This document shows, piece after piece, positions 1 through 64,000 of a stretch of DNA of 64,000 nt. Origin of the DNA: Flavobacteriales bacterium (lineage in GTDB: Bacteria > Bacteroidota > Bacteroidia > Flavobacteriales_D > Sanyastnellaceae); contig CANFLZ010000004.1 in NCBI GenBank assembly GCA_947448135.1, positions 1 to 64,000 on the forward strand. Direction: 5' to 3'. Both the position numbers and the translations under genes were made by a program. Every line of letters starts with the position of its first letter. The stretch's first letter is position 1. The notes under the pieces were generated by a model, which made no database searches, was not told where the DNA came from, and saw nothing but the letters and a program-made list of their open reading frames with translations.

Positions 1-1517
1 AATAGACTGCGCTCTCGTTTGATAACGTTGCCGCCACCTTGTGACTTTAGATTTTCAACGCGCGATTTGTATTGTGTAATGTTTTTCTCTTGTCGGTTGG
101 CATTTACACCTCCGTACAATTTATCCAAAGCATCATTGTATCGTTTGCTGACGTCATTTACATTTTCTTTTGGTACATGGCCAATTCCCTTCCAACGGTC
201 GGATAGGCTTTTTAAGAATCCAAGATCTGCCCCTTTGTTTCCTGTTAATGCGTATCCTTCCGCTTCTTCTAATAAGGCAAGTTTTAATCTCAAGTTTTCT
301 TCTTGTTGACCAGACATCCCTTCGAAGTGTTCTTTTTTTCGATTGAAGAAATGATCACAGGCAGCGCGGAATCTTTGCCAAAGTTTGTTTTCATCTTTGG
401 GTTCTGCGTTTCCAGCACTTTTCCATTGCTCTTGAAGCTTCTTTAATTCTTCTGTGGTTTTTTTCCATTCAGAACTCTCTTGAAAGCTCTTGGCTTTGGC
501 AATAATCTCTTCTTTTTTCTTGTGGTTTTCTTTTTGAACCGATTTTCTTTCTTCGAAATAGGCGTTTCTTTTTGCAAAAAAAGCATCGCACAATCCACGG
601 AATTCCAACCAGGTTTCTTCGTTTTCTTTTTTACGGGTCCAACCTACATTTTTCCATTCTTCTTGTAGCTTGATGATTTCATCGGTCCATTTGTTCCAAG
701 CATTGGGTTGGTTGAAATCCATGGCAAGAATTTCTTTGGTTTTGATAATCAAGGCATGCTTGATGGCCAAATTAGCATCTGCTTCTTGTTGGATGGCGTC
801 GTAATGCGCTTGAATGCGCAATTGAGCTTCTCTCAAGATTCCAAAGAATGTATCTCCTGTTTCTTTATAGGTTTCTTTTGGACTTGGGCCAATGTTGACG
901 AATTCTCTTTGAAGTTTTTTCACCATCATTTCCAAATCATTGATACTCTCAATGGAGGCCAATGTTTTTGCTTCTTCAATGAGGGCTTCTTTGCTCTTTT
1001 GATTGACTTTTAGGTCATGCGCTTGAAGCTCTTTGTAGATATTGATGTTGTAGAAAAACGCATGATTGAGGCGTTGCCAATTTTCTTGAATTTCGTGGTA
1101 TTTGTCTCCAGGGACATCACCGATGCTGTCCCAGCGTTCACGCAATTCTTTGTGCCAAACAAATGCCTTTCCCACATTTTCTTCTTCTTGAATCAATTTT
1201 TGGAAATCAGCAATGACGAGCATTTTGGCGTCGAAGTTTTTTTGTCTTTCAGCGGCCAATATTTTTCCCGCCTCCTCGATGCGATCCTCATATTGTTTAC
1301 ACAAGTCTTGAAACATACCCTCTTTTTCATGGGGTACGTAAATAAACTCAAGGGTTTGCTCTGGCTCGGAAGCTTTGAAGGCTTCCAATTGCAATTGGCG
1401 TTCTTTCACCGTTTCGGATTTCCATTGGTTACGGATGCCACGAACAGCATCGCGAACGGACATGATGTCCTCTGATTGCAATGCTGCCGTTAGTTGTTCA
1501 ATCAATTGTTCTTTCAT
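1..1517 (-). CDS. DUF349 domain-containing protein (3' end outside window)
   Basis: The minus-strand reading frame is open from an ATG at 1517 to the left edge, so at least 505 codons are present and the C-terminus is missing. The protein is highly charged and helical, and it repeats a pattern of W-(K/E)-x(3)-G-x(4)-(D/E) followed by LW-x-F-R-x-C-D-x-F-F, for example around 360-460 and 560-700. This is the tandem DUF349 helical repeat common in Bacteroidota. The cellular role of DUF349 proteins is not well established. There is no signal peptide, so it is probably cytoplasmic. A -7 promoter box and a palindrome lie directly upstream. Confidence 0.9.
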   Translation of the reverse strand, partial: MKEQLIEQLTAALQSEDIMSVRDAVRGIRNQWKSETVKERQLQLEAFKASEPEQTLEFIYVPHEKEGMFQDLCKQYEDRIEEAGKILAAERQKNFDAKMLVIADFQKLIQEEENVGKAFVWHKELRERWDSIGDVPGDKYHEIQENWQRLNHAFFYNINIYKELQAHDLKVNQKSKEALIEEAKTLASIESINDLEMMVKKLQREFVNIGPSPKETYKETGDTFFGILREAQLRIQAHYDAIQQEADANLAIKHALIIKTKEILAMDFNQPNAWNKWTDEIIKLQEEWKNVGWTRKKENEETWLEFRGLCDAFFAKRNAYFEERKSVQKENHKKKEEIIAKAKSFQESSEWKKTTEELKKLQEQWKSAGNAEPKDENKLWQRFRAACDHFFNRKKEHFEGMSGQQEENLRLKLALLEEAEGYALTGNKGADLGFLKSLSDRWKGIGHVPKENVNDVSKRYNDALDKLYGGVNANRQEKNITQYKSRVENLKSQGGGNVIKRERSL

Positions 1518-1533
1518 CACTTAGTTCTAAGTG
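1518..1533. promoter_or_regulatory. 16-bp palindrome in the leader of the DUF349 gene
   Basis: The sequence CACTTAGTTCTAAGTG is a perfect 7-bp inverted repeat with a 2-base spacer. It directly abuts the start codon at 1517 and begins about where transcription should start from the box at 1537-1544. It could be an operator or a small 5'-UTR hairpin masking the start. Function is inferred from position only. Confidence 0.45.
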
Positions 1534-1536
1534 GGA

Positions 1537-1544
1537 CAAAAATA
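1537..1544 (-). promoter_or_regulatory. Bacteroidota -7 promoter box for the DUF349 gene
   Basis: On the minus strand this reads TATTTTTG, an exact match to the Bacteroidota sigma -7 consensus TAnnTTTG. It lies 19 bases upstream of the ATG at 1517, giving a short leader occupied almost entirely by the palindrome at 1518-1533. Confidence 0.6.
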
Positions 1545-1578
1545 GCAAACTAGGGAGAAAAAATGGTTAATTTGTAAC

Positions 1579-2058
1579 ATGGCTTCAGGATTCGTTGGAT
1601 TTTCAAAGGAATGGCTCAAAATCAAGCAGTATTGTGATCGGGCAGAGCATTGTCATTCAGATGTCAAGAAGAAGCTCTATCAATGGGATTTGCCCACTGA
1701 AATTGTCCAGCAAATGCTTGCGCTGCTCATAGAGGAAAATCTTTTAAATGAGGAGCGTTATGCCAAGGCTTATGCCAATGATCATTACCGTTTTAAAAAT
1801 TGGGGTAAGCGGAAAATCAAACAGGGATTGGCGCTAAAAGGTGTATCCAAACCGTTGATAGAATTGGCCATTCGTCAGATTCCCGATGAAGAGGAATATG
1901 AAATTCTGCAACAATTGGCGAGGCAAAAATGGAAGCAATTAAAGGATCCTCCTTTAAAGCGAAAATTTAAAGTAATGCGATTTCTTTTTGGGAAAGGTTT
2001 CGACTCGGGTTTGATTACAAAAGTGATGGATCAGATATCGGGAGCGATTGACGAATGA
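1579..2058 (+). CDS. recX: Regulatory protein RecX
   Basis: This 159-residue protein has the RecX three-helix repeat pattern. The clearest segment is residues 52-80, with L-L-N-E-E-R-Y-A-K-A-Y and then a K-W-G-K-(R)-K-I-K-like stretch followed by L-x-x-K-G-V. RecX binds RecA filaments and modulates recombination. The start is taken at 1579, four bases after a TTAATTTG near-consensus -7 box (1567-1574). Its 3' end overlaps the convergent tilS gene by 44 bp. RecA itself is not in the window. Confidence 0.87.
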   Translation: MASGFVGFSKEWLKIKQYCDRAEHCHSDVKKKLYQWDLPTEIVQQMLALLIEENLLNEERYAKAYANDHYRFKNWGKRKIKQGLALKGVSKPLIELAIRQIPDEEEYEILQQLARQKWKQLKDPPLKRKFKVMRFLFGKGFDSGLITKVMDQISGAIDE

Positions 2059-3346
2059 CAAGAACGGATGCTGAATGTTGTTGAATCTTGCACCAATCAG
2101 CAATTTGCCATCCTAAAATAGCCGCGATTTTGTTTTGCGCAGTAAATACGAGAATTTGTCTTTTGTAATAAGAAGCAACTTTTCTTTGGGTTAAAAAATC
2201 GGATACGTTCATTTGACCGGTCATTCCAAGCGGTTGAAAGACATCTCCATTTTCCCAAAAGCGAATTTCAAAAGGCGGTTGAATCGTATTGAAATCCAAT
2301 TGATGAATTCCAACTTGACCATAAAAAGAAGGGTCTGCATGTTCTTGCAGTTCAAATTCCCAACTTTCTCCAGCGTATTCAAATTCCTTGGGAAGTTCTT
2401 GTCCCTGCCATTTTTCAAATGGTTGTTCTTCTCGATTGGAGATTACCCATTGATTTTGGTCGAAGGTAATCACGTGATTTTGACTTGAAAAAAAAGTACT
2501 TCTTGGCATTTGAGGAAGGCAGGCAATTTTATCCATCATTTTGGACGAAAAACCAAGTGGCTTCAACCATCGATATAAAATCCATTCTGCGGGCAGCGAT
2601 GTGGGAATGGATGCCAAGGGAAGGAATTGTTTGTCGTCCATTCTCATCACGTTTTCCTTTATCCAATGGTCAGTAAACCAGGATAGCCAATCATTCTGTG
2701 ATGTCATGTTTTTTTGAAAATCAATGATGGCTTGGTCGGATGTTGGAAATCTTTTTTTGATTTCTGGAATAAACGCATTCCTCAACCAATTTCTATTGTA
2801 TTTGTTTTCAAAATTGCTTTGATCATCTCGAAATGGAATTTTGTTTTCTTGAACAAAATTTTCAATTTCAGTTCGATTGATGTGCAACATGGGTCGAATC
2901 AATCTTCCGCTTTTTTCCTCCATGCCTTGAAGGCCTTCTATGCTGTGACGAAGGAATTTGAGCCATTGACTTTCTTGCAAGTCTTGCAGGTGGTGCGCCA
3001 ATACAATCCAATCTGCGTTGATTTCATGTTGCACTTTTTCAAAAAAATCGAATCTGATTTTTCGTGCCCAATCTTGCGTATTTCCCGAATTGGATTCTTT
3101 TTCTACGCGATGAATGATCAATGGACACATCAGTTGGGTGCAATAATCATTTACATAGGTTTCATCCAAAAGACTACTTTCTTCTCTCAGTTGGTAGTTG
3201 ATGTGAATGGCTGTAACATCCAATCCCAATTGAACCATAGCAGTCAAAAGTGCCATACTATCTCTGCCGCCACTCACGCCAACAATGAATTTGGCTTTTT
3301 CCGTTCCAATGAGACGGGTGAGATTTTGTTTGAGTAGAAAAATCAT
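2015..3346 (-). CDS. tilS: tRNA(Ile)-lysidine synthase TilS
   Basis: TilS adds lysine to C34 of the CAU anticodon of tRNA-Ile2 so that it reads AUA. The N-terminus carries the PP-loop ATP-binding motif S-G-G-R-D-S near residue 25, followed by the HINYQLR segment and an AHHLQD segment typical of the family. The C-terminal part (about 330-443) matches the TilS C-terminal substrate-binding domain. I chose the ATG at 3346, which overlaps the pabB stop codon as ATGA and places the PP-loop at the usual distance from the N-terminus; this gives 443 residues. The 3' end overlaps convergent recX. Confidence 0.92.
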   Translation of the reverse strand: MIFLLKQNLTRLIGTEKAKFIVGVSGGRDSMALLTAMVQLGLDVTAIHINYQLREESSLLDETYVNDYCTQLMCPLIIHRVEKESNSGNTQDWARKIRFDFFEKVQHEINADWIVLAHHLQDLQESQWLKFLRHSIEGLQGMEEKSGRLIRPMLHINRTEIENFVQENKIPFRDDQSNFENKYNRNWLRNAFIPEIKKRFPTSDQAIIDFQKNMTSQNDWLSWFTDHWIKENVMRMDDKQFLPLASIPTSLPAEWILYRWLKPLGFSSKMMDKIACLPQMPRSTFFSSQNHVITFDQNQWVISNREEQPFEKWQGQELPKEFEYAGESWEFELQEHADPSFYGQVGIHQLDFNTIQPPFEIRFWENGDVFQPLGMTGQMNVSDFLTQRKVASYYKRQILVFTAQNKIAAILGWQIADWCKIQQHSASVLVIRQSLPISDPSLL

Positions 3347-4488
3347 TTGGACAATGGTTGTAATAAAGATTGTGCTTTGAGCCAACATTCCCTCCACTCA
3401 GATTCCATGTTTGACTGAAGCGTGATGGCACTTCCGATCCCAATTTTACCCAATTTCATTCGCTTGTTGTAATGGATACTTCTGATGATGACATTGAAAT
3501 CAAAGTTCCCATTGGGCTCAATATATCCTACACTTCCACTGTACCATCCTCGGGCTGATGATTCGAGACCATGCATCAATTCGACGGCCCTTTTTTTGGG
3601 GACGCCGGTCATTGAGCCCATTGGGAAAAGTGCTTCAAAAATGTCTTCTATTTTGGTTGATGCATTGATCTGACTTTCTACGGTGGAAATCATGTGATGG
3701 ATCTTGGGGAACGAATATATCGCACACAATTCACTGACAGTGACACTCGCTTTTTCCGCAATTTTACTCATGTCATTTCTCACGAGATCAACAATCATGA
3801 CGTTTTCATTTCGTTCCTTGGGATGATTTTGAAGGATGTTTTTTAATTGTTCATCTTCAGTGGCGTCCTTTCCTCTTTTGATGGTTCCTTTGATGGGTTG
3901 AGAGATAAGTCGACTTCCTATTTTTTGAATAAATCTCTCTGGAGACAAGCACAACAAATAGTGATCATCCCACTCCCAGTATACACCAAATGGTGTGGGA
4001 TTTTGCGCATATAGATATTTCCAAATCTCGTATGGTGATTCCCAATTTAATTGCCCTAATAATGAAGTGCAATAATTGGTTTCGTATATGTCCCCTCGGT
4101 GCAAATGAAAATTAATTTTTTGCAGTGCTGCTATATATTCATCTTCACTTTGAACTCCAGTAAAATCAGCTTGGTGTTGCTCACCGATTAACGGTTTTTT
4201 TTGCTCGGAATGGTAACATTCAATTTCTTTTGGAATTACCCAAATGCCTTTTGGCGCTTGCGTTAAATCTTCTGTAGTAGCGGGAATTTGTAAGAAACAA
4301 AAACCGCTTTCAAAGCTTGAAATCGAAAGAATCCATTTCCCTTTGTTCTTTTCAATCCAAGCTCCCAATAGTTGCCATTCTTGTATTTCTATTTTGTCAG
4401 AAAATACAAAGCAATCATCTACACCACTGGCGATGATGCCAATCCCGCGTTCTTGTGAATAAGGTATGTGACAAAAAAATGTATGCAT
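3343..4488 (-). CDS. pabB: Aminodeoxychorismate synthase component I (PabB-type)
   Basis: This 381-residue protein belongs to the chorismate-binding family. It contains P-I-K-G-T-I-K-R-G, the I-V-D-L-V-R-N-D segment and S-M-T-G-V-P-K-K near the C-terminus. The lysine in PIKGT is the residue that distinguishes PabB (which forms 4-amino-4-deoxychorismate for folate) from TrpE, which usually has alanine there. No PabA/TrpG amidotransferase gene is adjacent. The gene is translationally coupled to tilS (ATGA at 3343-3346). Its start lies only three bases beyond the T-run of the terminator of the preceding gene, leaving no ordinary promoter space. Confidence 0.88.
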   Translation of the reverse strand: MHTFFCHIPYSQERGIGIIASGVDDCFVFSDKIEIQEWQLLGAWIEKNKGKWILSISSFESGFCFLQIPATTEDLTQAPKGIWVIPKEIECYHSEQKKPLIGEQHQADFTGVQSEDEYIAALQKINFHLHRGDIYETNYCTSLLGQLNWESPYEIWKYLYAQNPTPFGVYWEWDDHYLLCLSPERFIQKIGSRLISQPIKGTIKRGKDATEDEQLKNILQNHPKERNENVMIVDLVRNDMSKIAEKASVTVSELCAIYSFPKIHHMISTVESQINASTKIEDIFEALFPMGSMTGVPKKRAVELMHGLESSARGWYSGSVGYIEPNGNFDFNVIIRSIHYNKRMKLGKIGIGSAITLQSNMESEWRECWLKAQSLLQPLSK

Positions 4489-4490
4489 GG

Positions 4491-4519
4491 CAAAAAAAAA
4501 CCCGCCTCGTGGCGGGTTT
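4491..4519 (-). terminator. Intrinsic terminator after the Bax-inhibitor-like gene
   Basis: A CCCGCC / GGCGGG stem (4501-4506 and 4511-4516) with a 4-base loop is followed on the minus strand by nine T residues (4492-4500). It ends the gene at 4539-5252. The T-run is directly followed by GCC and the pabB start codon. Confidence 0.88.
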
Positions 4520-4538
4520 AAAGATAGGAACGAAACTT

Positions 4539-5252
4539 TTAGTCGCGATTGTTTCCGAAAACACGCAACAAATACATGAAAAGATTGATGAAATCAAGAT
4601 ACAATGAAAGTGCACCCATGACAGCAAGTTTGGATGCCGTTGCAGTGCCGTACTCGATACCCATTCCGATTCTTTTGAGACGTTGAACATCATAAGCGGT
4701 GAGCCCCGTGAATACCAGTACACCAACGCAGCTGATAATGTAGTCCAATTGGCTGCTGTGCATGAACCAATTGACGACAGAAGCGATGATCATTCCGATT
4801 AGAGCCATCATCAATAAAGTGCCCATTTTAGAGAGGTCTGTGGAAGTGGTGAATCCTAAGATGGCCATTGTTCCAAACAAACCAGCGGTAATGAAGAAAA
4901 CTTTAGCAATGGTTCCGAAGTCGTAAATTAAAAAGATTGTACTCAAACTCATTCCCATGACAATTGAAAATCCAATGAATGTCAATGTCAAAGCCATTGG
5001 ACTCAATTTATTGAATCCAAAATTCATGACCAGGATGAAAATGAAAGGAGAAAACATTAATGCATACATCATCAAAGTTCCGCCGCTCATCAACATATTG
5101 AGCATAGTTTCTGAAAATTGAAATGCAGTGAATCCAGAAATTAAAAGTGCTACAGACATCAATCCGAAAACACGGTTCATAAATGCTTTAACACTGCTGG
5201 CAGAGCTAATCTCATCAATGGAGTAGTCTCTTTGGAAATCGGGTGTGTTCAT
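4539..5252 (-). CDS. Bax inhibitor-1/YccA family membrane protein
   Basis: This 237-residue protein has about seven hydrophobic segments from residue 25 to 230 and the BI-1 family pattern, including the late segment with G-L-T-A-Y-D-V-Q-R-L-K followed by L-S-L-Y-L-D-F-I-N-L-F. The family acts in the cytoplasmic membrane; in bacteria it is linked to FtsH-related quality control (YccA) or ion leak, and I cannot say which applies here. It is the last gene of the hldD-PTPS-folE operon (2-base gap after folE) and ends at a strong terminator. Confidence 0.9.
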   Translation of the reverse strand: MNTPDFQRDYSIDEISSASSVKAFMNRVFGLMSVALLISGFTAFQFSETMLNMLMSGGTLMMYALMFSPFIFILVMNFGFNKLSPMALTLTFIGFSIVMGMSLSTIFLIYDFGTIAKVFFITAGLFGTMAILGFTTSTDLSKMGTLLMMALIGMIIASVVNWFMHSSQLDYIISCVGVLVFTGLTAYDVQRLKRIGMGIEYGTATASKLAVMGALSLYLDFINLFMYLLRVFGNNRD

Positions 5253-5254
5253 TG

Positions 5255-5821
5255 TTATTTTAATTTATTTGCTATCAAATGTATAAATTCTTTTCGAGAT
5301 TTATCATCATTCAAGAAGGCTCCACTGAAGGCAGAGGTGGTTGTTAACGAATTTTGTTTATTCACTCCACGCATTTGCATGCACAAGTGCTGACACTCGA
5401 TCACAACAGCTACTCCGACAGGATTCAGTGTTTCTTGAATGCAATCTCTGATTTCAATGGTCAATCGCTCTTGCACTTGAAGGCGTCTCGCAAAAACATC
5501 TACAACACGGGGTAGTTTGCTCAATCCTACAATGGTTCCGTTGGGAATGTAGGCAATATGCGCTTTGCCAAAAAAGGGTAGCAGGTGGTGCTCACACAAG
5601 GAATAAACTTCGATGTCTTTCACCAAAACCATTTCAGAATAGGATTCCGCAAACATGGCCGAACGCAAAACTTCAGTGGCGTCTTGTTGATACCCTTGCG
5701 TTAGAAATTCGTACGCTTTGGAAACTCTTTCTGGCGTTTTAATCAACCCTTCACGATTGGGATCTTCACCGATTGCATTCAAGATAGTCTTAACTGCCGC
5801 TTCCATGTTATTCTCCGCCAT
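5255..5821 (-). CDS. folE: GTP cyclohydrolase I
   Basis: FolE converts GTP to 7,8-dihydroneopterin triphosphate. The zinc and active-site motifs are present: [18 protein letters not shown] around residue 76 and Q-H-L-C-M-x-M-R-G-V around residue 144, with the second zinc cysteine. I chose the ATG at 5821 (188 residues), overlapping the upstream PTPS stop by 14 bases; an ATG at 5806 is also possible. A longer extension upstream would lie inside PTPS. Placement directly behind a PTPS gene suggests that part of its product goes to a biopterin-type pathway as well as folate. Confidence 0.95.
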
Positions 5822-6233
5822 AATACTCGACGTAATTGTTTTCAGTTTCGTATAATTTGACGCAGTGCAATTGGCAACCTGACTGTTTAATTTCTTGCTC
5901 AATTCTTTCCCAAATGACGACAGCTAGATTTTCTGTTGAGGTTTTCATTCCAGCCAACCACGGAATGTCTAAATTTAAATTTCTATGGTCAATAACATCA
6001 GTAACTTTTGTTCTGATGATGGTACTGAGAACTTTTAAATCCATACAAAATCCTGTCTCTTCTTTAAGAGCTCCTTTTATGGTTACGAAAAGTTCGTAGT
6101 TGTGTCCATGCCAATTGGGATTGGAGCATTTTCCAAAGATCTCTAGATTTTTTTCGGCACTCCACTCCTCATGCCACAACTTGTGGGCAGCATTGAATCT
6201 TTCTCTTCTTGTTACGTATACAATTTTAGACAT
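5808..6233 (-). CDS. 6-pyruvoyltetrahydropterin synthase-type enzyme (PTPS/QueD family)
   Basis: This 141-residue protein has the zinc histidines F-N-A-A-H and H-G-H-N-Y, the catalytic cysteine in G-K-C-S-N-P-N, the D-H pair in V-I-D-H-R-N-L, and a C-terminal Y-E-T-E-N-N. The spacing C-x5-H-G-H, rather than the C-x3-H-G-H of classical QueD, matches true PTPS that makes 6-pyruvoyl-tetrahydropterin from dihydroneopterin triphosphate. Automated annotation would probably say 6-carboxytetrahydropterin synthase. It sits three bases after hldD and overlaps folE, so it is co-transcribed with the enzyme that makes its substrate. Confidence 0.88.
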
Positions 6234-6236
6234 GGC

Positions 6237-7205
6237 TTAATAAATTTTTAGATTTTGTAAAAGGTAATTTTTGACGTAATCGTTAACGCCTTCCTCCAAA
6301 GAGTGGAATCCATGGGGATAACCAGCTTGAAGGAGTTTATTCATATTGGCTTCGGTGAAATATTGGTATTTATCCCTGATGTCAACGGGTGTGTCGATAA
6401 ACGAAATGTTCTCTTCTTTGCCCATTGCTTGAAAAGTATTTTTGGTCAAGTCCAAAAATGTTCTCGCCTTTCCACTTCCGAGGTTGAAAATCCCAGATTG
6501 TTTTCTTTCTTCCATCAACCAGACACATACATTGGCAACATCTTTCACGTAAACGAAATCACGCATTTGTCCACCATCCGTATAGGCGGGATTGTGGGAA
6601 CGAAATAGTTTCATTTCGCCATTGGCTTTGATTTGGTTGAATGAATGCCAAACAACTGAAGCCATTCGTCCTTTGTGATACTCATTGGGTCCGTATACAT
6701 TGAAAAACTTTAAACCAGCCCAGAAAAAGGGAGTTGTGTTTTGTTGCAAAACCCATTTATCAAAGTCGTTTTTAGAATCACCATATGGATTGAGTGGTTT
6801 TAATGATGGGATGACGTCATGATCATCATTGTAACCGAGACTTCCATCACCATAGGTCGCAGCGGATGAAGCATAAAGCATCGGAATTGCGTATTTCACA
6901 CAAAGATTCCAAACTTGTTTTGAGTATGCGACGTTGAGCTCGTCAAAAATGGCCTTATTGAATTCTGTGGTATCTGTTCTTGCGCCGAGATGAAAAATAA
7001 AATCGATTTGATTTTCATTTTTTTCGATGAACTGAAAGAGTTCTTTTCTGTCTAAGAGTGCGGTGAATTTTTTGGTTTCATAATTCACTTTTCTATCTTC
7101 TCTTGAAAAGTCATCTACCAGCACCAAATCAAAGTAACGCAGTTCGTTCAACCTCGCTACTAAAGCGGAGGCAATGAATCCTGCTGCACCGGTGACTATG
7201 ATCAT
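6237..7205 (-). CDS. hldD: ADP-L-glycero-D-manno-heptose 6-epimerase
   Basis: This short-chain dehydrogenase-type epimerase completes ADP-heptose synthesis for the LPS core. The N-terminus has the NAD(P)-binding V-T-G-A-A-G-F-I-A motif. The active-site S-S-A-A-T-Y-G serine region and the Y-G-D-S-K tyrosine-lysine pair follow near residues 115-145. The family-specific F-F-N-V-Y-G-P-N-E segment is present near residue 170. I chose the ATG at 7205 (322 residues), which places the Rossmann motif at the N-terminus; an upstream extension would run into mfd. Mfd ends 20 bases upstream, so hldD may also be read by transcription coming from mfd. Confidence 0.93.
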   Translation of the reverse strand: MIIVTGAAGFIASALVARLNELRYFDLVLVDDFSREDRKVNYETKKFTALLDRKELFQFIEKNENQIDFIFHLGARTDTTEFNKAIFDELNVAYSKQVWNLCVKYAIPMLYASSAATYGDGSLGYNDDHDVIPSLKPLNPYGDSKNDFDKWVLQQNTTPFFWAGLKFFNVYGPNEYHKGRMASVVWHSFNQIKANGEMKLFRSHNPAYTDGGQMRDFVYVKDVANVCVWLMEERKQSGIFNLGSGKARTFLDLTKNTFQAMGKEENISFIDTPVDIRDKYQYFTEANMNKLLQAGYPHGFHSLEEGVNDYVKNYLLQNLKIY

Positions 7206-7225
7206 GTTATTAGTTTTTTGCGAAT

Positions 7226-10200
7226 TTACACTGAAAAGGGTGAATCTATCTTTTGCAGCCATTTCAGCGCTTTGTCGACAGAGGTGATGTTTTGGAAACT
7301 CATTCTCAAAGACCCGTCCTTTTCGTACATTTTTACTTCTTGGCTATTCTTTTTAAGGAATTCCAAAACCTTGGTAAACGCTTCGCTTTGGTAAAAAGGA
7401 GAATCTTCCTTGGAAATAAAATAGGCAATCATTTTGCCACTTTTCATGATCAGCTTTTCCATTCCCAGCGCATTTGCTGTCCATCGAATACGCATGGTAT
7501 TGATGAGCGCTTCTGTAGGAGCTGGGATGGGACCAAATCGATCCATTAAATTTTTAATAAATGTTTCCATTTGGGTTTCATTCTCCAGATCGTCCATCGC
7601 TTTGTACAAGGCTATTCGCTCCGTGATGTCGTTGACATAGTCATCTGGAATGTGTAATTCCAAATCTGTTTCGAGGGTTGTTTCTTTTACAAATTTGGAT
7701 ACCCGATCCAACTCTTCTTGATAGAGTTCTTGAAAATGTTCCTGCTTCAATTCTTCCAAAGCTTCGGACAAAATCTTTTGGTAGGTTTCCAATCCCATTT
7801 CATTGATGAAGCCACTTTGATCGCCTCCCAAAAGATCGCCGGCACCTCGGATGTCAAGGTCGCGCATGGCAATGTGCAGGCCACTTCCGAGGTCACTGAA
7901 TTGTTCAATGGCCGTTAATCTTTTTCTGGTATCATCGGGCATGGAGTGTATGGGCGGAGAAATCAAATAGCAAAAAGCTCGTTTGTTATTTCGTCCTACT
8001 CTTCCGCGTAATTGATGCAAATCGCTCATGCCAAATTGGTGAGCATTGTTGATGATAATGGTGTTGGCATTGGAAATATCAATACCACTTTCTACAATGG
8101 AAGTACTGACCAAAACATCAAAGGCGCCCTCAATAAAATTGGTCATGACTTCTTCCAGTTGATCACTTTTCATTTGGCCATGGCCTATTCCTACTCGAGC
8201 ATCTGGGCAGAGTCGTTGTATCATACCTGCAACTTCTTGCAGATTTTGAATGCGATTATTGATGAAGAAAACCTGGCCACCTCTTTGAATTTCGTAACTA
8301 ATGGCATCGCGGATGGCTTCTTCATCCAATGTGATGATTTGGGTATGAATAGGATGTCGGTTGGGAGGAGGAGTTTGAATGATACTCAAATCACGCGCTC
8401 CCATCAATGAGAATTGTAAAGTTCTTGGAATTGGAGTGGCCGTTAATGTGAGTGTATCCACATTGGCCTTCATTGTTTTTAATTTGTCTTTTGCTGCAAC
8501 TCCAAATTTCTGTTCTTCGTCGATAATCAGTAATCCAAGATCTTTGAATTTCACATCTTTCCCGATGATGGAATGCGTTCCAATCAATATATCAATTTGG
8601 CCTTTGGACAATTTTTCCAAGGTGGCTTTTTTCTCTTTGGTAGATTTGAATCGACTGATGTGATCGACAGTGACTGGAAAATCTTTGAATCTATTCGCGA
8701 AACTTTTGTGATGTTGCAAAGCCAAAATCGTTGTTGGAACCAGCACCGCGACCTGTTTTCCATCTGTTGCGGCTTTGAATGCTGCACGCATGGCGACTTC
8801 TGTTTTTCCAAATCCAACATCGCCGCATACCAATCGATCCATAGGCGCTTGCGATTCCATGTCTTGTTTTACCGCAGTAATGGCCTTGGCTTGATCGGGT
8901 GTGTCTTCATACATGAAAGAAGCTTCTAATTCCATTTGCATGTAGCCATCGGGCATGAAGGCAAAGCCTTTGGTGGTTTTTCTTTTCGCGTATAATTTGA
9001 TCAAATCAAAAGCGATGGTTTTGACGCGCGCCTTGGTTTTGTTTTTTAGGTTCTGCCAAGCAGGACTTCCCAGTCGGTCCATGGTGGGTGCCGTGCCATC
9101 TTTTCCGCTGAATTTACTGATTCGGTGCAAGCTGTGAATGCTCACATACAAGGTGTCACCACCTTTGTAGACCAAACGAATGGCCTCTTGCTCTTTGCCA
9201 TTGACATCAATTTTTTGAAGTCCCGCAAATTGACCCACACCGTGATCAATGTGCACCACAAAATCACCCGGTTGCAAAGACAAAATTTCTTTGAGTGTCA
9301 AAGCTTCTTTGCTTTTTTGAAAACCTTCTTTTAACCGGAAACGGTGGTATCTCTCGAAGATTTGGTGATCGGTGTAAAGGGCTACTTTTTGTTCGTTGTC
9401 GACAAAACCTTCACTGAGTTCAATTAGGTGTGGGGTGTATTGAACGACAATTTGTTTGTCCTCAAAAATTTGGTGCAAGCGTTCCAATTGTTTGGCTTGA
9501 CCTGCTGACACTACTTGATCGTAATCTTCTTTTGATTTTTGAATGATATGCTGACTCAGTAAATCAAAGTTTTTACTGAACGAGGGTTGCGGTGTCATTT
9601 GAAACTCAACACCAGGAGCTTCGATAAAAAGTGCCGTAGGGCCCATTTCAATGAGTCTTCTGGATTTTAAAAGTCGGTACCAATCGGTGCTATGGGCGTA
9701 TAGTTCTTCGGGTGATTTGTGTTTGATCACACCACCCAATTTGTCAAATTGAACAATGGCTCTTTCAAGTTCCTTTTCCAGAATCTCAGGGGCGTTTGTA
9801 CATTCAATGGCCCAGAAAATTGCGTCGTTGGGAACGAACTCTAAAAAGTTGATGGTGGATTCGATTTGCCCTTCATCTTGCACATTGGGGACAATCGTGG
9901 CACGTTGCATCATCCCTGAGCTGAGCTGATCAACGGGGTCAAACTTTCGAATACTGTCTATGGTTTCGCCAAAGAGCTCGATTCGATAGGGGTGATCGTA
10001 TGAAAAAGAAAAGACATCAATGATGCCACCACGAACGGCATATTGTCCGGGTTCATACACGAAGTCAACCTTGTGGAAGTTGTACTCCTGAAAAATTTCG
10101 TCGACAATTTCAGGGTTCAAAGTTGTTCCAATTTCAACTTCAAAAGTCTTTTGTTCTAAGGAGGATAAACCGATCACTTTTTCAGCGATAGCTTCGGGAT

Positions 10201-10591
10201 AAGTGACTACCCATTGCCCCTGTGGTTTTTTACGGATGCTATTCAAGACCTCTGTTCGCATGGCGACATTGGCATTGTCAACCGTCTCTACTTGATATGG
10301 AACACGGGCACTTCTTGGAAAGAAGAGGATGTTCTTTTGCTCCAAAGATTCTTTTTGATAGTTCTGGATGTTTTCCAGATCATTTAAAAAGTAGGCTGCT
10401 TTTTCTTTGTCTTCTAGGACAAATACATGCGTTTTGTTGTTGCTGTTGGAAATGGCATTGGCGATCAATGCTTTTGCGGAGCCAACTATTCCTCGAAGGC
10501 GTAATTTGGCACCTTCAGCAGACAGAGTCTCCGAAATATTTTTTTCTTGAATCCAATCGTAGTAACGATTGTAAAATGGTGCGTTCGACAC
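7226..10591 (-). CDS. mfd: Transcription-repair coupling factor
   Basis: Mfd is the ATP-dependent translocase that removes stalled RNA polymerase and recruits UvrA. At 1121 residues it is full length. The N-terminal UvrB-like region is followed by the RNA-polymerase-interaction domain, with G-D-F-V-V-H-I-D-H-G-V-G-Q-F near residue 440. The RecG-like motor has Walker A G-D-V-G-F-G-K-T-E, Walker B I-I-D-E-E-Q-K-F-G and motif III T-A-T-P-I-P-R-T. The C-terminal D7 domain follows. The only start codon in a suitable place is GTG at 10591, since no ATG occurs until well inside the domain. A weak TATCTTTA box lies at 10609-10616. Confidence 0.96.
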   Translation of the reverse strand: MSNAPFYNRYYDWIQEKNISETLSAEGAKLRLRGIVGSAKALIANAISNSNNKTHVFVLEDKEKAAYFLNDLENIQNYQKESLEQKNILFFPRSARVPYQVETVDNANVAMRTEVLNSIRKKPQGQWVVTYPEAIAEKVIGLSSLEQKTFEVEIGTTLNPEIVDEIFQEYNFHKVDFVYEPGQYAVRGGIIDVFSFSYDHPYRIELFGETIDSIRKFDPVDQLSSGMMQRATIVPNVQDEGQIESTINFLEFVPNDAIFWAIECTNAPEILEKELERAIVQFDKLGGVIKHKSPEELYAHSTDWYRLLKSRRLIEMGPTALFIEAPGVEFQMTPQPSFSKNFDLLSQHIIQKSKEDYDQVVSAGQAKQLERLHQIFEDKQIVVQYTPHLIELSEGFVDNEQKVALYTDHQIFERYHRFRLKEGFQKSKEALTLKEILSLQPGDFVVHIDHGVGQFAGLQKIDVNGKEQEAIRLVYKGGDTLYVSIHSLHRISKFSGKDGTAPTMDRLGSPAWQNLKNKTKARVKTIAFDLIKLYAKRKTTKGFAFMPDGYMQMELEASFMYEDTPDQAKAITAVKQDMESQAPMDRLVCGDVGFGKTEVAMRAAFKAATDGKQVAVLVPTTILALQHHKSFANRFKDFPVTVDHISRFKSTKEKKATLEKLSKGQIDILIGTHSIIGKDVKFKDLGLLIIDEEQKFGVAAKDKLKTMKANVDTLTLTATPIPRTLQFSLMGARDLSIIQTPPPNRHPIHTQIITLDEEAIRDAISYEIQRGGQVFFINNRIQNLQEVAGMIQRLCPDARVGIGHGQMKSDQLEEVMTNFIEGAFDVLVSTSIVESGIDISNANTIIINNAHQFGMSDLHQLRGRVGRNNKRAFCYLISPPIHSMPDDTRKRLTAIEQFSDLGSGLHIAMRDLDIRGAGDLLGGDQSGFINEMGLETYQKILSEALEELKQEHFQELYQEELDRVSKFVKETTLETDLELHIPDDYVNDITERIALYKAMDDLENETQMETFIKNLMDRFGPIPAPTEALINTMRIRWTANALGMEKLIMKSGKMIAYFISKEDSPFYQSEAFTKVLEFLKKNSQEVKMYEKDGSLRMSFQNITSVDKALKWLQKIDSPFSV

Positions 10592-10607
10592 GAATCTAAA
10601 TTGTGTC

Positions 10608-10616
10608 GTAAAGATA
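10608..10616 (-). promoter_or_regulatory. Possible -7 promoter box for mfd
   Basis: The minus strand reads TATCTTTAC, which differs from TAnnTTTG only in the last base of the box. The same 9-mer occurs upstream of sucA (13412-13420) and glmM (54997-55005). It is 16 bases from the mfd GTG start. Confidence 0.35.
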
Positions 10617-10640
10617 GTTCAGCAATTACAAAACAAGGTG

Positions 10641-10672
10641 TCAAAAAAAAGACCGGAAGTCCGGTCTTTTTA
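10641..10672 (-). terminator. Intrinsic terminator after sucA
   Basis: A GACCGG / CCGGTC stem (10651-10656, 10661-10666) extended by A-T pairs is followed on the minus strand by eight T residues. It ends the sucA transcript and separates it from mfd. The A/T flanks would also let it work on the plus strand. Confidence 0.88.
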
Positions 10673-10677
10673 TAAAT

Positions 10678-13386
10678 TTATTGGAAGAGTTGGTCCATGA
10701 CCTGCTTCATCCTGAGTTCGTGCATTTTACTGGATCCAGCAGCTGGAGAGGCTTGTGCTGGGTAGGCGACTACATCGATGTTGGTTTTTCTCATCATGCG
10801 CATGATAAAGCTCCAAGCTCCCATGTTTTCTGGCTCTTCTTGTGCCCAAATCAATTCGACATTTTTTCCGTACCCTTTCAATACTTTGTCCAATGCCTTT
10901 TGTGGGAATGGGTATAGTTGTTCCAAACGTACAAATGCCATGTCTTTCACTTTTCTCGTTTCACGCTCTTCACACATTTCATAGTACATCTTTCCAGTAC
11001 AAAGAACCACTTTTTTCACTTTCTTCTTGTCCACAGCATTGTCATCCATGACCATTTCGAAAGTCCCTTTGGCCATATCTTTCAAGCTGCTAACCGCTTT
11101 TGGATGACGCAACAATTTTTTGGGTGTGAAAACAATCAATGGTTTGCGGAAAGGTTGCTTCACTTGTTTACGCAACAAATGGAAGAAATTAGCGGGTGTC
11201 GTGATGTCACATACTTGCATATTTTCTTCAGCGCACAATTGTAAGAATCTCTCCATACGACCTGAGCTGTGCTCAGAACCTTGGCCTTCATAACCGTGTG
11301 GCAAGAACATAACCAAGCCATTCATGCTTCCCCACTTGTCTTCAGCGGCACTGATGAATTGGTCAATCATGATTTGCGCTCCGTTGTTGAAATCACCAAA
11401 TTGCGCTTCCCAAATGGTCAATCCATTGGGAGTTCCAAATGCATAACCATAATCATAACCCAACACACCATATTCACTCAACAAAGAGTTGAAAATGCGC
11501 AATGGAGCTTGTTTGTCTGAGAGTAAATTGAGTGGGATAAATTCTTTTTCTTGGTCTTCATCAGTCTTCACCACCGCATGACGGTGAGAGAAAGTTCCGC
11601 GTTCAACATCTTGACCGGAAATACGAATGGGATGACCTTCTTCTAAGAGAGTAGCGTATGCCAAAAGCTCTCCCATCGCCCAATCCAACTGATCATTCTT
11701 GATCATGTTGATGCGATCTTCAAAAACTTTTTCTGTTTTTCTAAAGAGCTTTTCTCCACTGGGGAGCGTAGACATTTTGATGCCTAAGTCTTTTAATTTT
11801 TTTTCGGCAACAGCAGTTTTGGGTGCAGATTCAAAATCTTCCGATGTTGCGAATCTTACGTCTTTCCATGTCTCTTCCAAGAAATGTTTGACGTAAGCTA
11901 CACTTTTGGTTTTGGCTTTTTCTAAACTAATATCCAAATGACCTTCAAAAGATTTGCGAATCGTTTCTGCTTCTTCTTCTGTGATATTTCCTTCTTGTGT
12001 TAGTTGCTTTAAATACAACTCACGAAGACTCAAATGTGATGCAATTTGTTTGTACAAAGATGGCTGGGTAAATTTGGGCTCGTCGCCTTCATTGTGTCCG
12101 TATTTGCGATATCCCAACAAGTCAATGAAAATATCCATGTTGTACTTTTCACGGTACTCCAAGGCCCATTGCATGGCTGTAATAACGGCTTCTACATCAT
12201 CGGCATTCACATGAAATACAGGACACAAAGTTGTCTTGGCCACGTCAGTACAGTAGGTAGAAGAACGTGCATCCAAATAATTGGTGGTAAAGCCCACTTG
12301 GTTGTTGGTAACAATATGAATTGTACCTCCAGTTCTATATCCGTCAAGCAACGCCATTTGCACCACTTCGTATACGATACCTTGGCCTGCAATGGCCGCA
12401 TCGCCATGAATCAAGATGGGGACGATTTTCTTTTCGTCATGGATGTAATGGTCGATTTTGGCACGTGTCAATCCTTCGACAACGGGGTTTACCGCTTCCA
12501 AGTGGGAAGGGTTAGGGCAAAGGGTTACGTGAACGTTGTGTCCATTCACCGTAATGTCTCGTGAATATCCAAGGTGGTATTTTACGTCACCATCCATGTT
12601 GCCTTCAAATTCAACGCCGGCGAATTCACGAAAAACTTCTTCTTGTGGTTTTTCAAGGATGTTTGTCAAGATATTCAATCGTCCACGGTGGGCCATACCG
12701 ATAACAAATTCTTCGACCCCCATTTCAGCGCCTTTTTTCACGAGGTAATCCATTGCTGGAACCACCGCTTCGCAACCTTCGACGCTAAAACGTTTTTGAC
12801 CCACGAATTTCTTGTGGATGTATTGCTCGAACAAAGAAGCTTTCGAAGTCATTTCAAAAATGTTCTTCTTTTCTTCTCTGGAGTATTTGGGTTTGTTTAC
12901 TGCTTCAAACTTGGAGCGCAACCATTCTACACGTTCTGGCTCACGGATATACATGAACTCCACACCAATGCTTTGGCAATAAGAGTTTTCCAAATGTGCA
13001 ATGATATCCTTCAATTTAGCATCGCCAATTCCGATATCGGTTCCAGCATGGAAAGTTTCTTCCAAATCAGCGGCAGTCAGACCAAAATTCTCAATGGCCA
13101 AAGTTGGGCTGTATTTTCTGCGTTCACGAACCGGATTGGTTTTGGTGAACAAATGTCCTCGTGTTCGGTAGGCGTTGATGAGGCTGATAACCTTAAATTC
13201 CTTGGAGGTTACCGCATTCATGCGGCTGCCATCCGGAAGAACTGGATAGCTCTCGTTTTGGAACTCAAATCCCTCAAAGAATCTTTTCCAAGAGATGTCC
13301 AAGCTATCGGGGTCTTGCTTGTATTGTTGATACAATGCGTCTATCGTCTGGATATCGGCATTTCCCAAAAATTGATCTGAACTCAT
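10678..13386 (-). CDS. sucA: 2-oxoglutarate dehydrogenase E1 component
   Basis: This TPP-dependent E1 decarboxylates 2-oxoglutarate in the TCA cycle. The 902 residues are near the family length. Visible signatures are the short N-terminal segment ending in W-K-R-F-F-E-G-F, the G-M-A-H-R-G-R-L-N-I-L segment near 230, G-D-A-A-I-A-G-Q-G near 325 with the following N-N-Q-V-G-F-T, and the transketolase-like segment G-Y-E-G-Q-G-S-E-H-S-S-G-R near 730. No E2 gene follows it; the E2 gene about 2.5 kb away is on the other strand and looks like a different subtype. Confidence 0.96.
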   Translation of the reverse strand: MSSDQFLGNADIQTIDALYQQYKQDPDSLDISWKRFFEGFEFQNESYPVLPDGSRMNAVTSKEFKVISLINAYRTRGHLFTKTNPVRERRKYSPTLAIENFGLTAADLEETFHAGTDIGIGDAKLKDIIAHLENSYCQSIGVEFMYIREPERVEWLRSKFEAVNKPKYSREEKKNIFEMTSKASLFEQYIHKKFVGQKRFSVEGCEAVVPAMDYLVKKGAEMGVEEFVIGMAHRGRLNILTNILEKPQEEVFREFAGVEFEGNMDGDVKYHLGYSRDITVNGHNVHVTLCPNPSHLEAVNPVVEGLTRAKIDHYIHDEKKIVPILIHGDAAIAGQGIVYEVVQMALLDGYRTGGTIHIVTNNQVGFTTNYLDARSSTYCTDVAKTTLCPVFHVNADDVEAVITAMQWALEYREKYNMDIFIDLLGYRKYGHNEGDEPKFTQPSLYKQIASHLSLRELYLKQLTQEGNITEEEAETIRKSFEGHLDISLEKAKTKSVAYVKHFLEETWKDVRFATSEDFESAPKTAVAEKKLKDLGIKMSTLPSGEKLFRKTEKVFEDRINMIKNDQLDWAMGELLAYATLLEEGHPIRISGQDVERGTFSHRHAVVKTDEDQEKEFIPLNLLSDKQAPLRIFNSLLSEYGVLGYDYGYAFGTPNGLTIWEAQFGDFNNGAQIMIDQFISAAEDKWGSMNGLVMFLPHGYEGQGSEHSSGRMERFLQLCAEENMQVCDITTPANFFHLLRKQVKQPFRKPLIVFTPKKLLRHPKAVSSLKDMAKGTFEMVMDDNAVDKKKVKKVVLCTGKMYYEMCEERETRKVKDMAFVRLEQLYPFPQKALDKVLKGYGKNVELIWAQEEPENMGAWSFIMRMMRKTNIDVVAYPAQASPAAGSSKMHELRMKQVMDQLFQ

Positions 13387-13442
13387 GCTTTACTTTTCTG
13401 CAAATTCGCGGGTAAAGATAAGGTCAGATAAAACGGAGCGGT

Positions 13443-15296
13443 CTATATTTTTTCAGAAAGTTCTAACCAACGCATCTCAAGGTTATTCAGCTCTTCTATT
13501 ACCTTGGAAAGGGCTTCTGAGACGGACATTAATCGATCATGTTGGTCGAGTACTGTTTGTAACTCAGATTCCAATTTCGACTTTTGAAGTTCCAATTCGG
13601 GCATGCGTTTTTCGATTTGCTCCCATTCGTATTTCTCTTTGAAACTTAGTTTTTTTTGCCCTCCATCCTTTGAAGCATCTTCCTTGATCTCTGCTTTGCT
13701 TGCAGCTTTTTTATTTTCCAGGGCAATGTTGTCTTGGTCATCACGGAACTGCTGGTAGGATCCCAAAATATCACGGACATTACCCTCTCCATCGAGAACA
13801 AATAGGTGGTCGACGAGTTTGTCCAAGAAGTAACGATCATGCGAAACAATAACCAAGCAGCCGGGATACGATTGCAAATATTCTTCTAAGGCGGCGAGGG
13901 TAAAGACATCCAGATCATTGGTGGGCTCATCCAATATGAGGAAGTTGGGATTTTTCATCAAGATGAGTAGCAGTTGCAAACGCTTTCTCTCCCCACCGCT
14001 CAGGGAATCCACATAATTGAAGTGCATGGATTTTGGGAATAAGAATCGCTCTAACATCTGCGCTGCAGTGATGGTTCTGCCCTTGGTCAGAGGAATGAAT
14101 TCAGCAATATCTCTTACAGCCTCTATCAGTCGCTGACCTGGTTTGAGAATTTCCATGTTTTGGCGGTAGTACCCCATGACAACGGTATCTCCGACAATCA
14201 CTTTCCCTCCATCTGGTTCTTCGCTGAGGGTCATCAATTTGAGCAGGGTGGTTTTTCCCGCCCCATTGGGTCCTACCAAGCCTACGCGTTCGCCGGTTTT
14301 AAAAACATAATCCCAGCCATTGAGTACTTTTTTCTCTCCCCAATGTTTTTTAACGCGATGAAACTCGACAATCTTACTTCCCAATCTGCTCATGTTAATC
14401 TCTGGTGAAAGCTCCGCGGCATCTGGATTTTTTCTTATCGATTCTTTCAGTTCGTTGAAGCGATCCATCCGGCTCTTGCTTTTCACCGTGCGTGCTCTAG
14501 GCATTGTACGTGCCCACACAAGCTCTCGACGAAAGAGGTTCATCTGCTTGTCTTGTGTGGCTTGTTCGAGTGCCTCTCTCTCTGCTTTTTTCTCCAAGTA
14601 ATAGCTGAAATTTCCTTTGTACTTGTACAATTGACCATTTTCTAATTCGAGGATTTCATCGGTGATGTTTTCCAAAAAGTAGCGATCATGCGTCACCATG
14701 AAAAGGGTCATGTGAGATTGCGTCAAGAATTTCTCCAGCCATTCAATCATGTCTAAGTCCAAGTGATTGGTTGGCTCATCGAGCAATAAAAAGTCAGGTT
14801 CTTCCACCAACACTTTTGCCAATGCAACGCGTCTTTGCTGGCCTCCACTGAGCTGTCCAGCAGGCGTATTCCATTGGTGCAATTCCAAGGCGCCTAGAAT
14901 TTGTTTCATTTTGGCCTCGTATTCCCAGGCTCCGCTCGCATCCATTTCAGCCATGGGTTGATCCAATGGAAGGTCGTTGGCTAATGCTTCTTCATAGGCC
15001 GCAATCGCTTTGCTCATATGGTTTTGCGACAAAAGCACATTTTCAAGAATCGACTTTTTGGGGTCGAGAAAAGGATTTTGTTCGAGGTAGCTAACACGAA
15101 CTTCTTTGTTGTAAATTACTTTTCCATCATCGGGAGAGTCTTTTCCAAAAAGGATATTCATCAAGGTCGTTTTTCCTGATCCATTGCGGGCGAGTAGCGC
15201 TACTTTCTGACCTTTTTCGATACCGAATTGAAGATTTTGAAAAAGTTGACGAACGCCGAAACGTTTGGAAAGATTTTCGACTGATAAGTAATTCAT
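13443..15296 (-). CDS. ABC-F family ATPase (Uup/EttA-like)
   Basis: This soluble protein of 617 residues has two ATP-binding cassettes and no membrane segments. Cassette one has the Walker A G-S-G-K-T-T near residue 40 and signature L-S-G-G-Q-Q-R-R. Cassette two has G-A-G-K-T-T near 350 and signature L-S-G-G-E-R-K-R. A charged linker lies between them and a coiled-coil tail follows residue 530, as in Uup. ABC-F proteins act on ribosomes or nucleic acids; the tail makes Uup-like the best guess. The ATG at 15296 lies four bases after an exact TATTTTTG box. Confidence 0.93.
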   Translation of the reverse strand: MNYLSVENLSKRFGVRQLFQNLQFGIEKGQKVALLARNGSGKTTLMNILFGKDSPDDGKVIYNKEVRVSYLEQNPFLDPKKSILENVLLSQNHMSKAIAAYEEALANDLPLDQPMAEMDASGAWEYEAKMKQILGALELHQWNTPAGQLSGGQQRRVALAKVLVEEPDFLLLDEPTNHLDLDMIEWLEKFLTQSHMTLFMVTHDRYFLENITDEILELENGQLYKYKGNFSYYLEKKAEREALEQATQDKQMNLFRRELVWARTMPRARTVKSKSRMDRFNELKESIRKNPDAAELSPEINMSRLGSKIVEFHRVKKHWGEKKVLNGWDYVFKTGERVGLVGPNGAGKTTLLKLMTLSEEPDGGKVIVGDTVVMGYYRQNMEILKPGQRLIEAVRDIAEFIPLTKGRTITAAQMLERFLFPKSMHFNYVDSLSGGERKRLQLLLILMKNPNFLILDEPTNDLDVFTLAALEEYLQSYPGCLVIVSHDRYFLDKLVDHLFVLDGEGNVRDILGSYQQFRDDQDNIALENKKAASKAEIKEDASKDGGQKKLSFKEKYEWEQIEKRMPELELQKSKLESELQTVLDQHDRLMSVSEALSKVIEELNNLEMRWLELSEKI

Positions 15297-15300
15297 GGCG

Positions 15301-15308
15301 CAAAAATA
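15301..15308 (-). promoter_or_regulatory. -7 promoter box of the ABC-F gene, 4 bases from the start codon
   Basis: The minus strand reads TATTTTTG, then CGCC and the ATG at 15296. With the usual distance from the -7 box to the transcription start, the transcript would begin at or next to the start codon. Confidence 0.55.
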
Positions 15309-15332
15309 GGCCATTGGATTACCTTCGTACGG

Positions 15333-15800
15333 ATGAAAAATTTCCGATTGCTAAAAATGTCTGAAATGACCGCCTTGGAATGGCACAGGGTATTGGCATT
15401 GCGGGCGCAGGTTTTTGTAGTGGAACAAAATTGTCCCTATCAAGATCCTGATGGAAAGGATGTTGTCTCGTATCATATTTTGATGGAGAGCGGAGAAGAG
15501 TTGGTGGCTTATGCGCGGCTGGTTCCCCCGGGTGTCAGTTATTCTGAAGCCGCTATTGGACGAGTTGTCACGTCCTCTTCCGTTCGAGGAATGGGATGGG
15601 GAAAAGAATTGATGCAAATTGCAATTGAGCAGACCCAAAAGAAATTTGGTGTGAATCAAATATGCATTTCAGCGCAATCGTATCTACTCCAATTTTATCA
15701 ATCATTTGGATTTGTTGCAGAAGGAGAGGAGTATTTGGAGGATGAAATTCCACATCGGAAGATGAGGCTCTATTCCTCAGAGGGCAATCTAGGCGAATAA
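15333..15800 (+). CDS. GNAT family N-acetyltransferase, ElaA-like
   Basis: The 155-residue protein matches the ElaA branch of GNAT. It has an R-A-Q-V-F-V-V-E-Q-N-C-P-Y-Q-D-P-D-G-like segment at residues 24-43. The acetyl-CoA-binding V-R-G-M-G-W-G-K-E-L-M stretch is near 88-98 and a Q-F-Y-Q-S-F-G-F segment near 124. The substrate is unknown. The start follows a TACCTTCG box (15320-15327) by five bases. The last three codons and the stop lie inside the first copy of a palindromic repeat (15788 onward), so the repeat appears to have set the C-terminus. Confidence 0.88.
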   Translation: MKNFRLLKMSEMTALEWHRVLALRAQVFVVEQNCPYQDPDGKDVVSYHILMESGEELVAYARLVPPGVSYSEAAIGRVVTSSSVRGMGWGKELMQIAIEQTQKKFGVNQICISAQSYLLQFYQSFGFVAEGEEYLEDEIPHRKMRLYSSEGNLGE

Positions 15801-15885
15801 TTGTTCGTCCTTGAATTGGTTCTAGGGGCGAGTGATCATTGGCTCTTGGTAGGTTCTCTGGGCGAATAATTATTCGCCCTTTGGG
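15788..15885. repeat. Three tandem ~34-bp palindromic repeats
   Basis: Three units begin at about 15788, 15821 and 15855, each starting TCTAGG or TCTCTGG and holding a palindrome. Copy 3 is a perfect 20-bp palindrome, GGGCGAATAATTATTCGCCC (15860-15879). Copy 1 (15791-15810) is AGGCGAATAATTGTTCGTCC. Copy 2 (about 15826-15845) is more diverged, GGGCGAGTGATCATTGGCTC. The spacing of 33-34 bp is regular. The block fills the gap between elaA and the E2 gene and reaches into the elaA stop codon. It resembles REP-type or MITE-type interspersed palindromes. Copies elsewhere in the genome cannot be seen from this window. Confidence 0.75.
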
Positions 15886-15898
15886 GTCTGATTTTGCT

Positions 15899-15906
15899 TA
15901 TTTTTG
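15899..15906 (+). promoter_or_regulatory. -7 promoter box of the E2 gene
   Basis: TATTTTTG, an exact TAnnTTTG match, lies 10 bases before the ATG at 15917 and just downstream of the palindromic repeat block. It supports the 15917 start over an in-frame extension through the repeats. Confidence 0.55.
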
Positions 15907-15916
15907 CACACAACTT

Positions 15917-17242
15917 ATGGCACAGATTGAATTACTACTTCCCAAAATGGGAGAGAGTGTTGCGGAAGCAACCATTATCAAGTGGGTAAAAAGCGAAGGC
16001 GAGGCTGTCAAAGCCGACGAGCCTATAATTGAAATTGCTACTGATAAGGTAGACAGTGAGGTCCCATCTCCAGAAGATGGAGTCTTGTTGAAATGCTTGG
16101 TCAAAGAAGGTGATGTTGTGCAAGTGGGTCAGCCCATTGCCATCATTCAAACCGGCGCGGCTGAAGCACCTGTAGTTGCGGTAGCTCCTGTTGCTGCAAC
16201 CACTGCACCAGCAGCAGTCCCTATGGCTGATATTCCTTTTGTTCCAGCTGCTGAAGCGTCTGCACCAATTGTTTCTGGCGATCGCTTTTATTCTCCTTTG
16301 GTGAAAAATATGGCCAAGTCAGAAGGGATTACTCAGGCAGAATTGGATGCAATTCCAGGAACTGGGCAAGGTGGACGTGTCACCAAGGATGATTTGAAAA
16401 ACTATTTATCTACCCGTGGTCAGAAGCCAGCGGTTAGTGCACCAGCCCCTGTAGCAACTGCTCCTAGCGCGCCAGCTCCTGAAGCAGCTCCTGCTAAGGA
16501 AGCACCTAAGAAAGCTTCGATCAGTGTGAATGGTAATGATGAGATTGTTCAAATGGACCGTATGCGCAAGTTGATTGCGGATCACATGGTCATGAGCAAA
16601 CATGTGTCTCCTCACGTAACCAGTTATGTGGAGGCAGATATGACCAATGTGGTGATGTGGAGAGAGAAAGTGAAGAAGAGTTTTGAGACGAAAGAAAAAA
16701 CAAAATTGACATTTACGCCTATATTTATCGAAGCAGTAGCCAAGGCTATCAAAGATTTCCCTGGAGTCAACGCTTCAGTGGATGGTGATAAAATTATTTT
16801 ACGCGGGGATATCAATATCGGTATGGCAACAGCATTGCCTTCAGGAAACTTGATTGTACCCGTTATCAAAAATGCGGATCAATTGAATTTAGTGGGTATA
16901 GCCAAGAAGGTAAATGACTTGGCTGATCGCGCTAGAAACAACAAACTTTCTCCCGACGAAATTCAAGGTGGAACCTACACCTTGACCAACGTAGGTTCGT
17001 TTGGAAACGTGATGGGAACCCCCATTATCAATCAACCTCAAGTAGCAATATTGGCTGTTGGTGCCATTCGCAAAAAGCCGGCGGTAATCGAAACTCCAGC
17101 TGGAGATTTTATTGGAATCCGTCACATGATGTTCTTATCTCACAGCTATGATCACAGAATTGTCGACGGTGCTTTGGGTGGAATGTTTGTAAGACGCGTT
17201 GCAGATTATTTGGAAAATTGGGATGTAAATCGCGATATTTGA
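15917..17242 (+). CDS. 2-oxo acid dehydrogenase E2 (dihydrolipoyl acyltransferase)
   Basis: The 441-residue protein has an N-terminal lipoyl domain with the lipoylated lysine in T-D-K-V-D-S-E-V (residue 44), then an Ala/Pro-rich linker. The E1/E3-binding domain is near 120-160 (S-P-L-V-x-x-x-A-K, ending G-R-V-T-K-D-D-L), followed by a second Ala/Pro linker. The catalytic domain ends in S-H-S-Y-D-H-R-I-V-D-G-A. The lipoyl and catalytic motifs resemble branched-chain or general acyltransferases more than SucB, so it may not be the partner of the SucA in this window. It probably forms its own transcript. Confidence 0.9.
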   Translation: MAQIELLLPKMGESVAEATIIKWVKSEGEAVKADEPIIEIATDKVDSEVPSPEDGVLLKCLVKEGDVVQVGQPIAIIQTGAAEAPVVAVAPVAATTAPAAVPMADIPFVPAAEASAPIVSGDRFYSPLVKNMAKSEGITQAELDAIPGTGQGGRVTKDDLKNYLSTRGQKPAVSAPAPVATAPSAPAPEAAPAKEAPKKASISVNGNDEIVQMDRMRKLIADHMVMSKHVSPHVTSYVEADMTNVVMWREKVKKSFETKEKTKLTFTPIFIEAVAKAIKDFPGVNASVDGDKIILRGDINIGMATALPSGNLIVPVIKNADQLNLVGIAKKVNDLADRARNNKLSPDEIQGGTYTLTNVGSFGNVMGTPIINQPQVAILAVGAIRKKPAVIETPAGDFIGIRHMMFLSHSYDHRIVDGALGGMFVRRVADYLENWDVNRDI

Positions 17243-17267
17243 GTGAATTAACACAAAAACAATCCTT

Positions 17268-19520
17268 ATGGATATTTTAAAAAGAATCATATTTTCAATC
17301 ATTTTGACCGTAGTTGCTCTTGGCGCTACAGCGCAAAAGGAGTCTCCGGCTAGCTTCGAAGAAGCCAACACTTTGATTGAAGAGAAGCTCTGGGATCAAG
17401 CGGTTATCGAGTGGACCAAACTTTTGGTGAAGAAGCCATTGAATGCCAATTATCACTACAAATTGGGAATGTGCTTGTTGCAAACCAAGGACAAAAAAGA
17501 TGCGTTGGAACATTTGGAAACGGCATGCGGTTCTGGTAAATTCTCAAAGAATTATGATCCTTATGATGATGCGGAGGAGTTAGCGCCATTTGAAGCCTTG
17601 GCCTATTTGGCAAAAGCGCAACACCTGAATAACAAGCCAGAAGATGCCTTGGATTCCTATGAATTATTGAAATCGAAACTGCCAGCTAAACATATTTTAA
17701 TGGCTGACCTTCCTCGTCAACAAGAGATGTGTGAGGAAGCCAAGTTGCAATTGAAATCTCCAAAGAACCATAAAATTGTAAGCTTAGGAGCTGGAATTAA
17801 TACAGAGTTCAAGGACTTCAATGCGGTAGCGCCAAAGGATTTGAGCATGTTGTTTTTTAGTTCCAATCGTGAGCGTGCGGATTCGAGTAATGCAAGATAT
17901 GTTGATCCAGAAACCATGGAGTATTTGGATGACATGTACATGAGTTTCAAAGGGGCAGGTATCAAATGGGGTGCTCCAGAACTATTGAATATCAATGCAA
18001 GCGTATCTGATCGTGTATGTGCTGTTTCTGCTGATGGGCACACTTTGTTCATCGCCAGAGGTCCACGCGATGATTCTGAATTTTTAATGTCGCTTTTGGT
18101 CGGTGAGACATGGATTGATCCCATTCCATTGAGCTCCACCATCAATTCGTCTTTCCAAGAAATGGACATGACAGTGACACCCGACGGAAAAACCATCTAT
18201 TTCTCGAGCAATCGTCCCAATGGATTGGGAGGATTTGATTTGTATCGTTCGACTTTACAAAAGAATGGAGAATGGTCAGAGCCTGAAAATTTGGGTGAGT
18301 TGGTGAATACAAAATACAATGAGTTGTCACCTTCAATTGGTGGAAATGGAAAGATCTTGTATTTCTCCTCTGAAGGTCACAACACGATGGGAGGATATGA
18401 TTTATTCTCTTCTCGCATTGAGAAAAAAGGAGTTTTGGGCAATGCAGTAAACGTTGGTTATCCATTGTCTACTACTGACGATGATTATTATTTCCAAGCG
18501 ATTCCCGTTTCTAGAAAAGGATTCATTACCTCTTCTAAGATTGGAGGATTGGGCTTGCAAGATATCTACGAGGTGACTTTGGCTCGTGATCCAAATGAAG
18601 CTCCAGTTATCTTAAAAGGCAATGTGCAGTTGATGGCAGGCAAGACATTGCCAGCAGGATTGAAATTAATGGCCAAGGCTGAAGGAGAAGATTTGAAAGT
18701 AGAAGCCAATTTGGAAACGGCAGTGTTTGAAATGAAATTGCCGCCATGTGCCAATTACAAAGTGCAGGTAATGCAAGATAAATCTGTTTTGCACGAGTTT
18801 GCAGTGGAAGCTTGTTGTGATGAAAGTGTTATGACTTTGGAACATGAGTTTTACATCTTCCCGGTAACGAAGAAGCAACCAGCCAAGAATGATGTAGCCC
18901 AAACCAAGCCGGTTAAAACGGACAACGCTAAAGCATTAGAAGATGCAGCAAAGGCTGCGAAAAAGGCAGAGAAAGAAGCGAAGAAAGCCAAGGAGGAAGA
19001 AGAGAAGAAAGCACGTGAAGCAGCCAAGAAGGCAGAGAAAAAAGCCAAGGATGCTGCCAAAGAAGCGGAAGAAGTGGCTGATAAAATTGCCAAGGCGGAA
19101 AAGCAAGGATTGGCAGCCCGTCCAAAGCCTGCTGGTGCAAAAGAGAAGTTGGCGCCAACCCAATACTACTTTACCTATGGAATGTTCAAGGTTAATTTGG
19201 AAGACATGGGAATATTTGTCGAAGAAGTAGCGTTGTTGATTGAAAAAAGAGGATTGACTGAAATTGATATTTATGCGTCTTCTTCTAAAGTGCCACGTTC
19301 AAACAAGAAGAGCAATCAAGAATTGGCTGAACAACGCGCATCGGATGCCAAGGAAACAATTCGAAAAGAATTGGAGAGAATGGGTTATGTTGAGGGTATC
19401 CATTATAAGTTTAGAAAGATCTCTTGGGGTGTGAATGGTAAAGAGTTTGAGAACGATGCCAAGGAGAATCGAACGATCTATGAGAAGTCCCAATATGTGG
19501 AACTCACAGCAGAAGGATAA
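17268..19520 (+). CDS. PorE-like envelope protein: TPR, PD40 propeller, CRD, TolA-like helix, OmpA-like C-terminus
   Basis: The 750-residue protein has a signal peptide (residues 1-23, ending A-T-A-Q). TPR-like repeats span about 25-165. A PD40/WD40-like propeller follows at about 170-440, with blades such as T-P-D-G-K-T-I-Y-F-S-S-N-R-P. A carboxypeptidase-regulatory-like domain covers about 447-535 and a Lys/Ala/Glu-rich helix about 550-615. The last 120 residues are OmpA-like but diverged. This order resembles PorE of the type IX secretion system, which binds peptidoglycan, except for the TolA-like helix. Assignment to T9SS is inference. A terminator follows. Confidence 0.8.
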   Translation: MDILKRIIFSIILTVVALGATAQKESPASFEEANTLIEEKLWDQAVIEWTKLLVKKPLNANYHYKLGMCLLQTKDKKDALEHLETACGSGKFSKNYDPYDDAEELAPFEALAYLAKAQHLNNKPEDALDSYELLKSKLPAKHILMADLPRQQEMCEEAKLQLKSPKNHKIVSLGAGINTEFKDFNAVAPKDLSMLFFSSNRERADSSNARYVDPETMEYLDDMYMSFKGAGIKWGAPELLNINASVSDRVCAVSADGHTLFIARGPRDDSEFLMSLLVGETWIDPIPLSSTINSSFQEMDMTVTPDGKTIYFSSNRPNGLGGFDLYRSTLQKNGEWSEPENLGELVNTKYNELSPSIGGNGKILYFSSEGHNTMGGYDLFSSRIEKKGVLGNAVNVGYPLSTTDDDYYFQAIPVSRKGFITSSKIGGLGLQDIYEVTLARDPNEAPVILKGNVQLMAGKTLPAGLKLMAKAEGEDLKVEANLETAVFEMKLPPCANYKVQVMQDKSVLHEFAVEACCDESVMTLEHEFYIFPVTKKQPAKNDVAQTKPVKTDNAKALEDAAKAAKKAEKEAKKAKEEEEKKAREAAKKAEKKAKDAAKEAEEVADKIAKAEKQGLAARPKPAGAKEKLAPTQYYFTYGMFKVNLEDMGIFVEEVALLIEKRGLTEIDIYASSSKVPRSNKKSNQELAEQRASDAKETIRKELERMGYVEGIHYKFRKISWGVNGKEFENDAKENRTIYEKSQYVELTAEG

Positions 19521-19530
19521 TGAATAAAAG

Positions 19531-19556
19531 GCCCCCATTTCGGGGGCTATTTTTTG
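19531..19556 (+). terminator. Intrinsic terminator after the PorE-like gene, abutting the next gene
   Basis: A GCCCCC / GGGGGC stem (19531-19536, 19542-19547) with a 5-base loop is followed by TATTTTTTG. The U-tract ends three bases before the ATG of the exonuclease gene at 19560 and itself resembles a TAnnTTTG promoter box. Confidence 0.88.
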
Positions 19557-19559
19557 TGT

Positions 19560-20381
19560 ATGAAATATCAATTTAATTTAAAAAAACCACTGGCCTTTTT
19601 CGATTTGGAAACGACAGGTGTGGATGTTGGAAAGGATCGAATTGTTGAGCTGGCGATTGTCAAGGTAATGCCAAATGGGCAAGTACATCGCATGCCAGCA
19701 GAAGGACAAGAGCGGTTGATTTTTAATCCTGAAATGCCGATCCCAATTGAATCTTCTTTGATTCATGGGATATATACGGAGGATGTCAGAAACGCCCCCA
19801 CTTTTCGAGAGTTTGCTCCAAAGTTGTATCAGTTTCTTTTTGATTGTGATTTGGCTGGATTCAATTCCAACAAGTTTGATTTACCGTTGCTGGCTGAAGA
19901 ATTTTTAAGAGCGGGAATCGACTTTGATGTAGAAGGAAGAAACTTGATTGATGTGCAGGTTCTGTTTCACTTGATGGAACCTCGAAATTTATCAGCAGCA
20001 CTTCGTTTTTATACGGGTAAAACATTGGAAGATGCACATGAGGCAATGCCAGATGTAATTGCCACGGCAGATGTTTTGAATGCCATGATTGATCGCTATA
20101 AGGATGTTAAAATGACGTCTGATAATGGAGATTGGCTCCCCGTTCAGAATGACATGGAAGTCTTGCATCAAACCAGTGAACGTAGAAAAAAAGTGGATCT
20201 TGTCGGTCATATTGTTTTGAATGACAACAATGAGCCTTCTTTTAATTTTGGTAAACACCGCGGTAAAACTGTGGAGCAAGTCTTTCAAATGGAACCAGGG
20301 TATTATGGTTGGATGATGCAAGCAGATTTTCCTTTATATACCAAAAAGGTGTTGAAGCAATTGAAAGAGCAATATTCGTGA
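19560..20381 (+). CDS. DnaQ-like 3'-5' exonuclease with ExoX-type C-terminal domain
   Basis: The 273-residue protein starts with a DEDDh exonuclease domain: F-F-D-L-E-T-T-G near residue 15, the N-x(3)-F-D-L-P-L-L segment near 100, and the H-E-A-M-P-D histidine/aspartate motif near 161. The C-terminal 60 residues (F-N-F-G-K-H-R-G-K-T near 225, then P-G-Y-Y-G-W-M) match the small domain found at the end of ExoX-like exonucleases. It probably acts in DNA repair or trimming and is not an obvious PolIII epsilon. The ATG at 19560 is preferred to earlier codons in the terminator. It overlaps the next gene by four bases. Confidence 0.88.
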   Translation: MKYQFNLKKPLAFFDLETTGVDVGKDRIVELAIVKVMPNGQVHRMPAEGQERLIFNPEMPIPIESSLIHGIYTEDVRNAPTFREFAPKLYQFLFDCDLAGFNSNKFDLPLLAEEFLRAGIDFDVEGRNLIDVQVLFHLMEPRNLSAALRFYTGKTLEDAHEAMPDVIATADVLNAMIDRYKDVKMTSDNGDWLPVQNDMEVLHQTSERRKKVDLVGHIVLNDNNEPSFNFGKHRGKTVEQVFQMEPGYYGWMMQADFPLYTKKVLKQLKEQYS

Positions 20382-21466
20382 AGAGAAAAATAGTCGTTTT
20401 GGTTTCCAATGATCTGTCCTTCGACCGGCGAGTTGAGAAGACATGTGCATTGTGGTTTGATTCAGGATGGGAAGTAGAATTGGTAGGGGTGAAGAAAAGA
20501 CATAGCCAGCCCATCCATCGACCCTACAATACCAAACGACTCTCTACCTTTTTTTCCAAAGGCGCGGGTTTTTATGTGGTGTTGCAAATCCGACTTTTTT
20601 TTCTTTTGTTGTTCAAGAAAACAAACGTTGTGTGGTCCAATGATTTGGATACCCTCCTTCCTGCACACTTGATTTGCGCGATGCGCGGTATCGAATTGAT
20701 TTATGATAGCCATGAGTGGTATACTGAGGCGGAAGGTTTAACAGGCCGGCCATTCATCAAAGGAATTTGGAAACGAGTTGAAAAATTTTGTTTACCCGGT
20801 CTTCAGCGTTGTCTGACAGTAAATGAATCCATTGCCAAAATATACCGCGGTCTTTATCAAGTGGACATGCACGTGGTGCGCAATGTACCTACTCGATGGA
20901 AGAATGATTCTTCAGTAAAGATTCCATTGAATTCTGGTCCGAAAATTATTTTGCAAGGTGCCTATATCGATCCGGACAGAGGTGGCGAGGAGTTGGTTCA
21001 AGCCATGCAATATCTTCCAGAGATAACACTGTATGTCATTGGGTCAGGGAGAGCCATTCCAAGCATGCGAGCGATGGCTTCCAGCAATGTCATCTTTATG
21101 GATCGATTGCCCTATCAAGAGCTGATGTCGATAACTGCACGTTGTGATTTGGGTTTGAGTTTGGATAAGCCCAAACATGAAAATTATCGGTTGTCTTTGC
21201 CCAATAAATTGTTTGATTATTGGCAAGCTGGAATTCCAGTATTGGCCAGTCCAATGGTAGAGGTAGAGCGCACTTTGCAGCAACACGAGGCTGGTCAAAT
21301 ATTGCGAGATTGGGAACCTAAAGCTATGGCTGAGCAGATTCAGTCCATACTGAATAGTCCTCAATATGAAACATGGAAAAATAATGCGGCTTTAGCGGGA
21401 TCTAAGGAAGTTTGGGAGAATGAAGTAAAGGTGATTCAAACTTGGATCAAAGAGCTCAGTTGTTAG
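20378..21466 (+). CDS. Glycosyltransferase (GT4-like)
   Basis: The 362-residue protein starts V-L-V-S-N-D-L-S-F-D-R-R-V after a few residues, typical of bacterial GT4 enzymes with a GT-B fold. A D-S-H-E-W-Y segment lies near residue 112. The C-terminal half has L-S-L-P-N-K-L-F-D-Y-W-Q-A-G-I-P-V near 285, the nucleotide-sugar-binding region. I chose the GTG at 20378, which overlaps the stop of the exonuclease gene as GTGA. Upstream codons would extend far into that gene. Sugar and acceptor are unknown. It ends overlapping the convergent GT2 gene by 11 bp. Confidence 0.85.
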   Translation: MKRKIVVLVSNDLSFDRRVEKTCALWFDSGWEVELVGVKKRHSQPIHRPYNTKRLSTFFSKGAGFYVVLQIRLFFLLLFKKTNVVWSNDLDTLLPAHLICAMRGIELIYDSHEWYTEAEGLTGRPFIKGIWKRVEKFCLPGLQRCLTVNESIAKIYRGLYQVDMHVVRNVPTRWKNDSSVKIPLNSGPKIILQGAYIDPDRGGEELVQAMQYLPEITLYVIGSGRAIPSMRAMASSNVIFMDRLPYQELMSITARCDLGLSLDKPKHENYRLSLPNKLFDYWQAGIPVLASPMVEVERTLQQHEAGQILRDWEPKAMAEQIQSILNSPQYETWKNNAALAGSKEVWENEVKVIQTWIKELSC

Positions 21467-22187
21467 CGCTTTTAAGCCATTTCTTTATTTGGATCCAAGG
21501 AAAATTGAACCACAGTATTGGGCCAGAAAGTGTTTCTTTTTTCATTTCCCATTCCTCTTCATAAAGGCGAGCATTGAATTTTTTCGATATGCCATCAGCA
21601 TCGCACGCGCAAATCAGAAGAGAAGTTTCTAATCGTTTGAAATTGGATTGGTATAGTTTCAAATGGAATTGATAATCACCCAACACTTTCCACTTGGCGT
21701 CAAATTGAAAGAGGGTAAAGCAATCTCGGTGATACAAGCAGCTTTGTTGGTGTACTGCGTTTTTCCAATAAAGTTTTGGTCCAAAAGAAGAATGAAATCG
21801 ATTAGGCACCCATCTGCTTTGGATGTTTTGATTTAAGATATCACCGGTAATTATTTTGTATTTTGGAACAAAATCGTATTTCATTAAATTGGACAATACA
21901 TTTTCGTCTGCCAATTGGTCGTCGGCACCCATGAAATAAATCCACTCACCGTTGGCCTTTTCTAAGGCTTGATTGAAGGCGTCATAAATACCGATGTCAT
22001 TTTGTTGAATCCAAGTGATTTGATCCTGGTATTGACGGAGGATTTGAATGGTGGTGGGATCGGTAGAGTAATTGTCTTTTACAATCAATTGAACTTGTTT
22101 CATGGATTGATTAATGACCGATAAAATGGCGCGTTCTAAAAGTGCACCTGAATTATAACAGGCAATGATGACGCTGATGCGGTTCAT
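21456..22187 (-). CDS. Glycosyltransferase family 2
   Basis: The 243-residue protein begins I-S-V-I-I-A-C-Y-N-S-G, the GT2 nucleotide-binding start. It has N-D-I-G-I-Y-D-A-F-N near residue 80 and G-E-W-I-Y-F-M-G-A-D-D, the DxD metal site, near 100. There are no clear membrane segments. The ATG at 22187 overlaps the stop of the FtsE-like gene as ATGA, so it is translationally coupled to an ABC ATPase gene. Acceptor unknown; likely envelope glycan. Confidence 0.88.
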   Translation of the reverse strand: MNRISVIIACYNSGALLERAILSVINQSMKQVQLIVKDNYSTDPTTIQILRQYQDQITWIQQNDIGIYDAFNQALEKANGEWIYFMGADDQLADENVLSNLMKYDFVPKYKIITGDILNQNIQSRWVPNRFHSSFGPKLYWKNAVHQQSCLYHRDCFTLFQFDAKWKVLGDYQFHLKLYQSNFKRLETSLLICACDADGISKKFNARLYEEEWEMKKETLSGPILWFNFPWIQIKKWLKSANN

Positions 22188-22861
22188 CGGGGTTCGGCAC
22201 GTTTGATGGATTGACCTTGACATACCCAAACATCACCAACAAATCTTTGCATGGCAATGTAATCGTGTGAAGCCATCAATACAGCGGTTCCAGACTGTGA
22301 AATTTGATAAAGTAATTCGGTAATCTCCATGCTCATTTGCGGGTCGAGATTTCCTGTTGGTTCATCTGCAATGATCAAAGAAGGTGTATTCAATAATGCA
22401 CGAGCAATGGCAACACGCTGGCGTTCACCTCCGCTCAATTGGTGGGGCTTTTTATCCCCTTTGTCATGCAAGCCAACGCTTTCAAGAGAGGTTTCGATTC
22501 TGCTTTTCATGGCAGATTCAGCTTTCCAACCAGTGGCTTGAAGAACAAAGGCAAGATTTTCAAATACCGTACGGTCGTTCAAAAGCTCAAATTCCTGAAA
22601 TACGATTCCGATTTTTCTTCTCAAAAATGGGACTTCCTTGCGTTTGATGTTGAGCAAATTATAGCCACAGCATTCTGCATGTTGCGCCTGAATATCTTGG
22701 TCAGAATACAGCGTCTTTAAAAAACTGCTTTTACCGCTTCCACTTTTTCCAATGAGATAAACGAATTCTCCGGGCTGAATATCAAAATTCAAATCACTTA
22801 GAATAAGTGTTTTTCCATGAAAAATATTTCCGTTTGTAATCTGAACAATGGGTTGACTCAT
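22184..22861 (-). CDS. ftsE: FtsE-like cell-division ABC ATPase
   Basis: The 225-residue single ABC cassette has Walker A G-K-S-G-S-G-K-S-S near residue 38, Q-loop V-F-Q-E-F-E-L-L near 88, signature L-S-G-G-E-R-Q-R near 142 and Walker B L-I-I-A-D-E-P-T. The Q-loop and the D-R-T-V-F-E-N-L-A-F stretch are typical of FtsE, which with FtsX regulates peptidoglycan hydrolases at the septum. No ftsX is adjacent; a GT2 gene is coupled downstream instead. A LolD-like lipoprotein exporter ATPase is the main alternative. Confidence 0.78.
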   Translation of the reverse strand: MSQPIVQITNGNIFHGKTLILSDLNFDIQPGEFVYLIGKSGSGKSSFLKTLYSDQDIQAQHAECCGYNLLNIKRKEVPFLRRKIGIVFQEFELLNDRTVFENLAFVLQATGWKAESAMKSRIETSLESVGLHDKGDKKPHQLSGGERQRVAIARALLNTPSLIIADEPTGNLDPQMSMEITELLYQISQSGTAVLMASHDYIAMQRFVGDVWVCQGQSIKRAEPR

Positions 22862-22878
22862 GCTGTGAAATTATGCAT

Positions 22879-22914
22879 AAAAAAAGGGTCGTGCATTCGA
22901 GCGCGACCCTTTTT
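22879..22914 (-). terminator. Intrinsic terminator after the M16 peptidase operon
   Basis: A 9-bp stem with one T-G wobble, GGGTCGTGC (22886-22894) against GCGCGACCC (22901-22909), with a 6-base loop, is followed on the minus strand by seven T residues. It ends the transcript from 22934 and stands about 20 bases upstream of the ftsE-like start. Confidence 0.88.
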
Positions 22915-22933
22915 ATTGACAATGAATTTTCTA

Positions 22934-25006
22934 TTACTTCACCAAGTCTTTTTTCTTCATCTTGGCGTTTAAGATGATTTCGTTGATCACCACTTCCATC
23001 GATTGTCCAGCAGAAGAAGTCTTGATGCGAGAAGCAAATTTTATTCCTTCTACCTCTTTGTATTCTGTGTACAAGGTCTCAGAGGTAACCGTTTTATCAT
23101 CCTGCTTTTGAACACTTACAGATTTGATCTTCATTCCAGAAGCTACATCGTAATAGTCAGACGAAACTGTTCCGAAAGAATCTGTATTTTCAATGATGTA
23201 GGCGTCTTTACCATTCAACACTTCGATTCCCTTTAATACACTGGTTACTCCAAAATCTTTGGCGTGAAGTTCAGCCAATAAGTCGCATTGCATTTTGGCT
23301 TGTTGGATAGCAGCAGCATCGGCTTCTATGTTTTGTCCCATTTGAGACATCTTCAATTGCGTACCATCCCATGTTTGGATCATCATCGGATTTCCATTCA
23401 TGGACATGGTTACTTTCAATGCTTCGTTGGGGATGATTTTGGTATTCATGTCCAATTTGGCCATGCCTACATCCAACAATCCTTTTTGCTCAATAGAACG
23501 AATCTTTCCAATCTTGTCAGCACCGCCAATGGCGTTGATGTAATTGTTGACAACAGTCTCTGCTGTGATTCCTGCAGGTACTGGTTTCATCTCAACATAG
23601 ACCGTTCCATCAGGATTGAACTTCAAAATCTTTCCGTCTTTATCAAAAGGTAAAATCGTTTTCTCAATTTCTTTGTTTCCAACTACGGTGATGTATGCAT
23701 TGTTGGGCAACAAAATGCGAGAAGCGATATTCTTTACATCTTCTGCTGTGATGGCATTTAAGCGCTCCAAATAGGTTTCATAAAAATCTTTGGGCAAGTG
23801 ATAGCGTTCGATATTTTTTGCAAAGCGAGCGACAGTTTGTGGGCGTTCTAAAGAACGAGCAAATTGTCCAGTCATGATGTTTTTGACGATTTGTAAAGTT
23901 TTGTCATCCACCAACTCAGTGGTCAAACGACTGATTTCATACATCAACTGTGTGATAGAGCTATCGGTTACTTCATTACGAACACTGGCTGCAGCGCTAA
24001 AATATCCGATGTAGTCATCTGGAACAATCTCGGAATATGCTCCGTACGTGTAGGCTTTGTCTTCACGTAGATTTTGCATCAAGCGTGTTTGAAATCCACT
24101 ACCACCTAGGATGTTATTTAATACACTCGCAGCCAAAGCATCTTTGGTTGCTGGCAATAAATCTACAGGATAAGTAATATCAATAACAGATTGAACGGCG
24201 CCGGGCACAGGTACAAATACTACTTCGTTGGCTGCAGGATATTTGGGAGCGCGGAACTTCAATTTTGGAACATCGGCGCTTGCCCATGATCCAAAATATT
24301 TCTCGGCTTGTGCTTTGGCTTGGTCAACGGAAATGTCTCCTACGATAACCAAATATGAAACGTTGGGTTTGAAATAAGTGTTGTAGAAACCGACCAAATC
24401 TTCTCGGGTAATATTCTTCAAAGACTCTTCAGTTTGTTGTTCACCATAAGGATGATTTTTTCCGTACTTCACCATGTTCCCAATGCGAGACGAAATGGAG
24501 TTTGGATCCGTTTTTTCAGATGCCAAAGCACTGATTGCTTTCTTGCGATCTTTTTCTAATTCTGATTCAGGGAAAGATGGGTGCAACAACACGTCGTTCA
24601 TAATGTTCAACAATGTTTCGCTGTGTTTGGTCAAACAAGAACCATAGATTCCATCCGAACCCGTTGAGAATTGCGCCCCAATGAAATCAACTGCAGAGCT
24701 GATTTGATCTTTGGTTTTGGTTTCTGTTCCCGCGCTCATCAATGAACCAGCCATTGAAGTGTAGCCAGCCTTGTCACCTTCTTTGATGGGATCAATGTCC
24801 AATTGCAAAGAATAAGATACTGTTGGCAATTTGTGATTTTCTACAACAATGACTTTTAATCCATTGTTGAGCGTGAACAATTGGTAAGCACCAATTTGAA
24901 TTTTTGGAGCCGGTCCAGCAGCAGGTGCTTTGGAACGGTCAATTTTCTGCGCCATCATTCCCAATGAAAGGGTCATGAGGCAAATCGAAACGATATATTT
25001 TTTCAT
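22934..25006 (-). CDS. M16-family peptidase homologue without the zinc site, with a LolA-like C-terminal domain
   Basis: A signal peptide (M-K-K-Y-I-V..., ending M-A-Q) precedes two M16 domains. Where active enzymes have HxxEH this protein has G-Y-T-S-M-A-G-S-L-M (near residue 85), so it cannot bind catalytic zinc. It does have the R-E-D-K-A-Y-T-Y segment near 315, the R/Y substrate-binding pair of M16B partners. Residues about 490-690 (starting near N-N-Y-I-N-A-I-G-G) look like an outer-membrane-lipoprotein LolA-type domain. It follows the active M16 gene by 13 bases, so the two probably form a periplasmic heterodimer. Confidence 0.88.
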   Translation of the reverse strand: MKKYIVSICLMTLSLGMMAQKIDRSKAPAAGPAPKIQIGAYQLFTLNNGLKVIVVENHKLPTVSYSLQLDIDPIKEGDKAGYTSMAGSLMSAGTETKTKDQISSAVDFIGAQFSTGSDGIYGSCLTKHSETLLNIMNDVLLHPSFPESELEKDRKKAISALASEKTDPNSISSRIGNMVKYGKNHPYGEQQTEESLKNITREDLVGFYNTYFKPNVSYLVIVGDISVDQAKAQAEKYFGSWASADVPKLKFRAPKYPAANEVVFVPVPGAVQSVIDITYPVDLLPATKDALAASVLNNILGGSGFQTRLMQNLREDKAYTYGAYSEIVPDDYIGYFSAAASVRNEVTDSSITQLMYEISRLTTELVDDKTLQIVKNIMTGQFARSLERPQTVARFAKNIERYHLPKDFYETYLERLNAITAEDVKNIASRILLPNNAYITVVGNKEIEKTILPFDKDGKILKFNPDGTVYVEMKPVPAGITAETVVNNYINAIGGADKIGKIRSIEQKGLLDVGMAKLDMNTKIIPNEALKVTMSMNGNPMMIQTWDGTQLKMSQMGQNIEADAAAIQQAKMQCDLLAELHAKDFGVTSVLKGIEVLNGKDAYIIENTDSFGTVSSDYYDVASGMKIKSVSVQKQDDKTVTSETLYTEYKEVEGIKFASRIKTSSAGQSMEVVINEIILNAKMKKKDLVK

Positions 25007-25019
25007 GGAAATTTCAGTA

Positions 25020-26342
25020 TTATTTTTCTAACAAACTTGGATCGTGTTCGAAGAACAAGGTCACTCTATTGTCCGCTGTATAGTATTTTTTTGCTGCAGC
25101 CATCATATCTTCTTTGGTGACTTTCATGTAGCGATTAATTTCTGTATTGATCAAATTGGTATCGCCGTAGTAGGTGTGATAATTGGCTAAACTTTCAGCG
25201 ATGCCAGCCATACTGGAATTGCGTGAAATGAAGTCGCTTTCGATTTGATTGCGTAGTTTTTGAAACTCTTCGTCAGTGATGGGTTCAGTTTTCAATCGCT
25301 CAAACTCGTCATTCACCGCTTTCTCAAGTTCATTTACATCAACGCCCATGTTGGCTACTGTGTAAGCCAATGTCAATCCTGGATCTTCTAGATTAAAGGT
25401 AAATGCACCGCTAAAAATCGCCAACTCTTTATCCTCTACGACACTTTTATTTAATCGAGAACTTGTACCATTGGACAACAAGGTGTTGATCATATCAACG
25501 GCATAAAATTCAGGAGTTCCTTGCGCTGGAATGCGGTATGCTTGAACCATCAAAGGCAATTGGTCTTTTACTTTCAATACGTCGCGAACTTCTCCTTTGG
25601 CCTCTGGCTGAAAGGTTGGACGAACGATGTCTTTTCCTTTTGCGATAGGTCCGAAATAAGCTTCGATTAATTTCTTGGCTTGCTCTGGCGTAAAATCTCC
25701 GGCAATACTCAATGTGGCATTGTTGGGAACATAGTACATGTGGTAAAAATCAACGAAGTCTTGGTCTTTCGCAGCGTTCAAATCATCCAATGAACCGATA
25801 GGAGCCCAAGCGTATGTGTTGTTCTTGTAAGCTCTTTTCAAAGTTTCTGGAAAGAGATTACCATAAGGTTGGTTGTCGTAACGTTGGCGTTTTTCTTCTT
25901 TGACAACTTCACGTTGTGTCTCGATTCCTTCTTTTTCAACTTTTGCATGCATCATGCGCTCACTTTCCAACCAAAGACCCAACTCGAGTTGGTTGCTGGG
26001 CAATAAATCATAATAGAAAGTTCTGTCTTGCGATGTATTGGCATTTAATCCTCCACCTGCATTCTCTACATATTTTGCGTACTCTCCGCGACCGATATTT
26101 TCTGTTCCTTCAAACAACAAATGCTCGAAGAAATGCGCCATGCCTGTACGACCCACCACTTCATTTTTTGAACCTACATGGTAGAGCACGGTTACGGCAA
26201 CAATGGGGGTAGAGTGATCTTCGTGTAAGATTACATGAAGACCATTTTTGAGATCATATTCGCTGAAGCGAATATTCTGAGCCTGACCTTGAGCAGCAGC
26301 CACGACGACAGCTAAGGCCAGTACAAAAATTTGTTTCATCAA
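25020..26342 (-). CDS. M16-family zinc peptidase, catalytic subunit
   Basis: The 440-residue protein has a signal peptide ending A-Q-G-Q-A-Q. The zinc motif H-F-F-E-H (residues about 68-72) lies in G-M-A-H-F-F-E-H-L-L-F-E-G-T, and the third ligand region E-V-V-K-E-E-K-R-Q is about 75 residues later. In the second domain the R/Y pair is absent (V-E-D-K-E-L-A-I-F), complementing the inactive partner encoded 13 bases downstream. It probably degrades peptides in the periplasm. The promoter box is at 26363-26370. Confidence 0.92.
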   Translation of the reverse strand: MMKQIFVLALAVVVAAAQGQAQNIRFSEYDLKNGLHVILHEDHSTPIVAVTVLYHVGSKNEVVGRTGMAHFFEHLLFEGTENIGRGEYAKYVENAGGGLNANTSQDRTFYYDLLPSNQLELGLWLESERMMHAKVEKEGIETQREVVKEEKRQRYDNQPYGNLFPETLKRAYKNNTYAWAPIGSLDDLNAAKDQDFVDFYHMYYVPNNATLSIAGDFTPEQAKKLIEAYFGPIAKGKDIVRPTFQPEAKGEVRDVLKVKDQLPLMVQAYRIPAQGTPEFYAVDMINTLLSNGTSSRLNKSVVEDKELAIFSGAFTFNLEDPGLTLAYTVANMGVDVNELEKAVNDEFERLKTEPITDEEFQKLRNQIESDFISRNSSMAGIAESLANYHTYYGDTNLINTEINRYMKVTKEDMMAAAKKYYTADNRVTLFFEHDPSLLEK

Positions 26343-26362
26343 TTTTGGTTTTTAGAATGAAA

Positions 26363-26370
26363 CAAAAATA
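26363..26370 (-). promoter_or_regulatory. -7 promoter box for the M16 peptidase operon
   Basis: The minus strand reads TATTTTTG, an exact TAnnTTTG match, 20 bases upstream of the ATG at 26342. Confidence 0.55.
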
Positions 26371-26437
26371 AGGGATACCGACCCACTTACGCGGGAAAAA
26401 AAATGAAGGAAATCCTGAGGTTTGGATATTTTGGGAA

Positions 26438-28012
26438 TTAGTGTCCGCCTCCTTGAACGGGCTCTAAACTCAAGCCTTGTTTTTTGAGGATTTGTCCTGC
26501 TTTCAAGCCGTAGAAGGCAAGATACAGGAAGCACAATACGCCAACCCAATAAGAAGTTTGTATACCAATGCTTCCCACTTCTGCCAATGCGCCTTGAGAA
26601 ACGCTAATAAATCCACCTCCCATGATCATCATGATCAAATATCCAGATGCTTCATTGGTTTTAGCACCAAGACCTGAAATCGCCAATGTGTAAATACATG
26701 GCCAAAGTGTCGAACAGAAAAGACCCACACTGATAAAGGCATAAGCGCTGGTCATGCCTTCTCCAAAAATACCGATGAGCAAGGCCAGGATACCTCCCGC
26801 AGAATAGATCATCAATTGTTTTGTCGGTACGCCTTTGCTCAAATAATCAGCGATAACCAGAATGGCGATCACTCCAGCATAGGGAAGGAATACGGTGATA
26901 TCTCTTCCAGCGATGGCGTTGCTCAAAAGAAAAATTCCAAATGCACCATAAGGCAAGGCTAAACGGAAGATCATTTTCTGAAGTTCACTCTTAGCGAAAA
27001 CCATTCCTGCAGAAGTCCAACGTCCAATCATCAAGCTGGCCCAAAACAGCGATACATACGGAGCAATATTGCTTTCATGAGTATGCAATTTTTGTTTCAT
27101 GAATTCAGGTAAGTTAGAGGCAGTAGACACTTCTACTCCGACATAAACGAAGATGGCAATCATTCCAAGGACCAATTGCGGATATTTGAAAACACTTTTT
27201 TGAGAATCTTGCGCCGCATGTTCTTCATTGCTTTCGATTTGATCAGGAATGGAGCTTCTTAAAAAGAAATAGGCCGCTGCCAAAAATGCTAGGCCCAGGA
27301 TGAGATAAGGAATTTTTACTGCGCCGACATCCAATGCATTATCGCCACCTACTTTTCCAAAGAGGGCAAACGATACAATGAGCGGTGCTATGGTGGTTCC
27401 AATATTGTTGATTCCACCAGCCAAACTCAAACGATTGTTACCTTCTGATGGATTACCCAAAACGATAGCCAACGGATTGGCAACTGTTTGTTGTAATGAA
27501 AAACCAAGACCTACAATAAATAAACCCGAAATAAACAGGACAAAAGAAGTGTTTTTGGCTTCTTTGAATTGCAATTGAGCCTCCACTTTGGTTTTCTCGT
27601 TTTGGTCATAAAAGTCCAAAGTCAATTGGCCAGAATGCATCATGGTCATGCGATCGTAGTAGGCCACAAGATCCTCTTGATATTGTTTTTCTGCTGATAC
27701 ATAATGTTGGGCTGCTGGATAAAATATTCCAGTTCCCAAAGCGCTGATGGCAAGACCAAGTGCCAATCCCTTGCGATATCCTATGCTAGCGAGAATGTCC
27801 TTTTTTCGCAATTTTGAAATCAATACGTAGGCAATGGACCCAACAGTGTACGCCACATAAAAAGCAAATGAAACCATTTGCGATTGTGTTTGACTCAAAT
27901 CCAAAGCTTTGCGAAAAACAGGAATAAGAATGTCATTCCCAGAAGCAACAAAGCCCCAGAAAAAGAAAACCATGATCAATGCAGTGAATGCTCTTTTTTG
28001 TTGTGTGTTCAT
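26438..28012 (-). CDS. Sugar MFS transporter, FucP/GluP-like
   Basis: The 524-residue inner-membrane protein has about twelve hydrophobic segments. The N-terminal segment F-F-F-W-G-F-V-A-S-G-N-D-I-L-I-P and the later F-Y-V-A-Y-T-V-G-S segment are typical of the FucP-like (fucose/glucose/galactose:H+) family. A hydrophilic helical insertion of about 50 residues (near 110-160) separates early membrane segments, which is common in Bacteroidota members. I chose the ATG at 28012 because residues before it are unlike the family. The substrate is not identifiable. It is divergent from the lipoprotein gene. Confidence 0.85.
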   Translation of the reverse strand: MNTQQKRAFTALIMVFFFWGFVASGNDILIPVFRKALDLSQTQSQMVSFAFYVAYTVGSIAYVLISKLRKKDILASIGYRKGLALGLAISALGTGIFYPAAQHYVSAEKQYQEDLVAYYDRMTMMHSGQLTLDFYDQNEKTKVEAQLQFKEAKNTSFVLFISGLFIVGLGFSLQQTVANPLAIVLGNPSEGNNRLSLAGGINNIGTTIAPLIVSFALFGKVGGDNALDVGAVKIPYLILGLAFLAAAYFFLRSSIPDQIESNEEHAAQDSQKSVFKYPQLVLGMIAIFVYVGVEVSTASNLPEFMKQKLHTHESNIAPYVSLFWASLMIGRWTSAGMVFAKSELQKMIFRLALPYGAFGIFLLSNAIAGRDITVFLPYAGVIAILVIADYLSKGVPTKQLMIYSAGGILALLIGIFGEGMTSAYAFISVGLFCSTLWPCIYTLAISGLGAKTNEASGYLIMMIMGGGFISVSQGALAEVGSIGIQTSYWVGVLCFLYLAFYGLKAGQILKKQGLSLEPVQGGGH

Positions 28013-28036
28013 TATCTTTCGTTTTTGCTTTGTAAA

Positions 28037-28534
28037 ATGAGTTATAGTAATCTTTACAATTTGTTGCAATATAACAAGAAATTGTTTTTGGTTTGGAGCA
28101 CATTCATCTTTGTTACTGGATGCAAATCACCGCAATGTTTTATTGCCAATATGTCTGGAACATGGAAAGGAAAAACCTCAGGTGAGGCAGTTTCATTTGA
28201 ACAATGGAATATTTCAGATTGGAAGTGTGAGTCCTACGGAAGTGCCTGGATCATAGAAGAATCGGATACTGTTTTTCAAGAAAAATTTGAGCTAATTGCC
28301 AAGGAGTGGGGATATGAATATTGTGCTCATCCCAATATGACTATGAATCCAACTTGCTTTCGTTTGCACAAAGTGAGAAGAAATTATTTAGAGGTAAACA
28401 ATTTTCAGCACGATTTTCCGCAAGTGATTATTTATCACATTCAAGGAAACGAAGTGCATATCACTTTGAAGGGAGAAAATGAAAATCACGAAAAAATAGA
28501 GGAGTCGTACTCCTTATTTCGGCAACCTCATTGA
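28037..28534 (+). CDS. DUF6265-type lipoprotein
   Basis: The 165-residue protein has a lipobox (V-T-G-C near residue 27) after a short hydrophobic segment, so it is probably an outer-envelope lipoprotein. The mature part begins with G-T-W-K-G-K and contains the N-F-Q-H-D-F-P-Q-V-I-I-Y-H motif near 130, characteristic of DUF6265, a small beta-rich domain of unknown function. The ATG at 28037 follows TTGCTTTG (28025-28032) by four bases. The 3' end overlaps convergent gldC by 7 bp. Confidence 0.72.
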   Translation: MSYSNLYNLLQYNKKLFLVWSTFIFVTGCKSPQCFIANMSGTWKGKTSGEAVSFEQWNISDWKCESYGSAWIIEESDTVFQEKFELIAKEWGYEYCAHPNMTMNPTCFRLHKVRRNYLEVNNFQHDFPQVIIYHIQGNEVHITLKGENENHEKIEESYSLFRQPH

Positions 28535-28860
28535 TTGGGACCTACATTCATTTTTTCTGCGTAATAGTCACAGAAATCACGCATGGTGGCTGCCATTTTG
28601 TGATCACCAGTAGATTTCTCAAAACTATCCGAAAGTGTGAGAATGGTTTGGTGAACAAAAAACTTCATTTCCTCAACCGTCATTTCTTTGGTCCACAAGT
28701 CAATGCGCAAAGTATTGCGTTCTTGTTTGTCCCAAAATCCTAAAATCATGGCTTTGGCATCTCTTCTATCCCCTGTTTCTGAAGCTTCCCAAGAGATGTT
28801 TTCGGCAACTTTATTCTCATCCAATTCGATATCGATGACAATATTTGAATTTTTACTCAT
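28528..28860 (-). CDS. gldC: Gliding motility protein GldC
   Basis: The 110-residue soluble protein matches the GldC family: I-D-I-E-L-D-E-N near the N-terminus, the R-R-D-A-K-A-M-I-L-G-F-W-D segment near 33, and a C-terminal M-R-D-F-C-D-Y-Y-A-E-K. GldC is needed for full gliding activity in Flavobacterium, although its exact action is not known. It is two bases downstream of gldB, the conserved order. Confidence 0.92.
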   Translation of the reverse strand: MSKNSNIVIDIELDENKVAENISWEASETGDRRDAKAMILGFWDKQERNTLRIDLWTKEMTVEEMKFFVHQTILTLSDSFEKSTGDHKMAATMRDFCDYYAEKMNVGPNQ

Positions 28861-28862
28861 GA

Positions 28863-29918
28863 CTAAATTTTTGGCTTAAATGACGATAATATTTTTTGAT
28901 TGTTTCTTTCTTTCCACAACTGCTCAATGGTGACAGTTGGATTTTTTTCCATGTAGGCCCCTACAATTTTCCATCCCATCCACAATCCCAATTGAGGAGA
29001 GGAATTCTGTGGCAGATTTCCTGCATTGGTGAATGGCGCTTCCACAAACCACTTGTAAATTTCTTCCGGTTTAGTTCCAAACATAACTTCTTGTTTGGCC
29101 ATTTCTTTCCAGATATTCAATTCGTTTTCTAATGCCCAATTGTATTCTTGTGCTGTCCACATCATTTTGGTCGAATCGGCCATATCCGGTAGGGCAACAT
29201 CCAAGGCGTACATGATTTTCCCCGTATAAATTAAGGCGTTCAGGAAATCATTTTTCTCCGGTGGAATGGTGTCGTAATCGTTGTATCGAGCGCTCATCCA
29301 ATTGAAAACAGCATTGGAAACAAGGTATTGCTTCTGCATGTTTTTCTTCTTGTATTGCGGGAATCGATCAGAGGGAAATTCCTTGACCAATGGGTCTGGG
29401 TACAGATAATAGTCCAAGCCTATGAACAAATTATTGTCTTTGGCATAAGAGGCAACGGCTAGTCCGCTATTCATGAAAATGATCTGTGGATTTTTCTCTT
29501 TCGGCAGTTGTTTAGCAGTTCGATAAAAAGCATGCGAAAGTTGTGATAAATAATCTTGAACGTCTTGATTCGAATGATTTTTTTCAATGGCAATTTGAAG
29601 GTCTTTCATGTCCTTGAAATTTGCAAATTGCTGCAACGTGAACAATGTTGACGAGTCCTGGCAGGCGCCCATCCTCATGATTTCTTCCAGATACATGCAT
29701 CCAATTTTGTTGGGAAGTTGGGTGATTTGATTTTTGTTTTCGTTCCAGTTCTTGGGATGAAAAACCAAAGAATCCAATCGATAATGTTGAAGTGGTGAAA
29801 TCTCTTCTGGATTGACTTCGACATTTTTTCTGGGGTCGTTGTGCTCATCACAACCCGCCCCAAAAAGCAAAATCATGACAACACCAATAATTATTTTTTT
29901 TGATTCCCAATTCATCAT
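28863..29918 (-). CDS. gldB: Gliding motility lipoprotein GldB
   Basis: The 351-residue protein has a lipoprotein signal (hydrophobic segment then F-G-A-G-C near residue 23). It matches the GldB family, with Y-L-E-E-I-M-R-M-G near residue 75, F-I-G-L-D-Y-Y-L-Y near 166, and a late N-L-P-Q-N-S-S-P-Q-L-G-L-W-M-G-W-K-I segment. GldB is an essential gliding motility lipoprotein in Flavobacterium johnsoniae. The ATG at 29918 begins Met-Met; 29915 is equally possible. It is divergent from the PorT-like gene and forms an operon with gldC. Confidence 0.9.
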   Translation of the reverse strand: MMNWESKKIIIGVVMILLFGAGCDEHNDPRKNVEVNPEEISPLQHYRLDSLVFHPKNWNENKNQITQLPNKIGCMYLEEIMRMGACQDSSTLFTLQQFANFKDMKDLQIAIEKNHSNQDVQDYLSQLSHAFYRTAKQLPKEKNPQIIFMNSGLAVASYAKDNNLFIGLDYYLYPDPLVKEFPSDRFPQYKKKNMQKQYLVSNAVFNWMSARYNDYDTIPPEKNDFLNALIYTGKIMYALDVALPDMADSTKMMWTAQEYNWALENELNIWKEMAKQEVMFGTKPEEIYKWFVEAPFTNAGNLPQNSSPQLGLWMGWKIVGAYMEKNPTVTIEQLWKERNNQKILSSFKPKI

Positions 29919-29968
29919 TAGCTTAGCGTAGCATTTGCAGTGCAAGTTAATTCATTAAAACGAAACAG

Positions 29969-30745
29969 ATGAAAAAAGTAATCCTAGCCTTATTGGCAAT
30001 GATATCGATGGTAGTGACGCAAGCCCAAATTTCCGGTTATAAAATTGGTGTAAAATTGAGTCCGAATGTGTCTTACATGAGATCGGAAAATGGAGATATT
30101 GCTATTTCCAAAGCGCCTTTGCGTTTGGGTTATGGCTTGATTATCGATAAAATGTTTGCAGAAAAATATGCCGTCGGAACTGGAGTAAATGTCTACAAAA
30201 TGGGAGGTCAAACGCAGTTCTCTTATACAGAAGCAGCCAACGATACAACGAGCATCTACAATCTGACTCGCGATTACAAATTGACTTATATTGAAATTCC
30301 TTTGACTTTGAAATTGCGTACTTCTCCAATTGCGGGGATAACTTATTGGGGACAATTTGGTATTGGTGTGGGGTATTTGTACAAGGCCTATAGCGATGAT
30401 ACTTATCAAAAAAATTATCAGCAAAATGGTAGCTCAAATGTTTTTTCTCAAAGTGTTGGACAGGTCGTTACCGATACGGGCAATGACATTCAACAACAAC
30501 TGATGCCATTTCGTGCTAGTATGATTGCCGCATTTGGCTTGGAATATCCTATTTCAGGAACTACTGCATTAATGGCTGGAATAAGCTACAATGGCGGATT
30601 GTTGAGTTTGTATAAGCCGAGTAGTGATGTTGTTCAATTGACTTCAGGTGTACCTGCATTTTCAAGTGATAAAAAATCGGTTCAGAAAACCAGTCGCAAA
30701 ATATCTGCGAATATGATTGAACTTAATGTTGGAATTTTATTTTAA
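29969..30745 (+). CDS. PorT-like outer-membrane beta-barrel protein
   Basis: The 258-residue protein has a signal peptide (ending V-T-Q-A-Q) and alternating hydrophobic strands typical of an 8-stranded barrel. It begins Y-K-I-G-V-K-L-S-P-N and ends N-V-G-I-L-F with a C-terminal aromatic residue. Y-I-E-I-P-L-T-L-K-L-R-T is the family signature near 109. PorT/SprT proteins take part in type IX secretion; many related barrels do not, so T9SS function is inference. It is coupled to nadE (TAATG). Confidence 0.82.
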   Translation: MKKVILALLAMISMVVTQAQISGYKIGVKLSPNVSYMRSENGDIAISKAPLRLGYGLIIDKMFAEKYAVGTGVNVYKMGGQTQFSYTEAANDTTSIYNLTRDYKLTYIEIPLTLKLRTSPIAGITYWGQFGIGVGYLYKAYSDDTYQKNYQQNGSSNVFSQSVGQVVTDTGNDIQQQLMPFRASMIAAFGLEYPISGTTALMAGISYNGGLLSLYKPSSDVVQLTSGVPAFSSDKKSVQKTSRKISANMIELNVGILF

Positions 30746-31572
30746 TGAATTTTTCTTCGATTGCTGAGCACATAGTTGGTTGGCTGAAGCATTATGCGGA
30801 GGCCAATTTTCAAAAAGGTTTTGTTGTCGGTGTAAGCGGAGGCATTGATTCTGCCCTGACATCGACATTGTGCGCTATGACTGGCTTGCCAACGTTGTTG
30901 TTGGAAATGCCCATTCATCAGCCCCTGCAACAAGTGTCACGCGCGCAAGAACACATCAAGCAGTTACAAGATCGTTTTTCCAACGTCACCGGAAAGCGAG
31001 TTGATTTGACTTCGAGTTTTGATTCTTTAATTGCGGACTGGGAAAACAGTGAGGATGCACATGTCATGCATCTGACCAATGCCAACACTCGTTCTCGTCT
31101 CCGGATGTTGACGTTGTACTATCATGCAGGTATTCGACAGTCTTTGGTGGCGGGTACAGGAAATAAAATTGAGGATTTTGGAGTAGGCTTCTTCACCAAA
31201 TATGGTGATGGAGGAGTGGATATTTCGCCAATCGCTGATTTGACCAAATCAGAAGTTTCCAAATTAGCCGAGCTTGTTGGAGTTCCCCATTCAATTTTAA
31301 TAGCTCCACCTACAGATGGATTGTGGGAAGATGATCGATCGGATGAGGATCAAATTGGTGCCTCATATCCAGAGTTAGAATGGGCGATGAATTGGTGCGA
31401 AAAACATGGTCATCGCAAAAATGGGAAATGGGAATTTTCTTTGTTTGATTTGGAAAATGTTGGTGAAAGACAGCGCACGGTTCTTCAGATTTATACCCGA
31501 TTGAACAATGCTAATCAGCACAAAATGCTTCCCATTCCTGTTTGTATTATTCCAAGTGAATTAAAAGATTAA
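30745..31572 (+). CDS. nadE: NAD+ synthetase (ammonia-dependent type)
   Basis: The 275-residue enzyme makes NAD+ from deamido-NAD+, ATP and ammonia. The PP-loop motif V-S-G-G-I-D-S-A-L is near residue 32. The D-L-T-K-S-E-V segment near 165 and P-P-T-D-G-L-W-E-D-D-R-S-D-E-D-Q-I-G near 190 are diagnostic. It lacks the N-terminal glutaminase domain of longer NadE. It begins inside the stop codon of the PorT-like gene and ends overlapping the SpoIIE phosphatase gene by 4 bp. Confidence 0.95.
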   Translation: MNFSSIAEHIVGWLKHYAEANFQKGFVVGVSGGIDSALTSTLCAMTGLPTLLLEMPIHQPLQQVSRAQEHIKQLQDRFSNVTGKRVDLTSSFDSLIADWENSEDAHVMHLTNANTRSRLRMLTLYYHAGIRQSLVAGTGNKIEDFGVGFFTKYGDGGVDISPIADLTKSEVSKLAELVGVPHSILIAPPTDGLWEDDRSDEDQIGASYPELEWAMNWCEKHGHRKNGKWEFSLFDLENVGERQRTVLQIYTRLNNANQHKMLPIPVCIIPSELKD

Positions 31573-33350
31573 ACGCGAACGCCCATGATGAGAATATCAT
31601 CGGTCTGTTCCTCACCATTTTTCCAATTATCAAGCGTCTTTGCCAGGATATCCTGCTGTTCAGGCATGTCCAGATGCGCGTTTTGAATGAGTACTTCTTT
31701 GAGCTGTTTGCGCATGAATTTTTTATTCTTGGGACCACCGAATTGATCGGCATATCCATCACTGAATACATACAACATGTCTCCAGGTTCGCATTGGAAT
31801 GTATGCGTGGAAAATAAGCGGTGTTCTTTGCTTTCTATACCAATGCTTCTTTTCTCTGCATTGATTTCTATCAATTCATCTTTTCGAATGATGTACAACG
31901 AATTTTGGGCTCCACTGAACTCAAGATTAAGGGTGGTTGTATCCAATGAACATAAAGCGATGTCCATGCCATCTTTGATCTGCTCATTGTCCTCGGAGTG
32001 AAATGCGGCTGAAGCGATGCGATTGACTTGATTTAGAATTTGGCCTGGAACGGTATATACTTTAGATACATGATTGAGGGCATTGTGGGCAATAAGGCTC
32101 ATGAAGGCGCCGGGAACGCCGTGACCTGTGCAATCTGCAGCGGCAAATAGTTTTTTGTTGCCTTGGTCTTGCACCCAATAAAAATCACCACTCACAACAT
32201 CTTTCGGGAGAAAAAGAATGAAGTGTTGGGGTAGGATTTTTTTTATCGTTGAAGTGTTGGGTAGAATGGAATCTTGCAATCGTTTGGCGTAGGTTATGCT
32301 CGATCTAAGATCTCCATAAAGCCTTTCAATTTCTTCTCGCTGAAAGTCACTCTGGTTTTTTTGATTTACCAGTTCTTGGGTCTGTTCTGAAACTTTTTCT
32401 TCCATCTGATTGCGATAAGCATACAAATCGGATTTCATCTGAATCAATGCTTGCCCCATTTCATCTTTTTCAGAAAGCGGACTAAATTCGGTATCAAAGT
32501 TACCTTGACCAACTGCGGTGGCAAAGTCTTTTGTTTTCTCAAAATTACCAATTAGTTTTTCTACGGCAATGCCCATATCTCCTATTTCATCATTGGCAAA
32601 TTTCAGTAGTTGATTGTCATAAACACCAAAAGATAGTTTTTTCAAAATTCTTCGAATTTTGAGAATTCTAGTAGTAATGGTGCGACTTGTCACATAACCT
32701 ATAACAAACCCCAACAGAATAATGAGAATACTGAGTCCAGCAAGAAGAATGTATAGTTCCTCAAACGACTGATTCATCAAAGCCTGTTCTTGCTTGATTT
32801 GGTTATGAAAATGATTGAGCTGGTCTTGTATTAAGTACTGTAGTCTTTTTATTTTTTGTGGAATTCCTTTTCCTTCTAAAAACAAGTCTTCAGCAGTGAT
32901 GATTTTAAATGGATCTTGATAGCTTTCGAAATTGTTGAGTGTGGTTCTTAATTCTGAATAATACATTTGAAGAGTATCCCATTCTTGCTGTATCCAACTG
33001 CATTCTTGTTTTTGCTCGTCAATCCAAAAGGGTTGCAGGCTATCGATGGTCGCTAGCTGCAATGGAATGGTTTGATCAACGAGCATGTTGAATTTTCTTT
33101 TTTCAATGTGGTCTTCCCCTCGTTGTACAAATGCCCATTGCTTGCTCAGCTCCAAGGATTCTTCAATGCTCAACAGCAAGTTTCTGCAGGCAGTTAAAGA
33201 AGGCATGTGAACATTGTTCAACTGATTGTTCACTTTTTCAGCTTTTGAAAGTGTGATTTGAACAAAATAAAGTGCCACCAATAAAACCAAGATGAAAATG
33301 CCAAATCCTAGGAACAATCGAAGTGATATGGGAAAGCGCATCTTATTCAT
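31569..33350 (-). CDS. SpoIIE-family protein phosphatase with HAMP domain
   Basis: The 593-residue membrane protein has a first TM near residues 10-30, a helical extracytoplasmic region, and a second TM near 205-225. A HAMP-like segment with a second HAMP-like stretch spans about 225-330, followed by a short coiled coil. The PP2C/SpoIIE domain begins near 365, with G-D-F-Y-W-V-Q-D and D-C-T-G-H-G-V-P-G-A-F-M as metal-binding motifs. It probably dephosphorylates an anti-sigma antagonist or another signalling protein. It overlaps the TPR gene by 8 bases (ATGAATAA) and is the output of the three-gene operon with the YfiR-like protein. Confidence 0.9.
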   Translation of the reverse strand: MNKMRFPISLRLFLGFGIFILVLLVALYFVQITLSKAEKVNNQLNNVHMPSLTACRNLLLSIEESLELSKQWAFVQRGEDHIEKRKFNMLVDQTIPLQLATIDSLQPFWIDEQKQECSWIQQEWDTLQMYYSELRTTLNNFESYQDPFKIITAEDLFLEGKGIPQKIKRLQYLIQDQLNHFHNQIKQEQALMNQSFEELYILLAGLSILIILLGFVIGYVTSRTITTRILKIRRILKKLSFGVYDNQLLKFANDEIGDMGIAVEKLIGNFEKTKDFATAVGQGNFDTEFSPLSEKDEMGQALIQMKSDLYAYRNQMEEKVSEQTQELVNQKNQSDFQREEIERLYGDLRSSITYAKRLQDSILPNTSTIKKILPQHFILFLPKDVVSGDFYWVQDQGNKKLFAAADCTGHGVPGAFMSLIAHNALNHVSKVYTVPGQILNQVNRIASAAFHSEDNEQIKDGMDIALCSLDTTTLNLEFSGAQNSLYIIRKDELIEINAEKRSIGIESKEHRLFSTHTFQCEPGDMLYVFSDGYADQFGGPKNKKFMRKQLKEVLIQNAHLDMPEQQDILAKTLDNWKNGEEQTDDILIMGVRV

Positions 33351-34242
33351 TGGGGTATAGTTTCTGTGCTTCTGATTTTAATCTCTGGTATTCTTCTTCA
33401 TTTCCCAACGATCGATGGATATACATCAATGCTTTGTATTGAGAAGCGTTTTTGGGGCATTCTTGAAATGTGTTTTGAGCAAATGGCAGAGCCTGCGAAA
33501 ACAGATGAAGCGCATCTTCTTGAATCGATAGTAATTGATCGATCTCGGCATTGTTGTCTATTTTTTTAATTTTAAATACCCCAATGTTGTAAAAGAGAAT
33601 AGCTAGGTTGTGCAGCGACTCACAATCCGTAGGATCTTCTTTAAGTATCTTTTGATAGAGCGCTATGCATTTGTGTGGATAGTAGAGACTAGAGTCAGTT
33701 TGTTCCCAAAATTCATAATAGCGTTCGGCTTTCTTTTTTTCAAATTCAACTTGTAGTGAGCGCAAGGGCTGAGGCTCAGAAAGTTTTTGATTCCAAGCGA
33801 TGAAGTAGTCAAAGGAAGCGTCCGCGGCACCTTCGTTTCCTTTTTGAAAACTGCGGGCCTTCATCAAAGCATCATTGTAGTATGTGCTCACGATATAGCG
33901 TTGAGCGTAATAAATATTTTCTTGCAGTTTTGGATCGGGTTGATGTGACAATGCTTCCTGAAACGCCACCATGGCTTGCTCTCGGGCCTGGTTGGTATTT
34001 TCATTTTTAGGGTATTTTTTGTACAATTCTTTGTAGAGAAATCCCATGGTGTAATGCGCCGTTGGATCCAATCCTTCTTGCTTCAGGGCAAGTTTCATTT
34101 GGTCAATGGATTTTTCGATTTCCTTGTTCTGCTCGTAATTCAGAATCACCTGATCCGTCATGGGATGTTGGCCCCATGCGCCTGTAAAAAGCGAGAGAAA
34201 CAATATGACAATGCAAGATGTTTTTATTGATTGACTTTCCAT
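33343..34242 (-). CDS. Exported TPR protein
   Basis: The 299-residue protein has a signal peptide (hydrophobic residues 10-22, ending W-G-Q). TPR-like helical repeats follow: A-H-Y-T-M-G-F-L-Y-K-E-L-Y near 62, and C-E-S-L-H-N-L-A-I-L-F-Y-N-I-G-V-F near 215. It is probably periplasmic and a scaffold. It lies between a YfiR-like gene (19-base overlap) and the phosphatase gene (8-base overlap), suggesting that all three form one signalling module. Confidence 0.8.
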   Translation of the reverse strand: MESQSIKTSCIVILFLSLFTGAWGQHPMTDQVILNYEQNKEIEKSIDQMKLALKQEGLDPTAHYTMGFLYKELYKKYPKNENTNQAREQAMVAFQEALSHQPDPKLQENIYYAQRYIVSTYYNDALMKARSFQKGNEGAADASFDYFIAWNQKLSEPQPLRSLQVEFEKKKAERYYEFWEQTDSSLYYPHKCIALYQKILKEDPTDCESLHNLAILFYNIGVFKIKKIDNNAEIDQLLSIQEDALHLFSQALPFAQNTFQECPKNASQYKALMYIHRSLGNEEEYQRLKSEAQKLYPNE

Positions 34243-34757
34243 TGTATAATTTTTAAACCCGCTTGTATTTGGTGTTCATTGATGGCTGTCTCGTTCATTT
34301 CGTACCGAACACTTCCATTGATATTTTTGAAATTAATATGAGACCCAGCGGAAAGTGCCCCTTCCCAATTGCTGACGAGCAATGTGGATCTATTCTTGAG
34401 CGATTTTTGAAAAGTGCTCCATTCCGCTTTTTTAGATTTGTCGATAAAGACAACATGTGCATTGTCTAAGTTAGCGCCCGGGCTCAACTCAAAAATCTCT
34501 ATCGGCTGTTTTCCTATGTATTGTTGGCCATATTTTAACTGCAAATGCTCGTATACGGAATGATTTCCAACAATGTATATTTTAAAGGAACCTGACTTCA
34601 TGTTACTGGGCCAATTGCTGTTGTTGGCAAATTGATACAAGAAATTGGCCTGCATCATTGCATGCGTATCGCTTTCGTCAATTTTTTGCGAAAGCAATTG
34701 ATGGGAGAGTAAAACCCCCAAAAGGAACATGGAAATTTTTAGAATCCACTTGGCCAT
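34224..34757 (-). CDS. YfiR/HmsC-like periplasmic protein (DUF4154)
   Basis: The 177-residue protein has a signal peptide (ending L-L-S-Q). The mature part has the YfiR-family pattern A-N-F-L-Y-Q-F-A-N near residue 38, F-K-I-Y-I-V-G-N near 57 and a C-terminal I-N-F-K-N-I-N-G-S-V-R-Y-E-M-N. In proteobacteria YfiR is a periplasmic repressor of a diguanylate cyclase; here the downstream partner is a phosphatase. The start is three bases after TATATTCG (34761-34768). Confidence 0.85.
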   Translation of the reverse strand: MAKWILKISMFLLGVLLSHQLLSQKIDESDTHAMMQANFLYQFANNSNWPSNMKSGSFKIYIVGNHSVYEHLQLKYGQQYIGKQPIEIFELSPGANLDNAHVVFIDKSKKAEWSTFQKSLKNRSTLLVSNWEGALSAGSHINFKNINGSVRYEMNETAINEHQIQAGLKIIQWKVNQ

Positions 34758-34828
34758 ATACGAATATATGGATACCCAACGCAGACTAGCTTCATCAGTC
34801 CGGCTTACTATTCACCTTGTATTGTTAA

Positions 34829-35872
34829 TCAATACGCGGTTAAAAAAAAACGATCAACGGAGTATTCTTTTGGAATGGGATCGTTGTTTTCAAGATTCTC
34901 AATCAATAAGCTCGCGATGTAAGGCGCATTCATAACACCTTTGGTCCCCAGGCCATTGAAAATAGCCCATTGCGAAAAGTGTGGATGACGGCCAATGATT
35001 GAGGATCGATCATGCACAGTAGGACGATGTCCTACGTAGGTCTTGGTAACACGAACTTCTACTGGACATTTTTCCTTCAAGTTATTCAACAAGTTCGAAA
35101 CTTGTTGCTCATCAACATTGGTGTCAGCGTTATCCCACTCATAAGTGGATCCAAGTCGCCAACGATGATGGCCCAATGGAAGACAAAAGTTTCCGAAATG
35201 GTATACGAACTGATCATCAAGCTGGTTATTTTCAAATTCAACCAAATGACCTTTGTTGGGAATGATACGGACAGCTTCCCATTTTTTGGTTGTGCTGGAT
35301 AGCCCGGTACAACACACTATAAAATCATACTCGATGCCTTGATAGACAATTCCTTCATTGACATTTTGAACATCATTTTCATTCCAAAAAATCTCTTGAT
35401 AAGCTTTTTTATTTTGAAGAAAATTTTTGGTCGACTTTAAAAATTCTTGAACATTCAACCACCCAGAACCCTTTACTTGTCCCCATCCCAGCGGCGCTTT
35501 CCATGGAGAGATGTTACCATTCCCAGTTTGAACCAATGGCCCCATTTTTTGCGTTTCTTGTTTTTTCTCCCAAAGGATTTTGTAATCTTCAGTGGGAAAA
35601 ATTCGGGCTACCGAAATGGGATGGAAGAATTTTGCATCCAATTCTTTTTCTTGATGTGAATAGAAAGCATGCAGTGTCTGTAGGTACAAGTCAATATCGT
35701 TCAGCGCAGTTACTCGCTTGAAGGAAACAGGATTCCACAACCCTGCCGCATGTTGAGAAGAAGAGGGAAGGGATGGATCGTTGATCACCATCACCTCCCA
35801 CTTTTTTTCAATCATTTGAAGAGCCAGAACAGAGCCCGCAATGCCCTGACCAATGATCAGTGCCTTGGGCAT
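34829..35872 (-). CDS. FAD-dependent oxidoreductase (DAO family)
   Basis: The 347-residue protein has an N-terminal FAD-binding G-Q-G-I-A-G-S-V-L-A, then S-S-Q-H-A-A-G-L-W-N-P. Late H-R-W-R-L-G-S-T-Y-E-W and a C-terminal G-L-G-T-K-G-V-M-N-A-P match the D-amino-acid-oxidase/glycine-oxidase fold. No membrane segment. The substrate is not identifiable. It starts in the kbl stop codon (TAATG), so it is co-expressed with an enzyme of glycine/threonine metabolism, and an amino-acid substrate is plausible. Confidence 0.82.
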   Translation of the reverse strand: MPKALIIGQGIAGSVLALQMIEKKWEVMVINDPSLPSSSQHAAGLWNPVSFKRVTALNDIDLYLQTLHAFYSHQEKELDAKFFHPISVARIFPTEDYKILWEKKQETQKMGPLVQTGNGNISPWKAPLGWGQVKGSGWLNVQEFLKSTKNFLQNKKAYQEIFWNENDVQNVNEGIVYQGIEYDFIVCCTGLSSTTKKWEAVRIIPNKGHLVEFENNQLDDQFVYHFGNFCLPLGHHRWRLGSTYEWDNADTNVDEQQVSNLLNNLKEKCPVEVRVTKTYVGHRPTVHDRSSIIGRHPHFSQWAIFNGLGTKGVMNAPYIASLLIENLENNDPIPKEYSVDRFFLTAY

Positions 35873-37062
35873 TATTGAATTACATTGAGCTTTCTACCTA
35901 CTTTGGTGAAAGCAGCAATGGCTCTATCAATATGCTCAGGTTCGTGCGCTGCGGAAAGTTGAACGCGAATTCTCGCTTGTCCTTTGGCAACAACGGGATA
36001 GAAAAATCCAATTACATAAACGCCTTCTTCCAAAAGGGCATCGGCAAATTCTTGAGCCAATTTCGCATCATATAGCATTACTGGAACTATAGCAGAATCC
36101 CCATCTTTGATGTCAAAACCAGCGGCTTTGATTCCCGTTTTGAAACGGGCAATATTTTGTTCCAGTTTGTCACGCAATGTTGTTGTAGAAGACAAGAGGT
36201 CGAATACAGCAATGGATGCACCCACAATTGATGGAGCCAAACTATTGGAGAATAAATAAGGACGGCTACGTTGACGAAGTAATTCGATGATTTCCTTGCG
36301 ACCTGTGGTAAATCCTCCCATTGCGCCACCCAAGGCTTTGCCCAAAGTGCCTGTGATGATGTCTACTTTGCCAAGAACATTTTTCAATTCTACTGTTCCT
36401 CTGCCTGTGGCTCCAATGAAACCTGTGGCATGGCATTCATCCACCATTACCATCGCGCCATATTTTTTGGCCAATTCGCAAATTTTGTCCAATTGCGCTA
36501 CATAACCATCCATTGAAAAAACGCCATCGGTTACCACCAATTTAAATCGAGCTCCTGCTGCAGCTTGCAATTGGGTTTCCAAATCGCTCATGTCATTGTT
36601 TTTGTATCTGAATCTTTGCGCTTTGCACAATCTTACTCCATCGATGATAGAGGCGTGATTTAATTCGTCGCTGATAATGGCGTCTTGTTCTCCCAGCAAG
36701 GGTTCGAATACCCCGCCGTTGGCATCAAATGCGGCGGCATATAAAATGGTATCTTCTGTATGTAAGAACTCAGCAATTTTCTTCTCTAATGTTTTATGAA
36801 TGTCTTGAGTACCGCAGATGAATCGGACGCTGGACATTCCAAATCCATGCGAATCAATGGCGTCTTTTGCAGCTTGTAAAACCATGGGATGACTCGACAA
36901 ACCCAAATAGTTGTTGGCGCAAAAATTTAATACTTCTTTACCCTCAGTTGTCTTGATCACCGCATCTTGAGGAGTGATGATGATGCGTTCTTTTTTGAAT
37001 AATCCGGCCTCTTGAATGGCCTTTAATTCTTCTTGTAGGAATGATTGCATTGGATAGCTCAT
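35872..37062 (-). CDS. kbl: Glycine C-acetyltransferase (2-amino-3-ketobutyrate CoA ligase)
   Basis: The PLP enzyme cleaves 2-amino-3-ketobutyrate with CoA to glycine and acetyl-CoA in threonine breakdown. The 396 residues contain [14 protein letters not shown] near 45 and [16 protein letters not shown] near 205. The PLP lysine is in [10 protein letters not shown] near 240. The ATG at 37062 is chosen because an exact -7 box (37078-37085) lies just upstream. The FAD oxidoreductase is coupled downstream; threonine dehydrogenase is not in the window. Confidence 0.92.
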
Positions 37063-37077
37063 ACGATTGCTTTTGAG

Positions 37078-37085
37078 CAAAAGTA
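37078..37085 (-). promoter_or_regulatory. -7 promoter box for kbl
   Basis: The minus strand reads TACTTTTG, an exact TAnnTTTG match, 15 bases upstream of the ATG at 37062. It makes an upstream start at 37080 unlikely because that codon would lie in the promoter. Confidence 0.55.
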
Positions 37086-37113
37086 AGTAGGAAAGTAAAA
37101 AATGAAAAATGCG

Positions 37114-37821
37114 TTAAAGCATTAGCTTTTCGCAAGCCTGTTTTGCGGCTACTTGTTCAGCACTTTTTTTAGAAGGACCTTCTCCTACACCTTGAATTTC
37201 ACCATCGATGATGGCATGGATGGTATACAGGCTAGATCCATGAACTTGTTTGTGCTGCACAACTGGAAAACTCAGCACGTGCTTGTTCTTTTGAGACCAT
37301 TCGTGTAATTTGCTTTTGCTATCGATTTCATCGTGAATGGTTTCTGTTAAACCATGACGAACAAAAAAATCAAGAACGGTCATTCGGGTTGAGTCGTAAC
37401 CTTTGTCCAGATAAATCGCGCCAATCAATGCCTCTAGCGCATTTCCCAACATGCTTTCATGTAAGTCTTGTCGGCCGATTTCTACTTGAAGTAACGCACG
37501 AATTCCAATTTTTTCACCGATTCTGTTTAGGTTGTCTCTTCTTACAACCTTGCTTTTCATCTTGGTCATTTCTCCTTCAGTTTTGTCGGGGTAATGATCA
37601 AATAAATAGTGGGCTAAAATGGAATCGATGATGGCATCTCCTAAAAATTCAAGACGTTCGTTTGAATTTTTAATACCAGGAAACAATTCTTCGGCTGCAC
37701 TAGCGTGTCTAAGAGCTTGTTGGTAAAGAGAGAACTTTCGGGTAGAAATGCGAAAGGCACTTTTCAGAAAACTGAGAAGTGCCTTGTCTTGTGGATTTAA
37801 TTTCTTAAATAGTGAGATCAT
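37114..37821 (-). CDS. rnc: Ribonuclease III
   Basis: The 235-residue enzyme cleaves double-stranded RNA. The catalytic signature N-E-R-L-E-F-L-G-D-A-I-I-D is near residue 53. The second acidic site L-G-N-A-L-E-A-L-I-G-A-I-Y-L-D is near 125, and a double-stranded RNA-binding domain occupies about 165-235 (G-E-G-P-S-K-K-S-A-E-Q-V-A-A). It overlaps the fabF stop as ATGA and is the third gene of acpP-fabF-rnc. Confidence 0.95.
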   Translation of the reverse strand: MISLFKKLNPQDKALLSFLKSAFRISTRKFSLYQQALRHASAAEELFPGIKNSNERLEFLGDAIIDSILAHYLFDHYPDKTEGEMTKMKSKVVRRDNLNRIGEKIGIRALLQVEIGRQDLHESMLGNALEALIGAIYLDKGYDSTRMTVLDFFVRHGLTETIHDEIDSKSKLHEWSQKNKHVLSFPVVQHKQVHGSSLYTIHAIIDGEIQGVGEGPSKKSAEQVAAKQACEKLML

Positions 37822-39068
37822 TCCATTTTTCGGAAAACGGCAGAGGTATTGTGACCGCCAAATCCGAAAGTGTTGCTCATCGCAATTCGAACTTTTCTTT
37901 CTTGCGCCTTGTTAAACGTGAAGTTTAATTTTGGATCTAAGTCAGGATCGGGGTTCGCGAAATTGATGGTTGGAGGAACGATATCATTTTTAACAGCCAA
38001 TATCGTCGCAATAGCTTCAATGGCTCCGGCAGCACCCAAAAGGTGACCAGTCATTGATTTTGTACTGGAGATATTGAGATTGTATGCATGTTCGCCAAAA
38101 ACACCTTGTATGGCTTTGGCTTCTTGAATGTCTCCCAACGGAGTGGAAGTTCCATGCACATTGATATAATCAATTTCAGAAGGATCGATATTGGCATCTG
38201 AAAGAGCAGCGCGCATCACGTTCAAAGCGCCTAACCCTTCAGGGTGTGGAGCTGTGATGTGGTAGGCGTCAGCACTCATGCCACCTCCAATAATTTCAGC
38301 ATAAATCTTGGCTCCTCGCGCTACAGCGTGCTCGTATGATTCTAGAATCAAACATCCACCACCTTCTCCCAAGACAAAACCATCACGGGTTTGGTCAAAA
38401 GGTCGAGATGCAGTTGCAAAATTCTCATTGTTTTCAGAGAGTGCTTTTAGCGCATTGAATCCTCCAACACCTGCTTCAGTAATTGCCGCTTCAGAACCTC
38501 CTGTAACAAATACATCCGCCTTGCCTAATCTGATATAGGTGCAAGCGTCAATGATTGCATTGTTAGAAGAGGCGCAGGCAGATACTGTGGTGTAGTTAGG
38601 TCCACGGAAACCATATTGAATACTGATATACCCAGAGGCAATATCGGCAATCATTTTTGGGATGAAGAAAGGATTGAAACGAGGCGTTCCATCTCCTTTG
38701 GCAAAATTGAAACATTCTTGTTGGAAAGTGTACAATCCGCCGATTCCAGATCCCCAAATAACACCAACACGATCACGGTTGATTTTTTCTAAATCCATTC
38801 CCGAATCTTCGATAGCTTCTTTCACAACCACCATCGCATAGTGTGTGTAAGGATCCATCTTGCGCGCTTCTTTGCGCTCAATGTGGTCTTCTACATTAAA
38901 GCCTTTCAGCTCACAAGCAAATTTTGTTTTGAATTTTGAAGCGTCAAAACGGGTAATAAGATTAGCCCCGCTAGTCCCAGCTAGCAGGGCATTCCAATAC
39001 TCGGGTACCGTATTGCCTATGGGCGTTAAAGCCCCTAAGCCGGTAACAACGACCCTTTTTAGTTCCAT
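37818..39068 (-). CDS. fabF: Beta-ketoacyl-ACP synthase II
   Basis: The 416-residue condensing enzyme extends acyl-ACP in fatty acid synthesis. The catalytic cysteine is in V-S-A-C-A-S-S-N-N-A near 165. The two histidines are in V-H-G-T-S-T-P near 305 and S-M-T-G-H-L-L-G-A-A near 340. It lies 22 bases after acpP and overlaps rnc. Confidence 0.96.
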   Translation of the reverse strand: MELKRVVVTGLGALTPIGNTVPEYWNALLAGTSGANLITRFDASKFKTKFACELKGFNVEDHIERKEARKMDPYTHYAMVVVKEAIEDSGMDLEKINRDRVGVIWGSGIGGLYTFQQECFNFAKGDGTPRFNPFFIPKMIADIASGYISIQYGFRGPNYTTVSACASSNNAIIDACTYIRLGKADVFVTGGSEAAITEAGVGGFNALKALSENNENFATASRPFDQTRDGFVLGEGGGCLILESYEHAVARGAKIYAEIIGGGMSADAYHITAPHPEGLGALNVMRAALSDANIDPSEIDYINVHGTSTPLGDIQEAKAIQGVFGEHAYNLNISSTKSMTGHLLGAAGAIEAIATILAVKNDIVPPTINFANPDPDLDPKLNFTFNKAQERKVRIAMSNTFGFGGHNTSAVFRKME

Positions 39069-39090
39069 GAGGAAAGGGTAATAGGATTAA

Positions 39091-39327
39091 TTACTTGGTA
39101 TTGCTTTCGATGTAATCGATAGCTTGACCAACAGTAACGATTTTTTCTGCTTGATCGTCTGGAATAGCGATTCCGAACTCTTTTTCGAACTCCATGATCA
39201 ATTCAACGGTGTCCAATGAATCAGCACCCAAATCATTAGTGAAGCTTGCTTCACGCTTTACATCTGCTTCATCCACACCGAGCTTATCAACGATGATGGC
39301 AGTTACTTTCTTTGCAATTTCTGACAT
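39091..39327 (-). CDS. acpP: Acyl carrier protein
   Basis: The 78-residue acidic protein has the phosphopantetheine serine in [10 protein letters not shown] near residue 37. It is the first gene of acpP-fabF-rnc, and its leader is about 30 bases. Confidence 0.97.
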
Positions 39328-39358
39328 AATGTCGAGGTTTTAAAAGGTTAAACGCGGT

Positions 39359-39366
39359 CAAAAGTA
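39359..39366 (-). promoter_or_regulatory. -7 promoter box for acpP-fabF-rnc
   Basis: The minus strand reads TACTTTTG, an exact TAnnTTTG match, 31 bases upstream of the acpP ATG at 39327. A TTG about 21 bases further upstream could be the -33 element. Confidence 0.55.
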
Positions 39367-39426
39367 ATATTTTTTGCAATACCTGAACAATTTTTTTTTC
39401 AATCAGTGCATTTTTGCAAAGAATCT

Positions 39427-40170
39427 ATGGAATTGAATCACTCACGTCGCTTTGATCGACAACTAAAAGTGCCTGGCTTTGAGGCTCCTGCGCAATCTCG
39501 TTTTAATAATGCGCATGTGGCCATTGTGGGTTTGGGAGGTTTGGGTTCGGGTGTGCTTATGGCCTTAGTTTCGGCAGGAATTCAAGAATTTACCTTGATT
39601 GACGGCGATAGTGTAGCCATTCATAATTTGCATCGACAATGGATTTATCAGGAACAACAAGCAGGCATGCTCAAAGTAGAAGCTGCTGCTCAGTGGGCAA
39701 AACAACACAATGGCAATTGTGAAGTGCACACAGTGAGCGAATTTCTAACCACGGATAACGCAAGCTCCATTTTTCATAAAGAGTTTGATTTGGTGATGGA
39801 TTGCGCAGATCAAGTAGAAGCGAAAATTCTGCTTGATACGGTTTTATCAAAAACGGATATCCCTTGGATTTTTGCGGCCTCTGAGCAATGGGATGGAATG
39901 GTTTCTACATTCAATTATCCCAACGAGCAGGGGGAGCGATTTTCCTATTCTCAATTTTTTAATAGCCGAATCAAAGGTTACATGGTGGGTTCTTGCGAAC
40001 AACGAGGCGCATTGGGTCCTGTTGTGCAGGCTGTAGCAATGGTTCAATCCATTGAGGCTTTAAAAGTTTTAAGCAAGCAACAACCCATTTACAATGGCAA
40101 ATTGTGGATTTGGGAAGCCAACCAAGGTTTATTCCTTTCGCCCGCTAATTTGAAAGAGCAAAAGGCTTGA
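39427..40170 (+). CDS. ThiF/MoeB/HesA-family adenylyltransferase
   Basis: The 247-residue protein has the E1-like nucleotide-binding motif G-L-G-G-L-G-S-G-V near residue 38, the metal-binding D-G-D near 60, and N-L-H-R-Q near 69. Family members adenylate the C-terminus of small sulfur carriers (MoaD, ThiS). The zinc CxxC pairs of MoeB are absent. No sulfur-carrier gene is adjacent, so the partner is unknown. The ATG at 39427 is preferred over an extended upstream start because homology begins there. Confidence 0.85.
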   Translation: MELNHSRRFDRQLKVPGFEAPAQSRFNNAHVAIVGLGGLGSGVLMALVSAGIQEFTLIDGDSVAIHNLHRQWIYQEQQAGMLKVEAAAQWAKQHNGNCEVHTVSEFLTTDNASSIFHKEFDLVMDCADQVEAKILLDTVLSKTDIPWIFAASEQWDGMVSTFNYPNEQGERFSYSQFFNSRIKGYMVGSCEQRGALGPVVQAVAMVQSIEALKVLSKQQPIYNGKLWIWEANQGLFLSPANLKEQKA

Positions 40171-40228
40171 TAAAATTTGATTTTAGATTGGGTGCGTTTT
40201 AACGATCGTGCTTATCATTGTAGTGTAT

Positions 40229-41398
40229 ATGCGGTGGATTGTTTTAACGGATGGAATCAGCCCATTTGAATTGGGGGGCATGCAAAAGCATAGCTACAAT
40301 TTGGTGCGTCAATTGGTGATTCAAGGTCAGGAAGTGTTGTTGGCACATTGCATTACGGGTAATAAAAAATTACCCAATGACGCGCAAGTTAAGGAGGGGC
40401 TTGGACTGTCTAGTTTTAAGAGCATCTCTATTTTCACTTTTAGATTTCCCAACCGAGGAAAAATGCCAGGTCATTACATCCAAGAATCTTATGCATATAG
40501 CGATTTGATTTTTCAAGCAATCAAAGGCGAACTGGACCAATATGATGTCATTTTTGCGCAAGGATATAGTGGGTGGAGGTTTATAGAAGAGAGAAAAAAA
40601 GGAAAAAAAATCCCCCCCGTGGTCAATCACCTGCATGGTTTGGAAATGTTTCAAAAGGCATTTGGTTGGAAGAGTAGATTCCAGCAGTGGATGTTGAGAG
40701 GTGTTACCAAGTGGAATATTTCTCATGCTGATGCTACAGTTTCTTTGGGAGGTAGAATCAACGATTTGCTGAGCAAGCAAGGAATTCCAAGTTGTCAAAT
40801 ATTAACGATATCATCGGGAATTGATGAATCTTGGTTTGTAGATTATCCCAAAGAGCGCGGGAACCAAGTAAAAATGCTTTTTGTAGGAAGATTTGAAAGG
40901 AGGAAAGGATTAAATGAGTTGATCAAAGCGTACAAATCTATAGTGGGTGATAAAAAGGAAATTCATTTGGCCATTGCAGGTCCCATCCCGGATCATTTGA
41001 AAGACAAACAATCGGGAATTGTCTATCTGGGGGCAATCAATGATGAAGCCCAAATGATGCGCATTATGGATGAACATCATGTTTTGGTTGTTCCCTCAAT
41101 TTCTGAAGGGATGCCTACAGTCATATTGGAAGGCATGGCCAGAGGCATGGCGATTGTTTGTGCTGATGTCGGTGCTAATTCTATCATGGTGGATGGTCAA
41201 AATGGTTGGGTAATGGAACATGTCACCGTACCGTGTTTGATCCAAGTTTTGGAAGAGGTTTATCAAACTTCGATTGAGAAGATCAATGAGAAGGGTCTTA
41301 ATTCATGCAAAAGAGTAAGAGAAAATTGGGGATGGAGTCAAGTTGGAAGTAATCACATTCAAATAATTGAATCTTGGGTCAATAATTTCAAGAAATGA
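40229..41398 (+). CDS. Glycosyltransferase, GT4 family
   Basis: The 389-residue GT-B enzyme begins W-I-V-L-T-D-G-I-S-P-F-E-L-G-G-M-Q, the glycine-rich N-terminal loop. The C-terminal nucleotide-sugar-binding part has F-V-G-R-F-E-R-R-K-G-L near 220 and V-P-S-I-S-E-G-M-P-T-V-I-L-E-G-M-A near 295, the E-x7-E motif of GT4. It is the first gene of the polysaccharide cluster and overlaps the polymerase gene as ATGA. A weak TATCATTG box lies eight bases upstream of the ATG at 40229. Confidence 0.9.
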   Translation: MRWIVLTDGISPFELGGMQKHSYNLVRQLVIQGQEVLLAHCITGNKKLPNDAQVKEGLGLSSFKSISIFTFRFPNRGKMPGHYIQESYAYSDLIFQAIKGELDQYDVIFAQGYSGWRFIEERKKGKKIPPVVNHLHGLEMFQKAFGWKSRFQQWMLRGVTKWNISHADATVSLGGRINDLLSKQGIPSCQILTISSGIDESWFVDYPKERGNQVKMLFVGRFERRKGLNELIKAYKSIVGDKKEIHLAIAGPIPDHLKDKQSGIVYLGAINDEAQMMRIMDEHHVLVVPSISEGMPTVILEGMARGMAIVCADVGANSIMVDGQNGWVMEHVTVPCLIQVLEEVYQTSIEKINEKGLNSCKRVRENWGWSQVGSNHIQIIESWVNNFKK

Positions 41399-42669
41399 AA
41401 AGGGCGACGCTCATATTTTTATTCGCCAATTTGTTCTTGAGCGCGATTGTATTGTTCAAGGCTCCGTTCGAATTTTATATCGGATATATCGGATATCTTT
41501 TTCTTCCTTATTTGTTTTTCAAATTGGGACCTCCCAAATATGCGCTTATTATATTTCTAGTTGAATTCGTAATAGGTGTCATTTTTGTTCAATTGGGATT
41601 GAATACCTTTCCCCAGCTCATCAAAGTTACCATGGGTTTTTTCCTGTCAGTTGCGTTCTTTGAGTTTGCTATGAAGGTATTCGACGGGGATGTGGAATAT
41701 CTTTTCAAGTTTTATTTGAAGTCAGCTTTTGTCATTAGTGCTATTGGATTGGTTCAGGTGGTTACGCAACGAATTGGTTTTTCTCCAGGGTATAATTACG
41801 GATGGCTTCTAAACAAATGGGGGGTAATCTATGCAGAAGGAGGAGGTATTCGAATGAATTCTTTATTTTCCGAACCATCTTATTACGCATCAACCATGTC
41901 TCCTGCTTTATTTGTTGCAATGTACAATTTATGGAATCGTAAAAATCCGAAATTCATTACGTTTCGTCAAAGTCTTGTTATTTTGATTGCATACCCTCTG
42001 ACACAGTCTGGCGTGGGTATGTTTGGAATTTTGATTTCAATTTTATTGCTGGTATTTAATTCAGGTTTTTTGAGATACAGCTTCTTCGTTATACCGTTGA
42101 TGGCTTTCGGATTTAACTATGCATACGATAATAACCAAGAATTTAGAGGTCGTGTAGACTCAACCTTCGAGATTTACAACACTGGAAATATATATTCTTA
42201 TGATATCCACGGAAGTAGTTTTGTGTTGTATAATCACACCCACATTGCCTCGGAAAATTTTGCTGAGAATCCCATTTTTGGTACAGGACTGGGATCGCAT
42301 GAAACTGCTTTCGATCGATTTTCTCTAACCAATATGTCGGGCGTTGTAGATATAGAATTTAACAAAGCCGATGCTAATTCTATGGCGCTGCGATTGATGA
42401 GTGAAACTGGATTGGCTGGGTTGATTTTCTTTGCTTACTTTTTATTTTCCAATTGGGTATTGAAGTCCTGGTCTTTGCGAGATGATATTTGGATCATTAG
42501 CAATGCCTGTTTTTTGATCATCACACTTCAATTGTTGCGTCAAGGCAATTATTTTTATTGCGGATTCCCTTTTTTCTTGTGGTTGTATTACTATACAAAA
42601 AAGAAAAACACAGCAGAGAAAAACCTTATCTCGAAACCCAAGTTTAAATTCATTTCCAATGAGTCTTAA
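41395..42669 (+). CDS. Wzy-like O-antigen/polysaccharide polymerase
   Basis: The 424-residue membrane protein has about ten to twelve hydrophobic segments and the motif R-M-N-S-L-F-S-E-P-S-Y-Y-A near residue 155. A large periplasmic loop near 255-335 contains S-E-N-F-A-E-N-P-I-F-G-T-G-L-G-S-H-E. This is the O-antigen ligase/polymerase superfamily pattern. Polymerase is preferred to ligase because of its place between glycosyltransferase genes, but sequence alone does not settle it. It overlaps both neighbours (4 and 11 bases). Confidence 0.82.
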   Translation: MKRATLIFLFANLFLSAIVLFKAPFEFYIGYIGYLFLPYLFFKLGPPKYALIIFLVEFVIGVIFVQLGLNTFPQLIKVTMGFFLSVAFFEFAMKVFDGDVEYLFKFYLKSAFVISAIGLVQVVTQRIGFSPGYNYGWLLNKWGVIYAEGGGIRMNSLFSEPSYYASTMSPALFVAMYNLWNRKNPKFITFRQSLVILIAYPLTQSGVGMFGILISILLLVFNSGFLRYSFFVIPLMAFGFNYAYDNNQEFRGRVDSTFEIYNTGNIYSYDIHGSSFVLYNHTHIASENFAENPIFGTGLGSHETAFDRFSLTNMSGVVDIEFNKADANSMALRLMSETGLAGLIFFAYFLFSNWVLKSWSLRDDIWIISNACFLIITLQLLRQGNYFYCGFPFFLWLYYYTKKKNTAEKNLISKPKFKFISNES

Positions 42670-43711
42670 TCAGCCAAAGAAAATTCTGTTTTTATTTCGT
42701 GAACTTGCGGGTTATTTTGTAGCTAGTTTAGAAAAATACACCGCTGAAAAAAATGTAGAGGTAAAGGTTATTTATTGGCCAGTGAATGCGGAGGCCCCAT
42801 TTCAGTGGGGAGATTCCCATCCTAAAATTCAATGGGTGGATAGAACCACTTGGAATCCTGAAGAAACTATAAAAAAAAATCAATCCGGAGAGTACGATTT
42901 AATTGTAGTTTCAGGTTGGAGTGATGTTTCATATAACAAAGTCATTCAATCAAGGGGCAAGGCAAAAAAGGTCGTTACATTTGATACACAGTGGGATGGA
43001 AGTTGGCGGATGAAATTGGGCAGATGGTGGCTTTGGTGGAGGGTTTTGCGTCATATAGATACCGCTTGGGTTCCAGGCGATCGTCAAAGATTGTTTGCGG
43101 AAAAATTGTTTTTCAATCCTCTTCAAATTGTCACGGGATTTTATGTCGCGGATACGACAGGAATTGATGTGACTCAAGAGCATAGAGATGAAGCTGTTTT
43201 TCGAATCGGAATTGTTGCCAGGCTAGTGGAATCGAAGGGTTTTCCAGAAGTGGTACATGCCCTGATTCCATCTCTTAATCAAAATAATAAATGGCAATTG
43301 CACATTTGGGGAACAGGACCTCTTCAAAAACAATTGCCGCAACATCCCCAAATATTTTACCATGGTTTTGCCCAACCTGAGACTTTGAAAAAAGTATGGC
43401 GAGAGTGGAATGTCTTTTTGCTTCCCTCGAAATATGAGCCATGGGGCGTAGTCGTTCATGAAGCTGCTTCTGCAGGACTGCCTTTGGTTTTGACTTCTGC
43501 CGTTGGTGCAGGAGATCAATTTGTACAATCACCGGATAATGGCTTTATCTTTCCCGTCGGCGATTATGCAGCAATGGCTGTTCAATTGAATACAATCTAT
43601 AATTGGAGCAAAGAGGAAAGGGAAAATTGTAAAAATATTTCTTTGGAACAATCTAGATCAATCTCCCATTTTCAATGGGTTGAAAATCTTGAAAAATTGA
43701 GTAAACGATAA
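42659..43711 (+). CDS. Glycosyltransferase, GT4 family
   Basis: The 350-residue GT-B enzyme has an N-terminal K-I-L-F-L-F-R-E-L-A segment. C-terminally it has R-I-G-I-V-A-R-L-V-E-S-K-G near 183 and L-P-S-K-Y-E-P-W-G-V-V-V-H-E-A-A near 257, the E-x7-E-like region. Its sugar and acceptor are unknown. It sits inside the five-gene overlapped cluster, starts 11 bases before the polymerase stop, and shares its stop codon with the asnB start. Confidence 0.88.
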   Translation: MSLNQPKKILFLFRELAGYFVASLEKYTAEKNVEVKVIYWPVNAEAPFQWGDSHPKIQWVDRTTWNPEETIKKNQSGEYDLIVVSGWSDVSYNKVIQSRGKAKKVVTFDTQWDGSWRMKLGRWWLWWRVLRHIDTAWVPGDRQRLFAEKLFFNPLQIVTGFYVADTTGIDVTQEHRDEAVFRIGIVARLVESKGFPEVVHALIPSLNQNNKWQLHIWGTGPLQKQLPQHPQIFYHGFAQPETLKKVWREWNVFLLPSKYEPWGVVVHEAASAGLPLVLTSAVGAGDQFVQSPDNGFIFPVGDYAAMAVQLNTIYNWSKEERENCKNISLEQSRSISHFQWVENLEKLSKR

Positions 43712-45573
43712 TGTGCGGAGTAGCAGGTATAATAGGAGATTGGCGTCGTGAAAAGCATGGCGAATGGTTAGAATCAATGAAACTGACAATGGTTCATCGT
43801 GGATCGGATGATCAAGGAACACATGTAGTCGATAATTGTACTTTAGGTCACCAAAGGCTTTCAATAATAGACACTGGGAAATCAGGTCATCAGCCTATGT
43901 TCTCCAATGATGAGAAATTGGTGATTGTTTTCAATGGGGAGATTTATAATTTTATTGAGTTAAAACAATTGCTTCAGTCAGAATATGCTTTTAAAACCCA
44001 TACGGATACGGAAGTAATAATCGCCGCATACCAGCGATGGGGTCGAGATTTTGTGAAATATCTCAATGGCATGTTTGCTATAGCCATTTATGACATTCAA
44101 AAACAGGAGCTGTTGATGGTGAGAGACAGGTTGGGAGAGAAGCCCTTGTATTGGATGGAACGCGAGAATACACTGTTCTTTTCTTCTGAAATACGGTCTT
44201 TGTTATCTACTGAGGTGATTGATCCAGTTGTGGATGAAACTTCATTGATGCAGTATGTTACCTATCAAACAGTGTGGTGTCCTAGAACCATTGTGAAGGA
44301 TATTTTTTCTTTTCTTCCTGGCGAAATGAAGGTATGGAAAGAGGGGAGATTTGTAGAGAGCTTTCAATATTGGAGCCCTCAAAATATAGAACCTTCACAT
44401 GAAATGGACAGCAAAGTTTTGGTTCAAAAAATGGTGAGAGGTCATCTTGAACGAAGTGTTGAATGGCGCATGCGCTGTGATGTTCCATTTGGAGCTTTTC
44501 TTTCAGGTGGTGTCGACTCTTCCGTGATAGTGGGACTGATGTCTCAATTTTCGGAACACGCGGTTTCTACTTTTTCGATTGGATTTGAAGAGAAGGAATT
44601 TGACGAAAGTGAATATGCTCAAATTATTGCAAAAAAGTACAACACAAATCACCATACCATTTTCCTAAAATCCAGTGATTTTCTTTCTGGAGTGATGCCT
44701 GCTTTGGATGCGATGGACCATCCTTCGGGTGATGGTATCAATAGCTTTGTTGTTTCCAAGGTTACACGGGAACAAGGTGTGAAAATGGCTCTTTCTGGAT
44801 TGGGTGGCGATGAAGTTTTTGGCGGATATCCAATTTTTGGAAGATTGAAAAAATCAGATTTTTGGAGAAGTAAATTGCCCTCCTTTTCTTTTCATTCGGA
44901 TACTTTGAAATCGCTATTGTCTTTGAAGTGGAATTCGGTTCAAGTAAATCGCATGATCAATTTTTTTGGGGCAACTTCAAAGGACAATTTTTCCATGTAT
45001 CGTTCAGATCGAACGCTAACCGATTTAAAAGAATTGCAAGATTTTTCTGAAGAGCAATTCGCAGATGTTTTTCCGTTGAATGTATGGAAAGATAAGGGAG
45101 TTGATCAATTGTATCAAAGTGTTTCCGCTGCAGAAATGAGCAGTTATATGGCGCATGTTTTATTGCGCGATGGAGATCAAATGTCGATGGCGCATACCTT
45201 GGAAGTGCGCGTTCCTTTTTTGGATCATGAATTGGTTGAATATGTAGTAGGCCTTTCGGATAATTTGAAGATGGGTCCTTGGGATAAAAATTTGTTGATA
45301 CAGTCTTGTTGTGATTTATTACCACGAGAAATTTATGATCGAAAAAAGAAGGGTTTTACATTTCCTTGGGAAATATGGATGAGAGGGCCATTGGCCTCGT
45401 TTTGCTCAGAAGCCTTGCGTGATATTTTTGACATTCCTATTTTCACGTCTTTGAATTTAGAAGAACAGTGGAATCGATTTTTAAATGGAGATAAAAAGGT
45501 GTCATGGAATTACTTCTGGCATTTGGTGGTTTTATCCTACTGGTTAAAAAAGAACAATGTCCGATTCTCCTGA
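43711..45573 (+). CDS. asnB: Asparagine synthetase (glutamine-hydrolysing), AsnB-like
   Basis: The 620-residue protein has the N-terminal glutaminase domain with catalytic Cys2 (M-C-G-V-A-G-I-I-G-D). Residues in M-V-H-R-G-S-D-D-Q-G near 30 complete the amidotransferase site. The synthetase domain has the PP-loop L-S-G-G-V-D-S-S near 268 and S-G-L-G-G-D-E-V-F-G-G near 365. In surface-polysaccharide clusters AsnB-like enzymes are often proposed to amidate uronic acid units; here that is inference from position between two glycosyltransferases. Confidence 0.88.
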   Translation: MCGVAGIIGDWRREKHGEWLESMKLTMVHRGSDDQGTHVVDNCTLGHQRLSIIDTGKSGHQPMFSNDEKLVIVFNGEIYNFIELKQLLQSEYAFKTHTDTEVIIAAYQRWGRDFVKYLNGMFAIAIYDIQKQELLMVRDRLGEKPLYWMERENTLFFSSEIRSLLSTEVIDPVVDETSLMQYVTYQTVWCPRTIVKDIFSFLPGEMKVWKEGRFVESFQYWSPQNIEPSHEMDSKVLVQKMVRGHLERSVEWRMRCDVPFGAFLSGGVDSSVIVGLMSQFSEHAVSTFSIGFEEKEFDESEYAQIIAKKYNTNHHTIFLKSSDFLSGVMPALDAMDHPSGDGINSFVVSKVTREQGVKMALSGLGGDEVFGGYPIFGRLKKSDFWRSKLPSFSFHSDTLKSLLSLKWNSVQVNRMINFFGATSKDNFSMYRSDRTLTDLKELQDFSEEQFADVFPLNVWKDKGVDQLYQSVSAAEMSSYMAHVLLRDGDQMSMAHTLEVRVPFLDHELVEYVVGLSDNLKMGPWDKNLLIQSCCDLLPREIYDRKKKGFTFPWEIWMRGPLASFCSEALRDIFDIPIFTSLNLEEQWNRFLNGDKKVSWNYFWHLVVLSYWLKKNNVRFS

Positions 45574-46699
45574 AATATTAATTTTCTCTGATTGGTTTTC
45601 GCCAGGTTACAAAGCTGGTGGTCCCATTCGTTCGATTGAGAATATCGCAGCCCTATTGGGTGATCGAGCGTATATCGTCACAAGTGATCGTGATTTGGGT
45701 GATAAAGACGCCTACTCAGATGTATTGTTCAATCAATGGATCACATGGAAACATGGCGCTCATGTCATGTATATTACATCCGATCAAATTGGTGATGCGA
45801 GGTTAGAGGAGGTCATGTCTTTGCGCAAGTCTTCGGTGTGGTATCTCAATTCGATGTTTTCAAAGCGATTTACGATTGCACCGTTGCGTTATAGAAAAAA
45901 AATGAACTTGGCAAACAAGCTCATTTTGGCGCCAAGAGGCATGTTGCATCCAAATGCTATCAAATTCAAGCGCTGGAAAAAACTGCTCTTTTTATATGTA
46001 TTGAAAAAATTGGGCTGGATAAAGAATGTTGTTTGGCAAGCCACTAGCGTTCATGAAAAAGAGTACATTCTTGAATATTTCGGAAAAGAAGAAAGGGTTG
46101 TTTTGAATGCCAATATCCCAACATTTCATACTTTTAGAGCAGAGCCAAATTGGACAAATTCAAGTCAAGTTTGGGTCATGCTAACACGATTTAGCGAAGA
46201 GAAGGGTGTTTTAGAAGGACTGGATTGGTGGGCCAAACATCCGTTTTCCCAACAGGTGAAAATGTTAGTGGTTGGGCCACATGAAAATGAAGAATATTCC
46301 AAGAAGGTAGAGCAGTGGGTGGCTCAACATCCTGATCAAGATGTTCAACTTTTGGGTTCATTGCGGGTGGATGACTATTACCCATTGTTACAGCAAGCGC
46401 ATTTTTTGTTTTCACCTACACGAGGAGAGAATTATGGCCACGCCATTGCAGAGTCTCTTTTGATGGGACTTCCAGTGATTGTTGCAGATACCACCCCTTG
46501 GCGTAATTTGACGGAGAGGAAAATAGGATTTGATTTTGAAAGAAGTGAAATGGGTCTTCATGCTGTCATGGATGTCATTTCTAAAATGACCGAGGAAGAT
46601 TATCATCTGTTTTATTTGTCTTTGAAAAAATTCAGAATCGAAGAAGAGTTGGCGTTGAAAAATAAAGAGAGTTGGGGACAATTATTTGAAAAACATTAA
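45557..46699 (+). CDS. Glycosyltransferase, GT4 family
   Basis: The 380-residue protein has [14 protein letters not shown] near the N-terminus, the GGP start of GT4 enzymes. C-terminally it has [10 protein letters not shown] near 208 and [16 protein letters not shown] near 285, where the catalytic E-x7-E lies. It overlaps asnB by 17 bases and ends the cluster. Substrate unknown. Confidence 0.88.
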
Positions 46700-46746
46700 C
46701 GTCTCCTTTACATTCCTTGCCGTATCATTGTAAGGTATTATATCTC

Positions 46747-47619
46747 ATGAAAATTGTAGTCTTATCCAGAAATCCTAAGCTGTATAGTACCAGTCGATTG
46801 GTAGAAGCAGGTCAAGCCAGGGGGCATGAAGTCCTTGTATTGGATCACTTAAAATGTAATTTGGTGATTGAAAAGAAAAATCCCAAAGTAATTTACAAGG
46901 GCCAAGAAATCAAGGATGTCCAGGCTGTTATTCCAAGGATAGGTGCCTCTGTTACATTTTATGGGACGGCGGTTGTAAGGCAATTTGAGATGATGCACGT
47001 TTTTTCTGCTGTGGAATCTCAAGCTTTGGTTCGTTCTCGTGATAAGCTGAGAAGTATGCAGATTCTTTCTCGCGCTGGATTGGGATTGCCTAAAACTATT
47101 TTTACCAATTACAGCAAGGATGTGGAAAGAACTTTGAAAGAGGTTGGCGGTGCGCCGGTTGTTATCAAATTATTGGAAGGAACCCAAGGTTTGGGAGTTG
47201 TATTGGCAGACAACGAGAAAGCAGCCGTTTCTGTAATAGAGGCGTTCAATGGTTTAAAAGCCCGAGTGATTGTACAAGAGTTTATCAAAGAAGCCAAAGG
47301 TGCTGATATTCGTGCATTTGTTGTTGATGGACAAGTAGTGGGAGCGATGATGAGAACGGCCAAGGAGGGTGAGTTTAGAAGCAATCTACATCGTGGTGGT
47401 ACAGCAGAAATAATTGAGTTAACGCCGGAGGAAGAGATTACCGCTATCAAGGCAGCCAACGCTATGAAATTGGGAATTGCTGGTGTGGATATGCTCCGAA
47501 GCGATAGAGGTCCTTTGATAATCGAAGTGAATTCATCTCCAGGATTGGAGGGGATTGAACAAGCCACAGGAAAGGATATTGCCACTCATATCATCAAGTA
47601 CGTAGAAAAAAATGTTTGA
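46747..47619 (+). CDS. rimK: RimK-family alpha-L-glutamate ligase (ATP-grasp)
   Basis: The 290-residue ATP-grasp enzyme contains S-R-D-K-L-R-S-M-Q near 98, [13 protein letters not shown] near 138 (nucleotide-binding lysine and glycine loop), and the metal-binding [11 protein letters not shown] near 258. RimK adds glutamates to the C-terminus of ribosomal protein S6 in E. coli; related enzymes modify other targets. A RimB-like protease is encoded 750 bases downstream on the other strand. The ATG at 46747 is chosen because similarity begins there. Confidence 0.87.
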
Positions 47620-48364
47620 TCTCCTAGCTTCACTTTCTGTTGAAGAGGGACTGATATTTTTCTCATTGGCTTTGTTGGCCGAAATACTTGGCACTATTGG
47701 CGGGTTTGGATCTTCGTTGTTTTTTATACCCATAGCGATTTTTTTCTTCGACTTTCAAACAGTCTTGGGTATCACAGGGATTTTTCACGTTTTCAGTAAT
47801 TTGACCAAGATTGGACTTTTTAGGAAAGGTGTCGATTATAAAGTGGTTTTGTGGATAGGAATACCCTCTGTGATTACTGTTGTCATTGGTTCTTTTTTTG
47901 GATCTCTTATATCAGGGAAGCTTTTGGAAATTGCGATGAGCATTTTAATAGCTGTATTGGGATTGATTTTTTTGTTCTACAAGCCTAAACCCATTTCCCC
48001 AAATCCTATTCTATCCATTTTGGGAGGCTCAGTAGCAGGTTTGCTTTCTGGAGCTTTGGGCACTGGTGGCGCAATACGTGGCTTGGTTTTGTCTAGGTAT
48101 CAATTGAGTATTGCTTCTTTCATTGCCACATCCGCGTGGATTGATTTGGCGGTTGATGTGAGCCGAAGTGCAGTCTATATCTCGGAAGGTTTTGTGCAAT
48201 GGGGAGCTGTTTCGCTTTTGGCTATTCTCTTTATCATTTCCTTGTTGGGCAATAACATAGGGAAATGGATACTCAACCGCGTTGAGCAAAGCGTATTTCG
48301 CAATTGGGTGCTTTGGATGGTGGTGATAACTGGAATCAGCTCACTGATCAAAGTGATGTTGTAA
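47612..48364 (+). CDS. TSUP (TauE/SafE) family transporter
   Basis: The 250-residue inner-membrane protein has about eight hydrophobic segments. Two similar halves include G-T-I-G-G-F-G-S-S near residue 26 and [11 protein letters not shown] near 148, the TSUP repeat. Family members export sulfonates, sulfite or similar anions; the substrate cannot be read here. It overlaps rimK by 8 bases and ends 2 bases from the convergent RimB-like gene. Confidence 0.87.
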
Positions 48365-48366
48365 AA

Positions 48367-48780
48367 TTAAAAAGTGTTCAGGTTGATTTGACTGACGTCC
48401 ACCAAGAATTTCTTTCCGATGGTTTTTCGACCCAATAATACCGGATACTTCATTCCCGATCGGTTGGTAAGCGTGACCTCGCTTTGGATGGTTTTTTGAC
48501 CAATTTTAATGGCTGTTCTGACGCAATAACGTTCTTCTGTTTGTCCGAAGGAATTTTTGATGACTCGTTTTTTGAATTTGTCGAAAAGAACAACGATGGG
48601 GTGGTCATTTTCTTCCCAAGTAAAGATAACCTCCAGACAATTTTTGCCTGCAATTTCTTTTTCTTGATAGGAGTCGCAGTGCACTGCGGTTCTAAAAGCT
48701 CCAGTGTCGATTTTAGCGGGAATGAAAAAACCTCCCCATTCGGGGAGGTGGATCATTTCTCTTCTGCCGATAATTTCCAT
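48367..48780 (-). CDS. RimB-like retropepsin-type aspartic protease (ATP-dependent zinc protease family)
   Basis: The 137-residue protein begins G-R-R-E-M-I-H-L-P-E-W and then A-K-I-D-T-G-A-F-R-T-A. The D-T-G-A is the aspartic-protease-like motif of the RimB family, and the late V-L-L-G-R-K-T-I-G-K segment is also typical. In Pseudomonas RimB trims or regulates RimK-made glutamate tails. The neighbouring RimK makes that pairing likely. The gene is four bases after yqeY, in the same operon. Confidence 0.85.
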   Translation of the reverse strand: MEIIGRREMIHLPEWGGFFIPAKIDTGAFRTAVHCDSYQEKEIAGKNCLEVIFTWEENDHPIVVLFDKFKKRVIKNSFGQTEERYCVRTAIKIGQKTIQSEVTLTNRSGMKYPVLLGRKTIGKKFLVDVSQINLNTF

Positions 48781-48783
48781 GAC

Positions 48784-49233
48784 TTATGAAGCCAAACATG
48801 ATTTAACCATTTCACTGATGGCTTTCCCATCTGCCTTCCCACTCAATGATTTGGAAGCTACACCCATAACCTTCCCCATTTCAGAAGGATTGGTAGCGCC
48901 TACCTGAGCGATGATTTCGCGAATGGCTTTCTCCAATTCTTCACTGCTCAAGGGCTGTGGTAAATAGGCTTGAATAACGGCTGCTTGCTTTTGTTCCTCT
49001 TCAACCAAATCTTCACGACCCTGGGTTTTGAAAATCTCAATGCTCTCCATTCGTTGCTTGTTGAGTTTGGTTAAAATCGACATCACTTTATCATCCGTTA
49101 CCTCTGACGAACCGTCCTTGGTAGCTTCCAATAATATTTTGGATTTGATGTCACGCAATGCCATCAATTTTTCTTTGTCACCACCTTTCATGGCAGTTTT
49201 GATATCCTCGTTAATTTGATCTGCTAAATTCAT
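48784..49233 (-). CDS. GatB/YqeY domain-containing protein
   Basis: The 149-residue soluble protein matches YqeY: D-I-K-T-A-M-K-G-G-D-K near the N-terminus and S-E-M-G-K-V-M-G-V-A-S-K near 115. The domain also forms the tail of the GatB amidotransferase, which binds tRNA; the role of stand-alone YqeY is unclear. It lies 11 bases after the L-2-hydroxyglutarate oxidase gene. Confidence 0.9.
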   Translation of the reverse strand: MNLADQINEDIKTAMKGGDKEKLMALRDIKSKILLEATKDGSSEVTDDKVMSILTKLNKQRMESIEIFKTQGREDLVEEEQKQAAVIQAYLPQPLSSEELEKAIREIIAQVGATNPSEMGKVMGVASKSLSGKADGKAISEMVKSCLAS

Positions 49234-49244
49234 ATTGTTGTTTT

Positions 49245-50462
49245 TTAAATCAATCCAAAATGTTTGACCGCCATTTCTACAACATTGTCTCCTATAGCCA
49301 ATGATGCAGTAGCTGCGGGTGAAGGTGCATTCAAAACGTGAATGCTGTGATCGGTGTATTCAATGCGGAAGTCATCACGTGTGTCGCCATCTTCGCGAAG
49401 CAAAAGTGCTCTCACTCCAGCGCGTCCTGGCACAATGTCTTCCATGGTCAAATCGGGTATAAGACGTTGCAATGTTTTTAAGAAAAGTCTTTTCGAAAAT
49501 GCGCGTCTATATTCATCCAATCCGTATTTCATATTGCCCATGAACAATCTCCACGTTCCAATGTAACTCAGAGCGTCCAATGTGTCGCGCAAACTAAAAT
49601 CAGTCTTTCCATATCCTTCTCTTTTGAAAGTGAAAACGGCGTTGGGTCCACATTCGATCGAGCCGTCGGTCATACGAGTGAAATGTACTCCGAGGAATGG
49701 AAATTCAGGATTGGGAACAGGGTAGATAAGATGTTTTACTTTGTGTTTGGCGTGCTCGGCTAATTCATAGTAGTCACCTCTAAATCCGACTACTTTTTCT
49801 TTGAGTGCAACGCCATCTTTTTTTGCCAAACGGTCGGCCTGCAATCCACCACAAACAATCAGGTATCTTCCTTTGTAGGATGATTTGTTGGTCTTAACTT
49901 GTGTCCACTCACCGTCTCTTTCAAATCCCAAAACTTCTTCTCCAAGATTCACTTTACTGTTGAGTTGTAAGGCAACCCCCAATTCGCACATGACCTCTGT
50001 GGCTCTTCTGAAATCGATAATTCCGGTACAACCAACGTGTACACCATCAATTCCTTTTACATGGGGTTCTATTTCTCTGATTTGTTCAGGGCTAACGCGC
50101 TGCATTCCTTCAATACCATTGGCTACGCCATGATCGTATATTTTTTCTAAAAACGGAAGTTCAGAGGAATCTGCGGCTACGATTAGTTTACCACAAACAT
50201 CATGAGGAATATCGTATTGTTTAGCGAACTCAACCAATTCACGTCTGCCGTTTACGCAGTTGACTGCTTTTAAAGAGCCAGGTTTGTAATATATACCACT
50301 GTGAATAACGCCACTATTGTTACCGGTTTGGTGATTGGCAAGTCGATCTTCTTTTTCAATCAATAGAATACTGTAATGTGGAAACCGACGTTGCATTTTG
50401 TAAAATGTTGCAGCGCCGACAATTCCGCCACCCACGATGATGATATCATATGAAGAATTCAT
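49245..50462 (-). CDS. lhgO: L-2-hydroxyglutarate oxidase
   Basis: The 405-residue FAD enzyme oxidises L-2-hydroxyglutarate to 2-oxoglutarate. It has the N-terminal G-G-G-I-V-G-A-A-T dinucleotide motif and H-Q-T-G-N-N-S-G-V-I-H-S-G-I-Y near residue 44, characteristic of LhgO/YgaF. A late P-G-R-A-G-V-R-A-L segment is also present. An exact -7 box (50481-50488) lies 18 bases upstream of the chosen ATG. It appears to lead an operon with yqeY and the RimB-like gene. Confidence 0.93.
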   Translation of the reverse strand: MNSSYDIIIVGGGIVGAATFYKMQRRFPHYSILLIEKEDRLANHQTGNNSGVIHSGIYYKPGSLKAVNCVNGRRELVEFAKQYDIPHDVCGKLIVAADSSELPFLEKIYDHGVANGIEGMQRVSPEQIREIEPHVKGIDGVHVGCTGIIDFRRATEVMCELGVALQLNSKVNLGEEVLGFERDGEWTQVKTNKSSYKGRYLIVCGGLQADRLAKKDGVALKEKVVGFRGDYYELAEHAKHKVKHLIYPVPNPEFPFLGVHFTRMTDGSIECGPNAVFTFKREGYGKTDFSLRDTLDALSYIGTWRLFMGNMKYGLDEYRRAFSKRLFLKTLQRLIPDLTMEDIVPGRAGVRALLLREDGDTRDDFRIEYTDHSIHVLNAPSPAATASLAIGDNVVEMAVKHFGLI

Positions 50463-50480
50463 TCTGAAGAAATATTTATA

Positions 50481-50488
50481 CAAAAATA
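50481..50488 (-). promoter_or_regulatory. -7 promoter box for the lhgO operon
   Basis: The minus strand reads TATTTTTG, an exact TAnnTTTG match, 18 bases upstream of the ATG at 50462. It faces away from the promoter of the Atg22-like gene. Confidence 0.55.
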
Positions 50489-50522
50489 GGCGAACGAAGA
50501 TGAAATGGTTTAAATTTCAACT

Positions 50523-51803
50523 ATGAATCAACGCAAGAAAATTCAAAATGCCTGGGGCATGTATGATTGGGCCAATTCCACCTATAACTTGGTCATCAGT
50601 TCCGCGATTTTTCCCATTTTTTATGGCGCGGTTACGTCAATTCGCAATGAGAAAGGGGACATCATTGATGATAGGGTTCATTTGTTTGGGATGACATTGA
50701 AAAATACGGAAGCCCTCTCTTATGCCTTGGCTTTTTCCTTGGCTGTTGTGAGTGTGCTGGTTCCTTTGTTATCGGGGATTGCGGATTACTATCACATGCG
50801 CAAGCGATTCCTTCAGATATTTTGCTATATCGGAGCCGCATCGTGTGCGTCTTTGTATTTCTTTGATCCTGCACATCTGGAGATTTCTTTTTTAAGTATC
50901 ATGTTGGCGTGTATTGGCTTTTGGTGCTCGTACGCATTTGCCAACTCTTTCTTACCGCAGATTGCACACAAGGATGAACAGGACAAAGTGAGCGCACGCG
51001 CTTATTCCATGGGCTATATCGGGAGCGTGAGTTTGTTGATTATGAACTTGATTGCCATCAAGGGATTTGGGATGAGCGCTCGTTGGAGTTTCGTCAGTGT
51101 GGGCGTCTGGTGGGCCGGGTTTGCACAGATTACTTTCTATCATTTAAAAGAAGAAGCGATCCATGTTAATGAGGCCAATTCAACTTGGAAAAAAGGATTT
51201 CACGAATTGCAGAATGTTTGGAAGCAGATGTCGCATTCACCATCATTGAAAAGATATTTGGTTGCCTTCTTCGTCTTTTCGATGGGTATTCAAACCATCA
51301 TGCAAATGGCGGCATTCTTTGGTGAGAAGGAAATCAATTTGGATTCATCACAATTGATCATTGCTATTGTTTTGGTTCAGTTGATTGCGATACCTGGAGC
51401 GATATTATTTTCTTGGGGTTCCAAGAAATTGGGCAATATCAAAATGTTGATGATTGCTTTGTTGGTTTGGGTTGGCGTGTGCGTCTATGCGTTTTATGGC
51501 GTAACAGAGGTCGTTACATTTTATATCGCGGCAGGTATAATTGGCTTTATCATGGGGGGTACACAAAGCTTGGCTCGAAGTACCTACTCAAAGTTTCTAC
51601 CGGTCACGGATGATACAGCTTCATTCTTCAGCTTTTATGATGTGACAGAAAAATTGGGTTTGATTATTGGCTTATTTTCTTTTGGATTTTTGGAAGGAAC
51701 ATTTGGTACCATGCGAGCCAGTATCTTGGCGTTGGTTGTCTTTTTCATCTTGGGATTTTTGCTTTTGCTTTTGGTTCCAAAGGAGGAGAAGTTGAAGCAT
51801 TGA
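50523..51803 (+). CDS. MFS transporter, UMF1/Atg22-like family
   Basis: The 426-residue inner-membrane protein has about twelve hydrophobic segments. The N-terminal W-G-M-Y-D-W-A-N-S-T-Y-N-L and the late G-G-T-Q-S-L-A-R-S-T-Y-S-K segment identify the Atg22/UMF1 branch of MFS, thought to export amino acids or similar molecules. The substrate here is unknown. TAAATTTC (50511-50518) ends four bases before the ATG. Confidence 0.9.
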   Translation: MNQRKKIQNAWGMYDWANSTYNLVISSAIFPIFYGAVTSIRNEKGDIIDDRVHLFGMTLKNTEALSYALAFSLAVVSVLVPLLSGIADYYHMRKRFLQIFCYIGAASCASLYFFDPAHLEISFLSIMLACIGFWCSYAFANSFLPQIAHKDEQDKVSARAYSMGYIGSVSLLIMNLIAIKGFGMSARWSFVSVGVWWAGFAQITFYHLKEEAIHVNEANSTWKKGFHELQNVWKQMSHSPSLKRYLVAFFVFSMGIQTIMQMAAFFGEKEINLDSSQLIIAIVLVQLIAIPGAILFSWGSKKLGNIKMLMIALLVWVGVCVYAFYGVTEVVTFYIAAGIIGFIMGGTQSLARSTYSKFLPVTDDTASFFSFYDVTEKLGLIIGLFSFGFLEGTFGTMRASILALVVFFILGFLLLLLVPKEEKLKH

Positions 51804-51807
51804 ATGC

Positions 51808-51905
51808 ATCATCCTCTCTGCGCTCTTTGCGCCTTCTTCGTGTTCTTTGGGTTAATACAATATTAACGCAGAGCGCGCAAAGTTTTCGCAATGGACGCAA
51901 AGGCC
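51808..51905. repeat. Imperfect inverted repeat of GCGCAAAG-type motifs
   Basis: The sequence is centred on TTAATA-CAA-TATTAA near 51852-51866. The left arm has CTCTGCGCTCTTTGCGCC and the right arm CGCAGAGCGCGCAAAG and GGACGCAAAGG. About two thirds of the arm positions pair. It fills the only sizeable gap between convergent genes here, so it could serve as a bidirectional terminator, or it may be an interspersed repeat element. Short proteins read through it are artefacts. Confidence 0.6.
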
Positions 51906-51908
51906 TTT

Positions 51909-52124
51909 TCAACCATCTAGCCAATCCGGATTCAAATCGATATTTTCTGGCCAACAAACCGTGTCATGATGAATGAATGCTTGATTGAAAAAAGTTGGAT
52001 CCTTTAACTTTTCAAATGCAGGATAATCCAACAGAAAACCACAGTCAATTTCCTTGCTTTTTTTATTGTCAAAAAAAACAACCAAGTGCCAATTGTCTTT
52101 GGTTTGAACTTGAATGGGTTTCAT
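51909..52124 (-). CDS. DUF2442 domain-containing protein
   Basis: The 71-residue protein has the pattern W-H-L-V-V-x-F-x-N, then F-L-L-D-Y-P-A-F-E-K-L-K-D-P and a C-terminal V-C-W-P-E-N-I-D-L-N-P-D, typical of DUF2442. The function is unknown; these genes are often paired with DUF4160 genes in toxin-antitoxin-like arrangements. The upstream DUF4160 gene is broken (52121-52352), yet its original coupling ATGA survives. Confidence 0.75.
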   Translation of the reverse strand: MKPIQVQTKDNWHLVVFFDNKKSKEIDCGFLLDYPAFEKLKDPTFFNQAFIHHDTVCWPENIDLNPDWLDG

Positions 52125-52352
52125 GAAGCTAAGATAATGGTGAAATGGATGAGATGGTTTCTCCTTTTAATGGCCCTCTCCCAATTTTCTTCTGTTGCTT
52201 GGGATTCTTCCCGAGAGAACGCGCTTTGTTGAAATGGACATCACGCATGATTGATTTTGGTAATGAACATGTATATGAGGAACGTGATGTTTAATGTTAT
52301 CGAAGTAATACATGTAAATGATTAGTCCATAGAATTTCGAAAGTTCAGGCAT
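52121..52352 (-). pseudogene. DUF4160 gene with an internal out-of-frame deletion
   Basis: The intact 5' part from 52352 encodes the DUF4160 start M-P-E-L-S-K-F-Y-G and the H-V-P-H-I-H-V-H-Y metal-site-like motif, then reads off into a premature stop at 52167. The next frame from about 52195 to 52121 encodes N-W-E-R-A-I and the rest of the conserved tail, ending in a TGA that overlaps the DUF2442 ATG. About 20 residues between the two parts are missing, so an out-of-frame deletion fits better than a single-base error. It could also be an assembly error. Confidence 0.6.
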
Positions 52353-52471
52353 TTTTCCTCTAAGTTCTTTCGAGCAATAGATGATTCATTCAATCATATA
52401 AGGTCGCATACAGCCATAATACCTGATGTAAAAGTATTTCAGCACGAATAACAGCTGATTTTTTCAGCGCA

Positions 52472-53605
52472 TCACCTCATCAGCCTCTCCAAGATGGCCA
52501 TTGTTTCATCTATCTCCTCTTTCGTTGTGTAACGTCCAAATGAGAATCTTACGCTCGCTTGCCCTGTTCGTAAGGCATCAATGGCTGACAATACATGGGA
52601 ACCTTTTGTAGCCCCGCTGCTGCAAGCACTTCCGCCTGAAGCGCAGATGCCTTCTAAATCCATCAAAAACAAAAACATGTCGCTATTGCTGTGCGTTGGG
52701 AATGTGCAATTTAAAACGGTATACAAACTTTCAGCAGATGCACTGTTGCCATTAAACACAATACCAGGAAATGATTTTTCCAATCGCTCTCGCATATATT
52801 GCTTCATAGCGCTGATGTGCTGCTGATGTTCTTCCAATTCAGCATAAGCCAACTCAATGGCCTTGGCCAGTCCTACAATTCCTGCTAAATTTTCTGTCCC
52901 TCCACGCAAGCCACGCTCTTGACCGCCTCCCGTTATATCAGGTTGGATTTTCACGGATCGATTGATGTAAATAAATCCAATGCCTTTGGGACCATGAAAT
53001 TTGTGTGCTGCTGCATTTAACATCATAACCGGTGTCTTCTGCAAATCGAAGCTGTAATGCCCCATGGTTTGCACTGTATCACTATGAAAAACGGCGTAGT
53101 ATTGCTTGCACATTTCCGCTACTTCTTGAAGTGGAAGTAGATTGGCAATTTCATTGTTTCCATGCATCAATGTGACATAGCAATGGGCATTGGTTTGAAG
53201 CAATTCCTCTAGGTGTTTCAAATCCACGCTACCGTTTTCTGTCAATCTCACAAAGTGCAATTTTGCTTTACCTTGTTGGTCCAACAATTCTGCTGTTTTC
53301 ACGATGGCGCTGTGCTCAATGGGTGTCGTGATGATGTGCTGACATCCCATATCTCTCACGGCAGCATGCATGGCTAAGTTATCCGCCTCAGTACCACCAC
53401 TGGTAAAGTAAATTTCATTGGGCTGACAGTTCAACGCCTTGGCAATAATGCGACGTGAAGTTTCAATCGCTGTTTTGCTTCGCCTTCCCAAGTGATGAGA
53501 GGAAGAGGGATTCCCGAAATGTTCCGTCAAATACGGAATCATGGCTTCAAAAACTTCAGGAGCTACAGGTGTAGTGGCTGCGTTATCTAAATAGATGCTT
53601 TTCAT
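52472..53605 (-). CDS. Cysteine desulfurase
   Basis: The 377-residue PLP enzyme releases sulfur from cysteine for Fe-S clusters or thiolation. It has the N-terminal Y-L-D-N-A-A-T-T-P, E-H-S-A-I near 98, the PLP lysine in A-A-H-K-F-H-G-P-K-G near 203, and the active-site cysteine in S-G-G-S-A-C-S-S-G near 322. It is NifS/IscS-like. No iscU or other Fe-S genes are adjacent. It is coupled to glmM by ATGA, an unusual pairing of sulfur and amino-sugar metabolism. Confidence 0.92.
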   Translation of the reverse strand: MKSIYLDNAATTPVAPEVFEAMIPYLTEHFGNPSSSHHLGRRSKTAIETSRRIIAKALNCQPNEIYFTSGGTEADNLAMHAAVRDMGCQHIITTPIEHSAIVKTAELLDQQGKAKLHFVRLTENGSVDLKHLEELLQTNAHCYVTLMHGNNEIANLLPLQEVAEMCKQYYAVFHSDTVQTMGHYSFDLQKTPVMMLNAAAHKFHGPKGIGFIYINRSVKIQPDITGGGQERGLRGGTENLAGIVGLAKAIELAYAELEEHQQHISAMKQYMRERLEKSFPGIVFNGNSASAESLYTVLNCTFPTHSNSDMFLFLMDLEGICASGGSACSSGATKGSHVLSAIDALRTGQASVRFSFGRYTTKEEIDETMAILERLMR

Positions 53606-54987
53606 GAAAAGGAAATGTCGTTAATTTCTTGAATCCAATCTTGTGCTTTTTGGTCGGCCATTTCTTGTGTTGATGCCTCGGTATAAATACGAATGATTGG
53701 CTCTGTGTTGCTTCGTCTCAAGTGCACCCAATAATCGGGGTAATCGATTTTTACACCATCAATCAAATTGATGTTTTCATTTTGATATTTTTCAGCCAAT
53801 GCGCTCAATATTTTCTCGGATGGACGAGAAGGATCCAAATCCACTTTTTTCTTGCCCATAAAATAGGCGGGATATGTCTTTTTCAATTCGGACATGGTCA
53901 TCCCCATTTCCACAAAGTGTGAAAGGAATAGGGCAATTCCCACAATAGCATCGCGACCATAATGCAATTCTGGAACGATGATTCCCCCATTGCCTTCGCC
54001 TCCAATCACAGCTTGGACAGCTTTCATCTTTTCTACTACATTCACTTCTCCTACAGCCGCAGCGAAGTACTCTCCTCCGTGCTTTTCTGTTACATCGTGC
54101 AAAGCTCGTGTTGAACTTAAATTAGAAACCGTATTTCCTTTTTTGTGTTTTAATACATAATCTGCGATGGCAACCAAAGTGTATTCTTCACCGAACAAAA
54201 CTCCGTTTTCATCGATAAAGGCCAATCGATCGACATCTGGATCGACAACAATTCCCAAATCAGCTTTTTCACTTTTTACGCGAGCGCATGTATCCACCAA
54301 GTGTTCAGCCAAAGGCTCAGGATTGTGGGCAAACCGGCCATTGGCTTCTTCATTCAAAACGATAATGTCTTCAACTCCCAATGCGCGCAAAATGGCAGGA
54401 ACAAATGTGGATCCTGAAGAATTAATTCCGTCAACTACCACTTTTAATTTTCGCTGCGCTATACCAGTAGGATTGACCAACTGCATTTTCAAAATGGCAT
54501 CAAAATGAAAATCATGGGCCTCCACTTTTTGGATACTACCCAATTCATCAACGGCTGCAAATGATACGCCTTGTTCTCCCCAGGCGAGCACTTTTTGTCC
54601 TACCTCAGAAGAAATAAATTCACCTTTTTCATTGAGCAATTTCAGTGCATTCCATTGTGCTGGATTGTGACTGGCTGTTAGAATGATACCTGCCTGGGCT
54701 TGAAAATGGACAACCGCCATCTCTACAGTCGGAGTGGTGCTTAATCCCAAATCAATCACATTGGCGCCCATCCCAATGATGGTTTGCGCCGCTAGGCTGG
54801 CAATCATTTCTCCAGAAATCCGAGCATCACGGCCCATCACGATGGTAATATCCTTCTTGTTGAATTTTTCTTGGTGCACAGCGCAAAATGCAGAAGTGAA
54901 TTTGACAACATCCAAAGGGGACAAATTGTCTCCGGGTAAACCGCCTATGGTTCCCCGAATTCCAGATATAGATTTGATCAGTGTCAT
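53602..54987 (-). CDS. glmM: Phosphoglucosamine mutase
   Basis: The 461-residue enzyme converts glucosamine-6-phosphate to glucosamine-1-phosphate for UDP-GlcNAc. It has the N-terminal S-G-I-R-G-T-I-G-G, the phosphoserine loop T-A-S-H-N-P near residue 100, the metal-binding D-P-D-V-D-R near 238 and a late R-R-S-N-T-E-P-I-I-R phosphate loop. A phosphoglucomutase/phosphomannomutase role cannot be fully excluded. The ATG at 54987 is chosen; a weak TATCTTTAC box lies nine bases upstream (54997-55005). Confidence 0.87.
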   Translation of the reverse strand: MTLIKSISGIRGTIGGLPGDNLSPLDVVKFTSAFCAVHQEKFNKKDITIVMGRDARISGEMIASLAAQTIIGMGANVIDLGLSTTPTVEMAVVHFQAQAGIILTASHNPAQWNALKLLNEKGEFISSEVGQKVLAWGEQGVSFAAVDELGSIQKVEAHDFHFDAILKMQLVNPTGIAQRKLKVVVDGINSSGSTFVPAILRALGVEDIIVLNEEANGRFAHNPEPLAEHLVDTCARVKSEKADLGIVVDPDVDRLAFIDENGVLFGEEYTLVAIADYVLKHKKGNTVSNLSSTRALHDVTEKHGGEYFAAAVGEVNVVEKMKAVQAVIGGEGNGGIIVPELHYGRDAIVGIALFLSHFVEMGMTMSELKKTYPAYFMGKKKVDLDPSRPSEKILSALAEKYQNENINLIDGVKIDYPDYWVHLRRSNTEPIIRIYTEASTQEMADQKAQDWIQEINDISFS

Positions 54988-55047
54988 AATGAAAGGGTAA
55001 AGATAAACACGCATTGGGTTGTGATTGAAATTCTTTACCTTTCCAAA

Positions 55048-56466
55048 ATGAAATGCTTTGGCTACCGGTCTTGGTCTGTGTGCTTATTTGTAGGTTTGAT
55101 CTTTGGTCTATTGGGATGTCAATCGGGTGGGCAACAAGCTGTTTTTTCTAAAGATTGGGATGAAATTGTCAAAAGTGACACATTGTTTGTGCTCATGGAA
55201 AATAGCGCTTCTACTTTCTATAATTACCAAGGTGTATCGCAAGGTTTTGATTATGAATTGATGCAAACATTTTGTGCTACCAATCATCTGCATCTCAAAG
55301 TTGTTGTAATGGACAACGTAGATTCCATGTTTCAATTGCTGAATCGCGGTGTGGCCGATGTTATTGCCTCGAATATTACAGAAACTCCATTGCGGGATAG
55401 TTTGTATTTATTTTCGACTCCACTGTACACCACTAGACAGGTATTGGTTCAACGTTGGGCGGATGATGATTTGGTGCATACTTATCCCGTGATAAAAGAC
55501 ACTACGCAATTGGATAGCCTTTCCATTAGTGTGCATCGTTACTCCTCATTTTATGAGCGTTTGAAACAGTTGGAGAAAAATGCTGGAAAGCCATTTGATA
55601 TTCTGGAAGCGCCCGGGAAATACTCTGCAGATGATTTGATTCGTTTGGTATCAGAAGGAAAAATAGAAGCGACAGTAACTGATGCAAGCCTCGCTGGGAT
55701 TTTGGTGGAAGATTACCCCAATGTTCAATTTGAATTGCCGATTACTGTTCCTGAACCAATAGGCTGGGTGATGCGGAAAAATGCTGTTTTATTGAAGGAA
55801 AAGATGGACGAATGGTTGTCCAAAGAACGCGTCCAAATATTGATCAAGCAATTGCGCAAAAAATATTTCAAGGCCAATACAACGCATGTCGCATTGTTTC
55901 ATGCTGATGTGATTATGCCCAAAATAAAAGGCAATCAAATTTCTCCTTATGACAGTCTTTTTAAAAAGGAAGCCAAAGAGATTGGTTGGGATTGGCGCAT
56001 GTTGGCTGCACTATGTTATCAAGAATCCAATTTTGATCCCGGAGTTATTTCGTCGCATGGCGCATTCGGCTTGATGCAGCTGATGCCTGAAACAGCGATG
56101 AAATATGGATGCGATTCAACTGATATGGTGGCTGGAAATGTCCATGCAGCAGCACAACTGTTGAAAGAAGTGGATCGCGCTTTCAGAAAAAGGATCAAAA
56201 ATCCGGAAGAGCGAATGAAGTTTGTATTGGCCTCGTACAATGCAGGATTGGGTCATGTATTCGATGCCATGGTCATTGCCAAACATTTGAACCAACCGGA
56301 TTCTATTTGGTTTGGTCAAGTTGAAAATGCGTTATTGATGAAATCACAGCGGGAGTATTATTCATTACCGGGTGTCAAATCAGGGTATTGTCGTTGTCAG
56401 GAGACTTACCATTTTGTAGATCGTGTATTAAGTTTTTATGAGCATTTTAAAAAGAAAGTAAAATGA
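55048..56466 (+). CDS. MltF-like membrane-bound lytic transglycosylase
   Basis: The 472-residue lipoprotein (lipobox G-L-L-G-C near residue 22) has an N-terminal solute-binding-like domain (about 30-265). An SLT catalytic domain follows: C-Y-Q-E-S-N-F-D-P with the catalytic Glu near 322, then G-A-F-G-L-M-Q-L-M-P-E-T and a later L-A-S-Y-N-A-G-L-G-H. This is the MltF architecture, which cleaves peptidoglycan glycans. The ATG at 55048 follows TACCTTTC by four bases. The next lipoprotein gene overlaps by ATGA. Confidence 0.9.
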   Translation: MKCFGYRSWSVCLFVGLIFGLLGCQSGGQQAVFSKDWDEIVKSDTLFVLMENSASTFYNYQGVSQGFDYELMQTFCATNHLHLKVVVMDNVDSMFQLLNRGVADVIASNITETPLRDSLYLFSTPLYTTRQVLVQRWADDDLVHTYPVIKDTTQLDSLSISVHRYSSFYERLKQLEKNAGKPFDILEAPGKYSADDLIRLVSEGKIEATVTDASLAGILVEDYPNVQFELPITVPEPIGWVMRKNAVLLKEKMDEWLSKERVQILIKQLRKKYFKANTTHVALFHADVIMPKIKGNQISPYDSLFKKEAKEIGWDWRMLAALCYQESNFDPGVISSHGAFGLMQLMPETAMKYGCDSTDMVAGNVHAAAQLLKEVDRAFRKRIKNPEERMKFVLASYNAGLGHVFDAMVIAKHLNQPDSIWFGQVENALLMKSQREYYSLPGVKSGYCRCQETYHFVDRVLSFYEHFKKKVK

Positions 56467-57092
56467 AATATGTAGTTGCATTGTTTTGTCTTTTTTCGCT
56501 GTGGTCCTGTCACAAGAACAAGAATCAGTTTTGGTTATCAGGAACAATTACGGATGACCTCACTGGAAATACAATGTCTGGCGCGGGTGTCAAAGTCGAA
56601 GTCAAAAAGTTGATGTCTGGGGTGTATAATGACGTTTTAGAAACCGCCGCTCAGAGTAATTCGGACGGAAGTGGACATTATGAAATGAAGTGGACAAGAG
56701 AAAATATTGCAGTATGTAAAATCACAGCGAGCCAAACCAATTACTTTGATGCCATTGTTGAAGTAAGTCCCGATTTATTGTCGCCAGGTGAATTTTACAA
56801 TAAAAATATTCAAATGACTCCCAGGGCGGATATTGATTTGCACATTGGTTCCAACGATCCTTCAGCCAACGTCTCAGTAACTTTTTATTCTACTGATGGC
56901 TACTGCAACTGTGATGATTTTGGGACCATCACGATGGCAGGAAACACGGATACTACATTGACTTGCATGGCCTCGGGCGGTAAATGGATCAAGTATCTCA
57001 TTCAGGCAAATGGCAGCGGCGGCACAGTCAACCATTGGGATAGCTTGTATTGCGCACCATTTGTTCATACACCATTTTCTTATATCTATTGA
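56463..57092 (+). CDS. Lipoprotein with carboxypeptidase-regulatory-like domain
   Basis: The 209-residue protein has a lipoprotein signal (L-W-S-C near residue 16). An early beta-rich segment has L-S-G-T-I-T-D-D-L-T-G and then S-D-G-S-G-H-Y, resembling a CRD/CNA_B-like domain. Residues about 100-209 have several cysteines and no recognised domain. Function unknown. It is translationally coupled to the MltF-like gene (ATGA) and followed closely by the glycosylasparaginase gene, so these may be envelope-related. Confidence 0.65.
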   Translation: MKYVVALFCLFSLWSCHKNKNQFWLSGTITDDLTGNTMSGAGVKVEVKKLMSGVYNDVLETAAQSNSDGSGHYEMKWTRENIAVCKITASQTNYFDAIVEVSPDLLSPGEFYNKNIQMTPRADIDLHIGSNDPSANVSVTFYSTDGYCNCDDFGTITMAGNTDTTLTCMASGGKWIKYLIQANGSGGTVNHWDSLYCAPFVHTPFSYIY

Positions 57093-57093
57093 A

Positions 57094-58071
57094 ATGCGAA
57101 ATCGTAGAAACTTTTTAAAAACCATGGCTGCCTTATCGGCATTGCCTTTTTTGTCGTTTATTCCAGAAAAGAAGAAGCCAGTTGATCGATACAAAAAAGG
57201 CCTTGTGTTGAGCACTTGGAATTTTGGTTTAAAAGCCAATGCGGCGGCTGCTATCACCCTGCAAAATGGAGGCAAGGCCGTAGACATGGTAGAGGCTGCA
57301 GGTAGAGAAATGGAATCAGACTTGACAGAGCTTTCTATTGGCCTAGGTGGGTTACCTGATCGTGAGGGACATACCACTTTGGACGCTTGTATCATGAATC
57401 ATGAAGGCAAAGCTGGATCAGTTTGTTTTCTTGAAAAAATCATGCATCCTGTTTCTGTGGCAAGAGCGATCATGGAAAAAACCCCACACGTGATTTTAGT
57501 AGGAGATGGGGCGCAGCAATTTGCAGTTGAAAATGGATTTTCAAAGGACAATTATGTCAATCCAGCAGCTGAAAAAGCTTGGAAAGAATGGTTGATCAAG
57601 AGTGAATACAAGCCTGTTATCAATATTGAGAACCATGACACCATTGGTATTCTGGCACAGGATGCTATTGGAAATTTGAGTGGCGCATGTACTACCAGTG
57701 GATTGGCATTCAAGATGCGCGGAAGAGTGGGAGATTCTCCCATTATTGGAAGTGGTTTGTATGTGGATAACGAAGTGGGAGCTGCTACAGCGACAGGGCT
57801 GGGTGAAACGATTCTCCGTTCTTGCTCATCTTTCTTAATTGTTGAATTAATGCGTCAAGGAAAATCTCCGCAAGAAGCTTGTGAAGAGGCCATTCATCGA
57901 TTGGTTAAAATCAACGAGCACATTATAAAAATAGAAGACTATCAAGCTTGTTTTTTGGCTTGTAATACAAATGGCGATGTTGGGGCTTACAGTGTACACC
58001 CAGGTTTTACCTATGCAATTTGGAAAGATGGAAAACCAGAAGTATTACCTTCTAAGAGTTTATTGAGCTGA
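57094..58071 (+). CDS. N4-(beta-N-acetylglucosaminyl)-L-asparaginase (glycosylasparaginase), Tat-exported
   Basis: The 325-residue Ntn hydrolase cleaves the GlcNAc-Asn bond of glycosylated Asn. The N-terminus has a twin-arginine motif N-R-R-N-F-L-K-T, then a hydrophobic segment, so export through Tat is likely. The self-cleavage site N-H-D-T-I-G near 184 with nucleophile Thr, and G-S-G-L-Y-V-D-N-E-V-G-A-A near 228 are diagnostic. The product should be a two-chain enzyme. It ends overlapping a convergent gene by 12 bp. Confidence 0.88.
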   Translation: MRNRRNFLKTMAALSALPFLSFIPEKKKPVDRYKKGLVLSTWNFGLKANAAAAITLQNGGKAVDMVEAAGREMESDLTELSIGLGGLPDREGHTTLDACIMNHEGKAGSVCFLEKIMHPVSVARAIMEKTPHVILVGDGAQQFAVENGFSKDNYVNPAAEKAWKEWLIKSEYKPVINIENHDTIGILAQDAIGNLSGACTTSGLAFKMRGRVGDSPIIGSGLYVDNEVGAATATGLGETILRSCSSFLIVELMRQGKSPQEACEEAIHRLVKINEHIIKIEDYQACFLACNTNGDVGAYSVHPGFTYAIWKDGKPEVLPSKSLLS

Positions 58072-58371
58072 TGAAAATTTAGCTTGTACTTCTTCAAGTA
58101 CAGTTGCTGGACCACCATGGTGCTCGAAAATCAATGCGCTAGGAAATTTCTCGTTTTTCCATTGAATCAATTCAGAATAGTCACTGGGATTGACAGCTCC
58201 TGTAAAGACAATCATGTCCAATTGAGTAGCCTGGTATTCCTCGATAATTTTCTCAACTTGGTCGAAACCATTGACCTCAAAGCCTCCTTTAGAAAGAATG
58301 CCTTGGACATTGTCCACCATGTATTGATGTTTACCTAAGATCAGGATGTGCCTTACACTGTTCTCTTCCAT
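58060..58371 (-). CDS. Small protein resembling a degenerate receiver domain
   Basis: The 103-residue protein begins R-H-I-L-I-L-G-K-H and contains Q-L-D-M-I-V-F-T-G-A-V-N-P near 55, with an alpha/beta pattern like a response-regulator receiver. The paired acidic residues at the start and the phospho-accepting Asp position are not acidic, so phosphorylation is unlikely. I do not recognise a family. An exact TAATTTTG box (58393-58400) lies 21 bases upstream. The 3' end overlaps the asparaginase gene. Confidence 0.6.
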   Translation of the reverse strand: MEENSVRHILILGKHQYMVDNVQGILSKGGFEVNGFDQVEKIIEEYQATQLDMIVFTGAVNPSDYSELIQWKNEKFPSALIFEHHGGPATVLEEVQAKFSSAQ

Positions 58372-58392
58372 ATCCTCTTTTTACGCGCTGCA

Positions 58393-58400
58393 AAATTACA
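58393..58400 (-). promoter_or_regulatory. -7 promoter box for the receiver-like gene
   Basis: The minus strand reads TAATTTTG, an exact TAnnTTTG match, 21 bases upstream of the ATG at 58371. Confidence 0.5.
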
Positions 58401-58450
58401 TGGTTTGATTCCTTTTTTGCCTTTAATTTGTCTCAACTTCTTTTATTAAC

Positions 58451-59299
58451 ATGAATCAACTTTCAATTGCGCGACCTATCAATTTGATTATCATTGCATT
58501 GAATATAATAGTTGTTGATTTTTTTATTTGTTCACAGGGTTCCTTTTCTTGGTATGAAGTCGCAGTTTTGATATTGAAAATCTTGGTAATGGTTCTACTG
58601 GCTGCAGGGGGCAATATGATCAATGATTACTTTGATCAAAAGGCAGATGCTTTGAACAAACCCAAGAGTCAATTGGTTGGAAAAGTAATTGCTCCCAAGC
58701 GAGTTATTTGGTTGCATTTGGTGATAACCACATTGGCTATCCTTTTGGGTGCCCTGTTGTCTTTTTGGACGGGTCATTGGTTTTACTCAATTGTAACCCT
58801 ATTGTATGCAATCGTTTTGTACCTATACACTCCTTTTTTTAAGCGCATTCCGATTCTGGGAAATTTGGTCATCGCTTTTTGTGTAGCATTTATTCCATAT
58901 TGGACAGCTTATGGACATTTTTCAATTGGGCAGGGCAATAGTCAAAAAATAATTTGGCTCATGGCATTTGCATTTTTGTCCAATTTTATTCGAGAATGGG
59001 TGAAGGATGTGCAAGATGTGCAAGGGGATACTGCTCAGGGATATCGCACTGCAGCGGTGCGTTGGGGATTTCAAACTTCCAAGTATACGCTCTATGCGCT
59101 CTGGTGGCTGATGATTGCGCTATGTTGTATTTACTGTTGGTCCCATTTCTCAATTGAGACTTTCATCTTGGTGCTATTGCCGAGTGCTTTTGGTTGGACG
59201 CCACTCTGGATAGCCACAAAAAATCAAGACTTTAAACGAATATCCTTGATTCTAAAAATCATCATGGTAATGGGGATGATTGGAGTAATCATCCATTAA
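58451..59299 (+). CDS. UbiA-family prenyltransferase
   Basis: The 282-residue inner-membrane protein has eight to nine hydrophobic segments. The first aspartate-rich motif N-D-Y-F-D-Q-K-A-D lies near residue 57 and the second, W-V-K-D-V-Q-D-V-Q-G-D near 182. In Flavobacteria this family is usually annotated as geranylgeranylglycerol-phosphate geranylgeranyltransferase; a menaquinone role is also possible. It overlaps the convergent Maf gene by 4 bp. Confidence 0.85.
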   Translation: MNQLSIARPINLIIIALNIIVVDFFICSQGSFSWYEVAVLILKILVMVLLAAGGNMINDYFDQKADALNKPKSQLVGKVIAPKRVIWLHLVITTLAILLGALLSFWTGHWFYSIVTLLYAIVLYLYTPFFKRIPILGNLVIAFCVAFIPYWTAYGHFSIGQGNSQKIIWLMAFAFLSNFIREWVKDVQDVQGDTAQGYRTAAVRWGFQTSKYTLYALWWLMIALCCIYCWSHFSIETFILVLLPSAFGWTPLWIATKNQDFKRISLILKIIMVMGMIGVIIH

Positions 59300-59883
59300 A
59301 GAATAATTTCTTTCAGTGCATTGTAAAGCAGATGGGTGGGCAATCCCATTACGGTATAAAATGATCCTTCCATGTGCTCAATTCCGATTAATCCAATAAA
59401 ATCCTGTGCGCCATAACTTCCTGCTTTGTCAAAGGGGGCATGATGATCAATGTAATAATTGATTTCCTCAGTGGTTAGTTTTTGAAATTTGACTTTAGTA
59501 CAGTCACAACGAGTAATTTTCTTTTTGCCCATCACCAATGTAATGGCCGTAAAAACCTCATGAGTTTGACCGCTCAAGGTTTGTAACATCTGTAATGCTT
59601 CTTCGCGATCCTGGGGTTTGTTCAAGGCGTTATCGTTCATCCATACGATGGTGTCACTTGCGATGATAATCGTTTGTTCATCATAAAGATGTTGAAAATG
59701 CTGGGCTTTGAGTTCGCTCAGAAATTCAGGAATTTCAGATCCTTTTAAGCTGGGATCAAAACGCTCGTCGAGATCAGCGGAAACGACCTCAAATGTGATT
59801 CCCATCAACTGCAATAGCTCCCTTCTTCGTGGCGATTGGGAAGCCAATATCACTTTGAATTTTTTTAATTCTTCCAATATCAT
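59296..59883 (-). CDS. Maf-like nucleotide pyrophosphatase
   Basis: The 195-residue protein begins I-L-A-S-Q-S-P-R-R-R-E-L-L, the Maf phosphate-binding start. I-I-A-S-D-T-I-V-W near 73, K-P-Q-D-R-E-E-A near 90 and a later G-S-Y-G-A-Q-D-F segment complete the fold. Maf proteins hydrolyse non-canonical or dTTP/UTP-type nucleotides and may affect cell division. The start codon is four bases from TAACTTAG (59888-59895), a weak box in the 38-base divergent gap with guaA. Confidence 0.92.
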   Translation of the reverse strand: MILEELKKFKVILASQSPRRRELLQLMGITFEVVSADLDERFDPSLKGSEIPEFLSELKAQHFQHLYDEQTIIIASDTIVWMNDNALNKPQDREEALQMLQTLSGQTHEVFTAITLVMGKKKITRCDCTKVKFQKLTTEEINYYIDHHAPFDKAGSYGAQDFIGLIGIEHMEGSFYTVMGLPTHLLYNALKEIIL

Positions 59884-59910
59884 TTCGCTAAGTTATTGCT
59901 GTTCGCGCCG

Positions 59911-59918
59911 TACCTTTG
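59911..59918 (+). promoter_or_regulatory. -7 promoter box of guaA, 3 bases from the start codon
   Basis: TACCTTTG, an exact TAnnTTTG match, is followed by CAC and the ATG at 59922. The transcript would therefore be expected to start at or just inside the start codon. Confidence 0.6.
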
Positions 59919-59921
59919 CAC

Positions 59922-61454
59922 ATGCACCAACAAATTTTAATTTTAGATTTTGGATCCCAAGTAACACAGCTCATCGCTCGTCGTTTAAGGGAATTAAATG
60001 TTTATTGTGAAATTCATCCTTGGAATAAAATCCCAGCTTTGCATGAAAGTATTCGGGGAGTGATTTTGTCGGGAAGTCCTTTTTCCGTTCATCAAGAGGG
60101 TGCTCCACTACCAGATTTAACGGCTATTTATGATCAATTTCCAGTTTTAGGAATTTGTTATGGAGCACAATTAATGGCAACCCATCATGGGGGAAAAGTA
60201 ATGCGTTCCACTCATCGAGAATATGGTCGTGCCGTATTGTCGTCTTCGATGAGTGAGCATCCATTGATGAAGGGGGTTAGCGCAGAGAGTCAAGTTTGGA
60301 TGTCTCATGGCGATACCATTGAATCTGCGGGAGAGAATGCGTTGGTTTTTTGCAGTACAAACGATGTTCATTTTGCAGGATACCAAATTGCTGGCAAACA
60401 CCGTTATGGAGTTCAATTTCATCCGGAAGTGTACCATAGCTTGGAGGGCATTCATATGTTGCGAAATTTTGTGATGGATGTCTGTGGATGTACCGGTGAT
60501 TGGACGCCGTCTGCATTTGTAGAAGAGACGATTCAATCCATCCAGCAGCAATTAGGAGAAGATAAGGTGATTCTGGGATTAAGTGGTGGCGTAGATTCTA
60601 CGGTGGCTGCTGTGATTTTAAATAAAGCCATAGGCGATAGATTGCATTGCATTTTTGTCGACAATGGTTTGCTGCGCAAAGATGAGTTTGAGCAAGTGTT
60701 GGCTGATTATCAGGGAATGGGATTGAATGTGAAGGGTGTCCGCGCTGCGGATCGTTTCTATGATGCATTGGCTGGATTAGAAGATCCAGAATTAAAACGC
60801 AAGGCCATTGGAAAAACGTTCATCGATGTCTTTGATGAAGAATCAAAATTGGTGACCAACGCGAAATGGTTGGGGCAGGGAACAATCTATCCAGATGTTA
60901 TCGAAAGTGTCAGTGCGACTGGTGGGCCTTCTGCCACTATTAAAAGTCACCACAATGTGGGTGGATTACCGGATTACATGAAATTGAAAGTTGTAGAGCC
61001 ATTGCGCTCTTTGTTCAAAGATGAAGTGAGAAGGGTCGGAGCAAGCTTGGGCATATCTTCACTATTGTTGGGTAGACATCCTTTTCCTGGACCAGGTTTG
61101 GGCATCAGAATATTGGGGGATATCACTCCAGAGAAGGTGCAATTGTTGCAAGAAGCAGATGCTATTTTTATCAATGCCCTGAAATCAGAGGGATTGTATG
61201 ACAAGGTTTGGCAAGCGGGCGTTATTTTATTGCCCGTCAAGAGTGTTGGAGTAATGGGTGATGAAAGAACGTACGAGCGCGCTGTTGCGTTGAGAGCTGT
61301 TTCATCTACGGATGGAATGACAGCTGATTGGGTGGATTTGCCATACGCTTTTCTGGCTAAAGTAAGTAATGATATCATCAACCAAGTGCGCGGAATCAAT
61401 CGCGTTGTTTACGATATCAGTTCAAAACCACCTGCAACCATTGAATGGGAATAA
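59922..61454 (+). CDS. guaA: GMP synthase (glutamine-hydrolysing)
   Basis: The 510-residue enzyme makes GMP from XMP. The amidotransferase domain has D-F-G-S-Q near the N-terminus, the catalytic Cys in G-I-C-Y-G-A-Q near 78, and F-H-P-E-V near 165. The ATP-pyrophosphatase domain has L-S-G-G-V-D-S near 222. The C-terminal dimerisation domain has [10 protein letters not shown] near 388. The ATG at 59922 is chosen over a TTG six bases upstream, because that codon would lie in the promoter box. Confidence 0.97.
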
Positions 61455-61458
61455 TTTA

Positions 61459-61466
61459 TATTTTTG
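61459..61466 (+). promoter_or_regulatory. -7 promoter box of the LysM gene, 4 bases from the start codon
   Basis: TATTTTTG, an exact TAnnTTTG match, is followed by ATAT and the ATG at 61471. It lies only four bases after the guaA stop codon. Confidence 0.55.
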
Positions 61467-61470
61467 ATAT

Positions 61471-63021
61471 ATGCGAATCATCATCCTGCTCTTTTTCTTG
61501 ACTTTAAACTTGTTGATTCAAGCACAAATCCATGCGCCTGTTCAAAAGATTGATGGGGTGGATTATTACATGCACAAAGTAGAGCAAGGTCAAACTTTGT
61601 ACAGCATCGCCAAGATGTATAACGTGGGGGTGAAGGAAATTCAAAAAGCCAATACCTTATCGTCAGAAGGGATTCAGTTGGGGCAAACATTGAAAATTAG
61701 AAAAGGTGGAAGTGGAATGCCTCACCCTTCAGAGCAGTTGACCGTTCCTGAAAAGGACAATGCCTATCTGAATGTCCCACAGGGATTTCATTTGGTTCGT
61801 CCAGGAGAGACTGCTTACAGCATTGCCATGAAATACAAAATATCATTGGAACAGTTGTATGCCTGGAATCCAGGAAGTGAAAATGGTATCGCGATTGATC
61901 AGCAATTGAAAATTTCTGACAAGGCGGTTGGTGCTGTTGCTCCAAAGGTGACCAAGGTCAACACTGAAAAATTAAAAATTTATTTGCTTCTTCCCTTTTA
62001 TACAGGTGTTCCAGACTCTGTTATTTCAGCCAGACAAAAGGTAATCAGAGAAACCGCTCTTCAAATTTACAGAGGCATGTTGTTGGCAACAGATACGCTG
62101 GTAGCCCAAAATATGAAGATGGATATTGAAGTGGTTGACTTTGCAGACAATGTCACATTGGCCAAAGAATGGACAGTTTCGGGTAAATTTAATGATGCCG
62201 ATTTTTTGGTGGGACCATTGTTCAAGGAATCTTTGGATGTTTTTGCTCAATGGGCACAAACCAAGGGGGTTTGGGTGATTTGTCCAGTGCCAATTAGCAA
62301 TAAAGTGCTCATGGGCAATGATCATTTGATCAAGGCTTTTCCTTCAGATGTCTCTCAGTGGGGTGCTACCGCGCGGTATGTTATGAATCACAAAAAGGAA
62401 AGTGTACCTGTTTATTTGTACACAGGCAAATCGGAGGCGGAGAAGAAAAAATCAGAGGCTTTTAAAAGTTCTTATACCAAAGCTGGATTCAAGAATATTG
62501 TTGTTTCCAATAACATGGATTCTATTTTGACAGTCGTAACTTCCTTCAAGGATTCAACTGTATTGGTGGTTCCATCGGGCAATGCAGATTTGGTGAAAAA
62601 GTTGAATAAGAAATCATCTTCGCTTAAAAAGTGTTGGGTGATGGGTGTTCCAGAATGGCAAGATGTTTTGGCTGAAGGTGATTACGATGAAACAGTTGCC
62701 TTGAATCAGTTGAATTACACATTCCCGAAGTCCAATGATACAGACTTGGAAGACGAATGGTTGCGTTTGTGGGTGAAAAAATACCATAGACAGTTTTTCA
62801 CCCATCCCAATGAGTATGCAATGTGCGGCTACGATTTGATTCAAAGTTTGGCCAATGCTCACAAAAATGGGAAATCAGACATTTCTAAATTTGGTTTAGA
62901 ATACAATGGATTGTCTTGTAACATTCAATTGCTGCAAGTTGGACGTGGAAACGGTTATGAGAATATAGGGGTTTTAATGCTTCGTTCAGAGAAGGGAGTT
63001 ATTTCAAGATTGAATTTGTAA
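61471..63021 (+). CDS. LysM protein with periplasmic-binding-like C-terminal domain
   Basis: The 516-residue protein has a signal peptide (ending I-Q-A-Q). Two LysM domains follow (about 35-75, G-Q-T-L-Y-S-I-A, and about 105-150, G-E-T-A-Y-S-I-A), then a C-terminal region (about 170-510) with a type-1 periplasmic-binding-protein-like alternation, starting K-I-Y-L-L-L-P-F. It likely binds peptidoglycan through LysM; the ligand of the other domain is unknown. It may be lipid-free and periplasmic. The hemF gene starts at its stop codon (TAATG). Confidence 0.8.
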   Translation: MRIIILLFFLTLNLLIQAQIHAPVQKIDGVDYYMHKVEQGQTLYSIAKMYNVGVKEIQKANTLSSEGIQLGQTLKIRKGGSGMPHPSEQLTVPEKDNAYLNVPQGFHLVRPGETAYSIAMKYKISLEQLYAWNPGSENGIAIDQQLKISDKAVGAVAPKVTKVNTEKLKIYLLLPFYTGVPDSVISARQKVIRETALQIYRGMLLATDTLVAQNMKMDIEVVDFADNVTLAKEWTVSGKFNDADFLVGPLFKESLDVFAQWAQTKGVWVICPVPISNKVLMGNDHLIKAFPSDVSQWGATARYVMNHKKESVPVYLYTGKSEAEKKKSEAFKSSYTKAGFKNIVVSNNMDSILTVVTSFKDSTVLVVPSGNADLVKKLNKKSSSLKKCWVMGVPEWQDVLAEGDYDETVALNQLNYTFPKSNDTDLEDEWLRLWVKKYHRQFFTHPNEYAMCGYDLIQSLANAHKNGKSDISKFGLEYNGLSCNIQLLQVGRGNGYENIGVLMLRSEKGVISRLNL

Positions 63022-63917
63022 TGGAGTTTAAAGAGAAAATAAAGGCTGCTTTTATGGCAGCACAGTCACGCATTTGTGCTGCGTTGGAGCAAGAAGATGG
63101 TAAGGGAGTGTTTAGCCAAGAGCATTGGCAACATTTGTCAGGAGGCGGAGGTTTAACCCGAGTTATTCAAGATGGAAATGTTTTGGAAAAAGGTGGGGTG
63201 AATTTTAGTGCCGTTGAAGGAGATATTCCAACCTTTATGAAGAAGCACGTATCAGCGGAGGCAACACGTTTTTTTGCCACAGGAATTTCTATCGTCTTAC
63301 ATCCAAGTTCACCTATGATTCCAATAACGCACATGAATGTGCGCTACTTTGAAACGGATGGGGGAGATGCCTGGTTTGGCGGCGGCATCGATCTAACTCC
63401 GATTTATGTGAATGAAGAAGATGGTGTTTATTTTCATCAAAAGTTGAAGGATACTTGTGATCGTTTTAACCCTGCGTTTTATCCGAAATTCAAGCCGTGG
63501 GCTGATGATTATTTTTTCATCGAACATCGAGAGGAAACCCGCGGAATTGGCGGAATTTTCTATGATTATATCCGTCCAGATGAAGACAATACCCGTGATG
63601 TAATGTTGGAGTTTGCATTGGCGCAAACGGAAATATTTGCCGAGATGTATGTGCATTTTATGGCCAAGCACAAGCATGAAGTGTACACCGAAGAACAGAA
63701 AAAATGGCAGTTGATTAGAAGAGGAAGGTATGTTGAGTTCAATTTGGTATATGATCGAGGAACAAAATTTGGCTTAGAAACCAAAGGAAGAATCGAGTCC
63801 ATTTTGATGAGTCTTCCAGAGCATGCTTCTTGGCATTATCAGCATGAGCCAATGGCGGGAAGCCCCGAGTGGCAGACCATACAGAAGTTGAAAAAGGGAA
63901 TCAATTGGGTAAAGTGA
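63021..63917 (+). CDS. hemF: Oxygen-dependent coproporphyrinogen III oxidase
   Basis: The 298-residue aerobic enzyme converts coproporphyrinogen III to protoporphyrinogen IX. M-N-V-R-Y-F-E-T-D near 105, W-F-G-G-G-I-D-L-T-P near 117, and the late Y-V-E-F-N-L-V-Y-D-R-G-T-K-F-G near 233 are diagnostic. Its presence indicates aerobic haem synthesis. It starts in the stop of the LysM gene. Confidence 0.96.
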   Translation: MEFKEKIKAAFMAAQSRICAALEQEDGKGVFSQEHWQHLSGGGGLTRVIQDGNVLEKGGVNFSAVEGDIPTFMKKHVSAEATRFFATGISIVLHPSSPMIPITHMNVRYFETDGGDAWFGGGIDLTPIYVNEEDGVYFHQKLKDTCDRFNPAFYPKFKPWADDYFFIEHREETRGIGGIFYDYIRPDEDNTRDVMLEFALAQTEIFAEMYVHFMAKHKHEVYTEEQKKWQLIRRGRYVEFNLVYDRGTKFGLETKGRIESILMSLPEHASWHYQHEPMAGSPEWQTIQKLKKGINWVK

Positions 63918-64000
63918 TGTGGAAGATATTGTTGATTATCGCAGGTTTTTTTTCCATTCTTTCTGCACGTACTCAAGTCAAGTATGACTTTCATTCCAAT
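63917..64000 (+). CDS. Start of a secreted protein (cut by the window edge)
   Basis: The ATG at 63917 overlaps the hemF stop as TGATG. The 28 visible codons begin with a basic residue and a hydrophobic segment (I-L-L-I-I-A-G-F-F-S-I-L), typical of a signal peptide. The rest is outside the window and the family cannot be named. Confidence 0.6.
   Translation, partial: MWKILLIIAGFFSILSARTQVKYDFHSN

Follow-up and report, generated by a model that had tools for sequence, protein, structure and literature searches.

The palindromic array between elaA and odhB

In the window, i.e., the whole 64,000-nucleotide stretch of DNA analyzed, three palindromic units lie in the gap between an elaA-like gene (15333–15800, + strand) and an odhB-like gene (15917–17242, + strand; to the right of the junction described below), both taken from the list of open reading frames (ORFs). 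The former encodes a GNAT acetyltransferase matching PF13673 (2e-13) and PRK10314 (1.3e-32, below the cut-off of that model), while the latter presumably encodes a dihydrolipoamide succinyltransferase. The cores of the units, all on the + strand, are copy 1 (15791–15810, AGGCGAATAATTGTTCGTCC; 17/20 positions identical to copy 3, three changes from a perfect palindrome), copy 2 (15826–15845, GGGCGAGTGATCATTGGCTC; 15/20, five changes), and copy 3 (15860–15879, GGGCGAATAATTATTCGCCC), a perfect 20-bp palindrome and one of the eight exact copies in the genome. Start-to-start distances are 35 and 34 bp, and the units are ordered head to tail, every core being itself symmetrical. The regular units of about 34 bp and the decay toward the middle copy, both described in an earlier note on this DNA, were thus confirmed.

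Allowing up to three mismatches, the core matched at two places in the window and at none in 100 dinucleotide shuffles of it; because of this shuffled-window control, chance is excluded as the source of the array. For the exact core, approximately 1.6e-6 copies would be expected in the 2.5-Mb genome, given the base composition of the window, and eight were observed. The match between copies 2 and 3 exceeded that of gap shuffles (p 0.00015), and the spacers TTGAATTGGTTCTAG and TTGGTAGGTTCTCT showed a weak likeness (permutation p 0.018). Tandem Repeats Finder at score 30 called no array at this site. Copy 2 is preceded by CTAG, one base off GTAG, and carries one paired change, from A-T to G-C, that leaves its stem intact.

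Copy 1 contains the TAA stop codon (15798–15800, + strand) of the elaA-like gene and encodes the end of the ORF, CTA GGC GAA TAA (L-G-E-stop), as the earlier note had claimed. Beyond the common K-M-R, the C-terminus of the protein reads LYSSEGNLGE in this genome, and MQSV (G003), RRG (G004), RVEK (G002), RIEK (G001), and RRESRG (G006) in its relatives. In none of the five relatives with elaA was the repeat present at the 3′ end of the gene or L-G-E at the C-terminus; the genome of G005 (60% complete) gave no elaA match.

On the other side, 19 bp past copy 3 and as previously noted, the array directly precedes a box upstream of odhB (TATTTTTG, 15899–15906, + strand), which we liken to the promoter consensus TAnnTTTG. 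The box is kept upstream of odhB in all seven genomes of the genus, in two of them in the form TACTTTTG. Since the units are regularly spaced (34–35 bp) and a conserved promoter-like box follows them directly, they could be imagined as three sites for a regulator of odhB. This is barely credible and the operator reading was rejected, since the repeat is missing before odhB in 6/6 relatives; the palindrome is moreover found elsewhere inside genes and around a RAYT (REP-associated tyrosine transposase) gene.

Dispersed copies of the palindrome

The genome that contains the window (G000) is a draft of 2.5 Mb in 103 contigs and is 96.4% complete. The eight exact copies of the 20-bp core were distributed over five contigs, and 14 copies within three mismatches were found on contigs C3, C4, C5, C21, C24, and C85, with no match to the reversed-pattern control in either search. 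As in REPs (repetitive extragenic palindromes), the palindrome therefore occupies many unrelated places, though its copy number is low. The stem GGGCGAAT with any centre was present at 16 places (reversed control 0), the centre being AATT in eight of them and TGAC, TGAT, or GGGC in the other eight. By eye, GTAG was found before the stem in none of the eight exact AATT copies on either strand (0/16 sides) and in 7/8 of the non-AATT copies, the eighth having GCAG. The 16 stem copies do not represent 16 independent cases because they are clustered in five AATT loci and five others.

The earlier note had suggested a REP/MITE-like element, and the dispersed copies agree with the REP part of that proposal. 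Inspection by eye of the dispersed copies revealed no common flanks or target-site duplications beyond the 20-bp core; the MITE reading was rejected, as neither common termini nor direct target duplications were seen outside this core. Of the two patterns that the same note had named as speaking against it, a palindrome confined to this and orthologous places and an identical C-terminus in relatives without the repeat, neither was found, because the palindrome occurs at unrelated places and the 3′ ends of elaA in the relatives lack both repeat and C-terminus. Some of the places are nevertheless inherited: a copy on C5, in frame within a long ORF, and, in a shorter form, the copy on C3 are common to G000 and G003.

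The C3 locus is the 3′ end of mdh (G000:C3:55250–55301), where G000 has two palindrome copies 32 bp apart and G003 one shorter copy, which indicates local copy gain. In G001, G002, G004, and G005, this position is taken by an unrelated terminator-like hairpin without the palindrome, so that G000 has the palindrome, followed by T6, where four relatives have their ordinary terminator-like hairpin. An RNA role may likewise be considered for the array in the window, which would then be kept at the end of elaA as a terminator or as a hairpin that slows translation, insulating odhB. All three copies are predicted to fold (−7.5, −10.9, and −12.7 kcal/mol), the changes in copies 1 and 2 other than the paired one mostly produce G-U pairs on the + strand, and ribosomes in E. 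coli are reported to stall at REPs located no more than 15 nt from a stop codon (PMC12306157). We nonetheless regard such a role as unlikely. The array contained no terminator-like site, defined as a hairpin plus T tract, and an intrinsic terminator was rejected on that criterion; no long T tract follows any of the three copies, no Rfam family matched the array, copies 1 and 2 are decaying, and the bias toward G-U or compensatory changes stems from a handful of positions.

Two further loci of G000 were observed. At G000:C81:391 (L122), a GTAG-tagged REP supplies the TAG stop to an ORF of at least 129 residues, and from G000:C85:5797 (L019 from 2298) one exact copy is followed by a 33-bp tandem array of half palindromes up to the contig end. 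REP-like palindromes were also seen in frame in ORFs resembling secreted proteins with sorting tails (presumably of type 9 secretion) in G004 (L126, L128, L129, and L132), G002 (L140, L144, and L147), G005 (L135), G000:C5 (L016), and G003 (L022), making this a recurrent site in the genus.

A RAYT gene surrounded by the palindrome

A REP-type transposase, which the earlier note had suggested looking for, is encoded at C21:13738–14283. The 182-residue protein has the HUH motif (MPDHVH) and the Y motif (YIRNNP) of Y1 transposases, and it matched NF047646 (REP-associated tyrosine transposase; E 1.2e-9, below the curated cut-off) and, weakly, Y1_Tnp PF01797 (E 0.0038, below the cut-off). A profile of four RAYTs found PDB 4er8 (TnpArep) at 1.2e-4 over 39 positions. 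This was the only RAYT detected in G000 (protein search at 1e-10, family model at 1e-3). The same repeats lie on either side of the gene: of the 14 near-exact palindromes, seven are found at C21:13533–14696, two upstream and five downstream, the latter forming a 98-bp tandem array, and the TAG stop of the gene adjoins the first of these five. The units of the array in the window are probably REP-like palindromes and non-autonomous partners of this RAYT, which may have moved these copies. The G000 RAYT, like that of G002, lies near pdxH. On contig C40 of G002, the RAYT is located between a whole gene that we take to be pdxH-like and a partial second copy of the 3′ end of that gene (L142 750–906 and 2132–2852).

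Among 100 genomes, the exact 20-mer was found in five, namely G000 itself (eight copies) and G003, G012, G025, and G049 (one each), the exact stem in 14, including 6/7 of the genus, and RAYT relatives in 25. The flanks of the RAYTs of G002 (C40; same genus) and G084 (C31; same order) carry the same stem (GGGCGAAT/ATTCGCCC) with the centres TGAT/TGAC and TGCA rather than AATT, and some of these palindromes are in frame inside the transposase ORF. In another genus, at G012:C10:6442 and 7207 (L151), the same stems are central in longer inverted repeats (GTAAGGGCGAAT...ATTCGCCCTTAC), apparently a different element. In named genomes, a RAYT scan with a single-protein query gave no match, and at least 116 stretches contained the identical 20-mer. 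Among the matches listed (80 loci with 82 copies), the stem was preceded by GTAG on one or both strands in 73 copies and on both in 46, and the hosts included Bacteroidota, Chloroflexi, Geomonas, Spirochaetia, Omnitrophota, a cyanobacterium, and others. These sequences identify the 20-mer as the core of a widespread GTAG-tagged REP, tagged as it is in 73/82 copies among the matches listed, across phyla.

The untagged state of the eight exact copies in G000 was considered together with the RAYT itself. According to Quentin (2018; PMC6006769), W94, Q95, and R104 are conserved where GTAG is recognized, Q being a GTAG-contact residue in E. coli, and a 2021 study (PMC8266576) reports that the need for GTAG differs among systems. 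Guide residues were surveyed at 30 RAYT loci, of which seven had no readable ORF and 23 were counted (L070 and L081 read by eye); five weaker loci found by HMM only, without readable ORF, were left out of the count. The motif was W-Q in 19/23 and W-L in the C21 protein. At least one GT[AG]G-footed hairpin occurred within 700 bp of 10/19 W-Q RAYTs vs. 0/4 non-W-Q RAYTs; three of the latter four lacked hairpins altogether, and around several W-Q RAYTs all hairpins were untagged. A link between the guide residue of a RAYT and the tag in its repeats is suggestive only, and the W-L of the C21 RAYT is weak evidence that fits the missing GTAG. A bolder reading is that the Gln to Leu change at the GTAG-contact residue and the loss of the GTAG guide from the repeats went together, giving a tagless REP system in which the bare 20-bp palindrome would be the whole substrate and less specific cutting and rejoining would drive deletions like the 14-kb one described below; we consider this improbable.

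Missing 14 kb at the array

In G004, elaA and odhB share a contig and a strand and are separated by 14 kb containing eight ORFs. Comparison of this 18.5-kb region with G000 gave only two matches, C4:13337–15768 and C4:15890–17922; the flanks matched at 75–76%, and no match in G000 was found for the 14,027 bases between them (G004 query 2440–16466). The limits of the junction were set by comparison with nine stretches from six relatives: homology on the left stops at 15764–15768 (five relatives) and resumes on the right at 15880–15891 (six relatives). Besides the three units, the stretch without counterpart in the relatives (15769–15887) contains about 22 bp to their left and about 8 bp to their right. 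In the nearest relative, G003, elaA is followed by an ORF, and odhB preceded by a large ORF, of the same kinds as in G004, on two contigs, which indicates loss in the G000 lineage rather than gain elsewhere. No remnant repeat was found at elaA or odhB of G003. An assembly error at the repeat in the draft G000 is possible; had the contig been mis-joined, the 14 kb would be expected on other contigs, and G000 contained no match to it.

The elaA-odhB block is prone to change, given a loss in G001 and extra ORFs in G005. Part of the block is missing from G001 through a separate, smaller loss that kept the old intergenic DNA and shows no repeat, so that deletions of this kind do not require one. 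Two additional small ORFs precede odhB in G005, situated between a large ORF and odhB (G005:C1, L167 2561–3200); these resemble a nucleotidyltransferase/HEPN toxin-antitoxin pair.

The array is most likely the site or a by-product of the deletion, and the deletion itself probably used the repeats. Palindromes partnered with the HUH enzyme encoded on C21 would have come to lie between elaA and odhB in the G000 lineage, and a deletion of about 14 kb with both ends at the array would have brought the 3′ end of elaA next to the odhB promoter core. Recombination between a copy beside elaA and another beside odhB, or an exchange of strands of the RAYT type between them, would leave only the array. 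Repeats at both ends of the lost segment should result in one array without old intergenic DNA, which is the pattern seen. After the deletion, the repeat would have supplied elaA with its final codons and stop, and expression of elaA or odhB might have been affected. The earlier proposal that the element "was duplicated here" captured only part of the story, having missed that the array lies at a deletion junction.

As the main rival account, the 14 kb could have been lost first, by ordinary illegitimate recombination, with a REP-like element landing later in the elaA-odhB gap and being duplicated there. In its favor are the repeat-free loss in this block of G001 and the preference of REPs for gene 3′ ends described by Di Nocera (2013; PMC3733652). 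We are doubtful of this order of events, since older intergenic sequence beside the array amounts to only about 22 and 8 bp, which random later insertion does not predict. The earlier interpretation as a whole was partly supported, and the observation on which it was built was confirmed.

Comparison with known systems

The locus is one local instance of an established type of bacterial repeat, not a new control switch. We found nothing in the literature on this elaA-odhB repeat locus; REP-supplied stop codons, REPs inside genes, and REPs flanking RAYTs are already in print (PMC3733652; PMC6006769). What the locus adds is a gene-block deletion whose junction coincides exactly with a REP-like array and which altered the surroundings of a core metabolic gene, and a natural pair for testing guide recognition, in which a RAYT with a changed guide residue accompanies repeats without the guide tag. 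The REP-like reading stands, having failed a single test, that for the GTAG tag. Two observations stand against it: the eight exact copies have no such tag, and the dispersed copies are alike in the 20-bp core only.

The GTAG-tagged REP superfamily, as characterized by Di Nocera (2013; PMC3733652), resembles the repeats studied here in its 20-bp palindromic stem with G-C pairs at the foot, its small tandem groups with flanking DNA, its position at gene 3′ ends, its termini, which often supply TAG stops, its copies inside ORFs, and its association with RAYTs. It differs in that the exact AATT-centre copies in G000 are tagless and number only eight, and in that the stop is a TAA from the stem here and a TAG from the tag there.

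The TnpAREP subclass 2.4 REPtrons of Bacteroidetes and Cyanobacteria, in which Quentin (2018; PMC6006769) describes long and double-foot REPs as well as REPs lying in frame within the transposase gene, share the HUH and YIxNNP motifs and the palindromes that flank this gene on either side. The in-frame repeats inside the transposase ORFs of G002 and G084 correspond to this description, and in other genomes the tagged 20-mer often takes the form of a double-foot REP. The feature at 948–1838 of the G002 locus (G002:C40:5400–8500, L142) is as described for this subclass in the same paper. The G000 RAYT differs by lacking the W-Q motif of the subclass, having W-L instead, and its repeats are without feet. 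REPINs and BIMEs (PMC3116915; PMC2817692) are likewise clustered, RAYT-associated palindromes, but are composed of REPs in alternating or inverted orientation, whereas here symmetrical cores follow each other head to tail.
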